64,000 nucleotides of DNA. Origin: Rivularia sp. MS3 (lineage in GTDB: Bacteria; Cyanobacteriota; Cyanobacteriia; Cyanobacteriales; Nostocaceae). The DNA is taken from positions 434,001 to 498,000 of the forward strand of contig JAHCMI010000001.1 of assembly GCA_019192545.1 (NCBI GenBank). The letters run 5' to 3'. This document shows positions 1-64,000 of this stretch, piece after piece. The notes under the pieces are model-generated. The model made no database searches, was not told the origin of the DNA, and saw nothing but the letters and a program-made list of their open reading frames with translations. The first letter of the stretch is position 1; each line of letters opens with the position of its first letter. Both the position numbers and the translations under genes were made by a program.

Positions 1-537
1 ATTAAATTTAATTAGTAATTAATATTTTTCCTAATATATATTATCTTATTAAAATAAATTAGTTTTTATTTAAATAATTATAAATGTAATAATATCAAAG
101 TATATTTTTTAAGTCTGTTATTCATTTAATTAACACATATTTCGATTAAATATTTTTTCATGGTGGATGTTGGCACCAATGGAAATATTGAGAATATGTT
201 TATTGATTGTATTTAATATTCGTCGAGAAATATAAATAGATAAATATATTTATACATTGATATTCCAGGCAATCAGTAAAATAATCGCACAAAATAAATA
301 TATTATAAAAATATTAGAAAATAGAATGTATAAATATTAATATACGGGAATGATTTTAAACTATTGAAAATATACTAAAATTATTATATCGCTTCAGCTA
401 AAATCAGTGTTTTTACTATGGTTCCATTGTTGACGAAACGTTAAAAAAGGTATTAGTTACAATAAAAAATAATATTAATATTTTTGCATCAGTAAATTTA
501 ATTCTGTTGCGTAGTTATTAATCGGTATTTTAAAATT
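1..537. other. AT-rich intergenic stretch, no gene seen
   Basis: Very AT-rich with many short A/T runs and stops in all frames. I see no gene, tRNA-like arm or repeat shared with the rest of the window. It presumably holds the promoter of the surface-polysaccharide genes that follow, but no convincing -35/-10 pair stands out. Confidence 0.5.
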
Positions 538-1551
538 ATGCAAAAATTTGGTATTTATACTTTAGCTAATGACGTTGTTTATGACCAGCTAGTTGCATTA
601 TTAAACAGTATAGAAGTTAATGTTAGTCCAGATATTCCTGTTTGCATTATTCCTTATAATAATCGTTTAGATTTAGTCAAACAGGAAATCAATTGTCGAA
701 ATAATGTAACTTTATTCGATAATATTGAATCTATTCAAAGATGGGATGCATTTGCAGAAGAAGTTTGGGCGGCTCATCCTTTGGCAAAAAACTCAAAATT
801 ATCTCGGAATACTTTATATAAAAGTCCTCTTTTAAGGAAATTAGCTGCTCTTGACGGCGACTTTGAAAAATTTGTATTCTACGATGCTGATAGTTTGGCA
901 ATGAAGCCACTGGAAAACTTATTTTCTAGACTTGATGAGTATGATTTTATTTTTGATGATTGGGAGCATGGAAAGTCTTCTGATGTTGCAGCATTAAATA
1001 TACCTTTGATAGAACAATCTGGTTTGTACACTGAAGAGGATGTTCGACCAAAATTACATTGTTCTAGTTTTTTTGCTTCAAAACAAGGTCTTTTGCCACC
1101 TACAGAAATTGAAAGATTAAAGAAATTATTGATTGAAAAAAATCAAATTGAATGGGTCACCCGCTGGTGGGATGATGCCTTTTTGTTTAATTACTTGACT
1201 TTACGAACTGAATGTAGGTTATTCAATTTTACTCTCAGTCCTAACGGAGAAGAAAGAACTGGTAACTGTGCAAATGCTGACCCATTTGTGAATATAGACA
1301 ATGTTCTTTATAACCAACAGGGTTTAAAACCGATTTATCGTTTGCATTACATGAACTATTCTACTAATGACTTTGTACGTTTGTGTAAAGGTGAAGATTT
1401 AAATATTCGCTACCGGGATGAATTTTTGTATTACCGCTTCTTGAAAGAGCCAGAGAAAAAACCTCTACAGCTGAAAAAACCAGGTTTAGCATCTAAAGCT
1501 AACTATTACATCAAAAAGGTGATGAATAAAGTTAGGCTAGCTGTTTCTTAA
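538..1551 (+). CDS. GT-A-like glycosyltransferase family protein
   Basis: 337 residues starting at ATG. The central stretch FVFYDADSLAM (around 113-122) is the DxD-type metal/nucleotide-sugar motif of GT-A fold transferases, here Asp116 and Asp118. A second acidic aromatic motif, RWWDDAF, lies near residue 210. The N-terminus has the alternating hydrophobic pattern expected of a Rossmann-like strand, and there is no signal peptide or membrane segment, so a cytoplasmic enzyme is likely. It is followed by a pyruvyl transferase and a GT2 enzyme on the same strand, which points to extracellular or capsular polysaccharide synthesis. The ribosome site is weak. The sugar donor and acceptor cannot be told from the sequence. 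The family call rests on the DxD context and neighbours. Confidence 0.62.
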   Translation: MQKFGIYTLANDVVYDQLVALLNSIEVNVSPDIPVCIIPYNNRLDLVKQEINCRNNVTLFDNIESIQRWDAFAEEVWAAHPLAKNSKLSRNTLYKSPLLRKLAALDGDFEKFVFYDADSLAMKPLENLFSRLDEYDFIFDDWEHGKSSDVAALNIPLIEQSGLYTEEDVRPKLHCSSFFASKQGLLPPTEIERLKKLLIEKNQIEWVTRWWDDAFLFNYLTLRTECRLFNFTLSPNGEERTGNCANADPFVNIDNVLYNQQGLKPIYRLHYMNYSTNDFVRLCKGEDLNIRYRDEFLYYRFLKEPEKKPLQLKKPGLASKANYYIKKVMNKVRLAVS

Positions 1552-1559
1552 TGGCAGCA

Positions 1560-1682
1560 AATAAAGAGGGAGTGAGAGAGAGAGTGAGGGAGTGAGGGAG
1601 AGGTAATTGAATGGGGTTTTTACCCCAACCAATTACTAGCAACGTATAGACGATGGGGTTTTACACCCAAAGGTTTTGATAA
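1560..1682. repeat. Long dispersed repeat, copy 1 (inverted copy at 30670)
   Basis: A purine-rich run of GAGGGAGTGAG-type units is followed by two small hairpins (GGGGTTTTTACCCC and TGGGGTTTTACACCCA). About 120 bp reappears almost unchanged in opposite orientation at 30670-30790. It lies between two polysaccharide genes here and upstream of a COP23-like remnant there. It does not encode a protein in any frame that I can follow. Confidence 0.8.
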
Positions 1683-1734
1683 AAATTGCATTTAAAAATT
1701 GCATTCGATTGATAGCAAAAAATTATAAAGAATT

Positions 1735-2655
1735 ATGAAACTATTTTATTTTAGTTTTCCTAACGGAATGACTAATTTTGGAGACGATTTAAACCCTTGG
1801 TTGTGGGAAAAATTACTACCTGGTGCTTTTGACCAAGATAATAAAAGTATTTTTGTGGGAATTGGGACGCTATTAAATGATTACATTCCTAAAGCTAATA
1901 AAACCGCCGTATTTGCTTCCGGTGTAGGCTATAGCAAAGGTTTACCCGCAATTGATGAGTCTTGGAAAATTTACTGTGTCAGAGGGCCGTTATCGGCTAA
2001 AAAATTAGGAATAGATCCGCAATTAGCCGTTACTGATGGTGCTGTACTGATCAGAAAGGTTTATGAACCGAGTACAGTTAAGAAGACAAAGTTTGCATAT
2101 ATGCCTCATATTAGTCATCTGATTGATGGGGGTAATGCTTGGAAAGATATTTGTGAGGATGCTGATATTTCATATATCGATCCGCGTTGGTCTACAGAGG
2201 AAGTATTATCCGCTATTTGTGAAACAGAAGTATTGCTAACAGAAGCGATGCACGGTGCTATAATTGGTGATGCACTGCGAGTACCTTGGATTCCGGTATT
2301 GACTAGTACCAGAATTTTTCCTTGGAAATGGCAGGATTGGTGTTTAACTGTCGGCGTTGATTACAAACCTCAATACCTCATGCCTTGGAAAAAAGTATAT
2401 TCACCAGGTCATGGAACTGTCTCATCACTTCGTTTCCAAAAGAACTATGCATGTCAAGCTCCCATGCGTTTATTCAGAACTTTATTGCAAAAAGAATCTA
2501 AACGAATGGCTAATCAGTTAGCAGATATAGCTAGGAATTCTAAGCCTAATTTGAGTAGCGACACTCGCATTCAAGAATTAACCCTAAAATTGGAAGAAAG
2601 GTTACAAAAATTCCAACAAGATTTGGCTGCTGGTCGTTTTGCTGTATCTAACTAA
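1735..2655 (+). CDS. Polysaccharide pyruvyl transferase family protein
   Basis: 306 residues. Family motifs are all present: NFGDDLN at 14-20 near the N-terminus, RGPLS at 83-87, and TEAMHGAIIGDALRVP from 169. The last contains the conserved histidine region seen in CsaB/GumL-like pyruvyl transferases, which attach pyruvate ketals from phosphoenolpyruvate to sugars. There is no signal peptide, so a cytoplasmic enzyme acting on lipid-linked or nucleotide-activated glycans is expected. The last 60 residues are charged and probably helical. It sits between two glycosyltransferases on the same strand. The acceptor sugar is unknown. Confidence 0.85.
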   Translation: MKLFYFSFPNGMTNFGDDLNPWLWEKLLPGAFDQDNKSIFVGIGTLLNDYIPKANKTAVFASGVGYSKGLPAIDESWKIYCVRGPLSAKKLGIDPQLAVTDGAVLIRKVYEPSTVKKTKFAYMPHISHLIDGGNAWKDICEDADISYIDPRWSTEEVLSAICETEVLLTEAMHGAIIGDALRVPWIPVLTSTRIFPWKWQDWCLTVGVDYKPQYLMPWKKVYSPGHGTVSSLRFQKNYACQAPMRLFRTLLQKESKRMANQLADIARNSKPNLSSDTRIQELTLKLEERLQKFQQDLAAGRFAVSN

Positions 2656-2660
2656 AACTT

Positions 2661-2708
2661 TTGGGAAGATAAACTGTAGCTCATCTTTTTGACTACAGTT
2701 AATCCCAA
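2661..2708 (+). terminator. Hairpin after the pyruvyl transferase gene
   Basis: Nested inverted repeat: TTGGGA pairs with TCCCAA and AACTGTAG with CTACAGTT, starting a few bases after the stop codon. It lacks a clean T-run (AT-rich sequence follows), so it may be a weak terminator or an mRNA-end stabiliser. Confidence 0.5.
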
Positions 2709-2792
2709 TTTATATAATATTATATTTTATATATTAAAACTTTGTTATTAAAAATTTTGTTGATTGTAATTTTGTAAATAGAGAATCGGTTT

Positions 2793-3740
2793 GTGCCTAA
2801 AGTTAGTATTTGTATTCCTACTTTTAATCGCATTGATTTACTACCGTTCGCGATTGATAGCGTACTCAAACAAACTTTTCAAGATTTTGAATTGATAGTT
2901 TGCGATGATGGTTCTAGCGATGGTACTGCGGATTTAATGTCAAAGTATGAAGATAGTCGCATTAAATATATCCGCCATCAGCAAAATATTGGTAAAAGCA
3001 ATAATATGCTTTCTGGTTTCAATGCTGCCAGGGGTGATTATTTTATTAAGTTTGACGATGATGATAGATTAACTCCGGATTTTATCGCGGAAACTGCTGC
3101 AATTCTTGATAGAAATTCTAATATAGATTTTGTTGGTACCGACCATTGGATAATTGATATTAATAATGTCCGCGATGAAGCTCAAACTAAGAAAAATTCC
3201 CGTAAGTGGGGAAGAGAAGATTTACCTGAAGGTATGGTAAATAATCTATTGTCAGCTGTGTTTGTAAATCAAAGTTTTCAAATTGGTGCAACTCTGTTTC
3301 GCCGTCAGACTGTGGTTGAAGTCGGGTTTATGCAGCCGAATTGGCAAAATTGCGAAGATAACGATTTATTCGTGCGTTTGGCTTTAGCCGGGAAGAAAGG
3401 TTATTACTTGCCGAAGTTACTGATGGAATATCGAGTCCATGCCGAACAACAAGGAATTAATCGTGCAATTCCTTATTTAACAGGAAAGCAGCAGTATTTG
3501 CAAAGCTATAGATTTGATTCGCAAGAGCTAGAACATATTCGATTAAAGCGGTTGCAGGAAACTCAGTTATTGTTGGGTTTGCGGTTGATTGAAGCCGGTG
3601 AAACCGAGAAAGGCAGAGAGTTGGTTAAGAAAGGTAAATCTTTTTCTACAGCTAAAGCCTGGGCTGGCTTAGGGTTATCTTTGTTACCAGTAGGCGTTCG
3701 GGGTAGAGCTTTTGATGCTTTACGGAAAGTCAAAGGTTGA
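2793..3740 (+). CDS. Family 2 glycosyltransferase
   Basis: 315 residues with a GTG start. The N-terminus shows the GT2 signature: SICIPTFNR at 5-13, VCDDGSSDGT around 36-45 and the acidic cluster FDDDD at 87-91 that holds the nucleotide-sugar/metal site. A later NCEDNDLFVRLA segment fits the catalytic ED region. The C-terminal 80 residues contain short helices resembling the small regions seen after many cyanobacterial GT2 domains; there is no clear membrane anchor. It is the third gene of the surface-polysaccharide group, 137 bp after the pyruvyl transferase. Donor and acceptor are unknown. Confidence 0.88.
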   Translation: MPKVSICIPTFNRIDLLPFAIDSVLKQTFQDFELIVCDDGSSDGTADLMSKYEDSRIKYIRHQQNIGKSNNMLSGFNAARGDYFIKFDDDDRLTPDFIAETAAILDRNSNIDFVGTDHWIIDINNVRDEAQTKKNSRKWGREDLPEGMVNNLLSAVFVNQSFQIGATLFRRQTVVEVGFMQPNWQNCEDNDLFVRLALAGKKGYYLPKLLMEYRVHAEQQGINRAIPYLTGKQQYLQSYRFDSQELEHIRLKRLQETQLLLGLRLIEAGETEKGRELVKKGKSFSTAKAWAGLGLSLLPVGVRGRAFDALRKVKG

Positions 3741-4033
3741 TATCCGAGGCAAAGCTAATATACAGCGGATTTCATCTTAATAAGGTATAAAACACTCGTT
3801 TGAGGCAAGGGAGCAGGGAGTAGGGGGAATGTACCTCATCTACCTGCAAAGCCCTGTAAAAAAGAGATCCCAATTTTAAACAAATATTTACCCGACACTT
3901 GGAAAGATGAGTTTATATAAACAAATCCAACCTGCGTAAGCTTTGTAATTGTTTTCCTGTCTTACAGTACTGCGGGCTTTTGACTAAATTGGGATACTCC
4001 GAAAATTAAATCAAACTTGCAACGAGTATACTT
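3741..4033. repeat. Intergenic with a diverged dispersed repeat
   Basis: This lies between convergent genes. The part from about 3885 to 3990 (CCGACAC, then an AACAAA..CTGCGTAAGCTTTGT segment and a GCGGGCTTTT tail) is a diverged member of the family also seen at 20985-21120 and 39545-39665. Confidence 0.5.
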
Positions 4034-4792
4034 TTATAAAGAATTGGTATTACTGGCTTTAGCTTTTTTAATTGCTGTGATTAATTCACCCGTAGTTTTC
4101 ATCTTAGAGCGTCCTTTAATATTTAGTTTTCTTGCCAGGTATTCTAATTCATATTTTGGCATTTTTTCATAATCTATAGTTTCTGGCGGTTTGTGAAGTT
4201 TATCTTCAATATTTTTGATAGCTGCAAAAAGTTGTTGAATTACTTTTTCATCAGTTTTAGTTTGGATATTATTTTGACTATCCTCTAGTTTTTTTATAGA
4301 ACCGGTAACCCGCTCCATCATCCGATTCAATATTGTTACTTGTCGAGATAATTTATCAATTTGCATAATTAGAGGTTGAATTGATTGGTTATCTTCTGAA
4401 ATATTAGAAGCTATTTCAGTAATGGAGCTTGAAGAACTTAATAACTGTTGCATTTCTTCTTTTATCGCAGCAGCTTGTTTATCTGTTAGATTAAAAACCC
4501 AAGCCCATAATTTTTCAATATCAAGTTCTTTAGCAGCAAAACACCAATCTGCACCATATACGAGTTCGTACTCCTCTTCCTCACTATATGCTTCCGTAGG
4601 TCGTATAATTATAGGAATCAAATTGTTCTGATGTTGAATGAAAGCATCTTCTATTAATTGAAGTTTTTCAGGTATAATACTTTCTTGTTCCGATTCCGGT
4701 ATAGCAACCTGAAAAGTATATACTTCACCATGACTAATTGCTTCGATACTTAAATTTGAGCGAATGCGAGCGCGACGTTCAGACAAGTCCAT
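4034..4792 (-). CDS. ParB-like N-terminal domain protein with coiled coil and C-terminal SAP/Rho-N-like domain
   Basis: Three parts are visible. The N-terminal ~110 residues resemble a ParB/sulfiredoxin fold: LIPIIIRP, then YELVYGADWCFAAK, which aligns with the YELVAGERRWRAA box but with GERR replaced by GADW, so the classic CTP/DNA-clamp arginines are altered. Next comes a long Ser-rich and coiled-coil stretch. The last ~40 residues (KYELEYLARKLNIKG) look like a SAP or Rho-N nucleic-acid-binding helix pair. I use the ATG at 4792; an upstream TTG at 4810 is also open. Either start overlaps the end of the nuclease-ParA gene upstream, so translation is coupled and the two should act together. 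A partition-type or DNA-sensing partner is inferred. Confidence 0.6.
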   Translation of the reverse strand: MDLSERRARIRSNLSIEAISHGEVYTFQVAIPESEQESIIPEKLQLIEDAFIQHQNNLIPIIIRPTEAYSEEEEYELVYGADWCFAAKELDIEKLWAWVFNLTDKQAAAIKEEMQQLLSSSSSITEIASNISEDNQSIQPLIMQIDKLSRQVTILNRMMERVTGSIKKLEDSQNNIQTKTDEKVIQQLFAAIKNIEDKLHKPPETIDYEKMPKYELEYLARKLNIKGRSKMKTTGELITAIKKAKASNTNSL

Positions 4793-6266
4793 TATTTTGA
4801 AGCTCTCCAACTTTTGTGTTTTTTATTAAATAACCAGCTAAATTTGTGTAGCGTTCTAAAACTTTCTGCGCTGCTTCCTTCTCTTTAGCTTGCAATCTAT
4901 CATCAAACTCACCTTGATAGATTGGATATCCTTTATCTTGACAAATAGAAACAATATTTAAGCGGGGAATCCAAGAATCTTCGGGGAAAAGCTCTACTTT
5001 ATTACTGTCATCACTTTTCCCTAAAATATCAAATAGCTTTGTCTCCATAGACTTGTTGTAGCTAGAAGATTTTTGGTCATACATACTAACTGCTATCCCT
5101 AAAATTGGTAGCGGTTCATCTTTTAATTGTTCTATTTCATAAATTCTATCGAGTACATATTCTAAAGCTCTTATAGCATACGCTGATAATTGAGTAGGAA
5201 TTAAAATAGCAGATGATGCCATTAAAGATATACTGTTAACTTTGCCGAATGAAGGAGGTGGGTCAATCAAAACAAAGTCGTAATCATGTCTTTTCAGTTT
5301 CTTCGCAAGTAAACGGTCGCTATCTATTGTTCTGTTTAGTTCTGATTCCATTTTACTCAAACGAATATGTGAAGGAACTAGATCGAGTTCCACATCTCCC
5401 CAAGAAGTTTTTATAATTGTATCGGCTAATTTGGTTCTTGGCTCTAAAAGTAAATGAGTAACATCTTTCTTTCCTTTATATTCAATATCATCTAATGGAT
5501 CTATGCCCAATCCAGTTGTGAGATTAGCCTGAGCATCAATATCAATTAGTAATACCTTCTTGCCTAATTTACTCAGCGCTGCTGCAAGGTTGATAGTTGT
5601 TGTAGTTTTTCCTACCCCACCTTTGTTGTTAAATACAGTGATTATCATTGATTTACTTTCCTGTTTAATTTGCTTTTCTATGTTTTTTTCCTGATTAGTT
5701 TTCTGGGTTGGAATAAAATCAGTTTTATTTTTTTCTTCTGTTTGTAGTGATTGCGAAATTAAATTCAAAAAACGTATACGTACTAATTCTTGATTCTTAT
5801 GAAATGTAGAAATCAGATGCGAACAAGTTTTTTTTGATAAAATTTGATGAAATATTTGATACTTATTAATTAGTTCTAACTGGGAATATTCTAAAATCGT
5901 TGTAATTTTTTCATCACAATAACAAAATATGCGAAAATCATAACCATTAGTTAGCAGACCGAGAACTGCTCCAGTACGGCGTAAATAATTATTGATTTGC
6001 CAAACATTATGAGCAATTTTCTTAGTCGGGGCTTTAACTTCAATAACTAAATAGGGCGTATTTATAAAAGCTGAATTTGGTTTTCCTACTACAAAATCAA
6101 CTTTAGACTGTAAGATTACAACTTGAGATTGCCAATCTTCACTGTTGTAACCAAGGAGATGCAATAGAGGGACTACTAGCTTTTGCTCTACATCAGACTC
6201 ATTGCTATTAAGGTTAATTTGTTCAAATGTCTTTTGCAGAGTTAAAGTCGTATCGTCGGCACTCAT
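4779..6266 (-). CDS. PD-(D/E)XK nuclease domain fused to a ParA ATPase
   Basis: 495 residues. Residues 1-170 match the HsdR-N-like restriction endonuclease fold: an N-terminal E-rich helix ending in PLLHLLGY, Asp57 in KVDFVV, Glu76-Val-Lys78 in YLVIEVKAP, and Gln90 in the WQINNYLR helix, so the active site looks intact. After a charged linker, residues 207-495 are a complete ParA/MinD-type ATPase: deviant Walker A KGGVGKTT (215-222), DIDAQ at 241-245 and the later LIDPPPSFG. M207 could start a separate ParA, but the upstream frame is fully open. The gene overlaps a ParB-like gene downstream. Fusion of a nuclease to a partition ATPase is unusual. A role in defence or mobile-element maintenance is inference. 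Confidence 0.82.
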   Translation of the reverse strand: MSADDTTLTLQKTFEQINLNSNESDVEQKLVVPLLHLLGYNSEDWQSQVVILQSKVDFVVGKPNSAFINTPYLVIEVKAPTKKIAHNVWQINNYLRRTGAVLGLLTNGYDFRIFCYCDEKITTILEYSQLELINKYQIFHQILSKKTCSHLISTFHKNQELVRIRFLNLISQSLQTEEKNKTDFIPTQKTNQEKNIEKQIKQESKSMIITVFNNKGGVGKTTTTINLAAALSKLGKKVLLIDIDAQANLTTGLGIDPLDDIEYKGKKDVTHLLLEPRTKLADTIIKTSWGDVELDLVPSHIRLSKMESELNRTIDSDRLLAKKLKRHDYDFVLIDPPPSFGKVNSISLMASSAILIPTQLSAYAIRALEYVLDRIYEIEQLKDEPLPILGIAVSMYDQKSSSYNKSMETKLFDILGKSDDSNKVELFPEDSWIPRLNIVSICQDKGYPIYQGEFDDRLQAKEKEAAQKVLERYTNLAGYLIKNTKVGELQNNGLV

Positions 6267-6836
6267 ATGAATAATCTAAGTAGTCACTGTACAATTTTAT
6301 CTTTAAAAATCTAGGTGTGTTAAAAAATATTTTGCTTAATAACAATGTTATCTAAGCAACATAAAAAAATATTTATTCAAAATACTTTTAGAGAAGATAC
6401 CTTAAGCTGGTGTAATGTTCCACCAAAAATAAGAAAATATTGTCGAAGATAATTTTCCCAATATAAAAAAATCTCAAATCTCGCTGTAATTTTGTTTGTG
6501 ATAAATAAAATTTATTTACTAGTAGTTCACTACATTAATTCTGCGGAGTGTACATCCAATCCGTCAGGGGTTGAAAACCCCTGTCTCATAGCAAAAGTCC
6601 TCTTAAGAGGACTAAGGTGAATTCACAATAACTTATAACTCTTGACTCCTGAGTAGTATTGCAAAAAGCTTAAATTGACGGGTCAGAAAAGAATTAGAGT
6701 TGGTTGACTACTAGTTATAATTTGCTAATGTTGCAGCGTACTAACAGCACATGAAGGTTAGTATAAACTAAGTAAACAAAACTTATGCCCTTCGAGGTAA
6801 AGTGGTGCTGGTTTAGATGCGGGCAAGATTACTTGT
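6267..6836. promoter_or_regulatory. Divergent intergenic region between the nuclease-ParA and the ATPase/FtsK operons
   Basis: 570 bp that must hold the promoters of both outward-facing operons. It is AT-rich near 6300-6540. The 69-bp hairpin repeat at 6548 sits in the middle. I cannot assign -35/-10 boxes or an operator with confidence, but the shared region would allow co-regulation. Confidence 0.4.
6548..6616. repeat. 69-bp double-hairpin repeat, copy 1
   Basis: It contains a stem AGGGG/CCCCT around TTGAAAA and a perfect 16-bp palindrome GTCCTCTTAAGAGGAC. A second copy lies at 50041-50109, where the first stem reads AGGGA/TCCCT: both sides changed together, so the hairpin is conserved. 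Confidence 0.8.
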
Positions 6837-7694
6837 ATGGATACGAATGAATTAAAGTTCTTACTGAAGCTATTGGGTTGCGAAAATTATCGCTCTACTT
6901 TGAGCGGGAATGTTTTTAAGTCGTTCAAGGGTAAGAATACAATTTGTCAAAATTTAGGCGATCGCGAAATTATTGATTTTTCGCGGGAGGTTGCTTCGGT
7001 AAGAATTTTACCTCCGGGGCAAGCTTTGTTGAAATTAGATGCGGTTGAGGTTCCGATTGAGGAGAAGGAACTGCGGATATTAGAGAATGTTGCTAAGGTT
7101 TCGGGTAAAATAGCTCCTAGCAAGATAAAATCTTCTCTGAAAGCTGCACAGAAGGAAGAAATTTTAAGAAGCTTGAGCAATAGAGGATTGATTGAAGCCG
7201 AAATTAAACTAAAGAAGAAGAAAGCGGAAGTTTGGCTAACACAAAGAGGAATAGAGTTTTTACGCGATGATTTTAGTCCGAAGAAAGGGACTAATCCCAC
7301 CATCAGTTTAGATTTGTTAAATAATTATTTGCGCTTTTTGCGGAAGTCTTTAAAAAGTCAGTCGCAACAAGCAACTGTTACTGAACCTATTAGCAATACT
7401 CAACCGGTTGCTCAGAAGAGTAAAACGATTAGCGATGAAGAAATTTTACAAATTATCCAGAAATTAGATCGAGAGTTGGGTACTAAGGATTATTTGCCTA
7501 TTTTCCATTTACGAGAACAACTACAGCCTTCAATGTCGCGGCATGAATTAGACCAAATTCTTTTTAAACTGCAAGCTGATGACAAAATTGAATTAAGTAC
7601 TTTGCAGGAAGCTAGTGCTTATACACCCGAACAAATTGAGAGTGGAATTAAACAAAATGTTGGCGGTCCGCTGTTCTTTATTTCTGTATTTTAG
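6837..7694 (+). CDS. Protein with two winged-helix-like regions, first gene of the ATPase/FtsK operon
   Basis: 285 residues; I do not recognise a named family. Residues about 76-146 look like a winged helix: KELRILENV, a central helix pair, then RSLSNRGLIE and a wing ending VWLTQRGIEFLR. Residues 199-285 form a second such unit (EEILQIIQKL, SRHELDQILFKLQADDKIEL) ending in GGPLFFISVF. The middle is a polar linker. No nuclease or ATPase motif is seen, so an adaptor, DNA-binding or sensor role for the two downstream enzymes is inferred from the context. The next gene begins 30-66 bp downstream on the same strand, consistent with an operon. Confidence 0.6.
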   Translation: MDTNELKFLLKLLGCENYRSTLSGNVFKSFKGKNTICQNLGDREIIDFSREVASVRILPPGQALLKLDAVEVPIEEKELRILENVAKVSGKIAPSKIKSSLKAAQKEEILRSLSNRGLIEAEIKLKKKKAEVWLTQRGIEFLRDDFSPKKGTNPTISLDLLNNYLRFLRKSLKSQSQQATVTEPISNTQPVAQKSKTISDEEILQIIQKLDRELGTKDYLPIFHLREQLQPSMSRHELDQILFKLQADDKIELSTLQEASAYTPEQIESGIKQNVGGPLFFISVF

Positions 7695-7760
7695 CTTTCA
7701 ATAATTAGCTGTTAATAATATTTTTTGCTGCCAAATATTCGCTATTATTATCGTTTGAGC

Positions 7761-9857
7761 ATGACACCCATCAACAACATTATTAAACGCGAGCTTAATC
7801 CTTTTGACCTGATTAATTTAAAACCAGGCAATTTTTGGGGAGAGAAACAAGATTCTGATAACAGCGTTGACTCAATTCATCAAGAAGTCATTACTGAAAT
7901 TGAAGGGCTTCTTGATTCAGTGAATAAAGATAATAGCAGTCGCAGCGTGCTGCTTTTGGGTGATTCTGGTTCCGGTAAAAGTTATTTATTAGGTCGTCTC
8001 AAGCGGACGCTAAATAAAAAAGCTTTTTTTGCTTATATTGGTCCTTGGGCTGATAGCGATTACATCTGGCGACATGTTTTACGCTCTACTGTTGATAGTT
8101 TAATTCAAATTCCGGAAAATCGGGAAGAATCGCAGTTAATACTATGGTTAAAAAGTTTATCCGCTTTTACTAGAAGAGGTCTTAAACAGCGGCTTTTTAA
8201 CGATAGCATTTGGAAATTTATGCAGAGCGATCGCCGTAAGTTCATTAATCATTTGAAAACAACTTACAGTCAAGCTGGGTTATACAATCCGGAATTTTTT
8301 TTTGGTGTACTTCACGACTTAACAGATCCCGAATTATACCCTATAGCCTGTGAGTGGTTGCGGGGAGATGACTTAAGCGAAGAATCTATGCAAATGTTGA
8401 AGGTGAAAAGCTGCATTGATACAGAAGATGCTGCTAAAAACATTTTGGCCAACTTTGGTAGAATTTCGATTCATACTCAACCGATTGTCTTATGTTTTGA
8501 TAATTTAGATAATATTCCTCGTTTATCAGACGGTTCTCAAGATTTTCAATCTTTATTCAACGTCAATACAACTATTCATAATAACTACCTGAAAAACTTC
8601 TTAGTTCTTGTCAGCATTATTACTAATACTTGGAAATTAAATTCCGAGCGCATTCAGCAAGCGGATAAAGTTAGAATTGATAAAGAATTACGATTAAAAA
8701 GAATTAATTTAGAGCAAGCAGAAGCACTGTGGGCTTATCGTCTTAAGCCGTTGCATCAACAAGTGAAACCTCAGCCTATATCGCCGATTTTCCCTTTAAA
8801 TAGAAAGCTGTTGCAGCAAAGTTTTCCCAGCGGTAAAACTCTTCCCAGAGAAGTATTAGTTATAGGTCAAAAAGAATACAAGAAGTATAAATTTTCCCTG
8901 GTTGATTCTACAGTTGTTAAACCGATTCCAGAGCCAGAATTAGTTACCGTTCCGACTGTTGTTGAAGAAATTAAATTACCAGCAGCGCAGCTACAAATAC
9001 AAGCTGAAACAGTTGATGCCGAGTTTCAATTATTATGGCAGAAAGAATATAAAAAAACTCAGCAAAAAAATCAAAAAATAACTTTGTTTTCAGCACCCGA
9101 TTTAATTCGGATGTTGGAAGAAGCTTTGCAAGCGCTGGAAGTACCAAATATTAAAACTAAACTTTTGCGAGGAAAATATACGAGTTATTCTTTGAGTTAT
9201 CGCAAGTCTAAAAAAGAAAATCGAATTGGAATAGTTTGGACGGAAGATTCAGGGATGGCAAGTTTTTATAATGTGATGTCAGCTTCGCAGAAAGCAATTC
9301 AGTCTAAGGGTTGCGAAACTTTATATTTAATTAGAAGCGGTACTGTTGGAAATTCAAAGCTTAAAGGTTATCAACTGTATCAGAAAATATTTCATAAATC
9401 TAAAAGCTCTAAACATATTCATCTTAAGCCGAGTCTTGCTTCGGTGCATCAATTAGCGACTTATCATAATTTAGTTAATTCTGCCGTTGCTCAAGAGTTA
9501 GTGCTTTCTGGAAGAGTTATTAAATTAGATGAATTACAAAAATTAATGCGTAATTCTCTTATTTTTGAGAAATGCACTTTATTACAAGATTTAAAACTTG
9601 TTCCCGAACCAGATGACTTAGACGATGGTGAAGATGTTATAGACTTAACACCTGTTAACGATTTCTTATTTAATTTAATCAAAACTCAAGGATTTATGGG
9701 GGTTCCTACTTTAATTTCGCAATGTATTACTCAGTTTTCTGATGCCAGCGAAGATGATGTAAAAATGTTAATTCAAGATTTATGTAAAGAAGAAAAAGTT
9801 AGAATTATTGACCCAAAAGCGAAATTAGAAGACCAACTAATTTGTTTGGTTGCATAA
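7761..9857 (+). CDS. P-loop ATPase, second gene of the nuclease/FtsK operon
   Basis: About 698 residues from the ATG at 7761; a TTG at 7725 would add 12. Walker A is GDSGSGKS (67-74), and Walker B is IVLCFDNLDN near 242-251. Between them is WLRGDDLSEE followed by a helical block. This arrangement recalls AAA/STAND-type ATPases of the BREX BrxD (DUF2791) sort, but the match is only by eye. From about residue 410 a second, basic domain follows (RIGIVWTED, then SVHQLATYHNLVNSA), which could be a winged helix or degraded nuclease. The C-terminus is acidic and then helical. It is flanked by a winged-helix protein and an exonuclease-nuclease-FtsK fusion. ATP-driven loading or control of the downstream nuclease is inferred. 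Confidence 0.68.
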   Translation: MTPINNIIKRELNPFDLINLKPGNFWGEKQDSDNSVDSIHQEVITEIEGLLDSVNKDNSSRSVLLLGDSGSGKSYLLGRLKRTLNKKAFFAYIGPWADSDYIWRHVLRSTVDSLIQIPENREESQLILWLKSLSAFTRRGLKQRLFNDSIWKFMQSDRRKFINHLKTTYSQAGLYNPEFFFGVLHDLTDPELYPIACEWLRGDDLSEESMQMLKVKSCIDTEDAAKNILANFGRISIHTQPIVLCFDNLDNIPRLSDGSQDFQSLFNVNTTIHNNYLKNFLVLVSIITNTWKLNSERIQQADKVRIDKELRLKRINLEQAEALWAYRLKPLHQQVKPQPISPIFPLNRKLLQQSFPSGKTLPREVLVIGQKEYKKYKFSLVDSTVVKPIPEPELVTVPTVVEEIKLPAAQLQIQAETVDAEFQLLWQKEYKKTQQKNQKITLFSAPDLIRMLEEALQALEVPNIKTKLLRGKYTSYSLSYRKSKKENRIGIVWTEDSGMASFYNVMSASQKAIQSKGCETLYLIRSGTVGNSKLKGYQLYQKIFHKSKSSKHIHLKPSLASVHQLATYHNLVNSAVAQELVLSGRVIKLDELQKLMRNSLIFEKCTLLQDLKLVPEPDDLDDGEDVIDLTPVNDFLFNLIKTQGFMGVPTLISQCITQFSDASEDDVKMLIQDLCKEEKVRIIDPKAKLEDQLICLVA

Positions 9858-10030
9858 AAAAGACAGCATAAATATAAACAAAGTCAAAACTTGTTTCTAC
9901 AATAATTTGGAGGCAGAGCCTCCATCAATGCATTACAAGCTAGAACCTTGTAACGAGATAAAGAGATAATGAGAGAGATACTGAAGAGATATTTTAAGTT
10001 TAAACAATGTCTAATTAATATAAAATTTAA
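9858..10030. other. Short spacer inside the ATPase/FtsK operon
   Basis: 173 bp with no ORF of note. It has a small GGAGGCAGAGCCTCC palindrome near 9908 and a run of GAGATA units. It may be an RNA-processing or attenuation site, but nothing decisive is visible. Confidence 0.35.
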
Positions 10031-12736
10031 ATGCATTATCTGACAGATGCGGCTCAAATAAGAGCCATGATTAATCAATTCCGTTCGTATAAAATATTGT
10101 GGTTAGATACAGAAGTTGCTGACTGTCGGACTCAAAATCCTAGATTATCTTTAATTCAAGTATTAGCTAATCCTAATGATTCAAGCGGTGAGTTTGCTTA
10201 TATTTTTGATGTTTTAGATAAACCAGATTTGGCAAGATATTTTATCGAGCAAATTATGGTTAATCCTCACATAGAAAAAGTATTTCATAATGCCAGCTTT
10301 GATTTAAAATATTTGGGGGGAAAGTTAATCCCAAATGTCACATGTACGCTGAAAATAGCCAGAAAAATTACTCGCTACAAATTAAAAACTTCTAATCTCA
10401 AACTCAAAACTTTAGCAACAGAGCTTTGCAATTTTACCGATGTTGATACTGAGTCTGGCGCTAGCGATTGGGGTAAACGTCCTTTAATAGGGAAACAGTT
10501 ATATTATGCAGCTATGGATGTGGTTTATTTAGCTGCGGTGCATCGACAATTACTGTATTTTAATTCTGTGGATGAAAACAGTATTTTTAAAATGGCAGCG
10601 AATAAACATAAATTAACTGTTACTCAAGTTAGAATTGCCTTTGAATGTCCGCGTCTGTTTTATTTAAATGATAAATTTGGTGGTAAAACATTATTTATTC
10701 CGCGCAATGTTACAACAGGTATAGGTTCTGTATTTCATTCTTTTGCAGATGAATTTGTACGTTTAATTTTACGCGAATCGAGATTTAAAGAATTATTTAA
10801 GCCAGAAGCATCGCAGCTAGATATTGAAAAAGTTGCTGTGGAAATGCAGCAGATTTTTTATAAAGCTAAATTTTATCCTTATTTACAACAAGTTACTAAG
10901 ACAGATAAAAGTAGAGCTACATCTCTACTGCTTGTTTGGCAGGGATTGCAAAATATAATTAAACGTTTTGCTCAAATATTGATAGTAAATAGAGGTTATT
11001 GCAGCGCTTCAAGTGTAATTCGCAAAACTTTTGTTTCTGAAGAACGAAAATTAGAATATTGTTTTGATTTACCTAATAAAACCCAACAGTTAGTTAAGGG
11101 GGAGTATGACTGTCTAATTTATAATTTTGAGCGTCAGCGGTTGTGTTTGCTGGAATTTAAAACTTATCAAAGTATCGATCCATCGGCGCAATTAGCTCAA
11201 GTTTCTTTGTATGGCTATATGCTGTTTCAAAAAAAGCAAGTTCCTGTAGATTCGGCTGTTTACTGCGTTTTGCCGGAATTTAAGGAATATTATTATCGTT
11301 GGGAAGAGTTAGAAAGTACTGTCAATCAGTTAATTCCTTACAAATTACAGCAGATGCAGGAGTGGTTGAGTTGGGAACCATCTGAGCCGAATTCTCCACC
11401 GGCGACAACTCAGCCTTATTTATGCGAAATTTGTCCGCAGCAACAAAAGTGTCAAAGTTATTTTGGTGAGGTTGAGATCCCCCCAACCCCCCTTAAGAAA
11501 GTGGGGCTTAAGGATAAGGGATTTAGTGATTCAATTGAGATGCCTTCAACTCCTCATGAGAAAGGGGGGCTTAAGGATAAGGAATTCGCTGATTCAATTG
11601 AGATGCCTTCAACTCCTTATGAGAAAGGGGGGCTTAATAAAGTAAGTTCTGAAGCAGAGAATCAAATACAACCCGATAATTCTGTTGATGCTAATGCTGT
11701 TGGTAAGGAATTGGTAGCGACTTTACAATCTTTTGGGATTCGTGTAGATTTTGTTGGTGCTGCGGTTGCTCCTAGTTTTATTAGAGTCAAGTTAAAGCCG
11801 CAGTTGGGTGTAAAGTTTAATTCGATTCAAAAGTTACATGCGGATTTACAGATACAAATGGGTTTGGAAAATCCGCCGTTGATTGCTCCTCAAGCTGGTT
11901 ATGTCAGCGTTGATTTACCCAATCCTAATAGAAAAACTGCTTTATTTGATGATTATCTCAAGCCGCAAAAATCGCAAATAAATGATTCCGTAAAAATTGC
12001 GATTGGTATAAATTTGGAAGGAAAATTAGTAGAAGCCGATTTATCAGATCCTAATACATGCCACTTTTTGGTTGGGGGTACCACCGGAAGCGGTAAAAGT
12101 GAATTTTTGCGATCGCAACTCCTCAGTCTTTTAATTCGCTATTCTCCGCAACAGCTAAAAGTTGCTTTGGTAGATCCCAAACGAGTAACTTTTCCCGAGT
12201 TTGAGAAAATGCCTTGGCTGTATTCTTCGGTGGTTAAGGATAGTGACAATGCTATCGAGTTGATGGATAAGCTGGTTTCGGAAATGGAATTCCGCTATCA
12301 GCAATTTGAAAAAACCGAATCTGCTGATTTAGATAGTTATAATCAACGCTCTGATAAACCTTTACCTCGTATTGTCTGCATTTTTGACGAATATGCCGAT
12401 TTTATGGCTGAAAAAGAATCCCGTACCGCTTTGGAACAAAGTATAAAACGTTTGGGGGCAATGGCTCGCGCTGCCGGAATTCATTTAATTATTGCTACTC
12501 AACGCCCGGAAGCTAAAGTTGTAACCCCGATAATTCGCTCAAATTTACCGGGAAGAGTTGCTTTACGTACTGCTAGCGAAGCCGATTCGATGATTGTTTT
12601 GGGTGGTAAACAAACTGCTGCGGCTTATTTATTAGGAAAAGGTGATTTGCTGTACCAAGTTGAAGCAAAACTGCATCGGTTGCAGAGTTTATATGCGAAG
12701 AATATTGATTTGAAGGGAGCGGGGAGTGGGGAGTAA
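10031..12736 (+). CDS. DEDDy 3'-5' exonuclease + Fe-S RecB/Cas4-like nuclease + FtsK/SpoIIIE motor fusion
   Basis: 901 residues in three enzymatic parts. Residues 1-180 are an RNase D/DnaQ-like exonuclease with D26/E28 (LDTE), D91 (HNASFD) and the YxxxD box Y159/D163. Residues 195-480 are a RecB/Cas4-type PD-(D/E)XK nuclease: C206, H236, D360, E375-F-K377, the QLAQVSLYGY helix, and CEIC..C at 465/468/474, giving the four-cysteine set expected for a 4Fe-4S cluster. Residues 480-545 are a 63-nt tandem repeat. Residues 550-890 are an FtsK-type translocase with Walker A GGTTGSGKS (682-690) and Walker B IVCIFDEYAD. All catalytic motifs look intact. I know no characterised protein with this order. 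Two ATPase/winged-helix genes precede it. Confidence 0.85.
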   Translation: MHYLTDAAQIRAMINQFRSYKILWLDTEVADCRTQNPRLSLIQVLANPNDSSGEFAYIFDVLDKPDLARYFIEQIMVNPHIEKVFHNASFDLKYLGGKLIPNVTCTLKIARKITRYKLKTSNLKLKTLATELCNFTDVDTESGASDWGKRPLIGKQLYYAAMDVVYLAAVHRQLLYFNSVDENSIFKMAANKHKLTVTQVRIAFECPRLFYLNDKFGGKTLFIPRNVTTGIGSVFHSFADEFVRLILRESRFKELFKPEASQLDIEKVAVEMQQIFYKAKFYPYLQQVTKTDKSRATSLLLVWQGLQNIIKRFAQILIVNRGYCSASSVIRKTFVSEERKLEYCFDLPNKTQQLVKGEYDCLIYNFERQRLCLLEFKTYQSIDPSAQLAQVSLYGYMLFQKKQVPVDSAVYCVLPEFKEYYYRWEELESTVNQLIPYKLQQMQEWLSWEPSEPNSPPATTQPYLCEICPQQQKCQSYFGEVEIPPTPLKKVGLKDKGFSDSIEMPSTPHEKGGLKDKEFADSIEMPSTPYEKGGLNKVSSEAENQIQPDNSVDANAVGKELVATLQSFGIRVDFVGAAVAPSFIRVKLKPQLGVKFNSIQKLHADLQIQMGLENPPLIAPQAGYVSVDLPNPNRKTALFDDYLKPQKSQINDSVKIAIGINLEGKLVEADLSDPNTCHFLVGGTTGSGKSEFLRSQLLSLLIRYSPQQLKVALVDPKRVTFPEFEKMPWLYSSVVKDSDNAIELMDKLVSEMEFRYQQFEKTESADLDSYNQRSDKPLPRIVCIFDEYADFMAEKESRTALEQSIKRLGAMARAAGIHLIIATQRPEAKVVTPIIRSNLPGRVALRTASEADSMIVLGGKQTAAAYLLGKGDLLYQVEAKLHRLQSLYAKNIDLKGAGSGE
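11474..11635 (+). repeat. In-frame 63-nt tandem repeat (about 2.6 units) inside the nuclease-FtsK gene
   Basis: Units begin at 11474, 11537 and 11600. Each contains a CC..CTT[A/AT]GAAA..GGGG imperfect palindrome of the kind found dispersed between cyanobacterial genes, and each is exactly 21 codons, so the frame is kept. It encodes a proline/lysine-rich linker with recurring EMPSTP and EKGGL motifs. Confidence 0.88.
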
Positions 12737-12783
12737 TTGAGCCACTCCGCGCTCTAAAGAGACGCGGATTCAGGCATTGCCTT

Positions 12784-13968
12784 CTAACTTGTAGCCCGAT
12801 GACGGCTTATCTGGTTAGAGGTTAGCACTTCGACGGACAACTGCTCAAAAGAACTATAACCGTTCTTACTTTCACACGCGGCTACTCGATTTGCAGTTTG
12901 TTGATATTGCTTCCATGCGTCCATCAAGAACGGCTCAGTCCCCGGATAATCACATTGAGCATCCCACAATGAAAGCGAATCGTTATACACGCATCTACTC
13001 AAAAATGCAGAGAACAAATCGCGATGCATCACAAACCCGGTTACATCCTTATGTACCCGTTGAGATAGGCTTTTTTTGATACGAGTCCCATCCAAATGTG
13101 TTTGCGACAACGCGGTTTTCTGAGTAAAAAATGTTAGAAAATAACCGCCAGCACTTTCAGCCTTGCGTTTAAGTTCCGATTGAAAAAAACCTGGTGACTT
13201 GGCTGATATGGCTTTACCGTAACGTTTTTGCCAGCCTTTTATTGATACCTTCTCAGTTTTAATCTGATTGCCATGACGCAAAATCTCATTAACTAACCTA
13301 CGATTTTGAGACTTTGCATAGCTACTTTTACGTCGTTCAAGTTCTGTTTTTTTAGCTTGTATCCGGCGATAGTTGCGGGTTTTTATCCATTGCTTATTAC
13401 GGACGTACTCCTTAAAAAATGGGGCAGGCTTTGCTAATTGGTTAGTTGGGTGTTCAAACGAGCTAGTTTTGTTTGAAGCCTGCCCCATTTTTTCTCGTCG
13501 GAATTCGAGACCTTTTTTAACTTTGCCTTTTTTACGAACAATTCTGTTACCAACTTTTTTATCAAAGTCAGCTTCAAAATTATCAGGATTATGCATTCTT
13601 TGGGAACGCTGCATCTTTCTTTGAAGCGCTTTTATCTCGCGCTCAAAGGTTGGTACTTTGTCCGCAAATGGCAACAATCCAGCTTTATTATCAGCAACAA
13701 ACGCAACATTAGAGATGTTTACATCTAGTCCAACTATCCCTTCTGTTACGTAGTTAGTCGGTTTTTGATACGGTAAACCTTCATTAATTAATTGAACGAA
13801 CCAGCGCTTTTTTCCGTTTAGGTTGCGCCATAAAATACGGCAATATTTAACAGGTGAATTTAATCCGTGAAATATTACTGGGTTGCTCCAATCTATAATT
13901 GGTTCAATTTTTAAGCCGCACCAAACGACTTGATTTTTTAACCAGCGTAAACCTTGCTTGTTTGACTT
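12784..13968 (-). pseudogene. tnpB: TnpB (IS605 OrfB) lacking its N-terminus and a clear start codon
   Basis: The frame is open from 13968 down to the stop at 12784 and has no ATG at its head; the first ATG-free stretch already reads as TnpB (GIVGLDVNISNVAFV, the RuvC-I aspartate). RuvC-II Glu (KTEKVSIKGW) and the RuvC-III Asp (HRDLFSAFLSR) remain. The usual zinc-ribbon cysteines are replaced by LSQTHLDG and VHKDVTG, a variant I recall from other OrfB proteins. The wedge/REC N-terminal ~90 residues are absent, where tnpA begins on the other strand. Such a protein could use a TTG at 13677 but would then lose RuvC-I. It is most likely inactive; a guide RNA could still be made from the 3' end. 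Confidence 0.75.
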
Positions 13969-14350
13969 TCACAATAATCACTCAATAGGCAGCGCAACGG
14001 TTCACTTAGTTTGGATTCCTAAGCGTCGCAAACCAGTTTTAGTGGGAGACGTAAAAAAGAGGCTGCATCAAATAATCACAGAGGTCGCCAATGAAAAAGG
14101 TTGGTTTATCAAATGCTTAGAAATTGCGCCAGACCATGTTCATGTGCTTGTAGAACATGAGCCAGATACAGCTATAAATCAAGTAGTCAAAGCTTTTAAA
14201 GGTAGGTCAAGTAGATATTTAAGAAAAGAATTTCCGCACTTACTTAAGATTCCAGCATTGTGGACTCATGCCTATTTCTATGACACAACTGGTAAAGTTA
14301 GTAGCGCGGTTATTGAAAAATATATCAACGACCCACCACATCATTATTGA
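13958..14350 (+). CDS. tnpA: TnpA, IS200-type Y1 transposase
   Basis: 130 residues from a TTG start. The HUH motif is present as PDHVHVLVEH, and the catalytic tyrosine follows in VIEKYIND. HLVWIPKRRKPVL near the N-terminus and LWTHAYFYDTTG are standard for the family. The length is close to normal, so it may be active. This enzyme excises and inserts single-stranded DNA at hairpin ends. Its start lies on top of the truncated tnpB head, which suggests the region between the two genes was deleted. Confidence 0.9.
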   Translation: MFDFHNNHSIGSATVHLVWIPKRRKPVLVGDVKKRLHQIITEVANEKGWFIKCLEIAPDHVHVLVEHEPDTAINQVVKAFKGRSSRYLRKEFPHLLKIPALWTHAYFYDTTGKVSSAVIEKYINDPPHHY

Positions 14351-14540
14351 CGGCGAATAAATTCGCCTGGGTCGTTCGCGAAGCGTGCCGAAGGCATAAT
14401 TACATAGAGCTAAAATAGTCGGGGCTATCTTTCTCCCACATTATTTAAGGTATAATTCGTGATTTGTAACGAACGGAAAAACCTCACCCTCTTTCCCTCT
14501 CCTTATCAAGGAGAGGGATGTCTGGAGGACATGCTAAAAC

Positions 14541-15506
14541 CTAGCTACGACCTAAATTCAATAATTCTTTAGGAGATGCGAGCATATCAATAGCTACGAA
14601 GAAAATTTTACCTTGAGGATTTACCAAAAATCGCCATGCAATGTTCATTCCTACATTCGCACCAAACCAAGGTGTTTCTACTACACCAGTGATTTTTAAC
14701 TGCTTGGAACCATCGGGACGAGATTCAGATATACCTTTTTTAGGCATCATATTCAATCCTTGGGCTTCTTCACGCATATACTTACCAATAGCCTGTTTCC
14801 CAACGATTGGCTTGTGGAATGGTGGTTGTAGCGCTCCATCATCGGTAAATAATGCTACAGCAGCATCAAAGTTATCCGCGTTCATTGCTTCGATGTAATT
14901 AGTTACCGCAGGCTCGTTCACACCCTCAATTTTGACATTAGTCAGAGTTTCGCCGCTACGCTCAAACATAGGCTCTGCGGCAGCTTTGGAACTACTTGGA
15001 GCCATCCCGGAAGTGTCGAAACCCATATCTACTACGGTGTTACGCAGTACTGTAATTTGCTGACCCGCATCGAGCTTCTGAGTGGTTTCTAATACTACTT
15101 TCACACCCTCAGACATTTGATAATTCGCAGGAATCGGAGCCACTACTCCCTGCTTCATCAATTCTCCTAATTCAAACCAAAAAGCTAATTTGGTATTAAC
15201 GCTGAAGAAACCATAGGAGCGACTGATAGGTGAATCAGCCCGGTTAGCCAAATCGCGCATTACCTGGGTTTGTTCTTCAGCTGACATCTTTTTAATTTGG
15301 TCGAGCAAACTTTCCGCTAACTGCAACCTGGCTGCTCCTGGTGCTGCGGGGGTAATTGTTTTACCCATTTCGGTGTACGCATACCACAGAAATGCTAATT
15401 TGTCATCCACACTAAGCTGATCGAATAGCGCAATGGTTGCAGGTATCTGACTGGGAACCTGAGTTCCTTTAAAAATATTTTGAGCGGAATCGATAGTTAA
15501 AGCCAT
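14541..15506 (-). CDS. ocp: Orange carotenoid protein (OCP)
   Basis: 321 residues. OCP binds a keto-carotenoid, is photoactivated by blue-green light and quenches phycobilisome energy on the thylakoid surface. The N-terminal carotenoid domain has Tyr44, Trp110 and Arg155. The C-terminal NTF2-like domain has Tyr204, Trp280 and Trp291, equivalent to Synechocystis Tyr201/Trp277/Trp288, and the Glu246/247 partner of Arg155. By these residues it is a full-length OCP1-like protein. I chose the ATG at 15506 because GGAGAT lies 7 bp upstream; a 5-residue extension to 15521 is less likely. No FRP or carotenoid ketolase gene is seen nearby. Expression is probably light-regulated, but no operator is visible. 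Confidence 0.97.
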   Translation of the reverse strand: MALTIDSAQNIFKGTQVPSQIPATIALFDQLSVDDKLAFLWYAYTEMGKTITPAAPGAARLQLAESLLDQIKKMSAEEQTQVMRDLANRADSPISRSYGFFSVNTKLAFWFELGELMKQGVVAPIPANYQMSEGVKVVLETTQKLDAGQQITVLRNTVVDMGFDTSGMAPSSSKAAAEPMFERSGETLTNVKIEGVNEPAVTNYIEAMNADNFDAAVALFTDDGALQPPFHKPIVGKQAIGKYMREEAQGLNMMPKKGISESRPDGSKQLKITGVVETPWFGANVGMNIAWRFLVNPQGKIFFVAIDMLASPKELLNLGRS

Positions 15507-15521
15507 GATTGAAATCTCCAA

Positions 15522-16340
15522 GAAATCTTGTTTTTACTTAGCTACCGAAGCTTTGAAGCAGATACACCCCTACATATCAAATCCACTCGCTCAGCCACTA
15601 TAAGGTATATCTTGCTTGCATCTTCGGCTTGAATACGTTAACGAAAAAGGTCTGATTAATCCCTAATCTTTAATCAGCTAAATGCTTTTATTAACAAAAG
15701 CATTTTTATCTGTTTTGCTTTTCTGTAAATCAGACTACCATCTTATGTAAAATATTGTAAAGTTTATTTACGATATGTATACTATAAATAATTGCAATAA
15801 TAGCTGAGAAGCTTGTCTGGCAATGATTATAGTTGCTTAACAATTTTTGTTACATAGTCTGTAGATTATTTGAAATCCTGACTATTGTGAACGAAAAGAG
15901 GGCTATCAAAGTTGAAACGAAAACCCATTAATTATGATAGGTTCTTTGTTCGTAGTTGCGCTTAAGCGCCAAAACACTGCATTTATATACGAATCACCAC
16001 GCAACTAAAAACCCCGCAGAATTAATCCACTTAAGGCTTGTATTTGTAACATCTTCACCCTCATGCTACATATTTGGCGCTAAAGCGCAACTACTAACCA
16101 ATCATTTTTTTAAGTATCTAACTGTATATTTAGAGACTGGTAAAAAATAGTTAAATAAATACCATAATTATCTTTATCAATAATCGACTCACTGATATAA
16201 TCTGACTGCTTAAAATTAAGAAAATATAGTCAAATTTGATTTTAGGAGTATTGAAAATCTTAAATCTCGCTGTAGTTTTCACTCTTATAGATACGACCAT
16301 ATTCACTTAAATAGGAATTCATTTACAGAGGACTTTTTGA
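15522..16340. other. Intergenic between ocp and a ParA gene
   Basis: 819 bp. It presumably includes the ocp promoter near 15530-15750 and the ParA promoter near 16290. The 143-bp MITE at 15952 occupies the middle. A 64-codon frame through that element is a by-product of its inverted repeats. Confidence 0.5.
15952..16094. repeat. 143-bp MITE-like element with 21-bp terminal inverted repeats
   Basis: The left end GTAGTTGCGCTTAAGCGCCA and the complementary right end differ at one of 21 positions. The same terminus (TTCGTAGTTGCGC) recurs at 29176 and bounds the 256-bp element at 49967-50222. Confidence 0.8.
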
Positions 16341-17225
16341 ATGGGATATGTAATTTCGACTGCAAATATGAAGGGTGGGGTTGGTAAAACTACTCTTACC
16401 GTCAATTTAGCGACTTGTTTGGCTAAAAACCACGGTAAACGGGTGCTGGTACTGGATTTAGATACTCAAATCAGTGCGACTCTAAGTTTGATGTCACCGA
16501 TAGATTTTGCCAAGCTGCGGAAAAAAAGACGAACTTTAAGATATTTAATCGATGATATTGTGAAGTCATCGGATAAGGCAAAGTTGTCAATTCAAGAAAT
16601 TATTCAACCTTCAGTTAACAATCTTTCCGGACTTGATTTATTACCTGGAGACATCGATCTCTACGATGAATTTGTTGTTTCGCAAATGCTACACCAACAA
16701 GCTGTCAGCTTAAGCGAAAATGATTTTGAAGTAATTTGGAATCGGTTTGAAAGAGTATTGTTAGGCAAAATATTAGAACCTGTACGCAACGAATACGACT
16801 TTATTTTGCTAGATTGCGCTCCCGGTTACAACCTTTTAACTCGCAGTGCTTTAGCTACCAGTAATTTTTACGTTCTTCCTGCAAAACCAGAACCTTTATC
16901 TGTGGTGGGTATTCAGTTGTTAGAAAGACGGATTGCTCAGTTAAAAGAAAGTCACGAACATGAAGCAAATATTGATATTTCAATGTTAGGAATTGTGTTT
17001 ACAATGTCCAACAGCAATATGTTAACCGGTAGATATTACAAGCAAGTAATTAATCGCGTTTATCAAGATTACGGTGCGGAAAAAATCTGTCAAACCCAAA
17101 TTCCCGTTGATGTAAACGTCGCTAAAGCTGTTGATAGTTTTATGCCAGTGGTGTTAAATAGTCCTCAATCGGGAGGTTCAAAAGCTTTTAATCAATTGAC
17201 TCAGGAATTGTTGAATAAACTTTAA
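16341..17225 (+). CDS. ParA/MinD-family ATPase, stand-alone
   Basis: 294 residues. Deviant Walker A KGGVGKTT at 11-18 with the signature lysine, LVLDLDTQ as the switch-like A' box, and FILLDCAPG as Walker B. It should dimerise on ATP and bind DNA non-specifically to position plasmids, chromosomes or protein cargo. No ParB or McdB-like partner follows; a hairpin and CRISPR leader come next, so it is monocistronic. It is only distantly like the ParA half of the nuclease fusion at 4.8-6.3 kb. The cargo is unknown; a chromosome-encoded orphan ParA or a carboxysome-type McdA are both possible. Confidence 0.85.
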   Translation: MGYVISTANMKGGVGKTTLTVNLATCLAKNHGKRVLVLDLDTQISATLSLMSPIDFAKLRKKRRTLRYLIDDIVKSSDKAKLSIQEIIQPSVNNLSGLDLLPGDIDLYDEFVVSQMLHQQAVSLSENDFEVIWNRFERVLLGKILEPVRNEYDFILLDCAPGYNLLTRSALATSNFYVLPAKPEPLSVVGIQLLERRIAQLKESHEHEANIDISMLGIVFTMSNSNMLTGRYYKQVINRVYQDYGAEKICQTQIPVDVNVAKAVDSFMPVVLNSPQSGGSKAFNQLTQELLNKL

Positions 17226-17259
17226 CAATTTTGCATTTTAACAACGGATGCATTTATTT

Positions 17260-17293
17260 TGGATTTTGGATTAAATCTAAAGTCCAAAATCCA
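17260..17293 (+). terminator. Hairpin downstream of the lone parA
   Basis: GGATTTTGGAT pairs with GTCCAAAATCC across an AT-rich loop, about 35 bp after the stop codon. It has no T-tail, so termination strength is uncertain. Confidence 0.45.
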
Positions 17294-17309
17294 GCATTCA
17301 ATCCTGGTT

Positions 17310-17689
17310 AAGTGTTTGCTAATTACAATTTGTATTATAGACTACGTTAAAAGATGCCTGTTTCAATCTACTTATCAGTCATCATTAATTCCTTGTTTCT
17401 TCTTCCATGAAATGTTTCAACGATTTAATTGTTTCAATATGTTTCTAAGTAGTTGACTATGAATTTGATTACACTTAGATTATTTACAGAGTTGCGATAC
17501 ATCAAAATCGACGCATCTCGCCAGAACCTTGAAAACCCTATAACTTCGTTGAGATGCGTCGATAGCTTATGCAGCAAGGCTTTCAGACGACAAAATTGGC
17601 GATTTACTCGGAAAATTTTTCCATTTTTTCGAGATGCGTCGATTGGGGTATTCCAAACCCCTGCTGTGTAAGGGTTCTAGAAGTGAACT
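17310..17689 (+). promoter_or_regulatory. CRISPR array 1 leader
   Basis: 380 bp upstream of the first repeat, homologous along its length to the leader of array 2 (21254-21631). Conserved blocks include AGTAGTTGACTAT, GATTACACTTAGATTATT, GAGTTGCGATACATCAAAAT, CCAGAACCTTGAAAACCC and GGCTTTCAGACGACAAAAT. Three copies of a 14-bp motif are present: ATCGACGCATCTCG at 17507-17520 and its complement at 17551-17563 and 17630-17643. In the other leader all three carry a different 5-nt core. Confidence 0.85.
17453..17481 (+). promoter_or_regulatory. Sigma-70-like promoter in CRISPR leader 1
   Basis: TTGACT, a 17-bp spacer and TAGATT; the same boxes with the same spacing are kept in leader 2. Predicted start near 17488, giving a transcribed leader of about 200 nt before the first repeat. 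Confidence 0.6.
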
Positions 17690-18358
17690 CTTTCCAAACC
17701 AACTCCCCTCAACGGGGATGGAAACATAACTCTACCTCCGTTTCTAATTTTTTCTTGCAAACTTTCCAAACCAACTCCCCTCAACGGGGATGGAAACTTT
17801 CATACCCTCTATAACATCTCCTTTCATAGCATCTTTCCAAACCAACTCCCCTCAACGGGGATGGAAACTATAACATCTCCTTTCATAGCATTGAACAAAT
17901 CCTTTCCAAACCAACTCCCCTCAACGGGGATGGAAACTTCGGGGTAGCGACTTCTTCCGTAATCCAGAATTCTTTCCAAACCAACTCCCCTCAACGGGGA
18001 TGGAAACAATGCCAGTACCCTGAATTCCTTGAGCAGCAAGACTTTCCAAACCAACTCCCCTCAACGGGGATGGAAACCATCGGGAGTAACTCTACAGGAC
18101 GTCCATGAGACTTTCCAAACCAACTCCCCTCAACGGGGATGGAAACATTTCTGATAGGGCTTCACTCTTCCAAAGCGGTTTTTCTTTCCAAACCAACTCC
18201 CCTCAACGGGGATGGAAACGTTAGCAGAGCAATTGTTTTCTTGGACTTGAGCTTTCCAAACCAACTCCCCTCAACGGGGATGGAAACTTTGAAGGTTTGA
18301 ACCAAACCTTTGTAAACTTACCCTTTTCAAACCAACTCCCCTCAACGGGGATGAAAAC
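17690..18358 (+). CRISPR. CRISPR array 1: ten 36-bp repeats, nine spacers
   Basis: Repeats start at 17690, 17762, 17833, 17902, 17972, 18042, 18111, 18184, 18252 and 18323. Each begins CTTTCC, carries a CCCC-TCAAC-GGGG hairpin and ends ATGGAAAC, the usual 8-nt crRNA handle, so transcription is rightward from the leader. Spacers are 32-37 bp. The last repeat is degenerate (CTTTTC, ATGAAAAC), as expected at the trailer end. The repeat form resembles cyanobacterial type I-D/III repeats. No cas gene is found anywhere in the window, so processing must come from Cas proteins encoded elsewhere. Spacers 2 and 3 overlap in sequence by 23 nt. Confidence 0.97.
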
Positions 18359-18388
18359 AACGCAAATCAGTAGAAATCATAATTTCGA

Positions 18389-18516
18389 TAGCAGTTTTCG
18401 GTTGAGTGCAATACACTCGAAACCTCACCCCGTCCTGCGGACACCCCTCTCCTTAACAAGGAGAGGGAAAGGGGGTGAGGTCAACACTGTATTGTATTCA
18501 AGTGAAAACCGCTATA
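18389..18516. repeat. 128-bp MITE-like repeat (family M), copy 1
   Basis: Ends TAGCAGTTTTCGGTTGAG and AAGTGAAAACCGCTATA form imperfect terminal inverted repeats. The core holds a CTCTCCTTAACAAGGAGAG hairpin. Other copies: 22502-22606 and 37689-37816. Here it separates the array trailer from the katG stop codon and could act as a terminator for both. Confidence 0.8.
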
Positions 18517-18524
18517 TTTGCAGG

Positions 18525-20810
18525 CTAAGCGCTAACGTCAAAGCGGTCGAGCATCATCACTTTATTCCAAGCTGCAACAAAGTCCTTAACCATCCGCTCT
18601 TGACCGTCATCAGCACCGTAGACTTCAGCCACTTGACGCAGTTCTGCGTTAGAACCGAATATCAAATCGCAACGTGTCGCGGTAAATTTAGTTTCACCGG
18701 TTTTGCGATCGCAAATATTAAACAGCATCTCGCGATTGTCAACTGGCTTCCACTCGTAGTCCATGCTGGTCAAAACACGGAAAAAATCATTGGTTAAAAC
18801 ACCCGGTCGGTCGGTAAAGATACCATGTTTTGAATTATCCCAGTTTTGGTCGAGGGCGCGAAGTCCACCAACAAGAACTGTCCACTCGGGTGCGGTCAAT
18901 GTCAGAAGCTGTGCGCGGTCGAGGAAGATGCGCTCTGCTTTCACTTTATAACCCACAGCCTCGTTATGATAATTTCTGAAACCGTCGGAGACTGGCTTGA
19001 GCCATTCAAAGCTTTCAATATCTGTCAGTTCTTGAGTAGTATCCATTCGACCTGGTGTGAATGGAACGCTGATATCAACCCCAGCATCTTTGGCGGCTTT
19101 CTCCACAGCAGCGCAGCCACCAAGAACAATAATATCCGCGATTGAGATTTTTTTGCTACCTGACTGATTTTTGTTAAATTCTGACTGAATTTGCTCTAAA
19201 GTTGATAAAACCTGACTTAGCTCCTGGGGACGGTTGACTTCCCAGTCTTTTTGGGGATTTAGACCAACGCGAGCGCCATTTGCACCACCGCGCTTGTCGG
19301 AGTCGCGATAGTTTGATGCGGAAGCCCAAGCTGCTGACACCAGCGCCGATACGGAAAGTCCACTCGCCAAAATTTTATCTTTAAGAGAACTAATATCGGC
19401 ATCATTGACAACATCATGGTCGAGTTGTGGAATTGGGTCTTGCCAAGATAAATCTTCTTCGGGAACTTCTGGCCCAAGATAGCGTACTTTTGGCCCCATG
19501 TCCCGATGAGTCAGTTTGTACCAAGCACGAGCAAATGTATCGCTAAAATACTCGAAATCACTGAGAAATTTTTCACAGACTTGACGATAAGCGGAATCTT
19601 CTTTCAACGCAATATCGGAAGTCATCATCATTAACGCATGTTCGACACCTGGTTTATGAGCATCTGGTGTTTTTGGCGCACTAGAATCAACTGGCTTCCA
19701 CTGAATAGCATCGGTTGGGCTTTTGGTTTTTTCCCAGTCGTATTTAAAGAGATTTTCTAGGTAGCTGTTGTCCCACTGAGTTGGGTTTGGTGTCCATGAG
19801 CCTTCAATCCCATTGGTCATTGTATATTCTGCAAATCCCGTACCTTCTGGGTTCTGCCATCCCAAACCCATTGCTTGAATCGGCGCACCTTCGGGGGCTG
19901 GCCCAATCTTATCTGCTGTAACCATACCGTGGCTTTTACCAAAAGCATGACCACCTGCAATCAAAGCTACAGTTTCCTCATCGTTCATGGCCATGCGTCC
20001 GAAAGTCTCCCGGATGTCGCGGGCTGATGCGATTGGGTCTCCGCTTCCCTTGGGACCTTCTGGGTCAACGTAGATTAAAGCCTGGTGCGAAGCTCCCAAG
20101 GGGTTTTCCAGGTCATAGTATTCGTCTTTCGGTTCACCTTCCCAGCGAATTGTGCGAGTCACCATCTCATTGGGATGTCCGTCGTGGTGCTTGCCATTTT
20201 CTCCGAAGGCTTCACCGTTCCAGAACTCCGGTCCCCAATAGGTAGCGCGGTCTGCTTCCCAAGCATCAATGCGACCACCACCATAGCCAAAGGTCTTCAA
20301 ACCCATGATTTCCAGCGAGCAGTTACCCACCAAAATCATTAAATCAGCCCAACTCAATGCTGAGCCGTATTTCTGCTTGATTGGCCAGAGCAACCGTCGC
20401 GATTTATCCGTGTTGCCATTATCCCACCAAGAATTAATCGGGGCAAAGCGCTGCATACCTCGGCTCGCTCCACCGCGACCATCTGCGATACGGTAGGTTC
20501 CCGCAGAGTGCCATGCCATGCGTATCATCTGAGGTCCGTAGTTACCATAATCGGCCGGCCACCAGTCTTTTGAATCTGTGAGTAGGGTTTTGATATCTTT
20601 CTTCAACTGTGGGAAATCAATCTTTTCAAATGCTTTCTTATAGTCAAAATCTCCTAGCGGGTTAGCCAGGGGTGAATTTTGGTGAAGCAGTTCAACCTGA
20701 AGCCGATTCGGCCACCAATCATCAGTTTGTGGCTTAGAACCGAGCGCTCCTCCAACGCGGGTTCCACCAAAGGGACATTTTGCTGAAGCGCTTTGTGGGT
20801 TGTTGTTCAT
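18525..20810 (-). CDS. katG: Catalase-peroxidase KatG
   Basis: 761 residues, normal length for a two-domain KatG. It destroys hydrogen peroxide by catalase and peroxidase reactions in the cytoplasm. The distal haem triad R97-W100-H101 sits in [10 protein letters not shown]; the tyrosine of the Met-Tyr-Trp crosslink is in [10 protein letters not shown]; the proximal histidine is in [11 protein letters not shown]. The C-terminal, non-haem-binding repeat is complete. ATG at 20810 is preceded by AAGGA about 10 bp upstream. The gene lies between two CRISPR arrays and is transcribed opposite to them; its G+C is visibly higher than its surroundings, which may reflect codon constraint or transfer. 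Confidence 0.98.
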
Positions 20811-21253
20811 TTAATTAAGTCCTTTCTACAATTGTTGTGATGTACGAGGTTTTATTTGAAGAGAACGGGTAGGCTAAAGTTTGTATCACAGCAATTTCTA
20901 CATTAGATGAAATATAGAGATTTCGGCGTTTTTGGATAAGTAATGTTAAGTGGGTTGCGATGGGAGCATCCCAATTTTTTATAGATATTTTATCCGACAC
21001 CCTGTAAGGGTGCGGCTACACGAACAAAGCCTACCTGCGTAGGCTCAGAAATTTAGCCTACGCAGGTAGGCTTTGTAATACTAGCCCCAGGCTTCTAGTC
21101 TGTGGGCTTTTTACGAATTTAGGAGGATTTTAGATTTAATTCAGAATCGAGTATTTACGATTAATTAAAATCCCTCTACTAAGAAAACTTGGTTTACGCG
21201 ACTTTCAATCCAACCTACAATTTTAGTGGAAAAAAATTCTATTAATATTAGCT
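20811..21253. other. katG upstream region with a dispersed hairpin repeat
   Basis: It holds the katG promoter region and, at about 20985-21120, a repeat with a long inverted pair AAGCCTACCTGCGTAGGCT / AGCCTACGCAGGTAGGCTT followed by GTCTGTGGGCTTTTT. Diverged members occur at 3885 and 39545. No gene is seen. Confidence 0.55.
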
Positions 21254-21631
21254 AAGTGTTTGCTAATTTATTACTGTAGTTTAAAAAACAAATAAATATT
21301 AAATTCAATCTCCTTGTCAATCATCCTAAATTCCTGATTTTCTGTTCCACAATGTATTTTGCCTATTTAATTGTTTCAATATATTTCTAAGTAGTTGACT
21401 ATTAATTTGATTACACTTAGATTATTCATAGAGTTGCGATACATCAAAATCGACACCACTCGCCAGAACCTTGAAAACCCTATAACTTCGTTGACTGGTG
21501 TCGATGCCTTACCCAGTAAGGCTTTCAGACGACAAAATCGAGCCTTTTCTAGAAAATTTTTCTACTTTTTTAGACTGGTGTCGATTGGGGTATTCCAAAC
21601 CCCTGCTGTGTAAGGGTTCCAAAAGTGAACT
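21254..21631 (+). promoter_or_regulatory. CRISPR array 2 leader
   Basis: 378 bp, paralogous to leader 1. A promoter TTGACT-17-TAGATT lies at 21395-21423. The three-copy motif reads ATCGACACCACTCG at 21449-21462, with GACTGGTGTCGAT at 21493-21505 and 21573-21585. The 5-nt core differs from leader 1 at all three sites, while the flanking GTCGAT and most of the inverted pairing are kept (one C-C mismatch). Confidence 0.85.
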
Positions 21632-22245
21632 CTTTCCAAACCTACTCCCCTCAGCGGGGATGGAAACAATCTCTGTATGACCACTCAACCTACGAGAATC
21701 CTTTCCAAACCTACTCCCCTCAGCGGGGATGGAAACCTTCCCCGTGGAAGCAGTATAAAGTGTACGTGTACGCTTTCCAAACCTACTCCCCTCAGCGGGG
21801 ATGGAAACAATTGTTCGTCCAGAACGTGGGTTAATGGTTTACCTTTCCAAACCTACTCCCCTCAGCGGGGATGGAAACTTTCTCACAATCAAAATTCGCT
21901 GTCCGGCACGTACAACTTTCCAAACCTACTCCCCTCAACGGGGATGGAAACTTTGCTCATACTTGCTAGCTCAAAGAATGACCACAAGTCTTTCCAAACC
22001 AACTCCCCTCAACGGGGATGGAAACCTGAACTCCTCCACCCACGACTGGTACAGTAAAGTTCTTTCCAAACCTACTCCCCTCAGCGGGGATGGAAACGCA
22101 CCGTTACGTCCAACATATCCCCCTACTTTGAAAACCTTTCCAAACCTACTCCCCTCAGCGGGGATGGAAACGCACCGTTACGTCCAACATATCCCCCTAC
22201 TTTGAAAACCTTTCCAAACCAACTCCCCTCAGCGGGGATGGAAAT
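21632..22245 (+). CRISPR. CRISPR array 2: nine 36-bp repeats, eight spacers
   Basis: Repeats start at 21632, 21701, 21773, 21843, 21916, 21990, 22062, 22136 and 22210. The main repeat differs from array 1 at two positions (CCTACT and CAGCGGGG instead of CCAACT and CAACGGGG). Repeat 6 is identical to the array 1 type; repeats 5 and 9 are hybrids. The last repeat ends GAAAT rather than GAAAC. Spacers are 33-38 bp; spacers 7 and 8 are identical. There are no adjacent cas genes. It reads rightward from the leader. Confidence 0.97.
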
Positions 22246-22501
22246 CAATCATCGAAAACGCAACAAGCGAAACGTTTTGATATTGATAAAAATTTAATTG
22301 ATAAGCGAATAAGCTGCGATCGCCAAAATCAATATAAATTTAAATTATATGAATAGTGGTAGTAGCCCAACATTCTCAACTACTTATAGTGGAAGCATCT
22401 AATTCTTTTCAATTTGTTAATTCAATAGCATTAAAAAGAAAAATAAGCGAGTATTAGTTAAATATAAGTTAGATTTTGTTTATTTTCTTCCGGTGAAATA
22501 C

Positions 22502-22606
22502 TATAGCGCTTTTCGGTTGAGTGAAATACACTTTGATAACCTCACCCCCAGCCCCTCTCCTTATCAAGGAGAGGGGTGTATTCTACCCAACTGAAAACTG
22601 CTATAT
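22502..22606. repeat. MITE-like repeat (family M), copy 2
   Basis: 105 bp. TATAGCGCTTTTCGGTTGAG at the left and CAACTGAAAACTGCTATA at the right, with a CCCCTCTCCTTATCAAGGAG core. It is shorter than the 128-bp copies because the right half of the core is missing. Confidence 0.75.
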
Positions 22607-22657
22607 ACTTTTTAAAAGATGTTATTTGACGAAATTCTGCTTAAAACCATAAACAAT

Positions 22658-22685
22658 GTAGAGACGCGATATATCGCGTCTCTAC
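22658..22685 (-). terminator. 28-bp perfect palindrome downstream of ileS
   Basis: GTAGAGACGCGATA joined to its exact complement. It is about 80 bp past the ileS stop and could end that transcript. It is also a member of a dispersed family; a variant (AGAGACGCGAAATTTGCGTC) lies near 37270. Confidence 0.5.
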
Positions 22686-22764
22686 ACAATTGATATGTAT
22701 CACCGTTAAAAACGGTAGAATTTCAATTCTTAACTCCTAACTCCTAACTCCTAACTCCTAACTT

Positions 22765-25653
22765 TTAAAATTCCCCTGCTAAAGCACTAACACACCTTTC
22801 ACAAAGTAGCGGATGTTCTTCTGATTCTCCAACTTTTGTTGAATAATTCCAGCATCTATCACATTTGTGCCCATCTGCTTTCGCTACTCCAATATCCCAG
22901 TTATCTGACTGCATTTTGTGTTTACATTCATCTATTCCGGAACTATCTAAGATTTCTGCTTGAGATGTTAGAAAGAAGTAACGAAGTTCATCTACATTAT
23001 TGTTACTATTGTCGTTTAAAGATTTAATTGAATTTCGCAATTCCTCATCTTTAACGTACAACAACACTTTCGCTTCTAAGGAAGAACCAATCATTTTATC
23101 AATTCTGGCTTCTTCTAATACTTTGTTAACATCATTACGAATTTGACGGATTTTTTCCCAGAATTTTACGATGTCGGGATTCTTCCATTTATCTTCTAAT
23201 TTCACCCAACCGGCTTCAAATACTGATTTGTAAGGGGTTTCGTAAGGTAGAAATTGCCAGATGTCTTCTGCCATGTGAGACAATACTGGTGCAATGGCTT
23301 TGGTTAAATTCTCTAATGCAATTTGCATTACTGTCTGACAGCTACGACGACGGGAACCGTTTTCGCTGCTGATATACAATCTGTCTTTACCGACATCTAG
23401 GTAAAAGTTGGATAAATCGACGATGCAGAAGTTTTGTACTGCTTGGAAGAAGCGCGAAAATTGAAAGGTTTCGTATGCTTGGGTAATTTCGGAGAATACT
23501 TCTGTCATCCGATGCAGCATGTATTTATCGATTTCGGCTAATTCTTCAAAAGCTACTGCGTCTGTTTCGGGGTTAAAATCATGTAAATTACCCAATAAGA
23601 ACCGCGTTGTATTGCGAATCTTATTACGGATATCCATGATTTGCTTCAAGGTATTTTTACCAATTCCGACATCGTTGGTATAGTCTACCGATGAAACCCA
23701 CAACCGCAATACGTCAGCACCGTAAGCGGGTTCTTGCTTTTGATTTTTTCCACCTTCAATAACTATTTTCGGGTCAATTACGTTACCCAAGGATTTACTT
23801 TGCTTAAAACCTTTCTCGTCTAAAGTGTAACCGTGAGTCAAGACGGTTTTATAAGGTGCGACACCGTTAACGGCGACGCTTGTAAGCAAACTCGATTGGA
23901 ACCAACCCCGGTGCTGGTCGGAACCTTCTAAATACACGTCGGCGGGATAGCGGAGTTCGGGACGCTGTTCGACTACGGAAGCCCAAGAGGAACCGGAATC
24001 AAACCATACATCCATTGTGTCCATACCTTTACGGTATTTTCTGCCGTCGTTACGATACTTTTCTGGCATCAAATCTTCTACAGATAATTCCCACCAAGCA
24101 TCGGAACCTTTTTCAGCGATGATTGCTTGTACGTGTTTGATGGTGTCTTCGTTTAAAACTACCTCGTTGGTTTCCTCATCGTAAAATACCGGAATCGGAA
24201 CACCCCAACTTCTTTGACGAGAAATACACCAATCATTTCTATCGGCAACCATTGGCGTGATGCGGTTTTGTCCTTGTGCGGGAATCCACTGTACGGTTTT
24301 GATTTGTTCGAGTGCTGTTTCGCGGAATTTCTCCACGGAAGCAAACCACTGCTCGGTAGCTCGGAATATGGTTGGCTTTTTGGTTCTCCAGTCGTAAGGA
24401 TATTTATGAGCGTAGGGTTCGTGTTTTATCAACGATTTTGCTTCGGTTAATGCGTCGATGATGGCTTGATTACCTTCGCTAATTTGATCTTTAGCACCAA
24501 CTACTTTTAAACCAACAAACTTTCCTGCTTCTTCGGTAAATTTACCGTTTGCGTCTACCGGAGCCAGAATCGGTAAATTATATTTTTGCCCGACGATGTA
24601 GTCTTCTTGACCGTGACCGGGGGCAGTATGAACTAAGCCGGTACCGGATTCGGTTGTGATGTAATCGCCGCCGATAATTACCGGACTTTCGCGATCGAAT
24701 AAGGGATGACGATAAGTTGAATTTTCTAAATCCTTACCCTTGAAAGTGGCTTTAACAGTCAACTTCGCGCCAAATGTTTCGGAAAGACGCTCCGCTAAAT
24801 CCGCAGCAACTATGAGATATTTAAAGTCTACAGATTCTAAATTCTCAACTTCCACCACAGCATAATTAAGGTCTGGGTTCACTGCAACGGCTAAATTACC
24901 GGGAATTGTCCAGGGAGTAGTAGTCCAAATTGCTACACCTAAATCGGGTAGAAACTCTGACAATTTATCTTTCGCTGCATCCGCTAAATTCGTCATTGGG
25001 AAAGCAGCGTAGATACTCGGTGAAGTATGTCCTTCGGGATATTCTAATTCAGCTTCAGCTAAAGCAGTTTTTGAGCTAGGACTCCAATGTACAGGTTTTA
25101 AACCGCGATAGATGTAACCTTTCAAAAACATATCGCCAAAAACAGCAATTTGCTGGGCTTCATATTGAGGATTAGAAGTTAAATAAGGATGCTCCCAATC
25201 ACCCCAAACACCATATCTCTTAAAACTTTCGCGCTGTTCGTTGACTGCTTCCCAAGCAAAGTCTTTGGCTTTATTTCGCAGCTTCAGAGGAGTTAATTCC
25301 TGACGCTCGGAAGACTTCATGGTTTGCAAAACCTTTAATTCAATTGGTAAACCATGACAGTCCCAACCGGGTACATAGCTAATTTTACGACCTTGTAATA
25401 TTTTGTAGCGATTAATAATATCTTTAAGAATTTTATTTAAAGCGTGACCAATATGTAGCGAACCGTTTGCGTAAGGCGGGCCGTCATGTAATATAAATAA
25501 TTCGCCGGGATTCTCTTGAGACAAGCGCTCGTAGACTTTATTTTCAGCCCAAAACTTTTGGATTTCGGGTTCGCGCTTCGTAGCATTAGCCCGCATATCA
25601 AACTTAGTTTTGGGTAAATTTACCGTTTTTTTGTAGCTTCCTGATTCAGTCAT
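22765..25653 (-). CDS. ileS: Isoleucyl-tRNA synthetase
   Basis: 962 residues, normal length for a bacterial IleRS. It charges tRNA-Ile with isoleucine in the cytoplasm and edits valine. HIGH is at 67-70 (GSLHIGHALNKI); the KMSKS loop reads KQSKSLGN, preceded by DEKGF; the editing-domain segment TTPWTIPGNLAV and the later GWDCHGLPIE are present. The C-terminal zinc knuckle CDRCW..CERC is complete. It is transcribed alone. ATG at 25653. Confidence 0.98.
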   Translation of the reverse strand: MTESGSYKKTVNLPKTKFDMRANATKREPEIQKFWAENKVYERLSQENPGELFILHDGPPYANGSLHIGHALNKILKDIINRYKILQGRKISYVPGWDCHGLPIELKVLQTMKSSERQELTPLKLRNKAKDFAWEAVNEQRESFKRYGVWGDWEHPYLTSNPQYEAQQIAVFGDMFLKGYIYRGLKPVHWSPSSKTALAEAELEYPEGHTSPSIYAAFPMTNLADAAKDKLSEFLPDLGVAIWTTTPWTIPGNLAVAVNPDLNYAVVEVENLESVDFKYLIVAADLAERLSETFGAKLTVKATFKGKDLENSTYRHPLFDRESPVIIGGDYITTESGTGLVHTAPGHGQEDYIVGQKYNLPILAPVDANGKFTEEAGKFVGLKVVGAKDQISEGNQAIIDALTEAKSLIKHEPYAHKYPYDWRTKKPTIFRATEQWFASVEKFRETALEQIKTVQWIPAQGQNRITPMVADRNDWCISRQRSWGVPIPVFYDEETNEVVLNEDTIKHVQAIIAEKGSDAWWELSVEDLMPEKYRNDGRKYRKGMDTMDVWFDSGSSWASVVEQRPELRYPADVYLEGSDQHRGWFQSSLLTSVAVNGVAPYKTVLTHGYTLDEKGFKQSKSLGNVIDPKIVIEGGKNQKQEPAYGADVLRLWVSSVDYTNDVGIGKNTLKQIMDIRNKIRNTTRFLLGNLHDFNPETDAVAFEELAEIDKYMLHRMTEVFSEITQAYETFQFSRFFQAVQNFCIVDLSNFYLDVGKDRLYISSENGSRRRSCQTVMQIALENLTKAIAPVLSHMAEDIWQFLPYETPYKSVFEAGWVKLEDKWKNPDIVKFWEKIRQIRNDVNKVLEEARIDKMIGSSLEAKVLLYVKDEELRNSIKSLNDNSNNNVDELRYFFLTSQAEILDSSGIDECKHKMQSDNWDIGVAKADGHKCDRCWNYSTKVGESEEHPLLCERCVSALAGEF

Positions 25654-25777
25654 TCGATTTTGGATTTTGGGTTTTAGATTTTGGATTTCAAATTGTAATT
25701 CCTACTACGGTAATCTTACCCAAACTAATCGACTTGAGGGAAAGAATTTTAAATTGCAATGCGTTGTTACTTATTCA

Positions 25778-26047
25778 TCAAATACCAGTCTGCTCGCGAC
25801 GCTGCCGTAATTTCTGTTCTAACTGATTAAAAACTATTTCCCCGTCAATAACTTCCCCGCGCTCTGAAGCTTCAACTCCAATCATGATTTCTCGCTGCAA
25901 TTCTTCAAATCTACCTTGATAAATATACTCTCTTTCCTTCAAGAGTTTAATAGCCGCAACAATCATATCCTCTATAGAAGCATATTTACCGCTTGCAACT
26001 TGACTTTGAATAAATTGCTCTAATTCTGGAGTAAAAGAGATATTCAT
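25778..26047 (-). CDS. ParD/CopG-type antitoxin-like protein, no toxin seen
   Basis: 89 residues from the ATG at 26047. The beginning, MNISFTPELEQFIQSQVASG, followed by a helix with ASIEDMIVAAIKLLKERE, is the ribbon-helix-helix pattern of ParD-like antitoxins, which bind their own promoter as dimers. The C-terminal half is acidic, as in toxin-binding tails. No ParE-like ORF follows; the next gene is ileS 124 bp away. It may be an orphan antitoxin, a remnant of a pair, or a general RHH regulator. Confidence 0.75.
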   Translation of the reverse strand: MNISFTPELEQFIQSQVASGKYASIEDMIVAAIKLLKEREYIYQGRFEELQREIMIGVEASERGEVIDGEIVFNQLEQKLRQRREQTGI

Positions 26048-26053
26048 ATACAA

Positions 26054-26657
26054 TCCAATACAAACTTGACAGGTTTATGTTTTTATTGTAGTTAGGGGTT
26101 GCCTTAATTAGAGGTTGTAAGTTAAAAGATTTCAGATTATGTAGCTAGATTATTCTCCACTTGAAATTCGTAATTCCCATTACGGTAATCTTACCCAAAC
26201 TATTCAACTTCAGGGAAAGAATTTGAAAAAGCGGAATTTACCAAGCGCAGACAAAAGCAAAAGCGATCGCCACTTTAGAGCGATCGCCTTAGAAAAAATC
26301 CCAGAAAACATTTATCATATTTTCCTCAGACTATTGTATTGCATTTCGTGCATATAGTTAAGTGGGAATAGGAAATTAGGGATTAGGGATTGGGGATGGG
26401 GCATGGGGCATTGGTAATTGGTAATGAGTAATTGGGAATTGGGAATTGGAGAAAATTATTAACTATCTAATTGCTACTTACTACTTACTACTTGCTACTC
26501 GTTACTTCAACAAAACGGGTTTGGCATCAACTTTAGGTGATAAAAGCCATTCCTTCCTTGCTGCGTAGTTAAAGGTGAAAGGTGAAAGGTGAAAAGTAAC
26601 TATTAATTACTATTGGTAACTGCTTACTGTTGACTGCTCACTGTTAACTGGTAACTG
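26054..26657. other. Intergenic rich in short tandem repeats
   Basis: It includes a hairpin built of two HIP1 GCGATCGC sites (around 26262-26292), then GGGATTAGGGATTGGGGATGG-like STRRs from 26380 and three tandem AAGGTGA heptamers near 26572. No gene or structured RNA is recognised. Confidence 0.5.
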
Positions 26658-27026
26658 TTAACAATAACCATTGCTTCTCATATAGCTAAGTAACCAATTT
26701 GCAGCAGTTGCTCTACGTGTTTCTCTAGGGCCAAATTCGCCTATTTTGTAACCAGTAAAACCCAGAAATTCTTTGAGCATTTGTTTGTTTTCCTTGGGAA
26801 TCGAACGGGTTAACTTTACTGTTGGCGGACGATTAGCGATAAAATCTGGTGGCTCTGGATATTCACTACGCCATTCTTCAGATACATTATTGGCATTCCA
26901 TTTATCCGTAGATTCATCGTAACCATAACCCAAGTAATGCCATACCAACTGGTTAACAGTAGTATCGTCAATTTCTTTGTTAAGAATTGCCCAAATTGTA
27001 TCGGTAGTGAGAGGAGGTAATTCCAT
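26658..27026 (-). CDS. DUF1823 family protein
   Basis: 122 residues. The N-terminus LPPLTTDTIWAILNKEIDD, then NQLVWHYLGYGYD, and the C-terminal TRRATAANWLLSYM are characteristic of the cyanobacterial/plastid DUF1823 family, whose function is not established. No signal peptide or membrane segment. It is monocistronic; STRR sequence lies on both sides. ATG at 27026 with GAGGAGG about 8 bp upstream, a strong ribosome site. Confidence 0.85.
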   Translation of the reverse strand: MELPPLTTDTIWAILNKEIDDTTVNQLVWHYLGYGYDESTDKWNANNVSEEWRSEYPEPPDFIANRPPTVKLTRSIPKENKQMLKEFLGFTGYKIGEFGPRETRRATAANWLLSYMRSNGYC

Positions 27027-27355
27027 TTTGGATTTTAGATTGTGGATTTTAGATTTTGAATTTGAATTATATATTGTAAGTTTATAGGTATTAAGTTAAA
27101 AAATTTTGGCTCATCCGTACAAAGGGATGCTAGAAAAATAATTAAGAAAGGGAATAGGGAATAGGGTATTGGGCATGGGAAAATAATATCAGGTTCGCTT
27201 ATCGTTTATGAATAAAAATATGTTTTACGAACCCTATATCATAAGTAATCATTCAAACTTGGTATAATTCATAACTGTTCACCAATAACTGATGATCCCC
27301 ACCTTCCGGATGAACAATTGTTCACTGTTAACTGTTAACTGTTCACTGTAAAATC
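27027..27355. other. Divergent promoter region between DUF1823 and acylphosphatase
   Basis: 329 bp, AT-rich, with GGGAATAGGG and TTCACTGTTAACTG-type heptamer repeats. No gene seen. Confidence 0.45.
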
Positions 27356-27649
27356 ATGTCAAATCCCACTGTACCAAAACAAACTCGCGCTCATGCGTTC
27401 ATATCTGGAAAAGTTCAAGGAGTTGGCTATCGTTACTCTACAATGAATGCAGCTAGAAACTTAGGTTTAAACGGATGGGTGAAAAATCTTCCCGACAGTC
27501 GCGTTGAAGCTGTTTTTGAAGGTGCTGCGGAAACTGTAGAGGAAATGATTCGCTGGTGTCATCAAGGTTCAGATGCTGCTGTTGTTAAAGATGTGCAAGT
27601 GGAATATTCGGAAGCGGAAGGGTTGAAAGGGTTTGAAATCAAAAGTTAG
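27356..27649 (+). CDS. acyP: Acylphosphatase
   Basis: 97 residues, the family's normal size. It hydrolyses acyl phosphates in the cytoplasm. The active-site loop [12 protein letters not shown] contains the phosphate-binding arginine, and the catalytic asparagine is in [11 protein letters not shown]. The C-terminal GFEIKS strand completes the ferredoxin-like fold. It stands alone; directly after the stop codon is a run of GTTAGGA/GTAAGTA heptamers. Confidence 0.95.
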
Positions 27650-27771
27650 GAGTTAGGAGTTAGGAGTGAGGAGTAAGTAGTAAGTAGTGAGTAGTAAGTA
27701 GATAGTTAATAATTTTCTTCAATTACCAATGCCCAATGCCCAATGCCCCATTCCCAATGCCCAATCCTCAA

Positions 27772-29037
27772 TTATTCATTCATTTCTTTAAATGTTGCTA
27801 GTGCTGAGGGTGAGATACGACTTAAATAACGAAATATCCAGTATTTGCAGATGGTATCTAGGATGACGGGGAATGTGGCGATGAATAAAAATATTATGTC
27901 TCTTTCCGGTACGATACCTAAATGTTTGGCGATGCCTTCGAGTAGTACTTCCCATCCGTGGGGTGAGTGGAAACCGACGAACATGTCTGTTAATAAAATA
28001 ATTAAAAAAGCTTTGGCACTGTCGCTAAGCCCGTAGACTGTATCGTCAATAAATAATTGCAGTATTGCTACTTCTCTTTTACTTGTAGCAATGATGAATG
28101 CGAAGACAGTTAATGATATTAAATCGGCGAATACGTTGCTGATGGCGCTGTTATTTCTATGATGAAATTCTTCTGCTATTTCGATTGCTCTGGCTTTCTG
28201 TTTTTGCTGTATTTCTTCGGATGATAATAATGGAGCTTGCAGGATTAGTTTTTCAAATTTAAGTTCTTGTTGATAAAATTTGAATTCTTGTAGAACTTGT
28301 TCTTCAATATGCGTGTTGAGAAAGGCATCGGTAGCAATGTTAGTTCTGACTTTTTCTACTATTGGGTAAATTATTAATTGCTTTAAAATTAGATATGTAA
28401 AAAAAGGAACTATTATTAAGGTAGCTAAAAACTTGAGAGCTATTCTAGTTCTTTTACTGGCAATTCGGAAATCTCTTACAGTTTTTTCTTCGGCGCGGGG
28501 AGATAATTCCTTGACAATTTTTTTGAAGCTTCTAGTAATTGAACCCGGAAACAAACCTGTTTTGACTGTAACGGGTTTAACTTTCATTTGAACTATATCT
28601 GTCTCGCCATAGTCTGATTCATAATTTTCTTGCAATTCTAAAGAATTAGATTCAGTTGTAACTATTAGTCTTCTAGTAGAAAATTCTTTGTCAACTGCAT
28701 ATTTGGCAGTAACTTCATCAATAAAATTAAGTTTATCTAAAAATGTTTCGTCGGCGACAGTGAATAACGAACGGCTGCGTTGAAATTCTGCTAACCTAAA
28801 ATTAATTATCTTGAGATTTTTTTCAAGCTCTGCTTGCCAATAAGATAAAACGTTTGCTGTATATCTATTAGATTCCTCAGATATTTTTTTCCCATCAAAA
28901 TGTTTGTCTTCAATGTCTCTAATTTTTAACGCTGCTTCATAAGCTAATAACAGCGCTCTTTTGGGTGTATCCAAGAACCATTTATTTATAAAACGCCAAT
29001 TCTGTTGAAGTTTCTGAAAAAGTGATTTTCGATTCAT
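27772..29037 (-). CDS. pxcA: Proton extrusion protein PxcA (CemA family)
   Basis: 421 residues. The long hydrophilic N-terminal region (about 1-190) with WFLDTPKRALLLAYEAALKIRDIE is typical of cyanobacterial PxcA. The C-terminal half carries about four membrane helices (around 207-225, 305-325, 345-360, 385-410) and the CemA-like end DTICKYWIFRYL. The protein is required for light-induced proton extrusion at the plasma membrane and supports CO2 uptake. ATG at 29037. No operon partner. Confidence 0.93.
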   Translation of the reverse strand: MNRKSLFQKLQQNWRFINKWFLDTPKRALLLAYEAALKIRDIEDKHFDGKKISEESNRYTANVLSYWQAELEKNLKIINFRLAEFQRSRSLFTVADETFLDKLNFIDEVTAKYAVDKEFSTRRLIVTTESNSLELQENYESDYGETDIVQMKVKPVTVKTGLFPGSITRSFKKIVKELSPRAEEKTVRDFRIASKRTRIALKFLATLIIVPFFTYLILKQLIIYPIVEKVRTNIATDAFLNTHIEEQVLQEFKFYQQELKFEKLILQAPLLSSEEIQQKQKARAIEIAEEFHHRNNSAISNVFADLISLTVFAFIIATSKREVAILQLFIDDTVYGLSDSAKAFLIILLTDMFVGFHSPHGWEVLLEGIAKHLGIVPERDIIFLFIATFPVILDTICKYWIFRYLSRISPSALATFKEMNE

Positions 29038-29436
29038 TAGTATTTAGTATTTTAGAAAAAGGGAATAGGGAATAGGGAATAGGGAATAGGGGATAGGGAA
29101 TAGGGAATAGATTTATATTATTTTCCGATAAATTACGCTTTTTTTCAGCAACTATATATTCTTGAGTTGATATTTGTTCGTAGTTGCGCGGTGACTCGCA
29201 TCCAGATTCTAAATGTAGTTGTAGGTTAGGTTAAGCTAAGCGCAACCCAACAGTCTGGGAATAGAGTTACTAGTAAGTTAAAACGCATCTAAATTGAATA
29301 AACAAAAAATGTAAAGTTCTTGTGGGATGGGCATCCCTGCCCGTCCAAATATACAATTTAAATGCACAACAGCTTATTTAATTGCATTAATTTTGAATGG
29401 TTTGTTATCTCCGTAACGTCGGGAGACGTAGCACTG
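29038..29436. other. Intergenic with STRR and dispersed-repeat fragments
   Basis: GGGAATA heptamers fill 29058-29110. A single TTCGTAGTTGCGCGGTGACT end fragment of the 15952/49967 element family lies at about 29176. A GTGGGATGGGCATCCCTGCCC segment lies near 29320, also seen at 36580. No gene. Confidence 0.5.
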
Positions 29437-29445
29437 CTACGTCTC
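29423..29445. repeat. Palindromic repeat that supplies the stop codon of the upstream gene
   Basis: GAGACGTAGCA and its complement form a perfect hairpin. The TAG inside it is the stop of the 29437-30531 gene and encodes its last residues VET. Confidence 0.7.
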
Positions 29446-30531
29446 TACATTCCTATTCGGTTTCTTCCTAATTGCCGTAATGAAGGCAAATAAACCGCTG
29501 ATAAATACACCTAAATACAAAAAGGATACTATCTTAGTGCTAGCATAGGCGTTACCAATATGTATTTTTTGCAATAATAAATTTGAGAATATATTTCTGA
29601 GAGAAAAACCTATAATTACTAGAACACAGAAAGCTGCAATTCCTAAAGGTACGGCAACGAATAACCCTATAAGTAAACGTACTACTAACTCGTCTATTTT
29701 TCGAGTAGTTGCTATACCTATGTAACGCGCAGCTATTAAACCACCGATGTAAAATACAACTGGGGTTAGTGAAATAATCGAATTTAGATACCAGGGTAGA
29801 TGGGGACTAGTTGCAATTGTCAGGTTATCCGCAGGAATTTTGTTAAAAGCTGCTTTTAATATATTACCCGTGCGTTTCATAGGTAACGAAGTGGCAGCTT
29901 TCCATTTTTCAGGTATCTTAATTTCCACTTCTAAACGTTTAAAAAATGCCCAGTCTTTTGCAGGAGCTAATATATAAATAACTTTATAGTCTTTATAAAT
30001 TGAATATTTGTAGCTACTTGGTTCAACCACATATTTTACCTGAATTTGATGTTCTCCTGGCTCAATAGTCGGTTTGAATTTCAAAGCTGTATTTGAAGAT
30101 AAGCTTGGAAAGTACTTAATTGAACCACCATCAGATGTAGGCAATTGATATGGCGATCGCCAAGTTGGAGGAAGTTCCTCGATTGTAACGGCTTCCGCTG
30201 CGATTGCCTTTCCATCAATGGTAACGCTACTAGTTTTTATTCCCGGAGATACAAATAAAAGCTCTACAGGAATTTCTTCGCCATCGTTACGAATTTGATA
30301 AATTGCCGTTACCGTACTTTCTCTTAAATCTTTTAAGGGACGCAAATCGAAATTAAGTTTTTCCCAAACAATTCCTAAATTGCGAAAGTCTCCTGTGGGT
30401 TCTCCTATTGATTCTCCAATGTGCGAACCAGACATGTTAGCATTTACAGCCTTGGGAATTATCAAACTTAGTAATACTAATAAAAAAGTTGCGACATATA
30501 AAATTCGCTTTTTTATAGCTGAGATTTTCAT
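29437..30531 (-). CDS. Secreted/membrane protein with N-terminal signal and three C-terminal TM helices
   Basis: 364 residues; not a family I can name. Residues 1-31 are a signal peptide ending PKAVNA. The large extracytoplasmic part (32-245) is beta-rich with a YIYILAPAKDW-type core and an EPGEHQIQVKY strand pattern, resembling membrane-anchored immunoglobulin-like or DUF4436-type domains. Three hydrophobic helices follow near 250-272, 284-312 and 333-356. The C-terminal end is written by a palindromic repeat, so the protein may once have been longer. The neighbours give no functional clue. Confidence 0.7.
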   Translation of the reverse strand: MKISAIKKRILYVATFLLVLLSLIIPKAVNANMSGSHIGESIGEPTGDFRNLGIVWEKLNFDLRPLKDLRESTVTAIYQIRNDGEEIPVELLFVSPGIKTSSVTIDGKAIAAEAVTIEELPPTWRSPYQLPTSDGGSIKYFPSLSSNTALKFKPTIEPGEHQIQVKYVVEPSSYKYSIYKDYKVIYILAPAKDWAFFKRLEVEIKIPEKWKAATSLPMKRTGNILKAAFNKIPADNLTIATSPHLPWYLNSIISLTPVVFYIGGLIAARYIGIATTRKIDELVVRLLIGLFVAVPLGIAAFCVLVIIGFSLRNIFSNLLLQKIHIGNAYASTKIVSFLYLGVFISGLFAFITAIRKKPNRNVET

Positions 30532-30968
30532 GCATTAATATGTTTTGTACTGAGCTAATTTTGCATTATATAAAACTTCTAGATAAGTGCAAACACAGAA
30601 TAATATTTTGATTATCCGCTGAGCTATAGAAAATGTGAAAACATTAACTTTTTTATACAAAAACTAATATTATCAAAACCTTTGGGTGTAAAACCCCATC
30701 GTCTATACGTTGCTAGTAATTGGTTGGGGTAAAAACCCCATTCAATTACCTCTCCCTCACTCCCTCACTCTCTCACTCCCTCCCTCTTTATTTTCTTAAC
30801 CGTGTAATTAACTAGTAAAATATTGCTCTTAACAATATCTTTATTAAAAAAGCTATTGGAAGAGTGATATATCTAGGCATAATCCGAAATGCTATAAGTG
30901 AAACTTGTAGCAGGGAAAAGTTAACACAAAAGTCGAATTTACGCTTTTATATAGAGTGGCGTTGATTT
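30532..30968. other. Intergenic with inverted copy of the long repeat
   Basis: 437 bp; the long repeat copy 2 occupies 30670-30790. The rest is AT-rich and would contain promoters for the two divergent genes. Confidence 0.5.
30670..30790. repeat. Long dispersed repeat, copy 2 (inverted relative to 1560)
   Basis: It matches 1560-1682 in reverse complement over about 120 bp, differing mainly in the number of GAGT/GAGA units of the purine tract and at the outer edges. Confidence 0.8.
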
Positions 30969-31172
30969 ATGAAACTGGGTTTACTTGTAAGAGTATTAAG
31001 TGGAACTGCTATAAGTTCTTTGACTATATTTACCGCATTAACGTTTAGTAACCAGCCTTCTTATGCTGGAGGGGCAACTTTTTATTGCGGTACAAGCATG
31101 TATAGAAATAAATCTGTTCCTACAACTTTTGGGTGCGTTGTCGCGATAGCGCAACGCACCGAAATTGATTAA
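30969..31172 (+). pseudogene. Truncated COP23-domain secreted protein
   Basis: 67 codons. A signal peptide (1-33, ending SYAG) is followed by FYCGTS and VPTTF, the opening motif of COP23-type cyanobacterial secreted proteins, which usually continue for over 100 residues. The frame then runs into a GGTGCGTTG..CAACGCACC palindrome (31131-31159) and stops, so the rest of the domain is missing. A short secreted peptide could still be made, but I read it as a remnant. Confidence 0.65.
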
Positions 31173-31316
31173 GAAGTTTTAGGTTTGCGAGCAATTGTGT
31201 ATTTAATAACCGCAGAGGGCACAGAGAGCGCTGAGGAAGAGTAAGAAAGAGGAATTTTTGATAAGTCAATCCGATTTTTAAAAACCGGGTTTGTGAATTG
31301 TCGCTAATTTTTGAAG
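31173..31316. repeat. Intergenic fragment of a common cyanobacterial repeat
   Basis: The AACCGCAGAGGGCACAGAG segment near 31208 belongs to a repeat type widespread between cyanobacterial genes. No gene. Confidence 0.5.
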
Positions 31317-32453
31317 TTAAAGATTAAAAACATCTAAGATTCTCCGATAACGAAAGTGAGAGTCTTCTTTAACTCGCTCTCGCTCGTCAGCAGAGATATT
31401 GTTTACTTTTTTGGATTTATAAACGTTGAATTTTGAACTTACTCTATAATTGCTGTCAAAAACATATGTATCTCCGCTACCAAAATAGCGCATTGCCAAA
31501 ACTCTACCATCTGGAGAAAGCCAATAAACTGAGCCTGCATCTGCTTCGGGAGCATATTCACTGACACTTACAACGGTATCGCCTTTTTTACAAATTTCAA
31601 AATCTAAATTGTCTTCGGTTTTCTTAGTTTTTGTACAACCTTTGGTAATAGATTCTATAGATTTTGATACGGTTTGGTAGGAAGTTTCGTCAATGATTCC
31701 GCTTTGAGAAGATGCTGTTGTAGTGGAGGTGTTATTAAAGGCTGCTATGATTTGCTTATAGCCATTGTAAACATTTTGTTCGAGATTTTTTCGCTCTTGG
31801 GCATTGATATTTTTGATTCTCTTTGATTTATAAACATCAAATTGCTTGCTTACTTTACCGTTGCTGTCAAAAGTAGAAAGCACTCCACTACTCAAATTGC
31901 GAATTGCAACAACTTTACCATTTGGAGCAAACCAATAAGCTAAACCCGCACCTGCTTCTGAAGCATATTCGCTAACATTGACAATCCTATCGCCTTTTTT
32001 ACAGATTTTGTACTGTGAAAAGTCTGTGTTTTTCTCGGTTTCTTTACAGCCTTTGGTTATAGACTCTAGTGATTTTGATACGGTTTGATAAGAAGTTTCG
32101 TCAATAGCCGATTTGGCTTTTTTATAGCTTTCAATACACTCGTCGGGGATGCCATCGCCATCGTAATCTATCCGCGCACCGTTGAATATTCCATCACCAT
32201 TACAGTCAAATTTTCCCCCAATTTGCTTTCCAATTTTATCTTTTGTATTGTCTTCTCTAGCTGTAATTTTAGGGTTACTTTCTTCAAGTTTATTCGTGTT
32301 AACTGTGGTTGTCTCACTTGTGGAATCAGAATCTTGCTTCTGAGATATAGATGATTTTATTGCATTGTCGTTACTACTTGCAGCAGGCGTTTGATTGCAG
32401 CCGAATAATACAAACGGTACTAAGCTTAAAGATAAAAGTTTTATGAGTTTCAT
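31317..32453 (-). CDS. Lipoprotein with one calcium-type DxDGDGxxD motif and two repeat domains
   Basis: 378 residues. The signal sequence ends in the lipobox LFGC (Cys19), so it should be lipid-anchored. A low-complexity Ser/Thr/Asn linker leads to an EF-hand-like segment with CNGDGI and DGDGIPDEC (around 82-106). Two copies of a ~120-residue domain follow, each beginning IDETSYQTVSKS and containing ITKGC, ICKKGD and a YW-type core (near 116-240 and 253-378). The family is unknown to me. The next gene upstream is a paralogue with the same parts in a different order. A possible role in binding calcium or sensing at the cell envelope is inference. Confidence 0.75.
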   Translation of the reverse strand: MKLIKLLSLSLVPFVLFGCNQTPAASSNDNAIKSSISQKQDSDSTSETTTVNTNKLEESNPKITAREDNTKDKIGKQIGGKFDCNGDGIFNGARIDYDGDGIPDECIESYKKAKSAIDETSYQTVSKSLESITKGCKETEKNTDFSQYKICKKGDRIVNVSEYASEAGAGLAYWFAPNGKVVAIRNLSSGVLSTFDSNGKVSKQFDVYKSKRIKNINAQERKNLEQNVYNGYKQIIAAFNNTSTTTASSQSGIIDETSYQTVSKSIESITKGCTKTKKTEDNLDFEICKKGDTVVSVSEYAPEADAGSVYWLSPDGRVLAMRYFGSGDTYVFDSNYRVSSKFNVYKSKKVNNISADERERVKEDSHFRYRRILDVFNL

Positions 32454-32570
32454 GTAATTAATGATTCTATAGCGTGCAAATTTATTTACTGACTCGATTA
32501 TTGACTACCTACTGATGTCAGGCATCAAATTGATGCCTTGTCATTGATGCAGCGTAATTTTCTAATCTAA

Positions 32571-33878
32571 TTAATCCGCGCCAAAAACATTAAAAATTAG
32601 TTTATAACCATCTTTCAAACTTCTAGCTTTTTGAAGTTGTTGGTTATTAAATTCTAAAATTGTTCTAGAGTTACTCATTTCAGCACCGAAAAGTTCAATT
32701 ATTGAACTAAGTTTGCCATTTTCGTAATATATGAAATATTTGTTAGTAATAGAAGTGCCATCATCATCAACTTGAAAAGCTGCAATTGGTTTCCCATCGT
32801 AAAACCAATAATCTACCGAGCTAGCAGAATTTTTATCAGATTTAATAGCCTTGACAATTTTGCCATCTTTTTTCCAAAGATAATAATTATAATTACCTTC
32901 TTCTCTTGAAGTTGTTTGAGAACCTTTTTCAAGATAATTCAGAAAACTGCTAACACCATCAAGAGTTTCTTCTGAAAATAATGGATGTGTTTTGAGATTG
33001 GCGGTAACGCATTCATCTGGCATTCCATCCCCATTAAAATCAACGCGAACATCATTTTCTATTCCATCACCATCGCAGCTTGCCGAGCCGATAATTCGTC
33101 CGTTACGTTTTTTTAGTTTCGCATTTAATTCTTTTAAGGTTCCATATTTAGAAGAATTCTGTTTTCGAGGTGTTTCTACTTTTTGAGATGCTGTGGTTTG
33201 TTTGGTTGAGTTGTTATTAAAGACTTCAAATATGTAATCGTAACCATTATATAAGCGTTGAGCTACTTGAATGTCTCGATTACTGATATTCCTGACTTTC
33301 TTAGGGTAATCAAATTTTGATTTCAACTTACCGTTATTATCGTAAAGAAAAAGTTCTCCGGTATGAAATTGTTGAACTGCAATTACACGATTATCAACAA
33401 ACCAATACTCGTTACCATCCCCTAATGTAGTTAAACTTGCCCCAGCTTTGACAATTTTATCACCAAGCTTACAAATATAATATTTAGTATTTTGTGGAGT
33501 TTTTGTAGTTTCTTGACAACCTTTAGCTAGAGAGTTTAAAGATTTTAATACTGTGTTGTAAGAAGTTTCATCAATCCTTACTTTTCCAGGAAAATCATTT
33601 TCTACTGGTCTGTTTTGAGCAAATTTTTGAGCAGAAAAATTTGGATTATTTAATTTTATTTGCTTAGAAAAATCATTTTCTACTTGAGGTGTATTATTTA
33701 TTGTTTGAGATGCTTCCGCAGCTTGATTGTTTATAGCTATCGGAGGAGTTGAATTTTCTTCTTGAGTTGTATTTTCTAATTCTATAGGATTAATTACTTG
33801 GTTTGCTGATGGTGGTTTATTACATCCTAATAATGTCATAAATACTAAACTTAAAGAAAATAGTTTGGTAATTTTCAT
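32571..33878 (-). CDS. Lipoprotein paralogue with shuffled repeat and calcium-type domains
   Basis: 435 residues with lipobox LLGC (Cys19). After an Asn/Gln-rich linker, one repeat domain (IDETSYNTVLKSLNSLAKGC, about 102-225) comes before the calcium-type motif (CDGDGI, FNGDGMPDEC, near 268-292). A diverged second repeat domain fills 298-435. In the neighbouring gene the calcium motif comes first and the two repeats follow. The shared signal sequence (MKITKLFSLSLV vs MKLIKLLSLSLV) shows common origin by tandem duplication. The gap between the two genes is 117 bp, so they may be co-transcribed. Confidence 0.75.
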   Translation of the reverse strand: MKITKLFSLSLVFMTLLGCNKPPSANQVINPIELENTTQEENSTPPIAINNQAAEASQTINNTPQVENDFSKQIKLNNPNFSAQKFAQNRPVENDFPGKVRIDETSYNTVLKSLNSLAKGCQETTKTPQNTKYYICKLGDKIVKAGASLTTLGDGNEYWFVDNRVIAVQQFHTGELFLYDNNGKLKSKFDYPKKVRNISNRDIQVAQRLYNGYDYIFEVFNNNSTKQTTASQKVETPRKQNSSKYGTLKELNAKLKKRNGRIIGSASCDGDGIENDVRVDFNGDGMPDECVTANLKTHPLFSEETLDGVSSFLNYLEKGSQTTSREEGNYNYYLWKKDGKIVKAIKSDKNSASSVDYWFYDGKPIAAFQVDDDGTSITNKYFIYYENGKLSSIIELFGAEMSNSRTILEFNNQQLQKARSLKDGYKLIFNVFGAD

Positions 33879-34423
33879 ACTTTTGGTAGTTACGATAAAT
33901 TCTTATTTTATTAATTCATTTTCAACCGATTGTTTTCAAGATAAAATTTAAACAATGGCGGAAGAATACTGTAAATACTTAACAAACCTGAAAAAACCTG
34001 AAAAAACCTAAAAAACCTAAGAAAGGTCTAATATTTATAAATAGCTTTCGATAAAACCTATCTCATACTATTAATGGATTGAATGAATTACAAATTTATC
34101 TACTTATGTTAACTAGACAATTTCTCAAACATAAGCGAAACATTACTGAAACTTTATGAAATGCAGTTTCTACTTACTTAAATTAATCTCATGCTTGCGG
34201 TTTATCAATGTAGCGATTCATTATTGAGATGAAAAAAATTAGGTAATACCTCCGTATTTGTACCCAATTACTAATTACTAATTACTAAACTATGTAAGTT
34301 GACACAAATAAAGTATTGCTATGTAACATGCAGGTAAATTACCTTTAAACCCTTATCGCTATTTACTACCTACTACCTACCACCTACGACTCCCTGATTT
34401 TAACTACAATTTTCAACACCCAC
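33879..34423. other. Intergenic, no gene seen
   Basis: 545 bp. It includes four tandem CCTGAAAAAA-type decamers near 33988-34020 and STRR-like CTACCTACTACCTACC at 34364. The promoter of the lipoprotein pair is presumably in the first 100 bp. Confidence 0.5.
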
Positions 34424-35575
34424 CTACTTATTATTCCCGTACTTCTTTCTCAATTCTTCTAACTCATCATCTATTTTGCTATTATTAGCTGACTGCTGCG
34501 TATTATTAGAAGGTGAATTTGAATTTTGATTTTTATTTTGAGATTTTTTACCATTCATAAATATAGTTTTCATCTCCTCCAATTCCTTATCTATTTGACT
34601 GGGAGAAGAAACAATCGGCGGTGGAGTTGTATTTGATGGTGTTGCAACTGGTTTTACGGTATTTCCAGTTTGAGAAATCAAAGTCGGTAAAGTAATCAAA
34701 TCTGCTAATACTTCATTCACAGTTTGATAGCGACGTGCGGGGGTTGTCGCTAGCATTTTATCTAAAATATTACCCAAATTATTATTAATGCTAGCTGTGA
34801 GATAATTTCTCCATAACCAAACATCATTGTTAATATCGTATAAATCAAACGGAGATTTACCAGTTAACAAATGAATGCAGGTGACTCCCAAACTGTAGAT
34901 ATCGCTGGAAAATAAGGCTCTACCTCTCATCTGCTCCGGTGCGACATATTCCGGGCTGCCGATACTGGTACCAGTTTGATTCATGGAAGCTTGAGTTACA
35001 ACTTTAGAAGCACCAAAATCAACTAATACAATTTGTCCTTTAAGTTTGGCAGGATTTTGACGACGAATAATATTTTCGGGTTTGATATCGCGGTGAATAA
35101 TTTGTTTTTGATGACAAAACTGCAAAATTCTCAACAATTCATCTAACAATTGGTGAATTTGAGTTTCGTTATAGACTCCGTTTTGCTGCAATTCCTGCCC
35201 TAAATTCAAGCCATCAATAAATTCTTGCAGCAAATACTGTCTATCATCTTGAGTAAAATACGCTAAAAGTTCGGGTATTTGGCGATGCTTCCCCAACTCT
35301 TCCAGACGCATCGCTTCATGATTGAATAATTCTATTGCCTTAGCTAAAGTACCAGTACCTTGAGCTTGAGGATAAAACTGCTTAATTACGCAAAGAGGTA
35401 GAGACGGCTTATCTTCATCCCGAGCCAAAAAAGTCCTGCTAAAACCACCTTGCCCAATCGGTTTCATCGCACGGTAACGTTGTTTGAGCAGTAACTTAGA
35501 GCCACAACTCAAACAAAACTTCTCGCTATTCGTATTCTGCGGATTTGAACAACTAGGATTAAGGCAGTAACTCAT
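34424..35575 (-). CDS. Ser/Thr protein kinase with N-terminal zinc ribbon
   Basis: 383 residues. Cys4, Cys9, Cys21 and Cys24 form a short zinc ribbon. The kinase domain (about 34-295) has the glycine loop GQGGFS (41-46), Lys65, HRDIKPEN (161-168), DFG (186-188) and APEQ, so it should be active. The C-terminal ~85 residues are polar and contain two copies of an acidic helix, IDKELEEMKTIF and IDDELEELRKKY. This architecture is common among cyanobacterial eukaryotic-type kinases. No transmembrane segment. The target is unknown; the neighbours are lipoproteins and a small membrane protein. Confidence 0.92.
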   Translation of the reverse strand: MSYCLNPSCSNPQNTNSEKFCLSCGSKLLLKQRYRAMKPIGQGGFSRTFLARDEDKPSLPLCVIKQFYPQAQGTGTLAKAIELFNHEAMRLEELGKHRQIPELLAYFTQDDRQYLLQEFIDGLNLGQELQQNGVYNETQIHQLLDELLRILQFCHQKQIIHRDIKPENIIRRQNPAKLKGQIVLVDFGASKVVTQASMNQTGTSIGSPEYVAPEQMRGRALFSSDIYSLGVTCIHLLTGKSPFDLYDINNDVWLWRNYLTASINNNLGNILDKMLATTPARRYQTVNEVLADLITLPTLISQTGNTVKPVATPSNTTPPPIVSSPSQIDKELEEMKTIFMNGKKSQNKNQNSNSPSNNTQQSANNSKIDDELEELRKKYGNNK

Positions 35576-35885
35576 TGTACGCGGGCATTTTATGCTCTTA
35601 CATATCTCTATTGTGCCGTCTTTCAGATATATTGTGTTTTGTTAAGGGTTGTCAAGGATAGATTAAAACGTTACCGATTAACCCAAGCATGTTTCGTTGG
35701 GTTTAAATATCGCTATTTTTTAATGTACTTTATTCCCTGTTCCCTACAAGCGATATGACTTCGCCACCCTCGCATCAACATAAATCAAAACGGATTGCTA
35801 TAAAATATTTGACGATGCTTTATTTTTCAAAAAACCTTGAAATATCTTAGGAAAAGCATCTGTTCTCTTATTATAAATAATTGTT
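35576..35885. other. Divergent intergenic region, no gene seen
   Basis: 310 bp between the kinase and a small membrane protein. AT-rich, no repeat shared with other parts of the window. Confidence 0.45.
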
Positions 35886-36401
35886 ATGGACTCTCCAAAA
35901 TTAATCGATCAGTATAAATTTGTGAGAGAAGAGATAAAACAAGAATATACATTAATGACAGCTAGAAAAAATTGGTTAATGATACCCCAAACATTTCTGT
36001 TCACAGCATTAGTGTTAGGAATGGGAGAAAATCAACCTTTTAAATTAATCAATAGTGTTTATTATCCATTAATCCCAATTATAGGGATTTTGTTATTAAT
36101 TATTCCCCAGTTAGGAATCTGTGGCACTTTAAGAAAAATTAAAAGCTGGAAGAATAAACAAAGATTAATAGAACGCGATATCAAAAAATTGTGTTCCAAT
36201 GAAAAAAACTATTATTTACAAGATAATCAACCTATTTCCTATTTCTTAGCAATAGCAAATTATATTCTTATTACACCTATCTTTTTATTTGCTTGGCTGT
36301 ATATTTTAGAATTCAATTTATATTATGCCGTATGCTTAAGTATTATTTGTATATTTGCTACATTGATTTTGGCAAATACATTTGAAAAAGAATGTGACTA
36401 A
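35886..36401 (+). CDS. Small membrane protein with four predicted TM helices
   Basis: 171 residues; family not recognised. A charged N-terminal helix (DQYKFVREEIKQEYTLM) precedes membrane helices near 30-47, 63-83, 118-138 and 142-162, with a basic cytoplasmic loop KSWKNKQRLIERDIKK between the second and third. Its size and layout recall small SLATT- or RipA-like membrane proteins, but without a diagnostic motif I cannot claim either. It is transcribed alone towards a cluster of repeats. Confidence 0.6.
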   Translation: MDSPKLIDQYKFVREEIKQEYTLMTARKNWLMIPQTFLFTALVLGMGENQPFKLINSVYYPLIPIIGILLLIIPQLGICGTLRKIKSWKNKQRLIERDIKKLCSNEKNYYLQDNQPISYFLAIANYILITPIFLFAWLYILEFNLYYAVCLSIICIFATLILANTFEKECD

Positions 36402-36978
36402 ACGCAACAAGAAACCTCATCTTATTTCCCTCTTCAAAATATCGCAGAGGTATGTCCGGTTTTGTCAAAGTGAGGTTTTGATTGTATTAAACTTAAAATG
36501 GTGCGTGACGACAATTTCAAATTAATTCGTAATGCTTGATAAATAATTTTAGCCGTCACACACCCTACAATAATCTTGTCTTGTGGGGTGGGCATCCCTG
36601 CCCGCCTATAGATCAATTTGTTATTTCCAACCTATATAGCATTCCTAAATCATTTGTGAGATTTGAGAAACCCGGCTTTTCTGAAAAACCGGGTTTCTGG
36701 CAGCTATCTTTCTCACGAGTCATATTAGATTGCTATAGATCAATTTGTTATTTCCGGGTTGGTGCGTGACGGCAATTTCTAATAAGTTCGTTGTGCTTAA
36801 TAAATAATTTTAGCCGTCACACACCTTACAAATTTTCCCTCTCCTGGCAGAAGGAGAGGGATGTCCGTTAGGACAGGGTGAGGTTTTGAGTGTTTTGAAT
36901 TTAAAATGGTGCGTGACGGCAATTTCAAATTAATTCGTTGTGGTAGATAAATAATTTTAGCCGTCACACACCCTACAA
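36402..36978. repeat. Repeat cluster: three copies of a 69-bp palindromic element plus family M fragments
   Basis: The 69-bp element, with ends GGTGCGTGACGGC and GCCGTCACACACC, occurs at 36500-36568, 36761-36829 and 36908-36976, all in the same orientation. Copies 1 and 3 are each preceded by a degenerate CTCTCC..GTGAGGTTTTG family M piece, so the unit was duplicated together. A GAAACCCGG..CCGGGTTTC hairpin lies at about 36667-36699. No gene is supported here. Confidence 0.8.
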
Positions 36979-37215
36979 TCAAGACTCAGTTACAACAGCA
37001 ACTCCCGTCTTCTGAAAACTATCAAAAAACTCGCTATACTGCTCCTTCACTTCATCTAATTGAGCAAAAATCCCAACTCCGAGTAAGAAAGGTGGAACGT
37101 AATTAATATCCGGTCTAAAAGTTGACGCAACGGTTGGTAATAATTCACCTCGATTCGGAGAATCCAAATCAATGTCAAAGCTTGAGATAATTATTATTGC
37201 ACTAAGAATAGACAA
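36979..37215 (-). CDS. Small hypothetical protein, possibly a 5'-truncated remnant
   Basis: 78 codons from a TTG start. The frame stays open upstream through LLKVIKIKLIYCLSILSAII, which looks like a signal peptide or membrane helix, but runs into the AGAGACGCGAAATTTGCGTC palindrome at 37270 without an ATG. The C-terminal part is soluble and acidic. No family recognised. The closeness of the palindrome suggests the start was displaced or lost. Low confidence. Confidence 0.35.
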   Translation of the reverse strand: MSILSAIIIISSFDIDLDSPNRGELLPTVASTFRPDINYVPPFLLGVGIFAQLDEVKEQYSEFFDSFQKTGVAVVTES

Positions 37216-37338
37216 ACAATAAATAAGTTTTATTTTGATGACTTTTAATAATACATAAATACCAAAAAAGAGACGCGAAATTTGCGTCTCTACAGGTTAA
37301 TTTATAGTTAAATCAGAATTTAACAATCTAATATTGAA

Positions 37339-39321
37339 TCATCCAACACTCGCTAAATTCCGACTAAAACATTCTAGCTTTTCATAAACTCCAATCAAAC
37401 TATCACCAACTTCAAAAAATAAACCATTCGCTTCGTCTTTGGAAAAACTTAAATGAGGATATTTCGCCGCAAGTTGAATGGCACTGATTACTTTTCCTTC
37501 CATACCATCGGGTAACAATCCCGTAGAGCCTATGTAAAATACCAAAGGTGAAATTCTATCTTGATACACTTTTTCTACATATTCATCCAATTTCGTTTTT
37601 AATACGGTTAATGCGGCAACTTTTTCTTGTTTTTTTAATGCCTGGTTGATTGTAGTGCCAGCATTTGACTTGCTAGAAGTACCTGTAATATAGCGGTTTT
37701 CAGTTGAGCTCAATACACTCTGAACCTTACCCCTTCCCCTCTCCTTGATAAGGAGAGGGGTGCCCGCAGGGCAGGGTGAGGTTTTTCTGTATTCCATTGA
37801 AGTGAAAACTGCTATATTTTCTAAAATTCTCGCAATCTTGCCATTACTTTCAATCCCCAGAAAATCATCAAAAATCGGTTTCATCAATTCATCAACTTTG
37901 GTAATTTTCATTCTTGGTGAAAGTGGCTTTTGACGCACGGCTATATTTTCCTTCAAAATCATTTCAAAGGTAGGTTTACTAAAAATCTCCCCTGTTTGTG
38001 TATCGTAAACCTCATATCTTCTTTCTAAGAATTTATTGGCAGAATAAATTTTACTTAAATTGAGAATGTCTTTACTACCGATGTCGATTTTATAGCTGAT
38101 TCGAGTATCAGTTGCACCTTCGGCTTTAACTGTAGGAAAGTTAAGATAAAGATTTTCGGATAAATAATGTTTTTTCAATTCATCCAACTGTTCCGGTATG
38201 AATGTATCGGATTGTTGTTTCAAATGCGCGGAAATAATGCTGGTTAAAATTTTAATTTCCGCTAGCTGATTGAATAAACCGTCAATATTGCTATATTTTC
38301 CATCTAAACTTACTAACGGCAGACTTGCTAAATTGATTATATACTCAGAACGAAAATCAAAACTTTCTCCTGTAATTACACCTTTTTGCTTAAGTAAATC
38401 AAAAGTTTTCTTGCTGCTAATTTTTACTTTCAAGGATTTTATATTCAGTTGGCGATCGCTAACTACTGTATAGTTGTTGTAACTGGTCAAATCATTAGCT
38501 AATAAACCGGCAATTTCGATAATTGGGGTTTCATCTTCTGTTTTTACAAGTTTAACTTTACGAGTTACCAACATATTTACCGTGGCAGTGTTGCGGTTGA
38601 TTTCAAAACAACCCATATCCACATAATCACCTTCATCAATATATTCTGTCTCTAACCAAGGTTTAACTAAATTACCGCTTGCATCTCGATAACCTTTGAC
38701 TCTTTTAATACTTTGGTATTGATAATTTTCTCGCAAGTGTTTCAAGTTAACAATAATGCTGTGTCGGTGTTTTTCTAAAATCTGAATTAGTTCTAACAGC
38801 GAAATAGAATTATTGTTTTGGATTAAATCAAAATCGGATTCTTGCATTACTTCATCAGAAAACACTGCTGTTTCAATATCGCGCTCGAAGTTTGCAAGTT
38901 CCTGATTTGTTAATGCTTTAACGTGCCTATCGATTAATTTCTGATTAAAAGTACTGAATAAAGCATATTTTGCCATATTCAAGTTACCTTCGACTAAATT
39001 AGCTTTTGTAAATGCATATACGGCTTGATGGTTTTGCACTACAGGTATTTCTAATTGAGCGAATGTTTCTTTACTTACTGGTTTATACTTAAAAATAATT
39101 CCGGAATCTTCAGGCTTTAAACTATCAATTTTCAGTATTCTGGCAGTACATTTAATTATCTTTGCAGTTTCATACAAAAAAACTTGATAGCTATAATCAA
39201 TAGCTAAAGGTTCTTCTATATGCATATCTATTCTCAGTTTATCTGCAATATAGTAAGCCTTTTCTTCACCGAGCAAATTATAAATCGCAAACTTAATTCG
39301 ATTGTAATGGTTATTTGTCAT
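37339..39321 (-). CDS. Large protein of unknown function with an in-frame MITE
   Basis: 660 residues from the ATG at 39321, chosen over the TTG/ATG 60 bp upstream because GAAGG lies 7 bp before it. No signal peptide or TM helix. I recognise no family. The first ~500 residues are mixed alpha/beta with a central strand-rich part (GDYVDMGCFEINRNTATVNM) and long basic helices. Residues about 502-544 are encoded by a family M element read in frame (MEYRKTSPCPAGTPLL, then SSTENRY). After it the protein resumes with a helical C-terminus. The flanking sequence reads as one protein, so the element appears to be tolerated as an insert. The function cannot be inferred from neighbours. Confidence 0.6.
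   Translation of the reverse strand: MTNNHYNRIKFAIYNLLGEEKAYYIADKLRIDMHIEEPLAIDYSYQVFLYETAKIIKCTARILKIDSLKPEDSGIIFKYKPVSKETFAQLEIPVVQNHQAVYAFTKANLVEGNLNMAKYALFSTFNQKLIDRHVKALTNQELANFERDIETAVFSDEVMQESDFDLIQNNNSISLLELIQILEKHRHSIIVNLKHLRENYQYQSIKRVKGYRDASGNLVKPWLETEYIDEGDYVDMGCFEINRNTATVNMLVTRKVKLVKTEDETPIIEIAGLLANDLTSYNNYTVVSDRQLNIKSLKVKISSKKTFDLLKQKGVITGESFDFRSEYIINLASLPLVSLDGKYSNIDGLFNQLAEIKILTSIISAHLKQQSDTFIPEQLDELKKHYLSENLYLNFPTVKAEGATDTRISYKIDIGSKDILNLSKIYSANKFLERRYEVYDTQTGEIFSKPTFEMILKENIAVRQKPLSPRMKITKVDELMKPIFDDFLGIESNGKIARILENIAVFTSMEYRKTSPCPAGTPLLIKERGRGKVQSVLSSTENRYITGTSSKSNAGTTINQALKKQEKVAALTVLKTKLDEYVEKVYQDRISPLVFYIGSTGLLPDGMEGKVISAIQLAAKYPHLSFSKDEANGLFFEVGDSLIGVYEKLECFSRNLASVG
37689..37816. 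repeat. MITE-like repeat (family M), copy 3, inside a gene
   Basis: 128 bp with ends TATAGCGGTTTTCAGTTGAG and AAGTGAAAACTGCTATA and a CTCTCCTTGATAAGGAGAG core. It is nearly the same length as the copy at 18389-18516. It lies wholly inside the 37339-39321 coding sequence without breaking the frame. Confidence 0.9.
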
Positions 39322-40136
39322 ATTGATACCTTCAGGATTAAAAACTCGATTGATAAAAATTACAAGATTCTCACACGACACCTAAAACCGAACTAATTGA
39401 GGAGACAGAATACTTTTAACTGTGTCTTTGCAATTACCAAACTTCTCTCATATTTATATAGTACAAAAATACTATACAAATGTCAAGAGCCTTATATAAA
39501 GTGAGTCCTCACGCCATATAAACTATGAAAATGCGAAATTAATAGATGAAATCCGCTCATGGGTGCGGCTATATAAACAAAGTCTCAAAGGTGAGCTTTG
39601 TAGTATTAGCATTTCGGCTTCAAGCCTACAGGCTTTTTGTCGCTTTTTGTAAAATTGCAGTACTCGCTAACCTAGAGCATGGGGAGATTGCATAAAACAA
39701 TTGTCACGGCAAACTACAACAAAATATGTAGTTTGCGTAAGTCCTAAATTGTATAAAAATCAAAAATAGTAACAGTATGTCTTGCTAAGAATACTCACTT
39801 ACAAATAAAATAAGCGATAACCGAATAAACTAATATTTTAATGACTATAAAGTGATTTTGTGATTGTAATATTTATTTGACTTAATGTTTCTTTACGTTT
39901 ACAAATAAAACTTAATTTTTAAGTAATTAGCATTGAAAGTCTTGTCTGACTTATGTTTAATAAAAGTCGAAAAAATCTTCTATCGAAAGTAGGATTAACT
40001 TCTTCTAAGAAGACTACCCGAGGGGTGGTATTATCGCAATTAATTAACTAAAAATTTTGCTCGGAAGATTGATGAAGCTATTGACTTTCTTGTATTACAA
40101 CTGTACTAGAAAAAAGAATAGGGAAGAAATCTTGCG
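39322..40136. other. Intergenic with a dispersed hairpin repeat, no gene seen
   Basis: 815 bp. A member of the CTCATGGGTGCGGCTA..ACAAAG..CTTTGTAGT..GCCTACAGGCTTTTT family lies at about 39545-39665. A TTCTTCTAAGAAGA palindrome is near 40000. AT-rich otherwise; the promoter of the CsbD-like gene should lie in the last 150 bp. Confidence 0.5.
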
Positions 40137-40565
40137 ATGAAATCTGAAAAAAGAAGAAATAAATTACATGTAGCAAAGCATTACTGTCTATCGGTTTTTA
40201 GCTGCGTTTTACTGTTAAGCACCATATGGTTTGGCGTATGGTTAGATTCAGCCCAAGCAGCAATTGCTACTTCGATTAATGAATATCCACAACAAATAAT
40301 TGCAGCTAATCCTTTAAAGGGTGTGGGCGATAAAATTGAGGGTAATGCAGAACAAGCAGTAGGGCAAGCTCAACGAAACCTAGGAAAAATTAGCGGACAA
40401 ACAGAAGGTGCTGCGAAGGAAGCAGAAGGCTTAGCGAAAGAAGCAAAAGGTAACGTTAAACAAGGAATTGAAAAAACAAAATCGGCTGTAGAAGATGCCT
40501 CCGATAGCGTAGAGGAAGGCAGCGAAAACGCTATTGATGCTATCAAAGATTTTTTTGGTAACTAA
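40137..40565 (+). CDS. Secreted CsbD-like stress protein
   Basis: 142 residues. A signal peptide (hydrophobic core LSVFSCVLLLSTIWFGVW, cleavage after AQA) leads to a CsbD-like stretch: NPLKGVGDKIEGNAEQAVGQ, then GKISGQTEGAAKEAEG repeats of glycine-bordered amphipathic helices. CsbD proteins are general-stress products of unclear function. The export signal is a common cyanobacterial variant. It is the first gene of a stress-related region that continues through Dps and a sigma factor. Confidence 0.8.
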   Translation: MKSEKRRNKLHVAKHYCLSVFSCVLLLSTIWFGVWLDSAQAAIATSINEYPQQIIAANPLKGVGDKIEGNAEQAVGQAQRNLGKISGQTEGAAKEAEGLAKEAKGNVKQGIEKTKSAVEDASDSVEEGSENAIDAIKDFFGN

Positions 40566-40979
40566 AAGTAAATAATACTATCATCGGCTAATTTCATACT
40601 ATTTGTCTGATATAGTTAAAAAAGGTTAAAAAAGGTTGAAAACCAATCGAGTTTGTAAAAAAACAACTCGAAATATTTAAACATAAAGTAGACGAGTTGA
40701 AGATAGGAGCAGAGCAGCTATAAGTGAATATTGATGATTGAATGTTTATCTGAATGCTAAATGCTTAATGCTTCGTCATAGTTAATATGAATAGAAGCAG
40801 TTTATAGATGATTCAATGTCAACATTTTAATGTTTGGGAAAATAAAACGATTGTATAATCATGTTGAATGATTCCCCTTCATTTTTTTTAGCAGCCTTGT
40901 TCTGAATTTTTAATCCAAATACAACAACGGTTCGGTTTTCCCAAATTAGAAAAAATTCCGTCACCTTGGAGGAAATACT
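40566..40979. other. Intergenic, no gene seen
   Basis: 414 bp between two small secreted proteins. AT-rich; a TTAAAAAAGGTTAAAAAAGG tandem lies near 40615. A strong ribosome site (TTGGAGGAAA) lies at its right edge. Confidence 0.45.
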
Positions 40980-41339
40980 GTGAATTTTACTCGTTTAAAA
41001 CTAAGTAACTTGCGTCCACTTCGTTTTGTAATGGCAGCATTGATGTGTGTAATGCTGTTATTATCTACCGCCCTTCCTGCTGCTGCAATCGGTGCTTCAA
41101 AAAGTACTCCCGAAAAAGGTGCAGCACAGTTAAATGAAATTCAAAAAAATACTGAAGAGTTAACTGAAAATAACGCTCCTTCTAAAAGCAGAGTCGTTAA
41201 TAAATCTAATAAGGGATTAAACGAAGTTCAAGGAACTGCTAACGCTGAGAAAATGAATCGTCCATCCAATAGCCAAGATGCTACTACTGTGGAAGAGAAG
41301 GTAGAAGGTTTTCTCGATAGCATCACCGGTAACAAGTAA
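40980..41339 (+). CDS. Small secreted low-complexity protein
   Basis: 119 residues with a GTG start preceded by GGAGG. A signal peptide with core FVMAALMCVMLLLSTALPAAA is followed by a polar, Asn/Lys/Glu-rich chain with no recognisable fold. I do not know the family; similar small secreted proteins often lie near CsbD-like and Dps genes in cyanobacteria. It has its own terminator. Confidence 0.65.
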   Translation: MNFTRLKLSNLRPLRFVMAALMCVMLLLSTALPAAAIGASKSTPEKGAAQLNEIQKNTEELTENNAPSKSRVVNKSNKGLNEVQGTANAEKMNRPSNSQDATTVEEKVEGFLDSITGNK

Positions 41340-41408
41340 TATCTGTTTCAATGCTTTGATATATAGCGGATAGCGTTATTTTCCCTATATTTCTTTCATA
41401 GATTAAAA

Positions 41409-41449
41409 TTTTGGTCAAGTGTAGATTTCTGCCTTGACCAAAATTTTTT
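41409..41449 (+). terminator. Intrinsic terminator after the small secreted protein gene
   Basis: TTTTGGTCAAG pairs with CTTGACCAAAA and is followed directly by TTTTTT. A classic rho-independent terminator. Confidence 0.9.
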
Positions 41450-41642
41450 ACATAATTCAATCGTAAATTAGCTTCATTTTTAGCTAGAAGCAGTCAACCA
41501 TAATCATTAGCATTAAAAAAAATAAATTCAATTCACCCATAGATATAAATTGTAATTACCCCGTAAGAATGGTTATTTAATATCAGTATTTTTTGTAGCA
41601 TAAGGCTTGTAGATTAAAATTTGATAACAAAGGGTGTTAAAA

Positions 41643-41843
41643 ATGAGTGAAGCAAAAGTTCCTGATACTAATACTCAATCAAACCAGGAAGCAGAATTGA
41701 CAAAGTCAGCAGTCAGCGAAGAACAAGAAAAGACCGCAAATGTGGATGTAGATAAAGATTACGATGCGGCTCAACAATACAAAAAAGGGAGCATGAGTAA
41801 GGATAAAGAACAGGGAGATAATCAAGTTACTTCTTCACTGTAA
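41643..41843 (+). CDS. Small acidic hydrophilic protein
   Basis: 66 residues from the ATG at 41643 (a GTG three codons upstream is also open). It is entirely hydrophilic, rich in Glu, Lys, Asp and Gln, and probably disordered. No known family. Its position in a stress cluster and a terminator just downstream support a real gene. Confidence 0.5.
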   Translation: MSEAKVPDTNTQSNQEAELTKSAVSEEQEKTANVDVDKDYDAAQQYKKGSMSKDKEQGDNQVTSSL

Positions 41844-41864
41844 TTGGAAGGAAGCAGCCGATCT

Positions 41865-41920
41865 TAGCCTTATTAAGAGCCTCTATTATCAGAGGTGAAA
41901 TATAAGGCTAGATATATTTT
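41865..41920 (+). terminator. Terminator after the small acidic protein gene
   Basis: TAGCCTTAT pairs with ATAAGGCTA around an inner CCTCT/AGAGG stem, followed by GATATATTTTTT. Confidence 0.75.
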
Positions 41921-42214
41921 TTAGTTAAATTACTAATTTACTTTAGTTTGCAATGATGCTAGAGAGCTATATAAATATTGAGATAATCTGTAGATATTAA
42001 AAGATATTAGACTCCTTATTATTACTAGTGATATAAGCAATTTTATTACTATTAAAAATAGTTTTTTATCTAAAGTGATAGATTGTTAAACTACATAAAA
42101 AGAATTAGGTATTTATCTTCAAAATCTAACCTGAGATTATCACTTACGGTTGATTCCTGATAAAAACGGATATGGTCAAATTGAGAAAGAGTTGAAGAAA
42201 AGAGTAAATCAATT
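41921..42214. other. Dps upstream region
   Basis: AT-rich, about 300 bp. It presumably contains the dps promoter; no clear boxes assigned. No gene. Confidence 0.4.
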
Positions 42215-42748
42215 ATGCGAAGTATTAATATCGGATTAACGGAAGACCAACGTAAAGGTGTTTGCGAACTGTTGAATAAAGACTTAGCAGACGCTTACTT
42301 ATTATTAGTTAAAACCAAGAAGTATCATTGGGATGTAGTAGGGCCTCAGTTCCGCAGCTTGCATATGCTTTGGGAAGAACACTATCAAGCCTTAACTACA
42401 AATATTGACTCCATTGCAGAGCGAGTTCGTGCTTTGGGTGGCTTCCCCGTAGGAACTATGGAAGGATTTTTAAAGCTAGCATCATTGAAAGAAAATCCCG
42501 AGAATCTACCATTAGCAACTCAAATGGTATCTAGTTTAGTTGATGACCACGAGCAGATTATCCGCAATTTGCGCGAGCATATCGATTCTTGTGGCGATAA
42601 ATTCCATGACGAAGGTACTGCTGATTTCCTTACCGGTTTGATGGAAGGGCACGAGGAAATGGCTTGGATGTTGCGCTCCTTTATTGAAGGAGAATCTCTA
42701 CAAGCAGATGGTAAGGGAGCTACAAAAGCTGCCGCTGGAGTTAACTAG
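42215..42748 (+). CDS. dps: Dps-family DNA-protection/mini-ferritin protein
   Basis: 177 residues. Dps dodecamers oxidise Fe(II) with hydrogen peroxide and store the iron, which protects DNA. The inter-subunit ferroxidase ligands are present with the exact spacing of the family: His38, His50, Glu54, Asp65 and Glu69 (KYHWDVVGP, then SLHMLWEEHY and DSIAERVRALGG). The Ala/Lys-rich C-terminal tail could contact DNA. A general stress gene follows 92 bp downstream. Cyanobacteria often have several Dps paralogues; which this is cannot be told here. Confidence 0.95.
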   Translation: MRSINIGLTEDQRKGVCELLNKDLADAYLLLVKTKKYHWDVVGPQFRSLHMLWEEHYQALTTNIDSIAERVRALGGFPVGTMEGFLKLASLKENPENLPLATQMVSSLVDDHEQIIRNLREHIDSCGDKFHDEGTADFLTGLMEGHEEMAWMLRSFIEGESLQADGKGATKAAAGVN

Positions 42749-42810
42749 AAATATTAATCAAACATCAATTTCATTTTTGAGTTCAAATTATTTACGAACT
42801 GCATCTATCT

Positions 42811-42838
42811 ACAGAGGGGAATCAACAGAGGGGAATCA
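42811..42838 (+). promoter_or_regulatory. Tandemly duplicated ribosome-binding sequence
   Basis: ACAGAGGGGAATCA occurs twice back to back, placing two GAGGGG Shine-Dalgarno-like sites 7 and 21 bp before the ATG at 42841. Confidence 0.7.
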
Positions 42839-42840
42839 AA

Positions 42841-43605
42841 ATGTCCGATTACAAAGCAGAACGTACCATTTCAGGCGTATTTAAACAACAAGAACAAGTC
42901 GATAACGTCATCCGTCGTTTATTAGATAGAGGGGTATCCCGCGATCATATTTCGGTGATGGGAAATAACTTTCAATCTGAAACTAGAATTTCGGGTTTTA
43001 TTTCCAAGAAAGATGTAATATTTGGCGGATTGAGATCCGGCGCTATCTTTGGTTCTTTGTTCGGCTCCTTGTTAGGTTTGCTTTCTGGTGTAGGCGTGCT
43101 GTTTATCCCCTTCATTGGTTCGGTTGTAGCAGCAGGACCCATCGGTGGAGCGCTTTTAGGGGCTGCGAGCGGCGCGTTAGCAGGTAGCGCTGGCGCGGGC
43201 TTAGCATCGGTATTAGTAACATTAGGTATGCCCGAGGAGAAGGCTGCTATTTACGAAACTCGCTTGAAAGCTGGGGAATTTATCGTAATGGCAGAAGTAC
43301 CGGCAGATAAGAGCGGGGAGATTTTACTGCTTATGGAAAGTGCGGGTGGCGAAGAAACTCATACCAGTGAATCTACTTTACCTCGTGCTTGCCCTGATGG
43401 GTGTAATAATCCAGAAGATTTAGCTCCTGAAGTACGTTCTCACTTGTCGGAAGACGCTCAAAAAACTTTCATCGAACGCTACAAAGCTGTATTCGAAGAT
43501 TTAAAAGATGAAAGTAAAGCGGAAGAAGCAGCCTGGAATGCAGTTCATGAAAAATATGAAGAAGATGAAAATGGAGTTTGGTCTAAACAAAAAGTAACTA
43601 CTTAA
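42841..43605 (+). CDS. General stress GsiB/YflT-like protein fused to a ChaB domain
   Basis: 254 residues. The N-terminal ~160 residues are a general stress protein 17M/YflT-type unit ([21 protein letters not shown]) with a glycine/alanine-rich hydrophobic hairpin (about 58-130) that could enter a membrane. After a short acidic linker, residues 198-250 are a ChaB domain ([20 protein letters not shown] ... [13 protein letters not shown]). ChaB is usually a separate small protein linked to cation transport regulation. The fusion suggests a membrane-associated stress factor. It is followed by a strong terminator. Confidence 0.8.
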
Positions 43606-43611
43606 ATATTG

Positions 43612-43668
43612 TTGAGGATGAAGTATCAGCTATAGAAACATTCTTACTTCATCCTCAATACTTTTATT
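43612..43668 (+). terminator. Intrinsic terminator after the stress/ChaB gene
   Basis: A 14-bp perfect stem (TTGAGGATGAAGTA with TACTTCATCCTCAA), then TACTTTTATTT. Confidence 0.85.
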
Positions 43669-43876
43669 TATTACTTAAAAATCTGAAAAGCTTTATCTTT
43701 AGTAGTATGCAAGGAAAAGTATGAAGTAACGACTATACTTTGTACTTAATATTTTATTATTTAAAAACATCAATTAAATATATTTTCCCTATTACTTTAC
43801 TAAGTATAGAACTAAATTCTTTTGTTGAACCTAAATAGACAAAATAAATCTCAGAATTAACCATCAATCATTAATA

Positions 43877-44749
43877 ATGACTCAAAGTAAAGAATTTCGA
43901 CCGACTCCAGAACAAATACCGGGACAAAAGTTAGATTATCCTGCCAAGCAGTCGGATATGACACCCCAGCCTGACAGCGATTTATCTAATTATCGAGCTG
44001 CCGGTAAATTGCAAGGTAAAGTGGCTTTAATTACAGGTGGTGATTCCGGAATTGGTAGGGCTGTAGCTATTGCCTATGCAATGGAAGGCGCTGATGTGGC
44101 GATTATCTATAATCAAAATGATGAAGATGCCCAAACTACTCGGGAAGCTGTTGAAAAGAAGCAGCAGAATTGTTTAAATATCAAGGCAGATGTTCGTGAT
44201 TTTGAATCTTGTCGTCAAGCTGTAGAACAGACCATTAATAAGTACGGCAAGCTGAATATTTTAGTTAACAATGCAGCTTATCAAATGGTGCAAGAAAGCT
44301 TCGAGGATTTAAGCATCGAACAATTTCAACGTACCATAGAAACCAACGTTTACGGCTATTTTTATATGGTAAAAGCGGCGCTACCTCATTTGCAAGCAGG
44401 CGACGCTATCATTAATACAGGTAGCATTGTAGGTAAAATTGGTAAGCAATTTTTAATTGATTATTCTACAAGTAAAGGTGCAGTTCATACTTTTACTAAA
44501 TCTTTGGCATTGAATTTAGCAGAACGAAACATTAGAGTTAATGCTGTAGTTCCCGGCCCTGTATGGACACCAAATATTCCGGCAACGATGCCAGAAAAAA
44601 TGGTAGAAAACTTTGATAAAGATTCGGCATTAAAGCGGGCGGGACAGCCAGAAGAGCTTGCTCCAGCTTACGTATTTTTAGCGTCTCAAGACGGCAGTTT
44701 TGTTACTGGTGCCCTTGTTGATGTAACTGGCGGACAGCTATCGAGTTAA
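43877..44749 (+). CDS. Short-chain dehydrogenase/reductase (SDR)
   Basis: 290 residues. It has a 45-residue N-terminal extension rich in Pro/Gln, then the NAD(P) motif GGDSGIG at 54-60, NNAA near 131-134, Ser183 and the catalytic Tyr196-x3-Lys200 (YSTSK). This layout matches the classic SDRs with a PGQ-type N-terminus (YghA-like) that are common in stress regions. An oxidoreductase of unknown substrate, cytoplasmic. A symmetric hairpin follows. Confidence 0.93.
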   Translation: MTQSKEFRPTPEQIPGQKLDYPAKQSDMTPQPDSDLSNYRAAGKLQGKVALITGGDSGIGRAVAIAYAMEGADVAIIYNQNDEDAQTTREAVEKKQQNCLNIKADVRDFESCRQAVEQTINKYGKLNILVNNAAYQMVQESFEDLSIEQFQRTIETNVYGYFYMVKAALPHLQAGDAIINTGSIVGKIGKQFLIDYSTSKGAVHTFTKSLALNLAERNIRVNAVVPGPVWTPNIPATMPEKMVENFDKDSALKRAGQPEELAPAYVFLASQDGSFVTGALVDVTGGQLSS

Positions 44750-44772
44750 TCGACTTTATCTAGAGGCTAAAC

Positions 44773-44812
44773 GTGTCTTTATTGATGTAGTTATTTTGAT
44801 TAATAAAGACAC
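44773..44812 (+). terminator. Hairpin after the SDR gene
   Basis: GTGTCTTTATT pairs with AATAAAGACAC. The right side is not followed by a long T-run, so it may be a bidirectional or weak terminator. Confidence 0.5.
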
Positions 44813-44871
44813 CTAAAAACATTATTTATCACTAAAAATTAATAATTAATCACAAATAAAGTATCAAATAA

Positions 44872-45606
44872 ATGCAACAATATTACGGCATAATAATTAT
44901 AGGAACTGCTGCTGTAGTCATGAGCCTTCTCTATAATTCATTATTGCCTTCGGCATTGGCGAATTGTTCGGGAATGGTAGGGTGTAATTTGGTCAAGCAT
45001 ATTACAACTGAAGGTTATGCAATTTCTCCAGTTAAAAAAGAAACAGTTTTGCAGAAAAAATTGGCAATAAATGATTTTTATTTCGATTTGTTAGAAGATG
45101 CAAAAACGTTAGAGCATGAATGGCAGATAATGCGATTATATTTTCATAGATGGCTGCTTAATAGTTTACTGAAAGTTTTTGCCAATCTTTCTGTAGATTG
45201 GTTGATGCGAAGTGAGGACTTACCGAATGTTGAAAATCGTGTCGAAATAGCAAAAAACAAACCAATAAAAGTTTATTATCGTTCAAATAACCAAAAAGCT
45301 CATCTTTGTCTGCAACATCAATTTGAAAAAATACTTTGCAAAGCTGTATCTTTGCTAGTTTCCGGGATGTCCGTGCAGCTAAAAATGATGAATTATCAGG
45401 GAGGAACTCGCCGATTTGCTAGTGACTCAACAGTTGATGTCTTCGATTTAAATTGTCGTACCCACGATATAGATAATATTTATGTGGTAGATTCAAGTTT
45501 CTTCCCTTCAATTGGGACAATGAATCCGATATTAAACATAGTAGCTAATGCTTTAAAAGTTGCCGAGCATCTGAAAAAAAAGATTGAATATAAATTTAGA
45601 TGCTAG
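44872..45606 (+). pseudogene. Internally deleted GMC-family oxidoreductase remnant
   Basis: 244 codons. It begins like a GMC oxidoreductase (YYGIIIIGTAA, where YDxIIIGTGxGG is expected) but the FAD GxGxxG is gone and the frame passes almost at once to NCSGMVGCNLVKH, a motif normally about 250 residues further on. The C-terminal end is well kept (YQGGTRRFASDSTVDVFDLN, then DNIYVVDSSFFPSIG and NPILNIVANALKVAEH), including the catalytic His/Asn region. Family members are usually over 500 residues. I infer an in-frame deletion; it lacks cofactor binding and should be inactive. Confidence 0.8.
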
Positions 45607-45706
45607 GGCTTTGGTTTGGTAATAGGAAAAAGTTTGATTATTGAAACGCACCTGACAGCGCAGATAAACAACATTGAGTTAAAGCCTTTAGGAGTTTTTA
45701 ATTAAT

Positions 45707-46702
45707 ATGCAACCAGTAGTTGATAGGGTACAAAAAAGTAACGCATCCGCCACTCAAAAGCTAAATACAGATACCGTAAGGTCTTTTTTAGTTCAAATAG
45801 GGCGCGTACCATTGTTATCTCGTGAAGAGGAAATATTTTTTGCTCAACGAGTTAAGCAATTGATGGAATTGCTGCAAATTAAAGAAGATTTAACAGAGAA
45901 ATCAAACTCCGAACCCAGTTTTTCCACTTGGGCAAATGCAGTAGAGATGACACCAACTCAATTGCAAGAAACTCTTGACAAGGGAGAAATGGCCAGACAA
46001 AAAATGATTGAAGCCAACTTGCGCTTAGTTGTGGCGATCGCTAAAAAATATCAGCATCGGAATTTGGAGTTTGTCGATTTAATTCAAGAAGGAACTCTGG
46101 GTTTGCAAAGAGGAGTAGAAAAGTTCGATCCCGATAAAGGTTATAAATTTTCTACTTACGCTTATTGGTGGATTAGACAAGCAATTACCCGCGCTTTAGA
46201 TCAAAAAAGTCGTTCTATCCGTTTGCCGATTCATGTATGTCAAACCCTAAAAAAAATCAAAAAAGCGCGTCGCGATTTAACTCAAAAGTTAGGACGTACT
46301 CCTACAATCAGCGAAATTAGCAGCCATGTATCTTTAAAACCTTCCCAAATTCAGGATTATCTCCACATGTCCCGCCCACCCGTATCCTTAGATTTACGAG
46401 TTGGTGAAGGGCAAGATACAGAACTGCAAGACTTGCTTGAAGATACAAATTCTTCCATAGATGATTACGTCAACAGCCAATCGCTAAAAGAATGTCTTGA
46501 CGAAATGCTCATAGAATTAACACCGCAGCAAAGAGAAGTTGTTAACTTGCATTTTGGCTTAAGCGACGGACGCGAATTAACATTAACAGAAGTTGCTAAG
46601 CGCATGGACATTTCTCATACCAGAGTCCGACAGCTACAGCGTCAAGCAATCGCTCGTTTGCGTCGCAAGAAAATGAAAGTAAAGAGTTTTATGGCAAGTT
46701 AA
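45707..46702 (+). CDS. Group 2 sigma-70 factor
   Basis: 331 residues. Region 1.2 (DTVRSFLVQIGRVPLLSREEE), region 2 with the core-binding and -10 contacts (NLRLVVAIAKKYQHRNLEFV, then GYKFSTYAYWWIRQAITRA), region 3 and a region 4 HTH (LTEVAKRMDISHTRVRQLQR) are all present. It lacks the long N-terminal extension of the housekeeping SigA and so is a SigB/C/D/E-type alternative factor. It is placed in a stress cluster, so it may control neighbours such as the Dps and CsbD-like genes; that is inference. No anti-sigma factor is adjacent. Confidence 0.95.
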   Translation: MQPVVDRVQKSNASATQKLNTDTVRSFLVQIGRVPLLSREEEIFFAQRVKQLMELLQIKEDLTEKSNSEPSFSTWANAVEMTPTQLQETLDKGEMARQKMIEANLRLVVAIAKKYQHRNLEFVDLIQEGTLGLQRGVEKFDPDKGYKFSTYAYWWIRQAITRALDQKSRSIRLPIHVCQTLKKIKKARRDLTQKLGRTPTISEISSHVSLKPSQIQDYLHMSRPPVSLDLRVGEGQDTELQDLLEDTNSSIDDYVNSQSLKECLDEMLIELTPQQREVVNLHFGLSDGRELTLTEVAKRMDISHTRVRQLQRQAIARLRRKKMKVKSFMAS

Positions 46703-46861
46703 AAATTGGGGAATAGGGAATAGGGAATAGGAGATAGTTAGGAGTTAGGAGTTATGAATTAGGAATTGAAGAATTAATCGTGTTTTCTTTATCCCTTTAT
46801 CTCCCCATTTTCTAAAATTCTTCATGCCCAATGCCCAATCCCCCATGCCCACTTTAAAACA
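46703..46861. repeat. STRR-rich spacer
   Basis: GGGAATAGGGAATAGGGAATA and AGTTAGGAGTTA heptamers, then CCCAATGCCCAATCCCCCAT. No gene. Confidence 0.6.
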
Positions 46862-47326
46862 ATGTTAAAACCTTGGATGATAATCGGAGCCGTAACTTTA
46901 GTAGTGGCTCTCGGAAGTAATATAATTAGACCTAAAGATATCAAATGGTTCAAGCGATTGCAAAGACCGAGTTGGTTGACATTTGAAAAATTAATTCCAG
47001 TTATTTGGACGGTAATTTTTATCTGCGGTGCTTGGTCTGCTTATATAGTTTGGGAAAACGAACCGGGTAGTTCTCAAACTTGGTTTTTTATGGGTTTCTA
47101 TCTACTGCTTGAAATAGTGATTGTTGCTTTCACTCCGGTTTCTTTGTGGTTGCAAAGTATGAAAGCAGGAGCAATCGTAGGAGGAATCGGATTTGTTATC
47201 GGATTAATTTTGACTTTATTTGTTTTACCAGTATCCCTCTGGGCTGGATTATTACTAGTGCCTTATTTAATTTGGAGTCCCATCGGTACTTATACTGCTT
47301 GGAAAATACATCAGTTGAATCAGTGA
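46862..47326 (+). CDS. TspO/MBR-like membrane protein
   Basis: 154 residues with five predicted membrane helices. RLQRPSWLTFEKLIPVIWTV and ICGAWSAY correspond to the PSWxPP and WxxLYxxMG-type positions of the TspO tryptophan-rich sensory family, though several signature residues differ. TspO proteins bind porphyrins and are stress-related. The match is by pattern only. It stands between a sigma factor and an MscS channel. Confidence 0.65.
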   Translation: MLKPWMIIGAVTLVVALGSNIIRPKDIKWFKRLQRPSWLTFEKLIPVIWTVIFICGAWSAYIVWENEPGSSQTWFFMGFYLLLEIVIVAFTPVSLWLQSMKAGAIVGGIGFVIGLILTLFVLPVSLWAGLLLVPYLIWSPIGTYTAWKIHQLNQ

Positions 47327-47556
47327 ACAGCGAGCAGTTAACAGTGGAGAGCATCCCAATGAAGGCAAAAATATAATTTTGAGTGCGAGCATCTTACTCG
47401 CTATTACTTGCGCTTCGTTCAGGATGCATGTCCTACCGAACATATTTCGTTAACGACGAAAATATGAAAAACTATTTTTAATAATTATCTTCTTTTCGTT
47501 TCATATTATTATAAGTATCGTTTTGATAATTAAAAACTCACAACTAATAAAAATGT

Positions 47557-48597
47557 ATGATAATTGCACAAAAACCGTCTGCAACTGAGAATGCAAAAGA
47601 GGAAATCACTTCGGCTTGGGATCGAACTCTACAACTGTATCAAAATGCTATTGATAGATTGCCAAGTATTATCTTGGCAATTGTTGTTTTTATAATTTTT
47701 TTTCTGATTGCTAGAGCCGTTAAAAGACTAATTAGAAGATTTACGCGCCATCGTCGTAATGCTCGCAGCTTGGGAATGGTTTTGGGTCGGCTGGCTCAAG
47801 GTACGATTATATTAATTGGTACATTTATAGCGCTAACAATTGTTATTCCTTCGTTTAAGATTGGCGATTTAGTACAGCTATTCGGTATCAGTGGTGTTGC
47901 GATTGGTTTTGCTTTCCGCGATATTTTACAAAATTTTCTCGCCGGAATTCTAATTTTACTTACCGAACCTTTTCAAATTAACGACCAAATTGTATTTAAA
48001 AGCTTTGAGGGAACTGTAGAAAATATTGAAACAAGGGCAACTACAATTAGAACTTATGATGGTCGTCGGATTGTGATTCCTAATGCCGAATTATTTACTA
48101 ATTCCGTCACTGTCAATACTGCTTTTGAAAACCGACGGATAGAATACGATTTTGGCATCGGCTACGGAGATGATATTGACTTTGCAAAGCAGTTAATTTT
48201 AGAAGCAATACGGGAAACTGAAGGTGTACTTAACGACCCCCCACCGGATGTACTTGTAGTAGAATTAGCAGACTTTACTGTCAATATTCGCGGCAGATGG
48301 TGGATAAATCCTCCCCGCCGTGCCGATGCTTTAGATTTTCGCGATCGCGTACTCACCGCAGTTAAAAACAAGTTGACGGCTAACGGCGTTGATATGCCAT
48401 TTCCCACTCAACAAATTCTATTCCACGATCAAACCGAAGAAACAGACGGCGATAGAAATCGTCAGCGAGAGGGATGGCCAGCCTATGGAGAAGTTCCTAA
48501 CAGCCGCAGCATCGGCGGCACCTTAAGCCGACTGATTAAAAATCAATCCCGAGATAGAGATGGTAACGTTGGTAATGCATCGATTATCGATAAATAA
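47557..48597 (+). CDS. MscS-family mechanosensitive channel
   Basis: 346 residues. Two to three N-terminal TM helices (near 34-52 and 75-105), then the pore helix FGISGVAIGFAFRDILQNFLAGI and the beta domain start ILLTEPFQINDQIV, which are diagnostic. The C-terminal ~60 residues are hydrophilic and disordered. It should open on membrane tension at the plasma membrane to release osmolytes. ATG at 47557; an out-of-frame ATG lies 4 bp upstream. The next gene starts 6 bp after the stop, so the two are an operon. Confidence 0.95.
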   Translation: MIIAQKPSATENAKEEITSAWDRTLQLYQNAIDRLPSIILAIVVFIIFFLIARAVKRLIRRFTRHRRNARSLGMVLGRLAQGTIILIGTFIALTIVIPSFKIGDLVQLFGISGVAIGFAFRDILQNFLAGILILLTEPFQINDQIVFKSFEGTVENIETRATTIRTYDGRRIVIPNAELFTNSVTVNTAFENRRIEYDFGIGYGDDIDFAKQLILEAIRETEGVLNDPPPDVLVVELADFTVNIRGRWWINPPRRADALDFRDRVLTAVKNKLTANGVDMPFPTQQILFHDQTEETDGDRNRQREGWPAYGEVPNSRSIGGTLSRLIKNQSRDRDGNVGNASIIDK

Positions 48598-48603
48598 TGA
48601 GTC

Positions 48604-49953
48604 ATGAAAGATATTAGACTCGGTAAACTGTGGGACTCCCTTAACTCCAGCTATTGGTTTGTACCCACAGTTATGACAACTATATTTGCCGCGATCGCCT
48701 TTGTATTACTTAGATTAGATAGATTAAGCTACTACGGCCCATTAGAAAAGTGGGGTTGGATTTACACGGGTAGTGCAGACGGTGCCCGTGGCGTACTTTC
48801 AACGGTAGCAGGTTCGACAATAGGCATTACTGCAACGGCTTTTTCTATCACTATTGTGGCGCTTCAATTAGCTTCCTCAAATTTCGGACCTCGAATTCTG
48901 CGTAATTTTATGCAGGATTCGGGTAATAAATTTGTGCTTGGTACCTTTATTAGCACTTTCATTTATTCTTTATTAGTATTGCGAGCAATTTATGGAAGCG
49001 CTAACGACAGAAATCAATTTGTGCCGCATCTTTCAGTAACAGTAGGAATTATTTTAGCCGTATTCTGCACCGCAGTGCTGATTTACTTTATTCATCATGC
49101 ATCAACTATTATTCAGGTTTCCTATGTAATTTCGGAAATTAGCCAGGAATTAGACAACACTATAGACAAGCTATATCCTCAAAAAATCGGTAACAGCGAA
49201 CCCGAGCATAAGCATTCTCAAAAATTAATTCCAGATAATTTTGATAACGAAGCCTTTCCCATCAGAGCTTCAAAAAGAGGTTACGTGCAAGCGATTGATA
49301 CCGAGAAATTGATGGATGTAGCCTGCCAACATAACTTGATGGTAAGAATATTAACTCGTCCGGGAAAATTTGTAGTTGGGCAAGGCTATTTAGTTAAAAT
49401 TCTTGTGATGGAAAGCGATAATAGCAAAACACCGGATTTTAAAGAAATTCAAAAGCAGATTCACAAAGCATTTATTTTAGGCAGAGAGCGTAACGAACAG
49501 CAAGATATTGAATTTCCCATCAATCAATTAGTAGAAATAGCTTTACGTGCTTTGTCTCCGAGTCTTAACGATCCTTTCACCGCGATTCGCTGCATCGATC
49601 ATCTTAGTGCGGGACTTTCTCGTTTAGCTCAAACAAATTTTCCCTCTCCTTATCGTTACGATGGTTTTAACAATCTCCGGGTAATCGCTCATCCGGTGAC
49701 ATTTGTAGGATTAACCGACGCTGCTTTTAATCAAATTCGCCAAAATTGCTGTAGCGATGCAGCTGTAACCGTTCGTTTATTAGAATCTATTGCAATTATT
49801 GCCGAATATACACAAACTTCTCAAAATAAACAAGCATTGCGTCGTCATGCAGATTTGATATTGAAAGGTAGTCGTCAAGAATTATCTTTTGAGGAAGATA
49901 AGCAAGATGTTGAACAACGTTATGCAGCAGTACTTAAAGCGAATGGGCAATAG
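48604..49953 (+). CDS. DUF2254 membrane protein
   Basis: 449 residues. Four N-terminal membrane helices (about 20-40, 70-95, 115-135, 148-168) with STVAGSTIGITATAFSITIVALQLAS between, then a large soluble domain with SPSLNDPFTAIRCIDHLS, the conserved DUF2254 signature. The function of the family is not established; close linkage to a mechanosensitive channel suggests a role in osmotic or ion balance. Translationally close to the MscS gene. Confidence 0.9.
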   Translation: MKDIRLGKLWDSLNSSYWFVPTVMTTIFAAIAFVLLRLDRLSYYGPLEKWGWIYTGSADGARGVLSTVAGSTIGITATAFSITIVALQLASSNFGPRILRNFMQDSGNKFVLGTFISTFIYSLLVLRAIYGSANDRNQFVPHLSVTVGIILAVFCTAVLIYFIHHASTIIQVSYVISEISQELDNTIDKLYPQKIGNSEPEHKHSQKLIPDNFDNEAFPIRASKRGYVQAIDTEKLMDVACQHNLMVRILTRPGKFVVGQGYLVKILVMESDNSKTPDFKEIQKQIHKAFILGRERNEQQDIEFPINQLVEIALRALSPSLNDPFTAIRCIDHLSAGLSRLAQTNFPSPYRYDGFNNLRVIAHPVTFVGLTDAAFNQIRQNCCSDAAVTVRLLESIAIIAEYTQTSQNKQALRRHADLILKGSRQELSFEEDKQDVEQRYAAVLKANGQ

Positions 49954-49966
49954 AAAATTGGGAATT

Positions 49967-50222
49967 GTTCGTAGTTACGCCGTCTTCGCTAAATATGTCG
50001 CATAAGAAGGCAAGTCACTGTGCAACTTAGAACCCCCAAGGTGTGCATCCAATCCGTCAGGGATTGAAAATCCCTCTCTCACAGCAAAAGTCCTCTTAAG
50101 AGGACTAAGTTAGTACCCCTCAAATCCTTCGCCCAGCAATGTTGGCCTGTTTGATCGAGTACTAGTACCTTGCCACTCGTCTTTGTATGCCATCTGTTGG
50201 CGCTGTAAGCGCAACTACGAAC
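49967..50222. repeat. 256-bp MITE-like element containing the double-hairpin repeat
   Basis: It is bounded by GTTCGTAGTTACGC and the complement GCGCAACTACGAAC, the same ends as the 143-bp element at 15952. It contains copy 2 of the 69-bp double-hairpin repeat (50041-50109). Confidence 0.75.
50041..50109. repeat. 69-bp double-hairpin repeat, copy 2
   Basis: It matches 6548-6616 with few substitutions. Two of them are compensatory in the first stem (G-C to A-T), and the palindrome GTCCTCTTAAGAGGAC is unchanged. Confidence 0.8.
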
Positions 50223-50950
50223 TAGACAATTTGAATGAAAAAGACTACTAGTACAAGTTGGCGTAAATAAGGCAACCATTAAAAATACTGGAAAAGCCTA
50301 AAAATCAAACTTCTTACTTCTTATTTATTACTTCTTACTTCCGCGAAGCGGTACTAGAAAGTTAATCTGAGAATAGGTTAAGAAGCAATTTTTATTAATA
50401 AATCACCACACTTATAATTTAAAAGCTGATTTTCTTTGCTCTCAAACTGAGTACAAAATACTACCAAAGGCGTATATCTTCAGCCAGTTGTTTTACTGTT
50501 TATCTATTTTTACAATTGAAAAAAGAATAATAATACTCACAAGTTCCTCAAAATTTTGTTTTATAAATAGAATAAATTACTTAGAAAGCAGCTTATCACT
50601 GCTGAAAAACATGTAGCAAAAATAAAATATTTTCTTTACCTTTAAACCGATAGTTTATGAAAATGACCTTAATATTTCGTAAAAAATCGGGCTAAAAAGC
50701 TTAGTTTTAGTTTTGAGTTGTTACCAAGTATTAAGTTTTGCCTTACTAAATAATCCATGAAAATCTTTACAGTATTGCTCCCTAGCAATATTTCGAGCAA
50801 ATTCTTCGATTTGCGCTATCCGTAGATAAAATTAAAAATACTTGTCAAATTAGAGATGATTCGTATACGATTATTTACTGAATCAGGGTAATAGCAAAAT
50901 ACATTGGTAATAGTAATAAATAATTACCATCTTTAAAAAAGGATACCAAA

Positions 50951-51721
50951 ATGAATACAACTGTTGTAAATCATGTAGAGGAAAAAATAGTTTCAATTGA
51001 ACTTGATTCTATTCGTTTACAAGCAGAAATAGTTTTGCCTAAAAACTGCCAAGGAATGGTAATATTCGTTCACAATAGTGGCATTGGTCGCTATAGTACT
51101 CGAAATCGTTACCTAGCTCATCTTTTAAGGCAAACAGCAGGATTAGCTACGGTACAAATTGATTTATTAACTCCTCAAGAAGAAGCAATTGATTTACGCA
51201 GCAAACATTGCAGTAGCAATGTGCAATTTTTAGCTAAAAGATTAACTGATGCCACAAAATGGTTGAGTAAATATCCGTTTACTAGCAACCTAAAAATTGG
51301 TTATTTTGGAGAACAAACAGGTGCGGGTGCGGCTTTGCTTGCAGCAGCAGAAACTTCTACATCAGTAGGTGCTGTAGTTTCTTCTAGCGGCAAAACTTGT
51401 TTAACAAATGAGGTTTTATCTTCTGTAAAAACTCCCACTTTACTGATTGTTGGTGAGAACGATTTACCAGCAATTCCGACAAACGAAGACATAATTAAAC
51501 AAATTCCCACGGCTGATAAAGAATTGAAAATCGTACAAAATGCCAGCCGTCAATTTAAAGAAGCCGGTGCATTAGAAGAGGTTGCTCGTTTAGCGAGTCA
51601 CTGGTTCAAGCAGTATTTATCTGATGTGAGCTATTCCGATAACAGTACGAATCTATACGGGTCATTGCATAAAAGCTATGCAAATACTTTGACTGACAAG
51701 CCCATGACAACAAGTAAATAG
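50951..51721 (+). CDS. Alpha/beta-hydrolase (dienelactone hydrolase-like) lacking its catalytic Ser and His
   Basis: 256 residues. The fold is clear: a VIFVHNSG oxyanion-region strand, then IGYFGEQTGAGAALLAAA and TLLIVGEND. In active relatives the nucleophile elbow reads GASTG; here it is GEQTG with Gln122 in place of Ser. The histidine motif GATHLFEEPG reads NASRQFKEAG with Arg200 instead of His. Only the acid (around Asp171) is kept. Since the frame is intact and the fold residues are conserved, it may serve a non-enzymatic role, or it is recently inactivated. It lies at the end of the stress cluster. Confidence 0.8.
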   Translation: MNTTVVNHVEEKIVSIELDSIRLQAEIVLPKNCQGMVIFVHNSGIGRYSTRNRYLAHLLRQTAGLATVQIDLLTPQEEAIDLRSKHCSSNVQFLAKRLTDATKWLSKYPFTSNLKIGYFGEQTGAGAALLAAAETSTSVGAVVSSSGKTCLTNEVLSSVKTPTLLIVGENDLPAIPTNEDIIKQIPTADKELKIVQNASRQFKEAGALEEVARLASHWFKQYLSDVSYSDNSTNLYGSLHKSYANTLTDKPMTTSK

Positions 51722-51965
51722 GTTTTTGAAAGTTGAGTTTGTTTTAAACTCTGTGAATATGGTGAGTAGCAAGTAGCAAGTAGCAAACTGCTACTTGCTA
51801 TTTGTATAGCAATTTATAAAACTACTTTATTCTTGTTCCCAGTCAGAGCCTCTTTTCACTGTATTCCTTGCCAAAGACAAGGAACAAGATATTTATGCTC
51901 GTGTTTTTACTTACTACTTGCTACTTATTGATGGCGAATCTCTTAACTTGAACTGACGTTAATAT
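51722..51965. other. Spacer with STRR hairpin
   Basis: AGTAGCAAGTAGCAAGTAGC and its partial complement near 51800 could form a hairpin between convergent genes. No gene. Confidence 0.45.
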
Positions 51966-52586
51966 TTATTGCTCGTGCCACCCTTGATAGCCGGTAACTA
52001 ATCGACTGCCATCTTTAAATACGTGAATTTCAATTTGATCGCTAGCCCAGGTAACTTTGTCTTGAAAATCTGGGTTGAATATACGCACTCGTTGATTGCT
52101 CGACGAAACGGGTGAATTCGGTGAGTTGATTGCTAAAGATTTTATAAAAGGGCCATCAATTAAAATATCTAACTGTTCTAATAATTCTTGAGAGCCTACC
52201 GGCGCTTGCTGCGATCGCAGTTTATCTAAAGTGAAGCCGGTAAAAGCCATTACGTTTAATCCAGATGCTTTGACTCTACGAGCTAAAGACGCTAGTTCAG
52301 TTGCTTGCAAAAAAGGTTCTCCTCCTGAAAATGTTAGTCCTGTATTTCCAGGTTTGCTAAGGATTTTGTTCGCAAGGGAATCTACCGATTCGAGTCGATT
52401 AATTTCAAATGACCATGATTCGGGATTGAAACAGCCGCCACATTCGCGCTTGCAACCCTGCACCCAAACTACAGCACGACTTCCCGGACCATTAACTTCT
52501 GATTCATCAACGTAACCCATGATGTTCAAATAACCGGAGGGAACGTTTTTAAGGGAAGAATATGGGTTAGTTGACTTTGTGTCCAT
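51966..52586 (-). CDS. NrdG-like radical SAM activating enzyme
   Basis: 206 residues. CKRECGGC gives the CxxxCxxC [4Fe-4S] motif (Cys45, Cys49, Cys52). LTFSGGEPF is the GGE SAM-binding motif, and the small size with VWVQGCKRECGGCFNP matches anaerobic ribonucleotide reductase activating proteins and related 4Fe-4S single-domain enzymes. It should generate a glycyl radical on a partner enzyme. No NrdD-like gene lies next to it, so the partner is elsewhere or it has another target. ATG at 52586. Confidence 0.85.
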   Translation of the reverse strand: MDTKSTNPYSSLKNVPSGYLNIMGYVDESEVNGPGSRAVVWVQGCKRECGGCFNPESWSFEINRLESVDSLANKILSKPGNTGLTFSGGEPFLQATELASLARRVKASGLNVMAFTGFTLDKLRSQQAPVGSQELLEQLDILIDGPFIKSLAINSPNSPVSSSNQRVRIFNPDFQDKVTWASDQIEIHVFKDGSRLVTGYQGWHEQ

Positions 52587-53975
52587 TTTTTGCTCCTTTT
52601 TTCCGTTATCTTAATAATGACGGTTTTTAATAGAAGAGCGCATCCGCAAAGTCTGCGTTTTCAGATGTTATTGATAATTTAAGTAATGGTTTAGTCTTTG
52701 TTGAGCTAATGTGCAGCTAAGTTGTATAAAAAGAAAAAACATAAGCAAATAAATATACATGCCTTTGTAAGTAAATGAGGTACGCAGCTATATTCTGAAA
52801 CTCTTGTGGGATAGGCATCTCTGTGGGTCTAATTGTACCTTAATAAGATAATATATGCTGTAAATATCATCCTTTCATGACGAAAAGATACATAAAGTAA
52901 TTGAAGTAATCTGAGTATTTTTAAGATTCTGTTACATAATTATATTTAATCGTGCCCATCTACTTAATATCGTTACGTCTCAAACAATGTAAAATCGCTA
53001 CTTTATGTTGTTAACAGCGTCTAATTTTTTATTTATTTTTTTATCTGTATTTATGATTTGCATTTAGCAGTGATACTCGTCACTGTGTGATGATGATTTC
53101 TACTGATAGCGTAGATAACTATATTAAGTATTTGTTTCTGTACATAAGAAATGAAAAGAAATTTCTACGAACAAACAATTAAAGAAAATATCCCGAACGT
53201 TGACAATTCTTTAGAAAATCTTAAGCTTCCGTCTGGCATATTATTTGATTGCGGGTACATGATACGGCCAGATAATACTATTTCGATGGATATAAATATA
53301 GTATCAAAACTTCGTTAGATTTAATTTTGTTGGATGTTTTTATGCTATGTATAGATGATTACAAACTTGGCATAAAAGTTAATAAGTCTAAATAAAGTTG
53401 TAATATTTCGATAATTTTATCTGTTGCAGTACATTGTATTGCAGTGAAAGCAGAGCATTTAGATTAGGAGGTAACGATTATAAATAAGCCGTTTCAATTA
53501 GAAGAAGTGTTGGCAAAAGCAGAGCATCAATTAGCTAGACAGAAGCTTTAAAATCAGCTTCGGGATGAAATGATGAAACTAAAATAAGTTAAAACAGGAT
53601 AGTTAATGGATTTGAGGCTGACAGCAGTTAAAAAAATGCTAAGAGTCACGAATTACGAACATCTTTAAACGCGGTTGATATGTTTTTTAGATTAATTAGC
53701 GATGAATCTATTAATACTTTAGTATTACAATGATTCTGAAAAATACCATAAGCAATAAATAAAGTTGATGAGTATTTATTAAACAGCTTGATAGCAGAGA
53801 TGCCTAAATATAAATAAAATTTATTAAATACTTTGATAATAATGATGTTTTTTTTGGTTTAGACCTTATTGCTTATTGAAATCAAAATATATTGAATTAA
53901 TCTAATTATTTATCCATAAATAAATCAAGAATAACTACTAAGCAGTAAGTAATAGCTAGTAACTAATACAGATGT
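52587..53975. other. 1.4-kb AT-rich intergenic before the giant kinase, with two possible gene remnants
   Basis: Mostly non-coding and AT-rich. A 55-codon frame lies at 53151. Near 53466, AGGAGGTAACG precedes a frame reading NKPFQLEEVLAKAEHQLARQ, which meets TAA and then continues in frame as NQLRDEMMKLK before a second stop. That looks like a small gene broken by one nonsense change. Confidence 0.5.
53151..53318 (+). CDS. Possible small protein of unknown function
   Basis: ATG to TAG, 55 codons, with balanced composition (NIPNVDNSLENLKLPSGILF, then DCGYMIRPDNTISMDINI). No ribosome site of note and no recognised family. It could be a remnant. Confidence 0.3.
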   Translation: MKRNFYEQTIKENIPNVDNSLENLKLPSGILFDCGYMIRPDNTISMDINIVSKLR

Positions 53976-56900
53976 ATGAGTAATAATATAAAAATTTTGA
54001 TAGCTGATAATCAAGTAAAAAACTTAGATTTTTTATCAAACATTCTGGTTAATCGAGGTTATAAAGTTCAAACAGCAATTACAGGAAAATTAGCTATTAA
54101 TGCTGCAATTACTTCTCCTCCCGATTTGGCTTTAATCAATGTTGCAATGCCTGATATGGATGGTTATGAAGTTTGCCAGCATATGAAAGCTAATCCTATT
54201 ACTAAGAATATTCCGATTATTTTTCTCAACTTTATGTATGACGTATCCGAGAAAGTCAGAGCTTTTGATTTGGGGGCTTCTGATTATGTCACAAAACCGC
54301 TTCAGCCTAAAGAAGTGTTGGTTAAGGTAAACAATCAATTGACTATTAGGAAGTTACAAACAAAATTAAAAAAACAAAATAGTAGATTAAAAAATGTAGC
54401 TTCTGAGTTAAACATTCGCAATCAACAGCAAAAGTCTCGAGAAAGATATTTAAGAGGATTGGTAGAAATTCAACGTATTTTACTTGGTTTTAACGATAGC
54501 GCTGAGTGTTATGCTCGAATTATTCATATATTAAAAGCTACTTCTTTAGCTAACTGTGTCTGTATAGTTGAAAATTACCCTTCAGTTAAATGGTGCAATA
54601 CAGATATTAATCCCGAGCAGGATAATTGCTGCGAAACTATTTTTTCACGGTGGCAAGATTTACTTGCTAGTGGCAATGTTATCTCTAGTTTGGTTGCGGA
54701 TTTACCCGCAGAAGAACGCTTTATTTTTCAACAAAAAGGTACTCAAGCAATTTTAATCGTACCAATTTTGGTTAAGGATGATATTTTTGAGTTTATTTGT
54801 TTTGAGAATTGTTCGGAAGCGATAACTTGGAAAACTGAAGAAGTTGCAATATTAGAGGCAGCCGCATCTGCAATCTCTTTAGCTAAGAAAAGGCTGCAAG
54901 CAGAGATTAAGTTACAGCAAGAACTTAATCGAAGTAAATTATTAAAGAAAATTACTGATAGAATCCGTGGCGAATTTAATGCCGACTCAATTATAAACAC
55001 TGCAATTCAAGAAATTGGCTCGGCTTTGAATATAAGTCGGGGAGTAATTTTTAGCTACAATTCTTTACGGGTACCGGCAGTTGTTGCTCGGGGAGAATAT
55101 CTTGCTTCCGGCTATAGTTCAATTCTTGAAGAAGAGAATTTTCTATTAGATAATACTTATTTAAATTTTTTATTAAACCAAGACAAAGCTGTTGTTGCTG
55201 AAGATATAGAAGAAGAACCTTTAGTACAAAATAATCTGGCGAAATATCAAGAATTCGGCATTAAATCAATGCTGGGAATACGAACTTCCTATAAAGGTAA
55301 AGCTAATGGCATTATATACTTGCATCAAGTTAAAATAAAACGCTGCTGGACAACTGCTGAAGTCGAATTTCTCGAATCTATTGCCGCGCAGTTAGGAATT
55401 GCTATCGCTCAAGCTCAGCTATTGGAAACAGAAAGTCTTGCAAGGTTGCAGTTGCAGAAAGAAGTAGATAATCGCTTGCAAATTGAAGCTGCTCTGAAAA
55501 AAAGCGAAAGCAAATATCGTTTGCTAGTCGAAACATCACAAGATATTATTTGGTCAATTAACAAGAACGGATGTATTCTTTTTGTAAATTCAGCAGTCAG
55601 GAGAGTTTTAGGATACGAGCCGAATCAGCTAATTAATCGCTGTTTTACGGAATTTTTATTGCCAGCACGCACAGCAATCGAATTATCGGCTTTTGAGCGG
55701 GTTAAAAATGGCGAGCCAATTTTTGCAAGAGAAGTAACTTATTTAAATAAGTGTGGCGATAGTGTTGATTTTCTGTATAGCTCTATGCCTTTGTACGACA
55801 CAGAAGGCAATGTCATTAAAATAATCAGCACCTTGCATGATATTACTGCAATTAAAAGAGTGCAGCAGGCACTGTTAATAAGTGCTTTTAAGTTACGCAG
55901 CAATAATTTTGTCTTAACTAATTTAGCTAGAAATTCTGCAATTTACGATGGGGATGTGCCGGTTGCTTTAAAGAAAATAACTGAAGCTGCTGCTGAGAAT
56001 ATTGAAGTCGAGCGAGCTAGTGTTTGGCTTTATGAAAATAATGCTGCGGTAATTCGCTGCGTTGATTTATTTGAATTAAGTTTGAATAGTCACAGCGAGG
56101 GTTTTAGTTTTAATTATGCAGATTATCCGGTTTTTTTCCAATCTTTGAATGCAGATGAAATTATTGCAACTAATAACCCATTACTCGATGCCAGAACTCA
56201 AGAATTACGAGAAATTTATCTAGAACAATTTAATATTACTTCTTTATTTTGCGTTCCCGTGCGTTTATCTGGTGTTACAACGGGAATGTTATGTTTAGAA
56301 GCAGTGCAAAAAGTGCATTATTGGACGCAAGAAGATATTAACTTCGGACGTTCTTTAGGTAACTTAATTTCTCTGGCATTAGAAGCGCGATTGCGACAGG
56401 CAGCAGAAGCAGCAAGCCGTTTGAGCGAGCAGAAGTTAGCGGCAGCATTTCGTTCGAGTCCCGATCCAATTTCTTTGAGTACTTTCCCGGAGGGAAGATA
56501 TATCGAAGTTAACGATAGTTTTTGCGATCTTTTTGGTTATACCCGAGAGCAAGTTATTGGACTTAAGGGAATAGAGTTAGCAATTTGGCACAGTATAGAA
56601 CAATATAATTCTTTGCAAGAGCTATTAATTTCCAAGGGACAAATTCGCAATCATGAAGTGGATTTTCGTATTGCCCGAGGAGACATTAGAACTACATTAT
56701 TGAGTGCGGAGTTAATCGAAATCAATCGGCAGCAATATGTTTTAGCAATTGCCCGCGATATTACTCAATTTAAACAAGCTTTGCAGGAAACTCGTTTGTT
56801 ATTAAAGGCAACTCAAGCTATTAGCAGAGCGATTGATATAGATAGTGCTTTTGATATAGTTTTGCGGTTAATTTGTCAGCATATTGATTGGGATTTTGGA

Positions 56901-59900
56901 GAAGCTTGGATTCCTACTGGTTATGGTAAACCTGCTAAATATTATCCGGGTTGGCATAATAATCAAAATAATTTAAAAGAATTTTGCCGCTACAGTGAAA
57001 CTTTGAGATTTGGTAAAAAACTGGGAATTCCAGGAATAGTCTGGAAAAGTAAAAAGCCTCAATGGATAGAAGATATTTCTCAAGTTTCTGCCACAAAATT
57101 TATCCGTAAACAAATTGCGGTGAAATTAGGTATACAAAGCTGCTTTGCTGTGCCGATTTTGAATGGTAATGAAGTATTAGCTGTCTTGATGATTTTCAAA
57201 TGCACTACCCAAAGTAGAAATAAACGTTTATTGGAATTAATCAGCGCTGTAGCAGCACAGTTAGGAGGATTAATTAAGCGCAAGCAAGTCGAAACAGCCC
57301 ACAGACGCAGCGAAGAAAGATTGCAGTTAGCTATCAACGCCAGCGATTTGGGGTTGTGGGATTGGAATATTAATTCTGCTCAAATTTATCGCGATTGCCG
57401 TTGGAAGGAAATGCTCGGTTATAAAGATTCAGAAGTTAGCGAAGATGCTTTAAGTTTACGCAGGCTAATACATCCGCAAGATATAAATTTTGTGCGGCAA
57501 GAGTTGAAAGCATATCTAAAAGGTAAACGTCAGACTTATGAAGTAGAATTCCGGATGCGCTCTAAAAATCACAATTGGAAGTGGATTCAATCTAGCGGTA
57601 AAATTTTCGAGCGGGATACAAACGGATTACCTGTACGCATGACGGGTACCTACAAAGATATTACCGAGCGCAAGCAAGCCGAGCATATCTTACAAGAAAG
57701 CGAAAGACGTTTTCGAGCTATTTTTAATTCCAGTTTTGGATTTACGGCTCTGCTACAACCGAATGGCAAAATTATTTCACTCAATCAAACTGCTCTTGAC
57801 TTCTTCGGCGTAACAGAAAACGAAGTTGTAGATAAATCTGTTTGGGAATGTTTGGGGCACAAAATTTGCTTGAGTCGTAAGCAACTACAAAAACTAACTA
57901 CAAAAGCAGCAAATGGTGAATTTATTCGGTTTGAAATTGATTTTGTCGCCGAATCTGATTCGATTTCAACTATTGACTCTTCGATTAAACCGATATTTGA
58001 CGACAATAATCGTGTAGTATTATTAATTGCCGAAGGACGCGATATCCAAGAGCGTAAAATTTTAGAAAGAGAAATTGCTTTACGGGAAGCTCGCTTAAAT
58101 GCTTTTTTCAAAAATGCGCCTGTAGGATTAACAATTGTAGATAGGCAGTTAAGATTTATTCAAATTAACGAACTGTTGGCTGGAATTAACGGTATTTCGG
58201 CAAAAGAACATTTAGGTAAAACTATTCAAGAAGTGTTACCTAATATAGCTTCTGAAGTTGAACCAATTTACCAGCAGGTGTTAGCAACCAATAAACCAAT
58301 TCTTAATCTTGAATTCAGCGGTATTTCTGTTTCTCAACCTGAAACTACACGCAACTTTCTAGTTTCTTATTTTCCCATACCCGGTGAAGACAATTCTCCT
58401 GTAGGAGTAGGAAACGTATTAGTAGAAATTACCGCGCTCAAACAGGCAGAAACAGCTTTGCGGGAACGAGAAGAAGCATTCCGGGCTATATTTGAAAATG
58501 CAGCGGTAGGGATTGCAAAAGTCTCTCCAAAGAGTCAATTTATCAATGTCAACCAGCAATTTTGTCAAATTACTGGCTATTCTAAATCGGAAATATTACA
58601 ACTTAAATGTTCCGAAATTACTCACAGTAGTTCCCTTGCAGAATATCTAAGTTTTTGTCAGCAACTGACAAACAATGAAATTGATGCATTTGCAATGGAA
58701 AAAGCCTTTGTGAGCAAAAACAACCAGCTAATTTGGACAAACTTAACAGCATCGGCAATACGGGAACCTTCTGGAGAAATAAAATATATTATCGGTGTAG
58801 TAGAAGATATCAGCGTTCGTAAAAATGCTCAGCAACAAATGCGTTTAGCAACCGAACGCTTGCAATATTTGCTAACTTCTTCCCCAGCAGTGATTTTCAG
58901 CCGTTTACCAGCCGAAAATCTGGGTAAAATTACATTTGTGAGTAATAATATTTGCGAAACCTTCGGTTATACAGCACAAGAAATTTTAGCGAATTCCAGT
59001 TTTTGGCAGCTTCACCTGCATCCACAAGATTTACCGAAATTGCGACAATACCTGCTGCAAGCTTTGACTCAAGAATATGCTAGCTGCGAATATCGTTTTT
59101 TACATAAAGATGGTAGCTATCATTGGTTACAAGAAAAAATTAGATTAATTCGTAATCATCTCGGCGAACCATTAGAATACGTAGGTTATTGGATTGATAT
59201 CAGCGAACGCAAACAAACAGAATTAAATTTACAGCTTTCTCAAAGGCGTTATCAAACTTTAGCTGAAGCTTCCCCCGTCGGCATAATAAATACCGATGCT
59301 CAAGGCTCTTGTATTTACTTTAATCAACATTGGAGCGAAATCACCAGACTCTCTACAGAGGAATCTTTGGGAGAAGGTTGGATGAAAGTATTGCATCCTA
59401 AAGATCGCCAAAAAGTTCTCCAAACATGGAAACAAGCCCTACAAGAAAAAACCGTATTTATTAGCGACCATCGTTTCCTTCGTCCTGATGGTAAAACTGT
59501 TTGGGTAAAAGTTCAAGGATTACCAGAAGTTGACGACAAAGGTGAATTTAAAGGATATATCGCCACCGTAACCGATATTACCGATATCAAACTGGCTCAA
59601 ACAGCACTTATAGAAAGCGCTCAAAGAGAAAAAGCCATCGCTCAGATAATTCAAAGAATGCGGCAAACCCTTGATATCGAAGAAATTTTCGCCGCTACTA
59701 CCGATGAATTACGCTCTTGTTTAAATTGCGATCGCGTTGTAGTATACCAATTTAATTCCGAGAGTCAAGGCAGTGTTGTGGGTGAATCCCTCGCAGGTGA
59801 TTGGCAATCTTTGATGTCTTTAGAATCAGATAGTACGGATTTTAACCCGCTTATTTTTGAAGAAGATGGATATATTATCCGCGATCTTAGCAGCAATTTA

Positions 59901-61661
59901 AATCAAGTGCGCGATACTGCTGCCGATGAAAACTTAGAAGATAGTTATGACAACGGTGCAAGCTTTATCTGCGTTTCCGATATTTACCAAACTGGTTTTA
60001 ACCAATATATTATTGACTCGTTAGAGCAGATTCAAGCCAGAGCTTATATAGGCGTGCCCATATTCTGCGGCAACCAGCTTTGGGGATTGCTCGTTAGCTA
60101 CCAAAATTCCGCCCCCCGTCACTGGAAAACAGGAGAAATCAGCATTGCAGTACAAATCGGCAATCACTTAGGAGTCGCACTGCAACAAGTACAGCTACTT
60201 TCCCAAACTCAACATCAATCGCAAGCCCTAAAGCAAGCCGTCATCGCCGCAGATGCAGCCAACCGCGCTAAAAGCGAATTTTTAACCAACATGAGTCACG
60301 AATTGCGAACTCCCCTCAACGTAATTTTAGGCTTCAGTCAATTAATGAACCAAGATAAAACCATAAGCAAAGAGCATCAAAAAACATTCTCAATAATTAA
60401 CCGTGCTGGCGAACATTTACTTCAGCTAATCAATGACATTTTGGAAATGTCAAAAATCGAAGCAGGTAGAAGCTCATTAAATATTGATGACTTCGACTTG
60501 TATAAACTTTTAGATAACCTGCAAGAAATGCTCCGCTTCCGCGCTGCAAGCAAAAATTTACAGCTAACATTCAAAACCGCAGCAAACCTGCCTCGTTATA
60601 TCCAAGGTGACGAAAGCAAACTACGTCAAGTTTTAATCAACCTCATCGGCAACGCGATTAAATTTACCAACCAAGGTTACATCCAGTTAAGCGTCAGCGT
60701 GGATGAAAAGGAAAAAAGCTCTACTCATATAATTTTTGAACTTACCGACACCGGAGTCGGCATTTCTGAAGAAGAAACCGAATTTTTATTTGAAGCTTTT
60801 AAACAAACTTCTGCCGGTAGACAATCCCAACAAGGAACCGGATTGGGTTTAGCAATCAGCCGTAAATACGTGCAGCTAATGCAAGGAGATATTAAAGTTG
60901 AAAGTACCCTTGGAGTCGGTTCAAAATTTACTTTTGATATTCAAGTAAATCTTAGCTCCCCCCAAAAAATTGAAACAAATAAAATTACTGCTCAAATCAT
61001 AGGATTGGCACCATCTCAAATAAAATACCGTATTTTAGTAGTCGATGACCGTCCGGAAAGTCGTTTGCTACTAGTAAAAATGCTTTCTCAATTAGGATTT
61101 AGCACCAAAGAAGCAGCTAACGGAGTACAAGCAATAGCCGAGTGGGAAGAATGGGAACCACACTTAATATTAATGGATATGCGAATGCCAACTATGGATG
61201 GATATCAAGCCACAAAAATCATCAAAACCAGGCAGCAAGAAGCAGAATATGATGGTAATATTCCCAGCGAAACAGTAGTTATAGCCTTAACCGCAAACGC
61301 ATTTGAAGAACAGAAAGACGAAATTATTGCCGCCGGTTGCGATGATTTAATTAACAAGCCATTTCCCAAAGAAACATTATTAGAAAAATTAAACCAACAT
61401 TTGGGAGTCGAGTATTCTTATCAACAAGAAACCGACAACACATCCAGCACCGAATTCACCTCAGCGACATTACGTCAATCATTAGCACAAGAATCCCCCG
61501 AATGGCTGAACGAAATCAAACAAGCAGCCGCCCAATGCAGCGACAACTTAATTTTTGAAATCTTAGAAACAGTACCCCCAAAAAACCCCCAAGCTACACA
61601 AATCTTAAAATACTTTGCCGACAACTTTCAATTTGACAAAATAACCGAAGCAATTGACTGA
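53976..61661 (+). CDS. 2561-residue hybrid histidine kinase with pseudo-receiver, five GAF and eight PAS domains
   Basis: Domains in order: REC-like (5-125); GAF (160-310, 320-490); PAS (505-630); GAF (640-805); PAS (815-935); GAF (940-1105); six PAS (1110-1235, 1238-1365, 1370-1490, 1495-1620, 1625-1745, 1755-1875); GAF (1885-2075); HisKA with His2108 in NMSHELRTPLN; HATPase (2210-2320; GTGLGLAIS); REC with Asp2401 in MDMRMPTMDG; and a short C-terminal tail. The N-terminal receiver has Asn55 where the phosphorylated Asp should be (LINVAMPDMDG) and IADN for the acidic pair, so it is a pseudo-receiver. The last GAF resembles phytochrome/CBCR GAFs but lacks the chromophore Cys. No TM helices, so a soluble sensor. 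No partner regulator is adjacent. Confidence 0.95.
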   Translation: MSNNIKILIADNQVKNLDFLSNILVNRGYKVQTAITGKLAINAAITSPPDLALINVAMPDMDGYEVCQHMKANPITKNIPIIFLNFMYDVSEKVRAFDLGASDYVTKPLQPKEVLVKVNNQLTIRKLQTKLKKQNSRLKNVASELNIRNQQQKSRERYLRGLVEIQRILLGFNDSAECYARIIHILKATSLANCVCIVENYPSVKWCNTDINPEQDNCCETIFSRWQDLLASGNVISSLVADLPAEERFIFQQKGTQAILIVPILVKDDIFEFICFENCSEAITWKTEEVAILEAAASAISLAKKRLQAEIKLQQELNRSKLLKKITDRIRGEFNADSIINTAIQEIGSALNISRGVIFSYNSLRVPAVVARGEYLASGYSSILEEENFLLDNTYLNFLLNQDKAVVAEDIEEEPLVQNNLAKYQEFGIKSMLGIRTSYKGKANGIIYLHQVKIKRCWTTAEVEFLESIAAQLGIAIAQAQLLETESLARLQLQKEVDNRLQIEAALKKSESKYRLLVETSQDIIWSINKNGCILFVNSAVRRVLGYEPNQLINRCFTEFLLPARTAIELSAFERVKNGEPIFAREVTYLNKCGDSVDFLYSSMPLYDTEGNVIKIISTLHDITAIKRVQQALLISAFKLRSNNFVLTNLARNSAIYDGDVPVALKKITEAAAENIEVERASVWLYENNAAVIRCVDLFELSLNSHSEGFSFNYADYPVFFQSLNADEIIATNNPLLDARTQELREIYLEQFNITSLFCVPVRLSGVTTGMLCLEAVQKVHYWTQEDINFGRSLGNLISLALEARLRQAAEAASRLSEQKLAAAFRSSPDPISLSTFPEGRYIEVNDSFCDLFGYTREQVIGLKGIELAIWHSIEQYNSLQELLISKGQIRNHEVDFRIARGDIRTTLLSAELIEINRQQYVLAIARDITQFKQALQETRLLLKATQAISRAIDIDSAFDIVLRLICQHIDWDFGEAWIPTGYGKPAKYYPGWHNNQNNLKEFCRYSETLRFGKKLGIPGIVWKSKKPQWIEDISQVSATKFIRKQIAVKLGIQSCFAVPILNGNEVLAVLMIFKCTTQSRNKRLLELISAVAAQLGGLIKRKQVETAHRRSEERLQLAINASDLGLWDWNINSAQIYRDCRWKEMLGYKDSEVSEDALSLRRLIHPQDINFVRQELKAYLKGKRQTYEVEFRMRSKNHNWKWIQSSGKIFERDTNGLPVRMTGTYKDITERKQAEHILQESERRFRAIFNSSFGFTALLQPNGKIISLNQTALDFFGVTENEVVDKSVWECLGHKICLSRKQLQKLTTKAANGEFIRFEIDFVAESDSISTIDSSIKPIFDDNNRVVLLIAEGRDIQERKILEREIALREARLNAFFKNAPVGLTIVDRQLRFIQINELLAGINGISAKEHLGKTIQEVLPNIASEVEPIYQQVLATNKPILNLEFSGISVSQPETTRNFLVSYFPIPGEDNSPVGVGNVLVEITALKQAETALREREEAFRAIFENAAVGIAKVSPKSQFINVNQQFCQITGYSKSEILQLKCSEITHSSSLAEYLSFCQQLTNNEIDAFAMEKAFVSKNNQLIWTNLTASAIREPSGEIKYIIGVVEDISVRKNAQQQMRLATERLQYLLTSSPAVIFSRLPAENLGKITFVSNNICETFGYTAQEILANSSFWQLHLHPQDLPKLRQYLLQALTQEYASCEYRFLHKDGSYHWLQEKIRLIRNHLGEPLEYVGYWIDISERKQTELNLQLSQRRYQTLAEASPVGIINTDAQGSCIYFNQHWSEITRLSTEESLGEGWMKVLHPKDRQKVLQTWKQALQEKTVFISDHRFLRPDGKTVWVKVQGLPEVDDKGEFKGYIATVTDITDIKLAQTALIESAQREKAIAQIIQRMRQTLDIEEIFAATTDELRSCLNCDRVVVYQFNSESQGSVVGESLAGDWQSLMSLESDSTDFNPLIFEEDGYIIRDLSSNLNQVRDTAADENLEDSYDNGASFICVSDIYQTGFNQYIIDSLEQIQARAYIGVPIFCGNQLWGLLVSYQNSAPRHWKTGEISIAVQIGNHLGVALQQVQLLSQTQHQSQALKQAVIAADAANRAKSEFLTNMSHELRTPLNVILGFSQLMNQDKTISKEHQKTFSIINRAGEHLLQLINDILEMSKIEAGRSSLNIDDFDLYKLLDNLQEMLRFRAASKNLQLTFKTAANLPRYIQGDESKLRQVLINLIGNAIKFTNQGYIQLSVSVDEKEKSSTHIIFELTDTGVGISEEETEFLFEAFKQTSAGRQSQQGTGLGLAISRKYVQLMQGDIKVESTLGVGSKFTFDIQVNLSSPQKIETNKITAQIIGLAPSQIKYRILVVDDRPESRLLLVKMLSQLGFSTKEAANGVQAIAEWEEWEPHLILMDMRMPTMDGYQATKIIKTRQQEAEYDGNIPSETVVIALTANAFEEQKDEIIAAGCDDLINKPFPKETLLEKLNQHLGVEYSYQQETDNTSSTEFTSATLRQSLAQESPEWLNEIKQAAAQCSDNLIFEILETVPPKNPQATQILKYFADNFQFDKITEAID

Positions 61662-61681
61662 ATTTGGGGATTGGTAACTGT

Positions 61682-62140
61682 TCACTGTTCACTGTTAACT
61701 GTCTTCTGTCGCTTCAAACCGTCAATGGCATCACCTAATGCGGTAGTTAAACTTTGACGGGTTTGGGAATGTTTATCTTGTTCGGTTTTCAAAGCTTGTA
61801 ATAAGCGATCGCGCTCTTTTAAAGCTAAAGTTAATTTGGTTTTTAACTCTTGTGTAGAAGAAAGTTGCGCTACTTCCTGCTCAATAGCTGTAACCGTATC
61901 GCTATCGGGAAGTGTAGCATCTTCTATACCTTGAAGTTTTTGAATTTCCGCTTTCAAAGAAGCAACAGTCTGGCGAAAAAGTTGAGAATCTGTACGGCGT
62001 TGCTCAGCTTCGGTGTTGTAAAGTTTACGCCACTTATCTGCACTCTCGCGAGTTGTAACCTGCTCTGCTTGCAGTTGTGCTATCTGCTGTTTCAATGATT
62101 GAATTTCTGTCAACCATTGTTTAGTCAAATCTTCACTCAT
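61682..62140 (-). CDS. Small coiled-coil protein
   Basis: 152 residues, almost wholly predicted coiled coil (LTEIQSLKQQIAQLQAEQ, then ADKWRKLYNTEAEQRRTDSQ). No catalytic motif. It resembles conserved hypothetical coiled-coil proteins of cyanobacteria; function unknown. Its end is close to the end of the giant kinase (convergent). The stop codon lies in TTCACTG/TTAACTG heptamer repeats. Confidence 0.7.
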   Translation of the reverse strand: MSEDLTKQWLTEIQSLKQQIAQLQAEQVTTRESADKWRKLYNTEAEQRRTDSQLFRQTVASLKAEIQKLQGIEDATLPDSDTVTAIEQEVAQLSSTQELKTKLTLALKERDRLLQALKTEQDKHSQTRQSLTTALGDAIDGLKRQKTVNSEQ

Positions 62141-62329
62141 AGAACAAATGTGTATCTTTTTTATTATTCTTAGAAATTTTATTACTAACGGTGCAACTTA
62201 GTATCGCACCACTATATATTTACGATAATTTGGCGCGTAGTATAAACAGTGAACAGTTACCAGTGAGCAGCGAGCAGTTAGCAATTACCAACTACCTATT
62301 ACCCATTACCAATTTTTTAATCAAATATC
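62141..62329. other. Divergent spacer with STRR heptamers
   Basis: CAGTGAACAGTTACCAGTGAGCAG and ACCTATTACCCATTACC-type repeats. No gene. Confidence 0.5.
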
Positions 62330-64000
62330 ATGAGTCAGCAAGGTAAAGAACATAAAACGGTTGGTAGTTTTCGAGATTGGCTTTCAGATAATTTGGAAAT
62401 TGATGCAATTCGTAAAGAAAATATTTATCTGGATATATGCCGCTCGGTAAGCCTTAGAGATGTTAGCTATTGGATTGAGGTGCTTTTTTCGGCTGGTATT
62501 GCGACTGTAGGGTTAGTGCTGTCTAGTGCGGCGGTGATTATTGGAGCGATGTTAATTTCTCCTTTGATGGGCAGTATTTTAGGCAATGGTTTGGCTTTGG
62601 CTGCTGGTGATGTGATTTTGGCTATGCGGGCTAGTATCAAATTAGCGCTTTCATGCTTGCTGGCTATCTTGTTTGCAGTGCTGCTGGTTTCCGTACTGCC
62701 TTTTAAAGAAATGACTCCAGAAATTTTAGCCCGCACTCAACCCAATATTCTTGATTTGGTAGTAGCATTATTTTCTGGTGCTGTGGGTTCTGTGGCAATC
62801 TGTAAGAAGCCTAAAGGTGTTGTAACTTCAATTCCTGGTGTTGCGATCGCAGTTGCTTTGATGCCGCCTTTGTGTGTTGTGGGCTACGGCTTCGGGATTG
62901 CAATTAGCGTCAATATGGTGAATGGATTGCGGGTTGCTAGAGGTGGTGGATTGTTGTTTTTCACCAATTTAGTGGCAATTACTTTTACTTCAATGACTGT
63001 TTTTCTGGCTTTACATATTGATAGCGTTAGAGCCAAGCAAAGAATTAGAGAATGGCGAAGAAAGCATAGAGAAAGCGGTTGGGTGAAAACGATTTTAGAG
63101 TTGTTTCCAGAATCGAAACGCTTGAAAAAAATTGGCAGTCTTCCCGGTAGATTTTTACTGATTATAGTGACAATTTTAACTATTTTAGTTCCACTGTATC
63201 AGTCGTTTATTCAACTCAGACAAGAAATAGTTACCAAACAACAGGAAAATAATATAACTTCGGCAGTCAGAAATATTTGGCAGCAGGAATTTTCTAATTC
63301 AAACGATGGCGAACCCCGTTCTTTTATTAATCAAATATCAACTCGTCAAGTAAATCAAAAGTTGATGATTCAGCTACATATTTTTACTAGCGAACTGTAT
63401 GCGCCAGAAGAACAAAATTATTTTATCGAACTGTTAGCCAAACAGTTAAATAAACCTCCAGAATTATTATCTTTAAACTTAATTGAAATCCCTACAGCCC
63501 AAAGCGAAATTTTAAACGCCATTCCTGAAGAAGAATCTCCAGAGCCGATAATTACAGTCGCCGAATTGCAAGCTAACTTTCTTCAAGAAGTCAAATCATC
63601 TTTACTTAATTTAAAACTGCCGCCACCAGCAAAATTGATTAATTATGAAGTAATTACCAGCCCTAATAATTCGATGGCTATCCGCATTTTCTATTTAAGC
63701 CAGCGGGAAATTGATAAAGACGCTCAAGTTTTACTTGCCAACGATATTAGACAAAGATTGAATTACCCATCGACAAAAGTCAGCTTGAAAAGAATTGCTG
63801 TAAATCCTGGAAATATTGCGTTTGCAGAAAACTCAACAGTACTCCAACCCGAAAGCTTAGAAACTTTAGATAAAATTGCCTCTATCCTAAAGGAGCAACC
63901 GGCTTTAAACTTAAAAATCATCGCCAATCAGAAACCAGAAGAAGCAACAGATACTAACAAAACCCGCGCCAAAAACATTGAAGATTATCTAGAGTCAAAA
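62330..64000 (+). CDS. DUF389 membrane protein with OmpA-like C-terminal domain (incomplete at window edge)
   Basis: The frame is open from ATG 62330 to the last base of the window (557 codons, no stop). Residues about 45-230 are the DUF389 transmembrane domain (IIGAMLISPLMGSILGNGLA, then ALMPPLCVVGYG), with further helices near 205-225 and 275-295. A periplasmic or cytoplasmic region follows, and the end (SLETLDKIASILKEQPALNL, then RAKNIEDYL) looks like an OmpA-type peptidoglycan-binding domain. A membrane protein of unknown function. The C-terminal end is outside the window. Confidence 0.85.
   Translation, partial: MSQQGKEHKTVGSFRDWLSDNLEIDAIRKENIYLDICRSVSLRDVSYWIEVLFSAGIATVGLVLSSAAVIIGAMLISPLMGSILGNGLALAAGDVILAMRASIKLALSCLLAILFAVLLVSVLPFKEMTPEILARTQPNILDLVVALFSGAVGSVAICKKPKGVVTSIPGVAIAVALMPPLCVVGYGFGIAISVNMVNGLRVARGGGLLFFTNLVAITFTSMTVFLALHIDSVRAKQRIREWRRKHRESGWVKTILELFPESKRLKKIGSLPGRFLLIIVTILTILVPLYQSFIQLRQEIVTKQQENNITSAVRNIWQQEFSNSNDGEPRSFINQISTRQVNQKLMIQLHIFTSELYAPEEQNYFIELLAKQLNKPPELLSLNLIEIPTAQSEILNAIPEEESPEPIITVAELQANFLQEVKSSLLNLKLPPPAKLINYEVITSPNNSMAIRIFYLSQREIDKDAQVLLANDIRQRLNYPSTKVSLKRIAVNPGNIAFAENSTVLQPESLETLDKIASILKEQPALNLKIIANQKPEEATDTNKTRAKNIEDYLESK

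What the first reader, a model, noticed from the sequence alone, without database searches (positions are those of the whole stretch)
6837..12736. Three-gene operon: two-winged-helix protein, P-loop ATPase, and an exonuclease/Fe-S nuclease/FtsK fusion
Seen: the third protein joins a complete DEDDy exonuclease (D26/E28, D91, Y159/D163), a RecB/Cas4-type nuclease with the four-cysteine Fe-S set (C206, C465, C468, C474) and an intact FtsK/SpoIIIE motor. All motifs are present in one chain. Known: FtsK/HerA-type motors paired with nucleases occur in several defence systems and in DNA end processing. Inferred: the winged-helix protein senses or binds DNA, the ATPase loads or licenses, and the fusion translocates and degrades. 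I know of no described system with this composition.
Basis: partly seen in the sequence, partly recalled or inferred. Interest (0 to 1): 0.82.

Follow-up and report, generated by a model that had tools for sequence, protein, structure and literature searches.

The report
Cyanobacterial nuclease-motor operon with exchanged ATPase
A three-gene cyanobacterial operon, of a kind so far only predicted from genomes to fight invading DNA, keeps its DNA motor and two nuclease sites intact across species while its middle ATPase gene has been exchanged several times, which suggests that the ATPase decides what the system attacks.

Summary
Window 6837-12736 encodes a winged-helix protein, an Orc/Cdc6-like AAA+ ATPase and a DEDDy exonuclease / Fe-S RecB-Cas4 nuclease / FtsK fusion. 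The 22 tested effector positions, including the four cysteines, are unchanged in 53 of 53 complete trios. It is a real unit: in 59 of 80 named cyanobacterial loci the ATPase is followed by the full fusion, and 35 of 35 genomes with the effector motor also carry the ATPase.

'No described system' is wrong: PMC10853773 (2024) describes Orc/CDC6-coupled 'HerA/FtsK capture' systems with these parts and predicts an anti-invader role. I found no experiment. It is not SspFGH, DndFGH or a partition module.

New here: the ATPase is an exchangeable cassette. In five pairs of close relatives picked for inspection, most of the winged-helix gene and the effector are mostly 80-99% identical in DNA, while wHTH residue ~241 to ATPase residue ~435 is about 40-79% identical. 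Distances over all 53 trios and tree tests agree. This resembles swapping of a specificity subunit. My mechanism: ATPase plus winged helices choose the target, FtsK pumps DNA, the nucleases cut. Defence is inferred, not shown.

The parts
6837..7694 (+). Gene 1: 285-aa protein with three predicted winged-helix units
   Evidence: 28 sequences aligned; AF2 mean pLDDT 81, pTM 0.53; Pfam HTH_45 only at E 0.006
7761..9857 (+). Gene 2: Orc/Cdc6-like AAA+ ATPase (AAA core ~7761-8909, restriction-fold-like insert ~9012-9620, C-terminal winged helix ~9621-9848); ORF open from TTG 7725
   Evidence: AAA_16 4e-9; AF2 pTM 0.87; Foldseek: 10 of 14 PDB matches at E <= 0.001 are ORC/Cdc6 chains, 4 are Rix7; domain limits are my reading
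10031..12736 (+). Gene 3: DEDDy exonuclease - RecB/Cas4-type Fe-S nuclease - FtsK alpha + motor fusion, 901 aa
10031..10600 (+). DEDDy 3'-5' exonuclease domain
   Evidence: Pfam DNA_pol_A_exo1 5e-28; D26, E28, D91, Y159, D163 in 53/53
10601..11470 (+). RecB/Cas4-type nuclease with four-cysteine Fe-S set
   Evidence: C206, C465, C468, C474, D360, E375, K377, Q387, Q390, Y394 in 53/53; weak cas4 matches
11669..12700 (+). FtsK alpha and motor domains; no FtsK gamma match at E <= 1
   Evidence: Pfam FtsK_alpha 5e-10, FtsK_SpoIIIE 3e-39
7557..9029 (+). Exchangeable cassette: end of the winged-helix gene (from residue ~241) to ATPase residue ~435
   Evidence: Inferred from relatives: rank correlation of DNA distance with the effector falls from 0.64-0.75 to 0.06-0.28 here; borders. 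No exchange is seen between the window and its nearest relative L079
9897..9966 (.). Dispersed genomic repeat between genes 2 and 3
   Evidence: Five other places at 84-93% identity in this genome
16341..17225 (+). Neighbour, not part: 294-aa ParA-family gene, core in the family
   Evidence: 59 of 60 family genomes; directly downstream of the trio in several relatives
4034..6266 (-). Neighbour, not part: ParB-like gene plus HSDR_N-ParA fusion, found at the same site in trio-lacking relatives

Best explanation
It is an Orc/Cdc6-coupled HerA/FtsK capture system, most likely an anti-invader (phage or plasmid) DNA restriction system without its own modification enzyme. Proposed steps: (1) the triple winged-helix protein and the Orc/Cdc6-like ATPase together bind and recognise incoming or replicating DNA (inferred); (2) ATP binding by the ATPase loads or licenses the FtsK ring on that DNA (inferred); (3) the motor translocates the duplex (inferred from the intact motor) while the Fe-S RecB/Cas4-type nuclease cuts and the DEDDy domain removes 3' ends (inferred from intact sites). 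The ATPase core with the tail of the winged-helix protein is the specificity part: it has been exchanged as a cassette while motor and nucleases stayed constant (the exchange is shown by sequence; its meaning is inferred).
For: Fusion directly after the ATPase in 59 of 80 named loci and the window; 35 of 35 genomes with the effector motor have the ATPase, including G101, G233 and G051 where the fusion lies elsewhere on the chromosome. Effector catalytic positions 53/53. Accessory: ATPase in 32 of 60 family genomes, decayed remnants in G385 (L075), empty or other cargo at the same site. Cassette exchange: in 53 complete trios the distance correlation of the ATPase core with FtsK is 0.14, RecB 0.20, DEDD 0.21, wHTH 0.27, against 0.56-0.71 among wHTH, DEDD, RecB and FtsK. 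Of 38 close pairs (not independent), 24 have ATPase-core distance under 0.20, none 0.20-0.30, 14 from 0.30 to 0.53, while RecB stays at 0.24 or less. Exchange in 6 of 11 multi-member effector clades. One ATPase class spans four host families; effector data reject it as a clade (p-AU 3e-44), and ATPase data reject the three effector clades tested (p-AU 2e-4, 6e-8, 7e-50). In all five inspected pairs identity falls about 120 bases before the winged-helix stop. Composition matches PMC10853773.
Against: No experiment. Neighbours are mostly not defence genes. No match to the ATPase in phage records; one full-length plasmid match. Long retention in Nostocales could also fit a chromosomal DNA-processing role, and the ATPase keeps some vertical signal (Spearman 0.43 with the core ParA over 43 loci). 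Five of 11 effector clades, the window's among them, show no exchange. The five inspected pairs and the tested clades were picked after seeing the distances. The ATPase fold match is significant but partial (E 3e-4 to 1e-3, query TM 0.20-0.27 for the ORC/Cdc6 chains). Exchange of alleles does not by itself show target choice.
Confidence: 0.62

Rival explanations
1. It is the restriction half of a phosphorothioate (PT) system, a stand-in for DndFGH or SspFGH that spares PT-marked DNA.
For: Similar three-part logic: P-loop protein, FtsK-tailed protein, third protein. DndC is in 58 of 60 family genomes, and 33 of 35 trio genomes of the phylum sample have it.
Against: Within the order DndC is nearly universal, so there is no association: 33/35 with the effector against 57/66 without, Fisher p 0.32. 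Trio genomes G051 and G159 (cut-off 1e-60) have no DndC hit. The ATPase and wHTH profiles do not match SspF or SspG (probability 11 and 0.1); no DptG or DptH model matches at E <= 1.
Confidence: 0.12
2. Housekeeping or accessory DNA repair or chromosome segregation machinery, with FtsK pumping and the nucleases trimming ends or dimers.
For: Vertical signal of the effector (tree largely follows host groups); in many genomes a stable chromosomal site beside glycosyltransferase, parA and ileS genes; no phage matches.
Against: ATPase not found in 28 of 60 family genomes at E 1e-40; remnants and losses; ATPase exchange across host families is not expected of a housekeeping subunit.
Confidence: 0.15
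3. Part of a partition or plasmid-maintenance module with the adjacent ParA.
For: The core ParA lies near 43 of 81 loci, in several directly downstream on the same strand; one copy of the trio's ATPase lies on a conjugative Pseudanabaena plasmid.
Against: That ParA is in 59 of 60 family genomes, the ATPase in 32 of 60, and the trio also sits at other sites.
Confidence: 0.04
4. The ATPase differences reflect ancient tandem duplicates lost differentially, not exchange.
For: Tandem ATPase genes exist in several loci.
Against: Borders fall inside genes and at different 3' places; no tandem copy is closer than 0.31 to any ATPase class except copy 2 of L114 (0.21); one ATPase class is shared across four host families.
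Confidence: 0.1

Closest known systems
Orc/CDC6-coupled HerA/FtsK capture systems (PMC10853773, 2024, prediction only)
   Same: Orc/CDC6-type AAA+ with an insert before a C-terminal winged helix, FtsK with FtsK-alpha, nuclease, separate multi-wHTH protein, 3'-5' exonuclease fused to FtsK
   Different: The main text has no occurrence of RecB, Fe-S, Nostoc or cyanobacter and none of Cas4 (listing); Figure 7 and the supplements were not visible to me. ATPase cassette exchange is not mentioned in the sections read in full (22, 26).
SspFGH (PMC8092258, passages read)
   Same: Three genes: a Walker-A protein, one of unknown function, and a protein with a C-terminal FtsK part; FtsK motors about 32% identical
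   Different: SspF and SspG do not match at profile level; cyanobacterial SspH is 1770-1815 aa and only its motor aligns. The DndC hit of this genome lies on another contig; no search for sspBCD itself was run
DndFGH
   Same: wHTH protein, P-loop protein, HerA/FtsK plus nuclease logic (PMC10853773)
   Different: No family-level sequence match: only the P-loop part of DptF at E 0.001, 17.9 bits against a cut-off of 50
Type I restriction HsdS (comparison recalled)
   Same: Exchangeable recognition part beside constant motor and nuclease parts
   Different: Here the exchanged part is an AAA+ ATPase and no methyltransferase belongs to the operon

Membership tests
Orc/CDC6-coupled HerA/FtsK capture system | Orc/CDC6-family AAA+ ATPase | tested here: met
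   Foldseek: 10 of 14 PDB matches at E <= 0.001 are ORC/Cdc6 chains (probability 0.97-1.00), the other 4 are Rix7; query TM only 0.20-0.27. Pfam AAA_16 4e-9
Orc/CDC6-coupled HerA/FtsK capture system | Inactive restriction-fold domain between AAA+ core and C-terminal wHTH | tested here: inconclusive
   Model shows an alpha/beta domain at about 457-590 and a helix-strand end at 642-708; E507 invariant in 53, no ExK pattern seen; the domain was not searched alone
Orc/CDC6-coupled HerA/FtsK capture system | Active REase of one of two named families | tested here: inconclusive
   RecB/Cas4-type site complete in 53/53, but whether this is one of the paper's two families could not be seen
Orc/CDC6-coupled HerA/FtsK capture system | HerA/FtsK motor (one set with FtsK-alpha) | tested here: met
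   PF01580 3e-39, PF17854 5e-10
Orc/CDC6-coupled HerA/FtsK capture system | Separate protein with 2-4 wHTH (subset) | tested here: met
   Three winged-helix units read from the model; no Foldseek match at E <= 0.001
Orc/CDC6-coupled HerA/FtsK capture system | 3'-5' exonuclease fused to FtsK (others) | tested here: met
   PF01612 5e-28 in the same chain
Orc/CDC6-coupled HerA/FtsK capture system | Anti-invader activity | not testable with these tools
   Predicted in the paper; no experimental study among the titles and abstract starts of searches
SspFGH | SspF and SspG homologues | tested here: not met
   hhalign probability 11 (P-loop only) and 0.1; SspF profile from 2 sequences, SspG from 3
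SspFGH | SspH homologue over its length | tested here: not met
   Only the FtsK motor aligns; the SspH model also rings in Bacillus subtilis and three other controls
DndFGH | DptF, DptG, DptH family models | tested here: not met
   DptF 17.9 bits against cut-off 50; no DptG or DptH at E <= 1
ParA partition module | ParA as an obligate partner | tested here: not met
   ParA 59/60, ATPase 32/60

The most novel reading that the evidence does not exclude
A form of modular immune specificity in which an Orc/Cdc6-type loader ATPase, not a methylase-type target domain, is the exchangeable recognition subunit: strains swap the ATPase cassette by recombination anchored in the conserved third winged helix and downstream operon DNA, and so redirect one constant motor-nuclease machine to new invaders.
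Probability: 0.4. Interest if true: 0.82.

Novelty: new variant of a known kind. Interest (0 to 1): 0.62.

Why it matters
A class of predicted defence systems with no experiment known to me gets a widespread, intact example, a defined parts list and a sharp hypothesis about which subunit carries specificity. Natural sister-strain pairs that differ mainly in the ATPase cassette (Fischerella, Brasilonema, Nostoc FACHB-110/280, Calothrix) make that directly testable. It would also suggest how a system without a modification enzyme can tune its targets.

Tried and rejected
SspFGH membership: the strong PADLOC SspH match (2e-66) looked decisive but covers only the FtsK motor, and the model also rings in Bacillus subtilis and three other control genomes; SspF and SspG profiles from true cyanobacterial Ssp loci do not match. 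PT partnership: near-universal DndC in the order makes the test uninformative. ParA as a fourth operon gene: my first reading, rejected. Defence-island location: not found (80 of 100 listed flanking ORFs were scanned; 20 were left out by hand, mostly repeats of a neighbour already in and one long ORF, so a defence gene among them would be missed; no control set was run). Tandem-duplicate loss as the source of ATPase differences: disfavoured. PDB sequence search gave only P-loop and weak winged-helix matches. Foldseek with the winged-helix model gave no match at E <= 0.001. A regex check of effector motifs found 38 of 53 with all patterns; the patterns were too strict for the surrounding residues, and counting by alignment column gave 53 of 53 at each catalytic position. 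Distribution outside cyanobacteria remains open: the best 80 of 216 genome contigs relatives carry cyanobacterial names, the other 136 were not returned.
Full report
What is there. The window lies in a 9.2-Mb genome; among the 53 loci compared, its nearest relative in every region of the trio looked up is Calothrix parasitica NIES-267 (L079). Pfam supports the exonuclease, FtsK-alpha and FtsK motor domains and gives nothing for the middle nuclease; NCBIfam and PADLOC give weak Cas4 matches. The motifs carry the middle domain: the four cysteines and D360, E375, K377, Q387, Q390, Y394 are unchanged in 53 of 53 complete trios, as are the DEDDy residues, the tested Walker A and B residues of the motor, and G79, G84 and K85 of the ATPase; the ATPase's Walker B aspartate D259 is D in 51 and E in 2.

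The first two proteins. The winged-helix protein's model (mean pLDDT 81) has, by my reading, three winged-helix units. Foldseek gives no match at E <= 0.001; winged-helix transcription factors appear below that. The ATPase model (pTM 0.87) has 14 PDB matches at E <= 0.001: 10 ORC/Cdc6 chains and 4 Rix7 chains. Its second half is an alpha/beta domain (about 457-590) followed by a helix-strand end (642-708). I read this as the restriction-fold insert and winged helix of PMC10853773; the insert was not searched on its own.

It is one unit. In 386 cyanobacterial genomes the ATPase has a match at E <= 0.001 in 79 and at E <= 1e-80 in 46 (my count). The effector's motor was sought with the SspH model in 373 genomes: 39 pass 1e-60, of which 4 are true SspH and 35 are this family. 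All 35 are among the 46. Eleven of the 46 have no such effector hit; the two samples differ in size, so some may not have been searched, and G382 and G121 do have an adjacent effector (L041, L073). In the genome collection, 59 of 80 named loci and the window have the ATPase followed by a gene with all three effector domains. The rest carry DEDD-RecB without FtsK, RecB-FtsK without DEDD, RecB alone, tandem ATPases without effector, split genes, no effector, or end at a contig edge. In G101, G233 and G051 a fusion lies elsewhere on the chromosome; that of G101 lacks the exonuclease domain.

Where it sits. In the window and many relatives the trio lies between glycosyltransferase genes and a 294-aa ParA gene near ileS. 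This ParA is in 59 of 60 genomes of the window's family, the ATPase in 32 of 60. By the coordinates of those calls I count 22 of the 32 with the ATPase within 10 kb of it; contig ends leave some of the other ten undecided. Of 20 genomes without the ATPase inspected, 10 have an HSDR_N-ParA gene directly before the core ParA; one of the 20 (L167) still has winged-helix and DEDD-RecB genes. A further genome (L196), with its trio elsewhere, has the glycosyltransferase directly next to the ParA. So the trio is accessory cargo at a chromosomal site and not part of a partition module. It also occurs at other sites, and the ATPase with a FtsK-type gene once on a conjugative Pseudanabaena plasmid. Flanking genes are mostly not defence genes, which speaks against a defence island though not against defence.

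The exchangeable ATPase. I took all 53 loci (window included) with one winged-helix gene, one ATPase and one full fusion over 800 aa. Seven of the 60 were dropped: L114, L138, L146 and L150 tandem, L144 without a winged-helix hit, L097 and L149 short. Pairwise protein distances of winged-helix, DEDD, RecB and FtsK regions correlate with each other at 0.56-0.71, the ATPase core with them only at 0.14-0.27. In the 38 close pairs (FtsK distance < 0.12, wHTH < 0.25; not independent, and one is the identical L085/L086) the ATPase-core distance is two-peaked: 24 under 0.20, none from 0.20 to 0.30, 14 from 0.30 to 0.53; RecB stays at 0.24 or less. In blocks of 60 codons the DNA-distance correlation with the effector is 0.64-0.75 for winged-helix residues 1-240, 0.06-0.28 from winged-helix 241 to ATPase 435, and 0.50-0.85 after that; the effector blocks are partly their own yardstick, the winged-helix and ATPase blocks are not.

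Five pairs, picked as outliers, were read along the DNA. Outside the cassette they are mostly 80-99% identical, inside about 40-79%. Identity falls about 120 bases before the winged-helix stop in all five (30-base windows; the step is blurred in L083/L134). The 3' border differs: before the insert (L083/L134), before the C-terminal winged helix (L101/L107), near the ATPase end (L134/L152, L106/L145), or inside the effector (L110/L141). The five pairs stand for four host groups, since two share L134. The stretch just upstream of the 5' border (winged-helix residues 201-240) is among the most conserved DNA of that gene, which fits homologous recombination anchored there. In Fischerella muscicola against F. 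thermalis the flanks outside the operon are also mostly 89-99% identical, apart from one dip upstream and the last 300 bases. Over 43 loci the ATPase still correlates with the core ParA at 0.43 (Mantel, 0 of 500 shuffles as high), yet pairs with ParA 1-5% different reach ATPase distances of about 0.5.

Trees agree. The effector tree (RecB + FtsK, quick search) groups rows largely by host family. The ATPase tree unites Brasilonema bromeliae, Iningainema, a Scytonema, Cyanocohniella, Fischerella thermalis and Calothrix NIES-4105, four host families. Effector data reject that group (p-AU 3e-44). ATPase data reject the three effector clades tested, of six with exchange (p-AU 2e-4, 6e-8, 7e-50). 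All tested groups were named after seeing the distances. Fourteen ATPase classes need 23 changes on the effector tree, where 13 would be the least possible. Six of 11 multi-member effector clades contain an exchange; the other five, including the window with L079 and nine loci of the Dolichospermum group, do not. Tandem ATPase copies do not resemble the exchanged alleles, except copy 2 of L114.

How it probably works. From the anatomy: winged helices and an Orc/Cdc6-like ATPase contact DNA; an FtsK ring pumps duplex; a Fe-S RecB/Cas4 nuclease and a 3'-5' exonuclease destroy it. The constant parts are the motor and the cutters; the exchanged part is the ATPase core with the winged-helix tail that probably touches it. 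The most economical reading is that the ATPase part decides which DNA or which invader state triggers the machine, under pressure to vary. Shown: intact sites, operon, co-occurrence, accessory distribution, cassette exchange. Inferred: DNA binding, loading, degradation, defence, target choice.

What is known. PMC10853773 (passages, sections 22 and 26 in full) describes this class as mobile neighbourhoods with a predicted anti-invader role. Its main text has no occurrence of RecB, Fe-S, Nostoc or cyanobacter, and the listing counts no Cas4. PMC12839542 (passages) repeats the theme for a BREX-related system. Searches show, by titles and abstract starts, no experimental study of an Orc/Cdc6-FtsK system and no report of ATPase exchange; they cover open-licence PMC papers only. 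PMC8092258 (passages) describes SspFGH, which this is not.

PT question. DndC is in 58 of 60 family genomes and 91 of 373 phylum genomes. Within the order the effector and DndC are not associated (33/35 against 57/66, p 0.32). Two trio genomes, G051 and G159, have no DndC hit.

Limits. Function is untested. One genome per species cannot show within-species exchange. Species labels are those of the records. The domain limits of the ATPase are approximate. Non-cyanobacterial relatives were not surveyed.

Noticed in passing
L077 4008-12504 (own genome, contig 14): Two tandem distant trios: small winged-helix protein, Orc-like ATPase (22-23% to P0002) and a DUF1802 protein whose second half looks by eye like a PD-(D/E)xK nuclease; similar trios in L076 and L078 (DUF1802 itself searched only in L077).
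   Followed up: partly
L063 11508-14873: A 1121-aa fusion variant with a protein kinase domain (Pkinase 1.5e-34) between the exonuclease and a divergent RecB region (31% identical), while a separate RecB-like gene (50%) lies upstream of the winged-helix gene.
   Followed up: partly
window 4034-6266: ParB-like gene and a ParA with an N-terminal HSDR_N restriction-type domain; an HSDR_N-ParA gene occupies the same chromosomal site in 10 of 20 genomes inspected that lack the ATPase. A partition ATPase fused to a nuclease-type domain deserves its own look.
   Followed up: partly
window 16341-17225: A ParA gene present in 59 of 60 family genomes, often near ileS, whose upstream side carries variable cargo.
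   Followed up: partly
window 9897-9966 and 11471-11518: Dispersed repeats of this genome: one between genes 2 and 3, one inside the coding linker of the fusion, read in frame as a repeated PTPxxKGGL-like peptide.
   Followed up: partly
window 12784-14350: Genes that look like an IS200/IS605-type transposase pair just after the trio (recalled motif, no family search run).
   Followed up: no
L220 3756-4730 (own genome): Stand-alone 324-aa DEDDy exonuclease 50% identical to the fusion's exonuclease domain, a possible source of that domain.
   Followed up: partly
L219 8562-10568 (own genome): The only other FtsK-type motor found in this genome with P0003 at E 1e-5 is a 668-aa protein, 38% identical; a canonical cellular FtsK was not seen in that search.
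   Followed up: no
L085 and L086 (Mastigocoleus testarum): Two trio loci with identical proteins on different contigs of one genome, a recent duplication or an assembly artefact.
   Followed up: no
L104 and L105 (Calothrix MAGs): A pair with identical winged-helix and ATPase proteins but an 18% different exonuclease domain, the reverse of the usual exchange.
   Followed up: no
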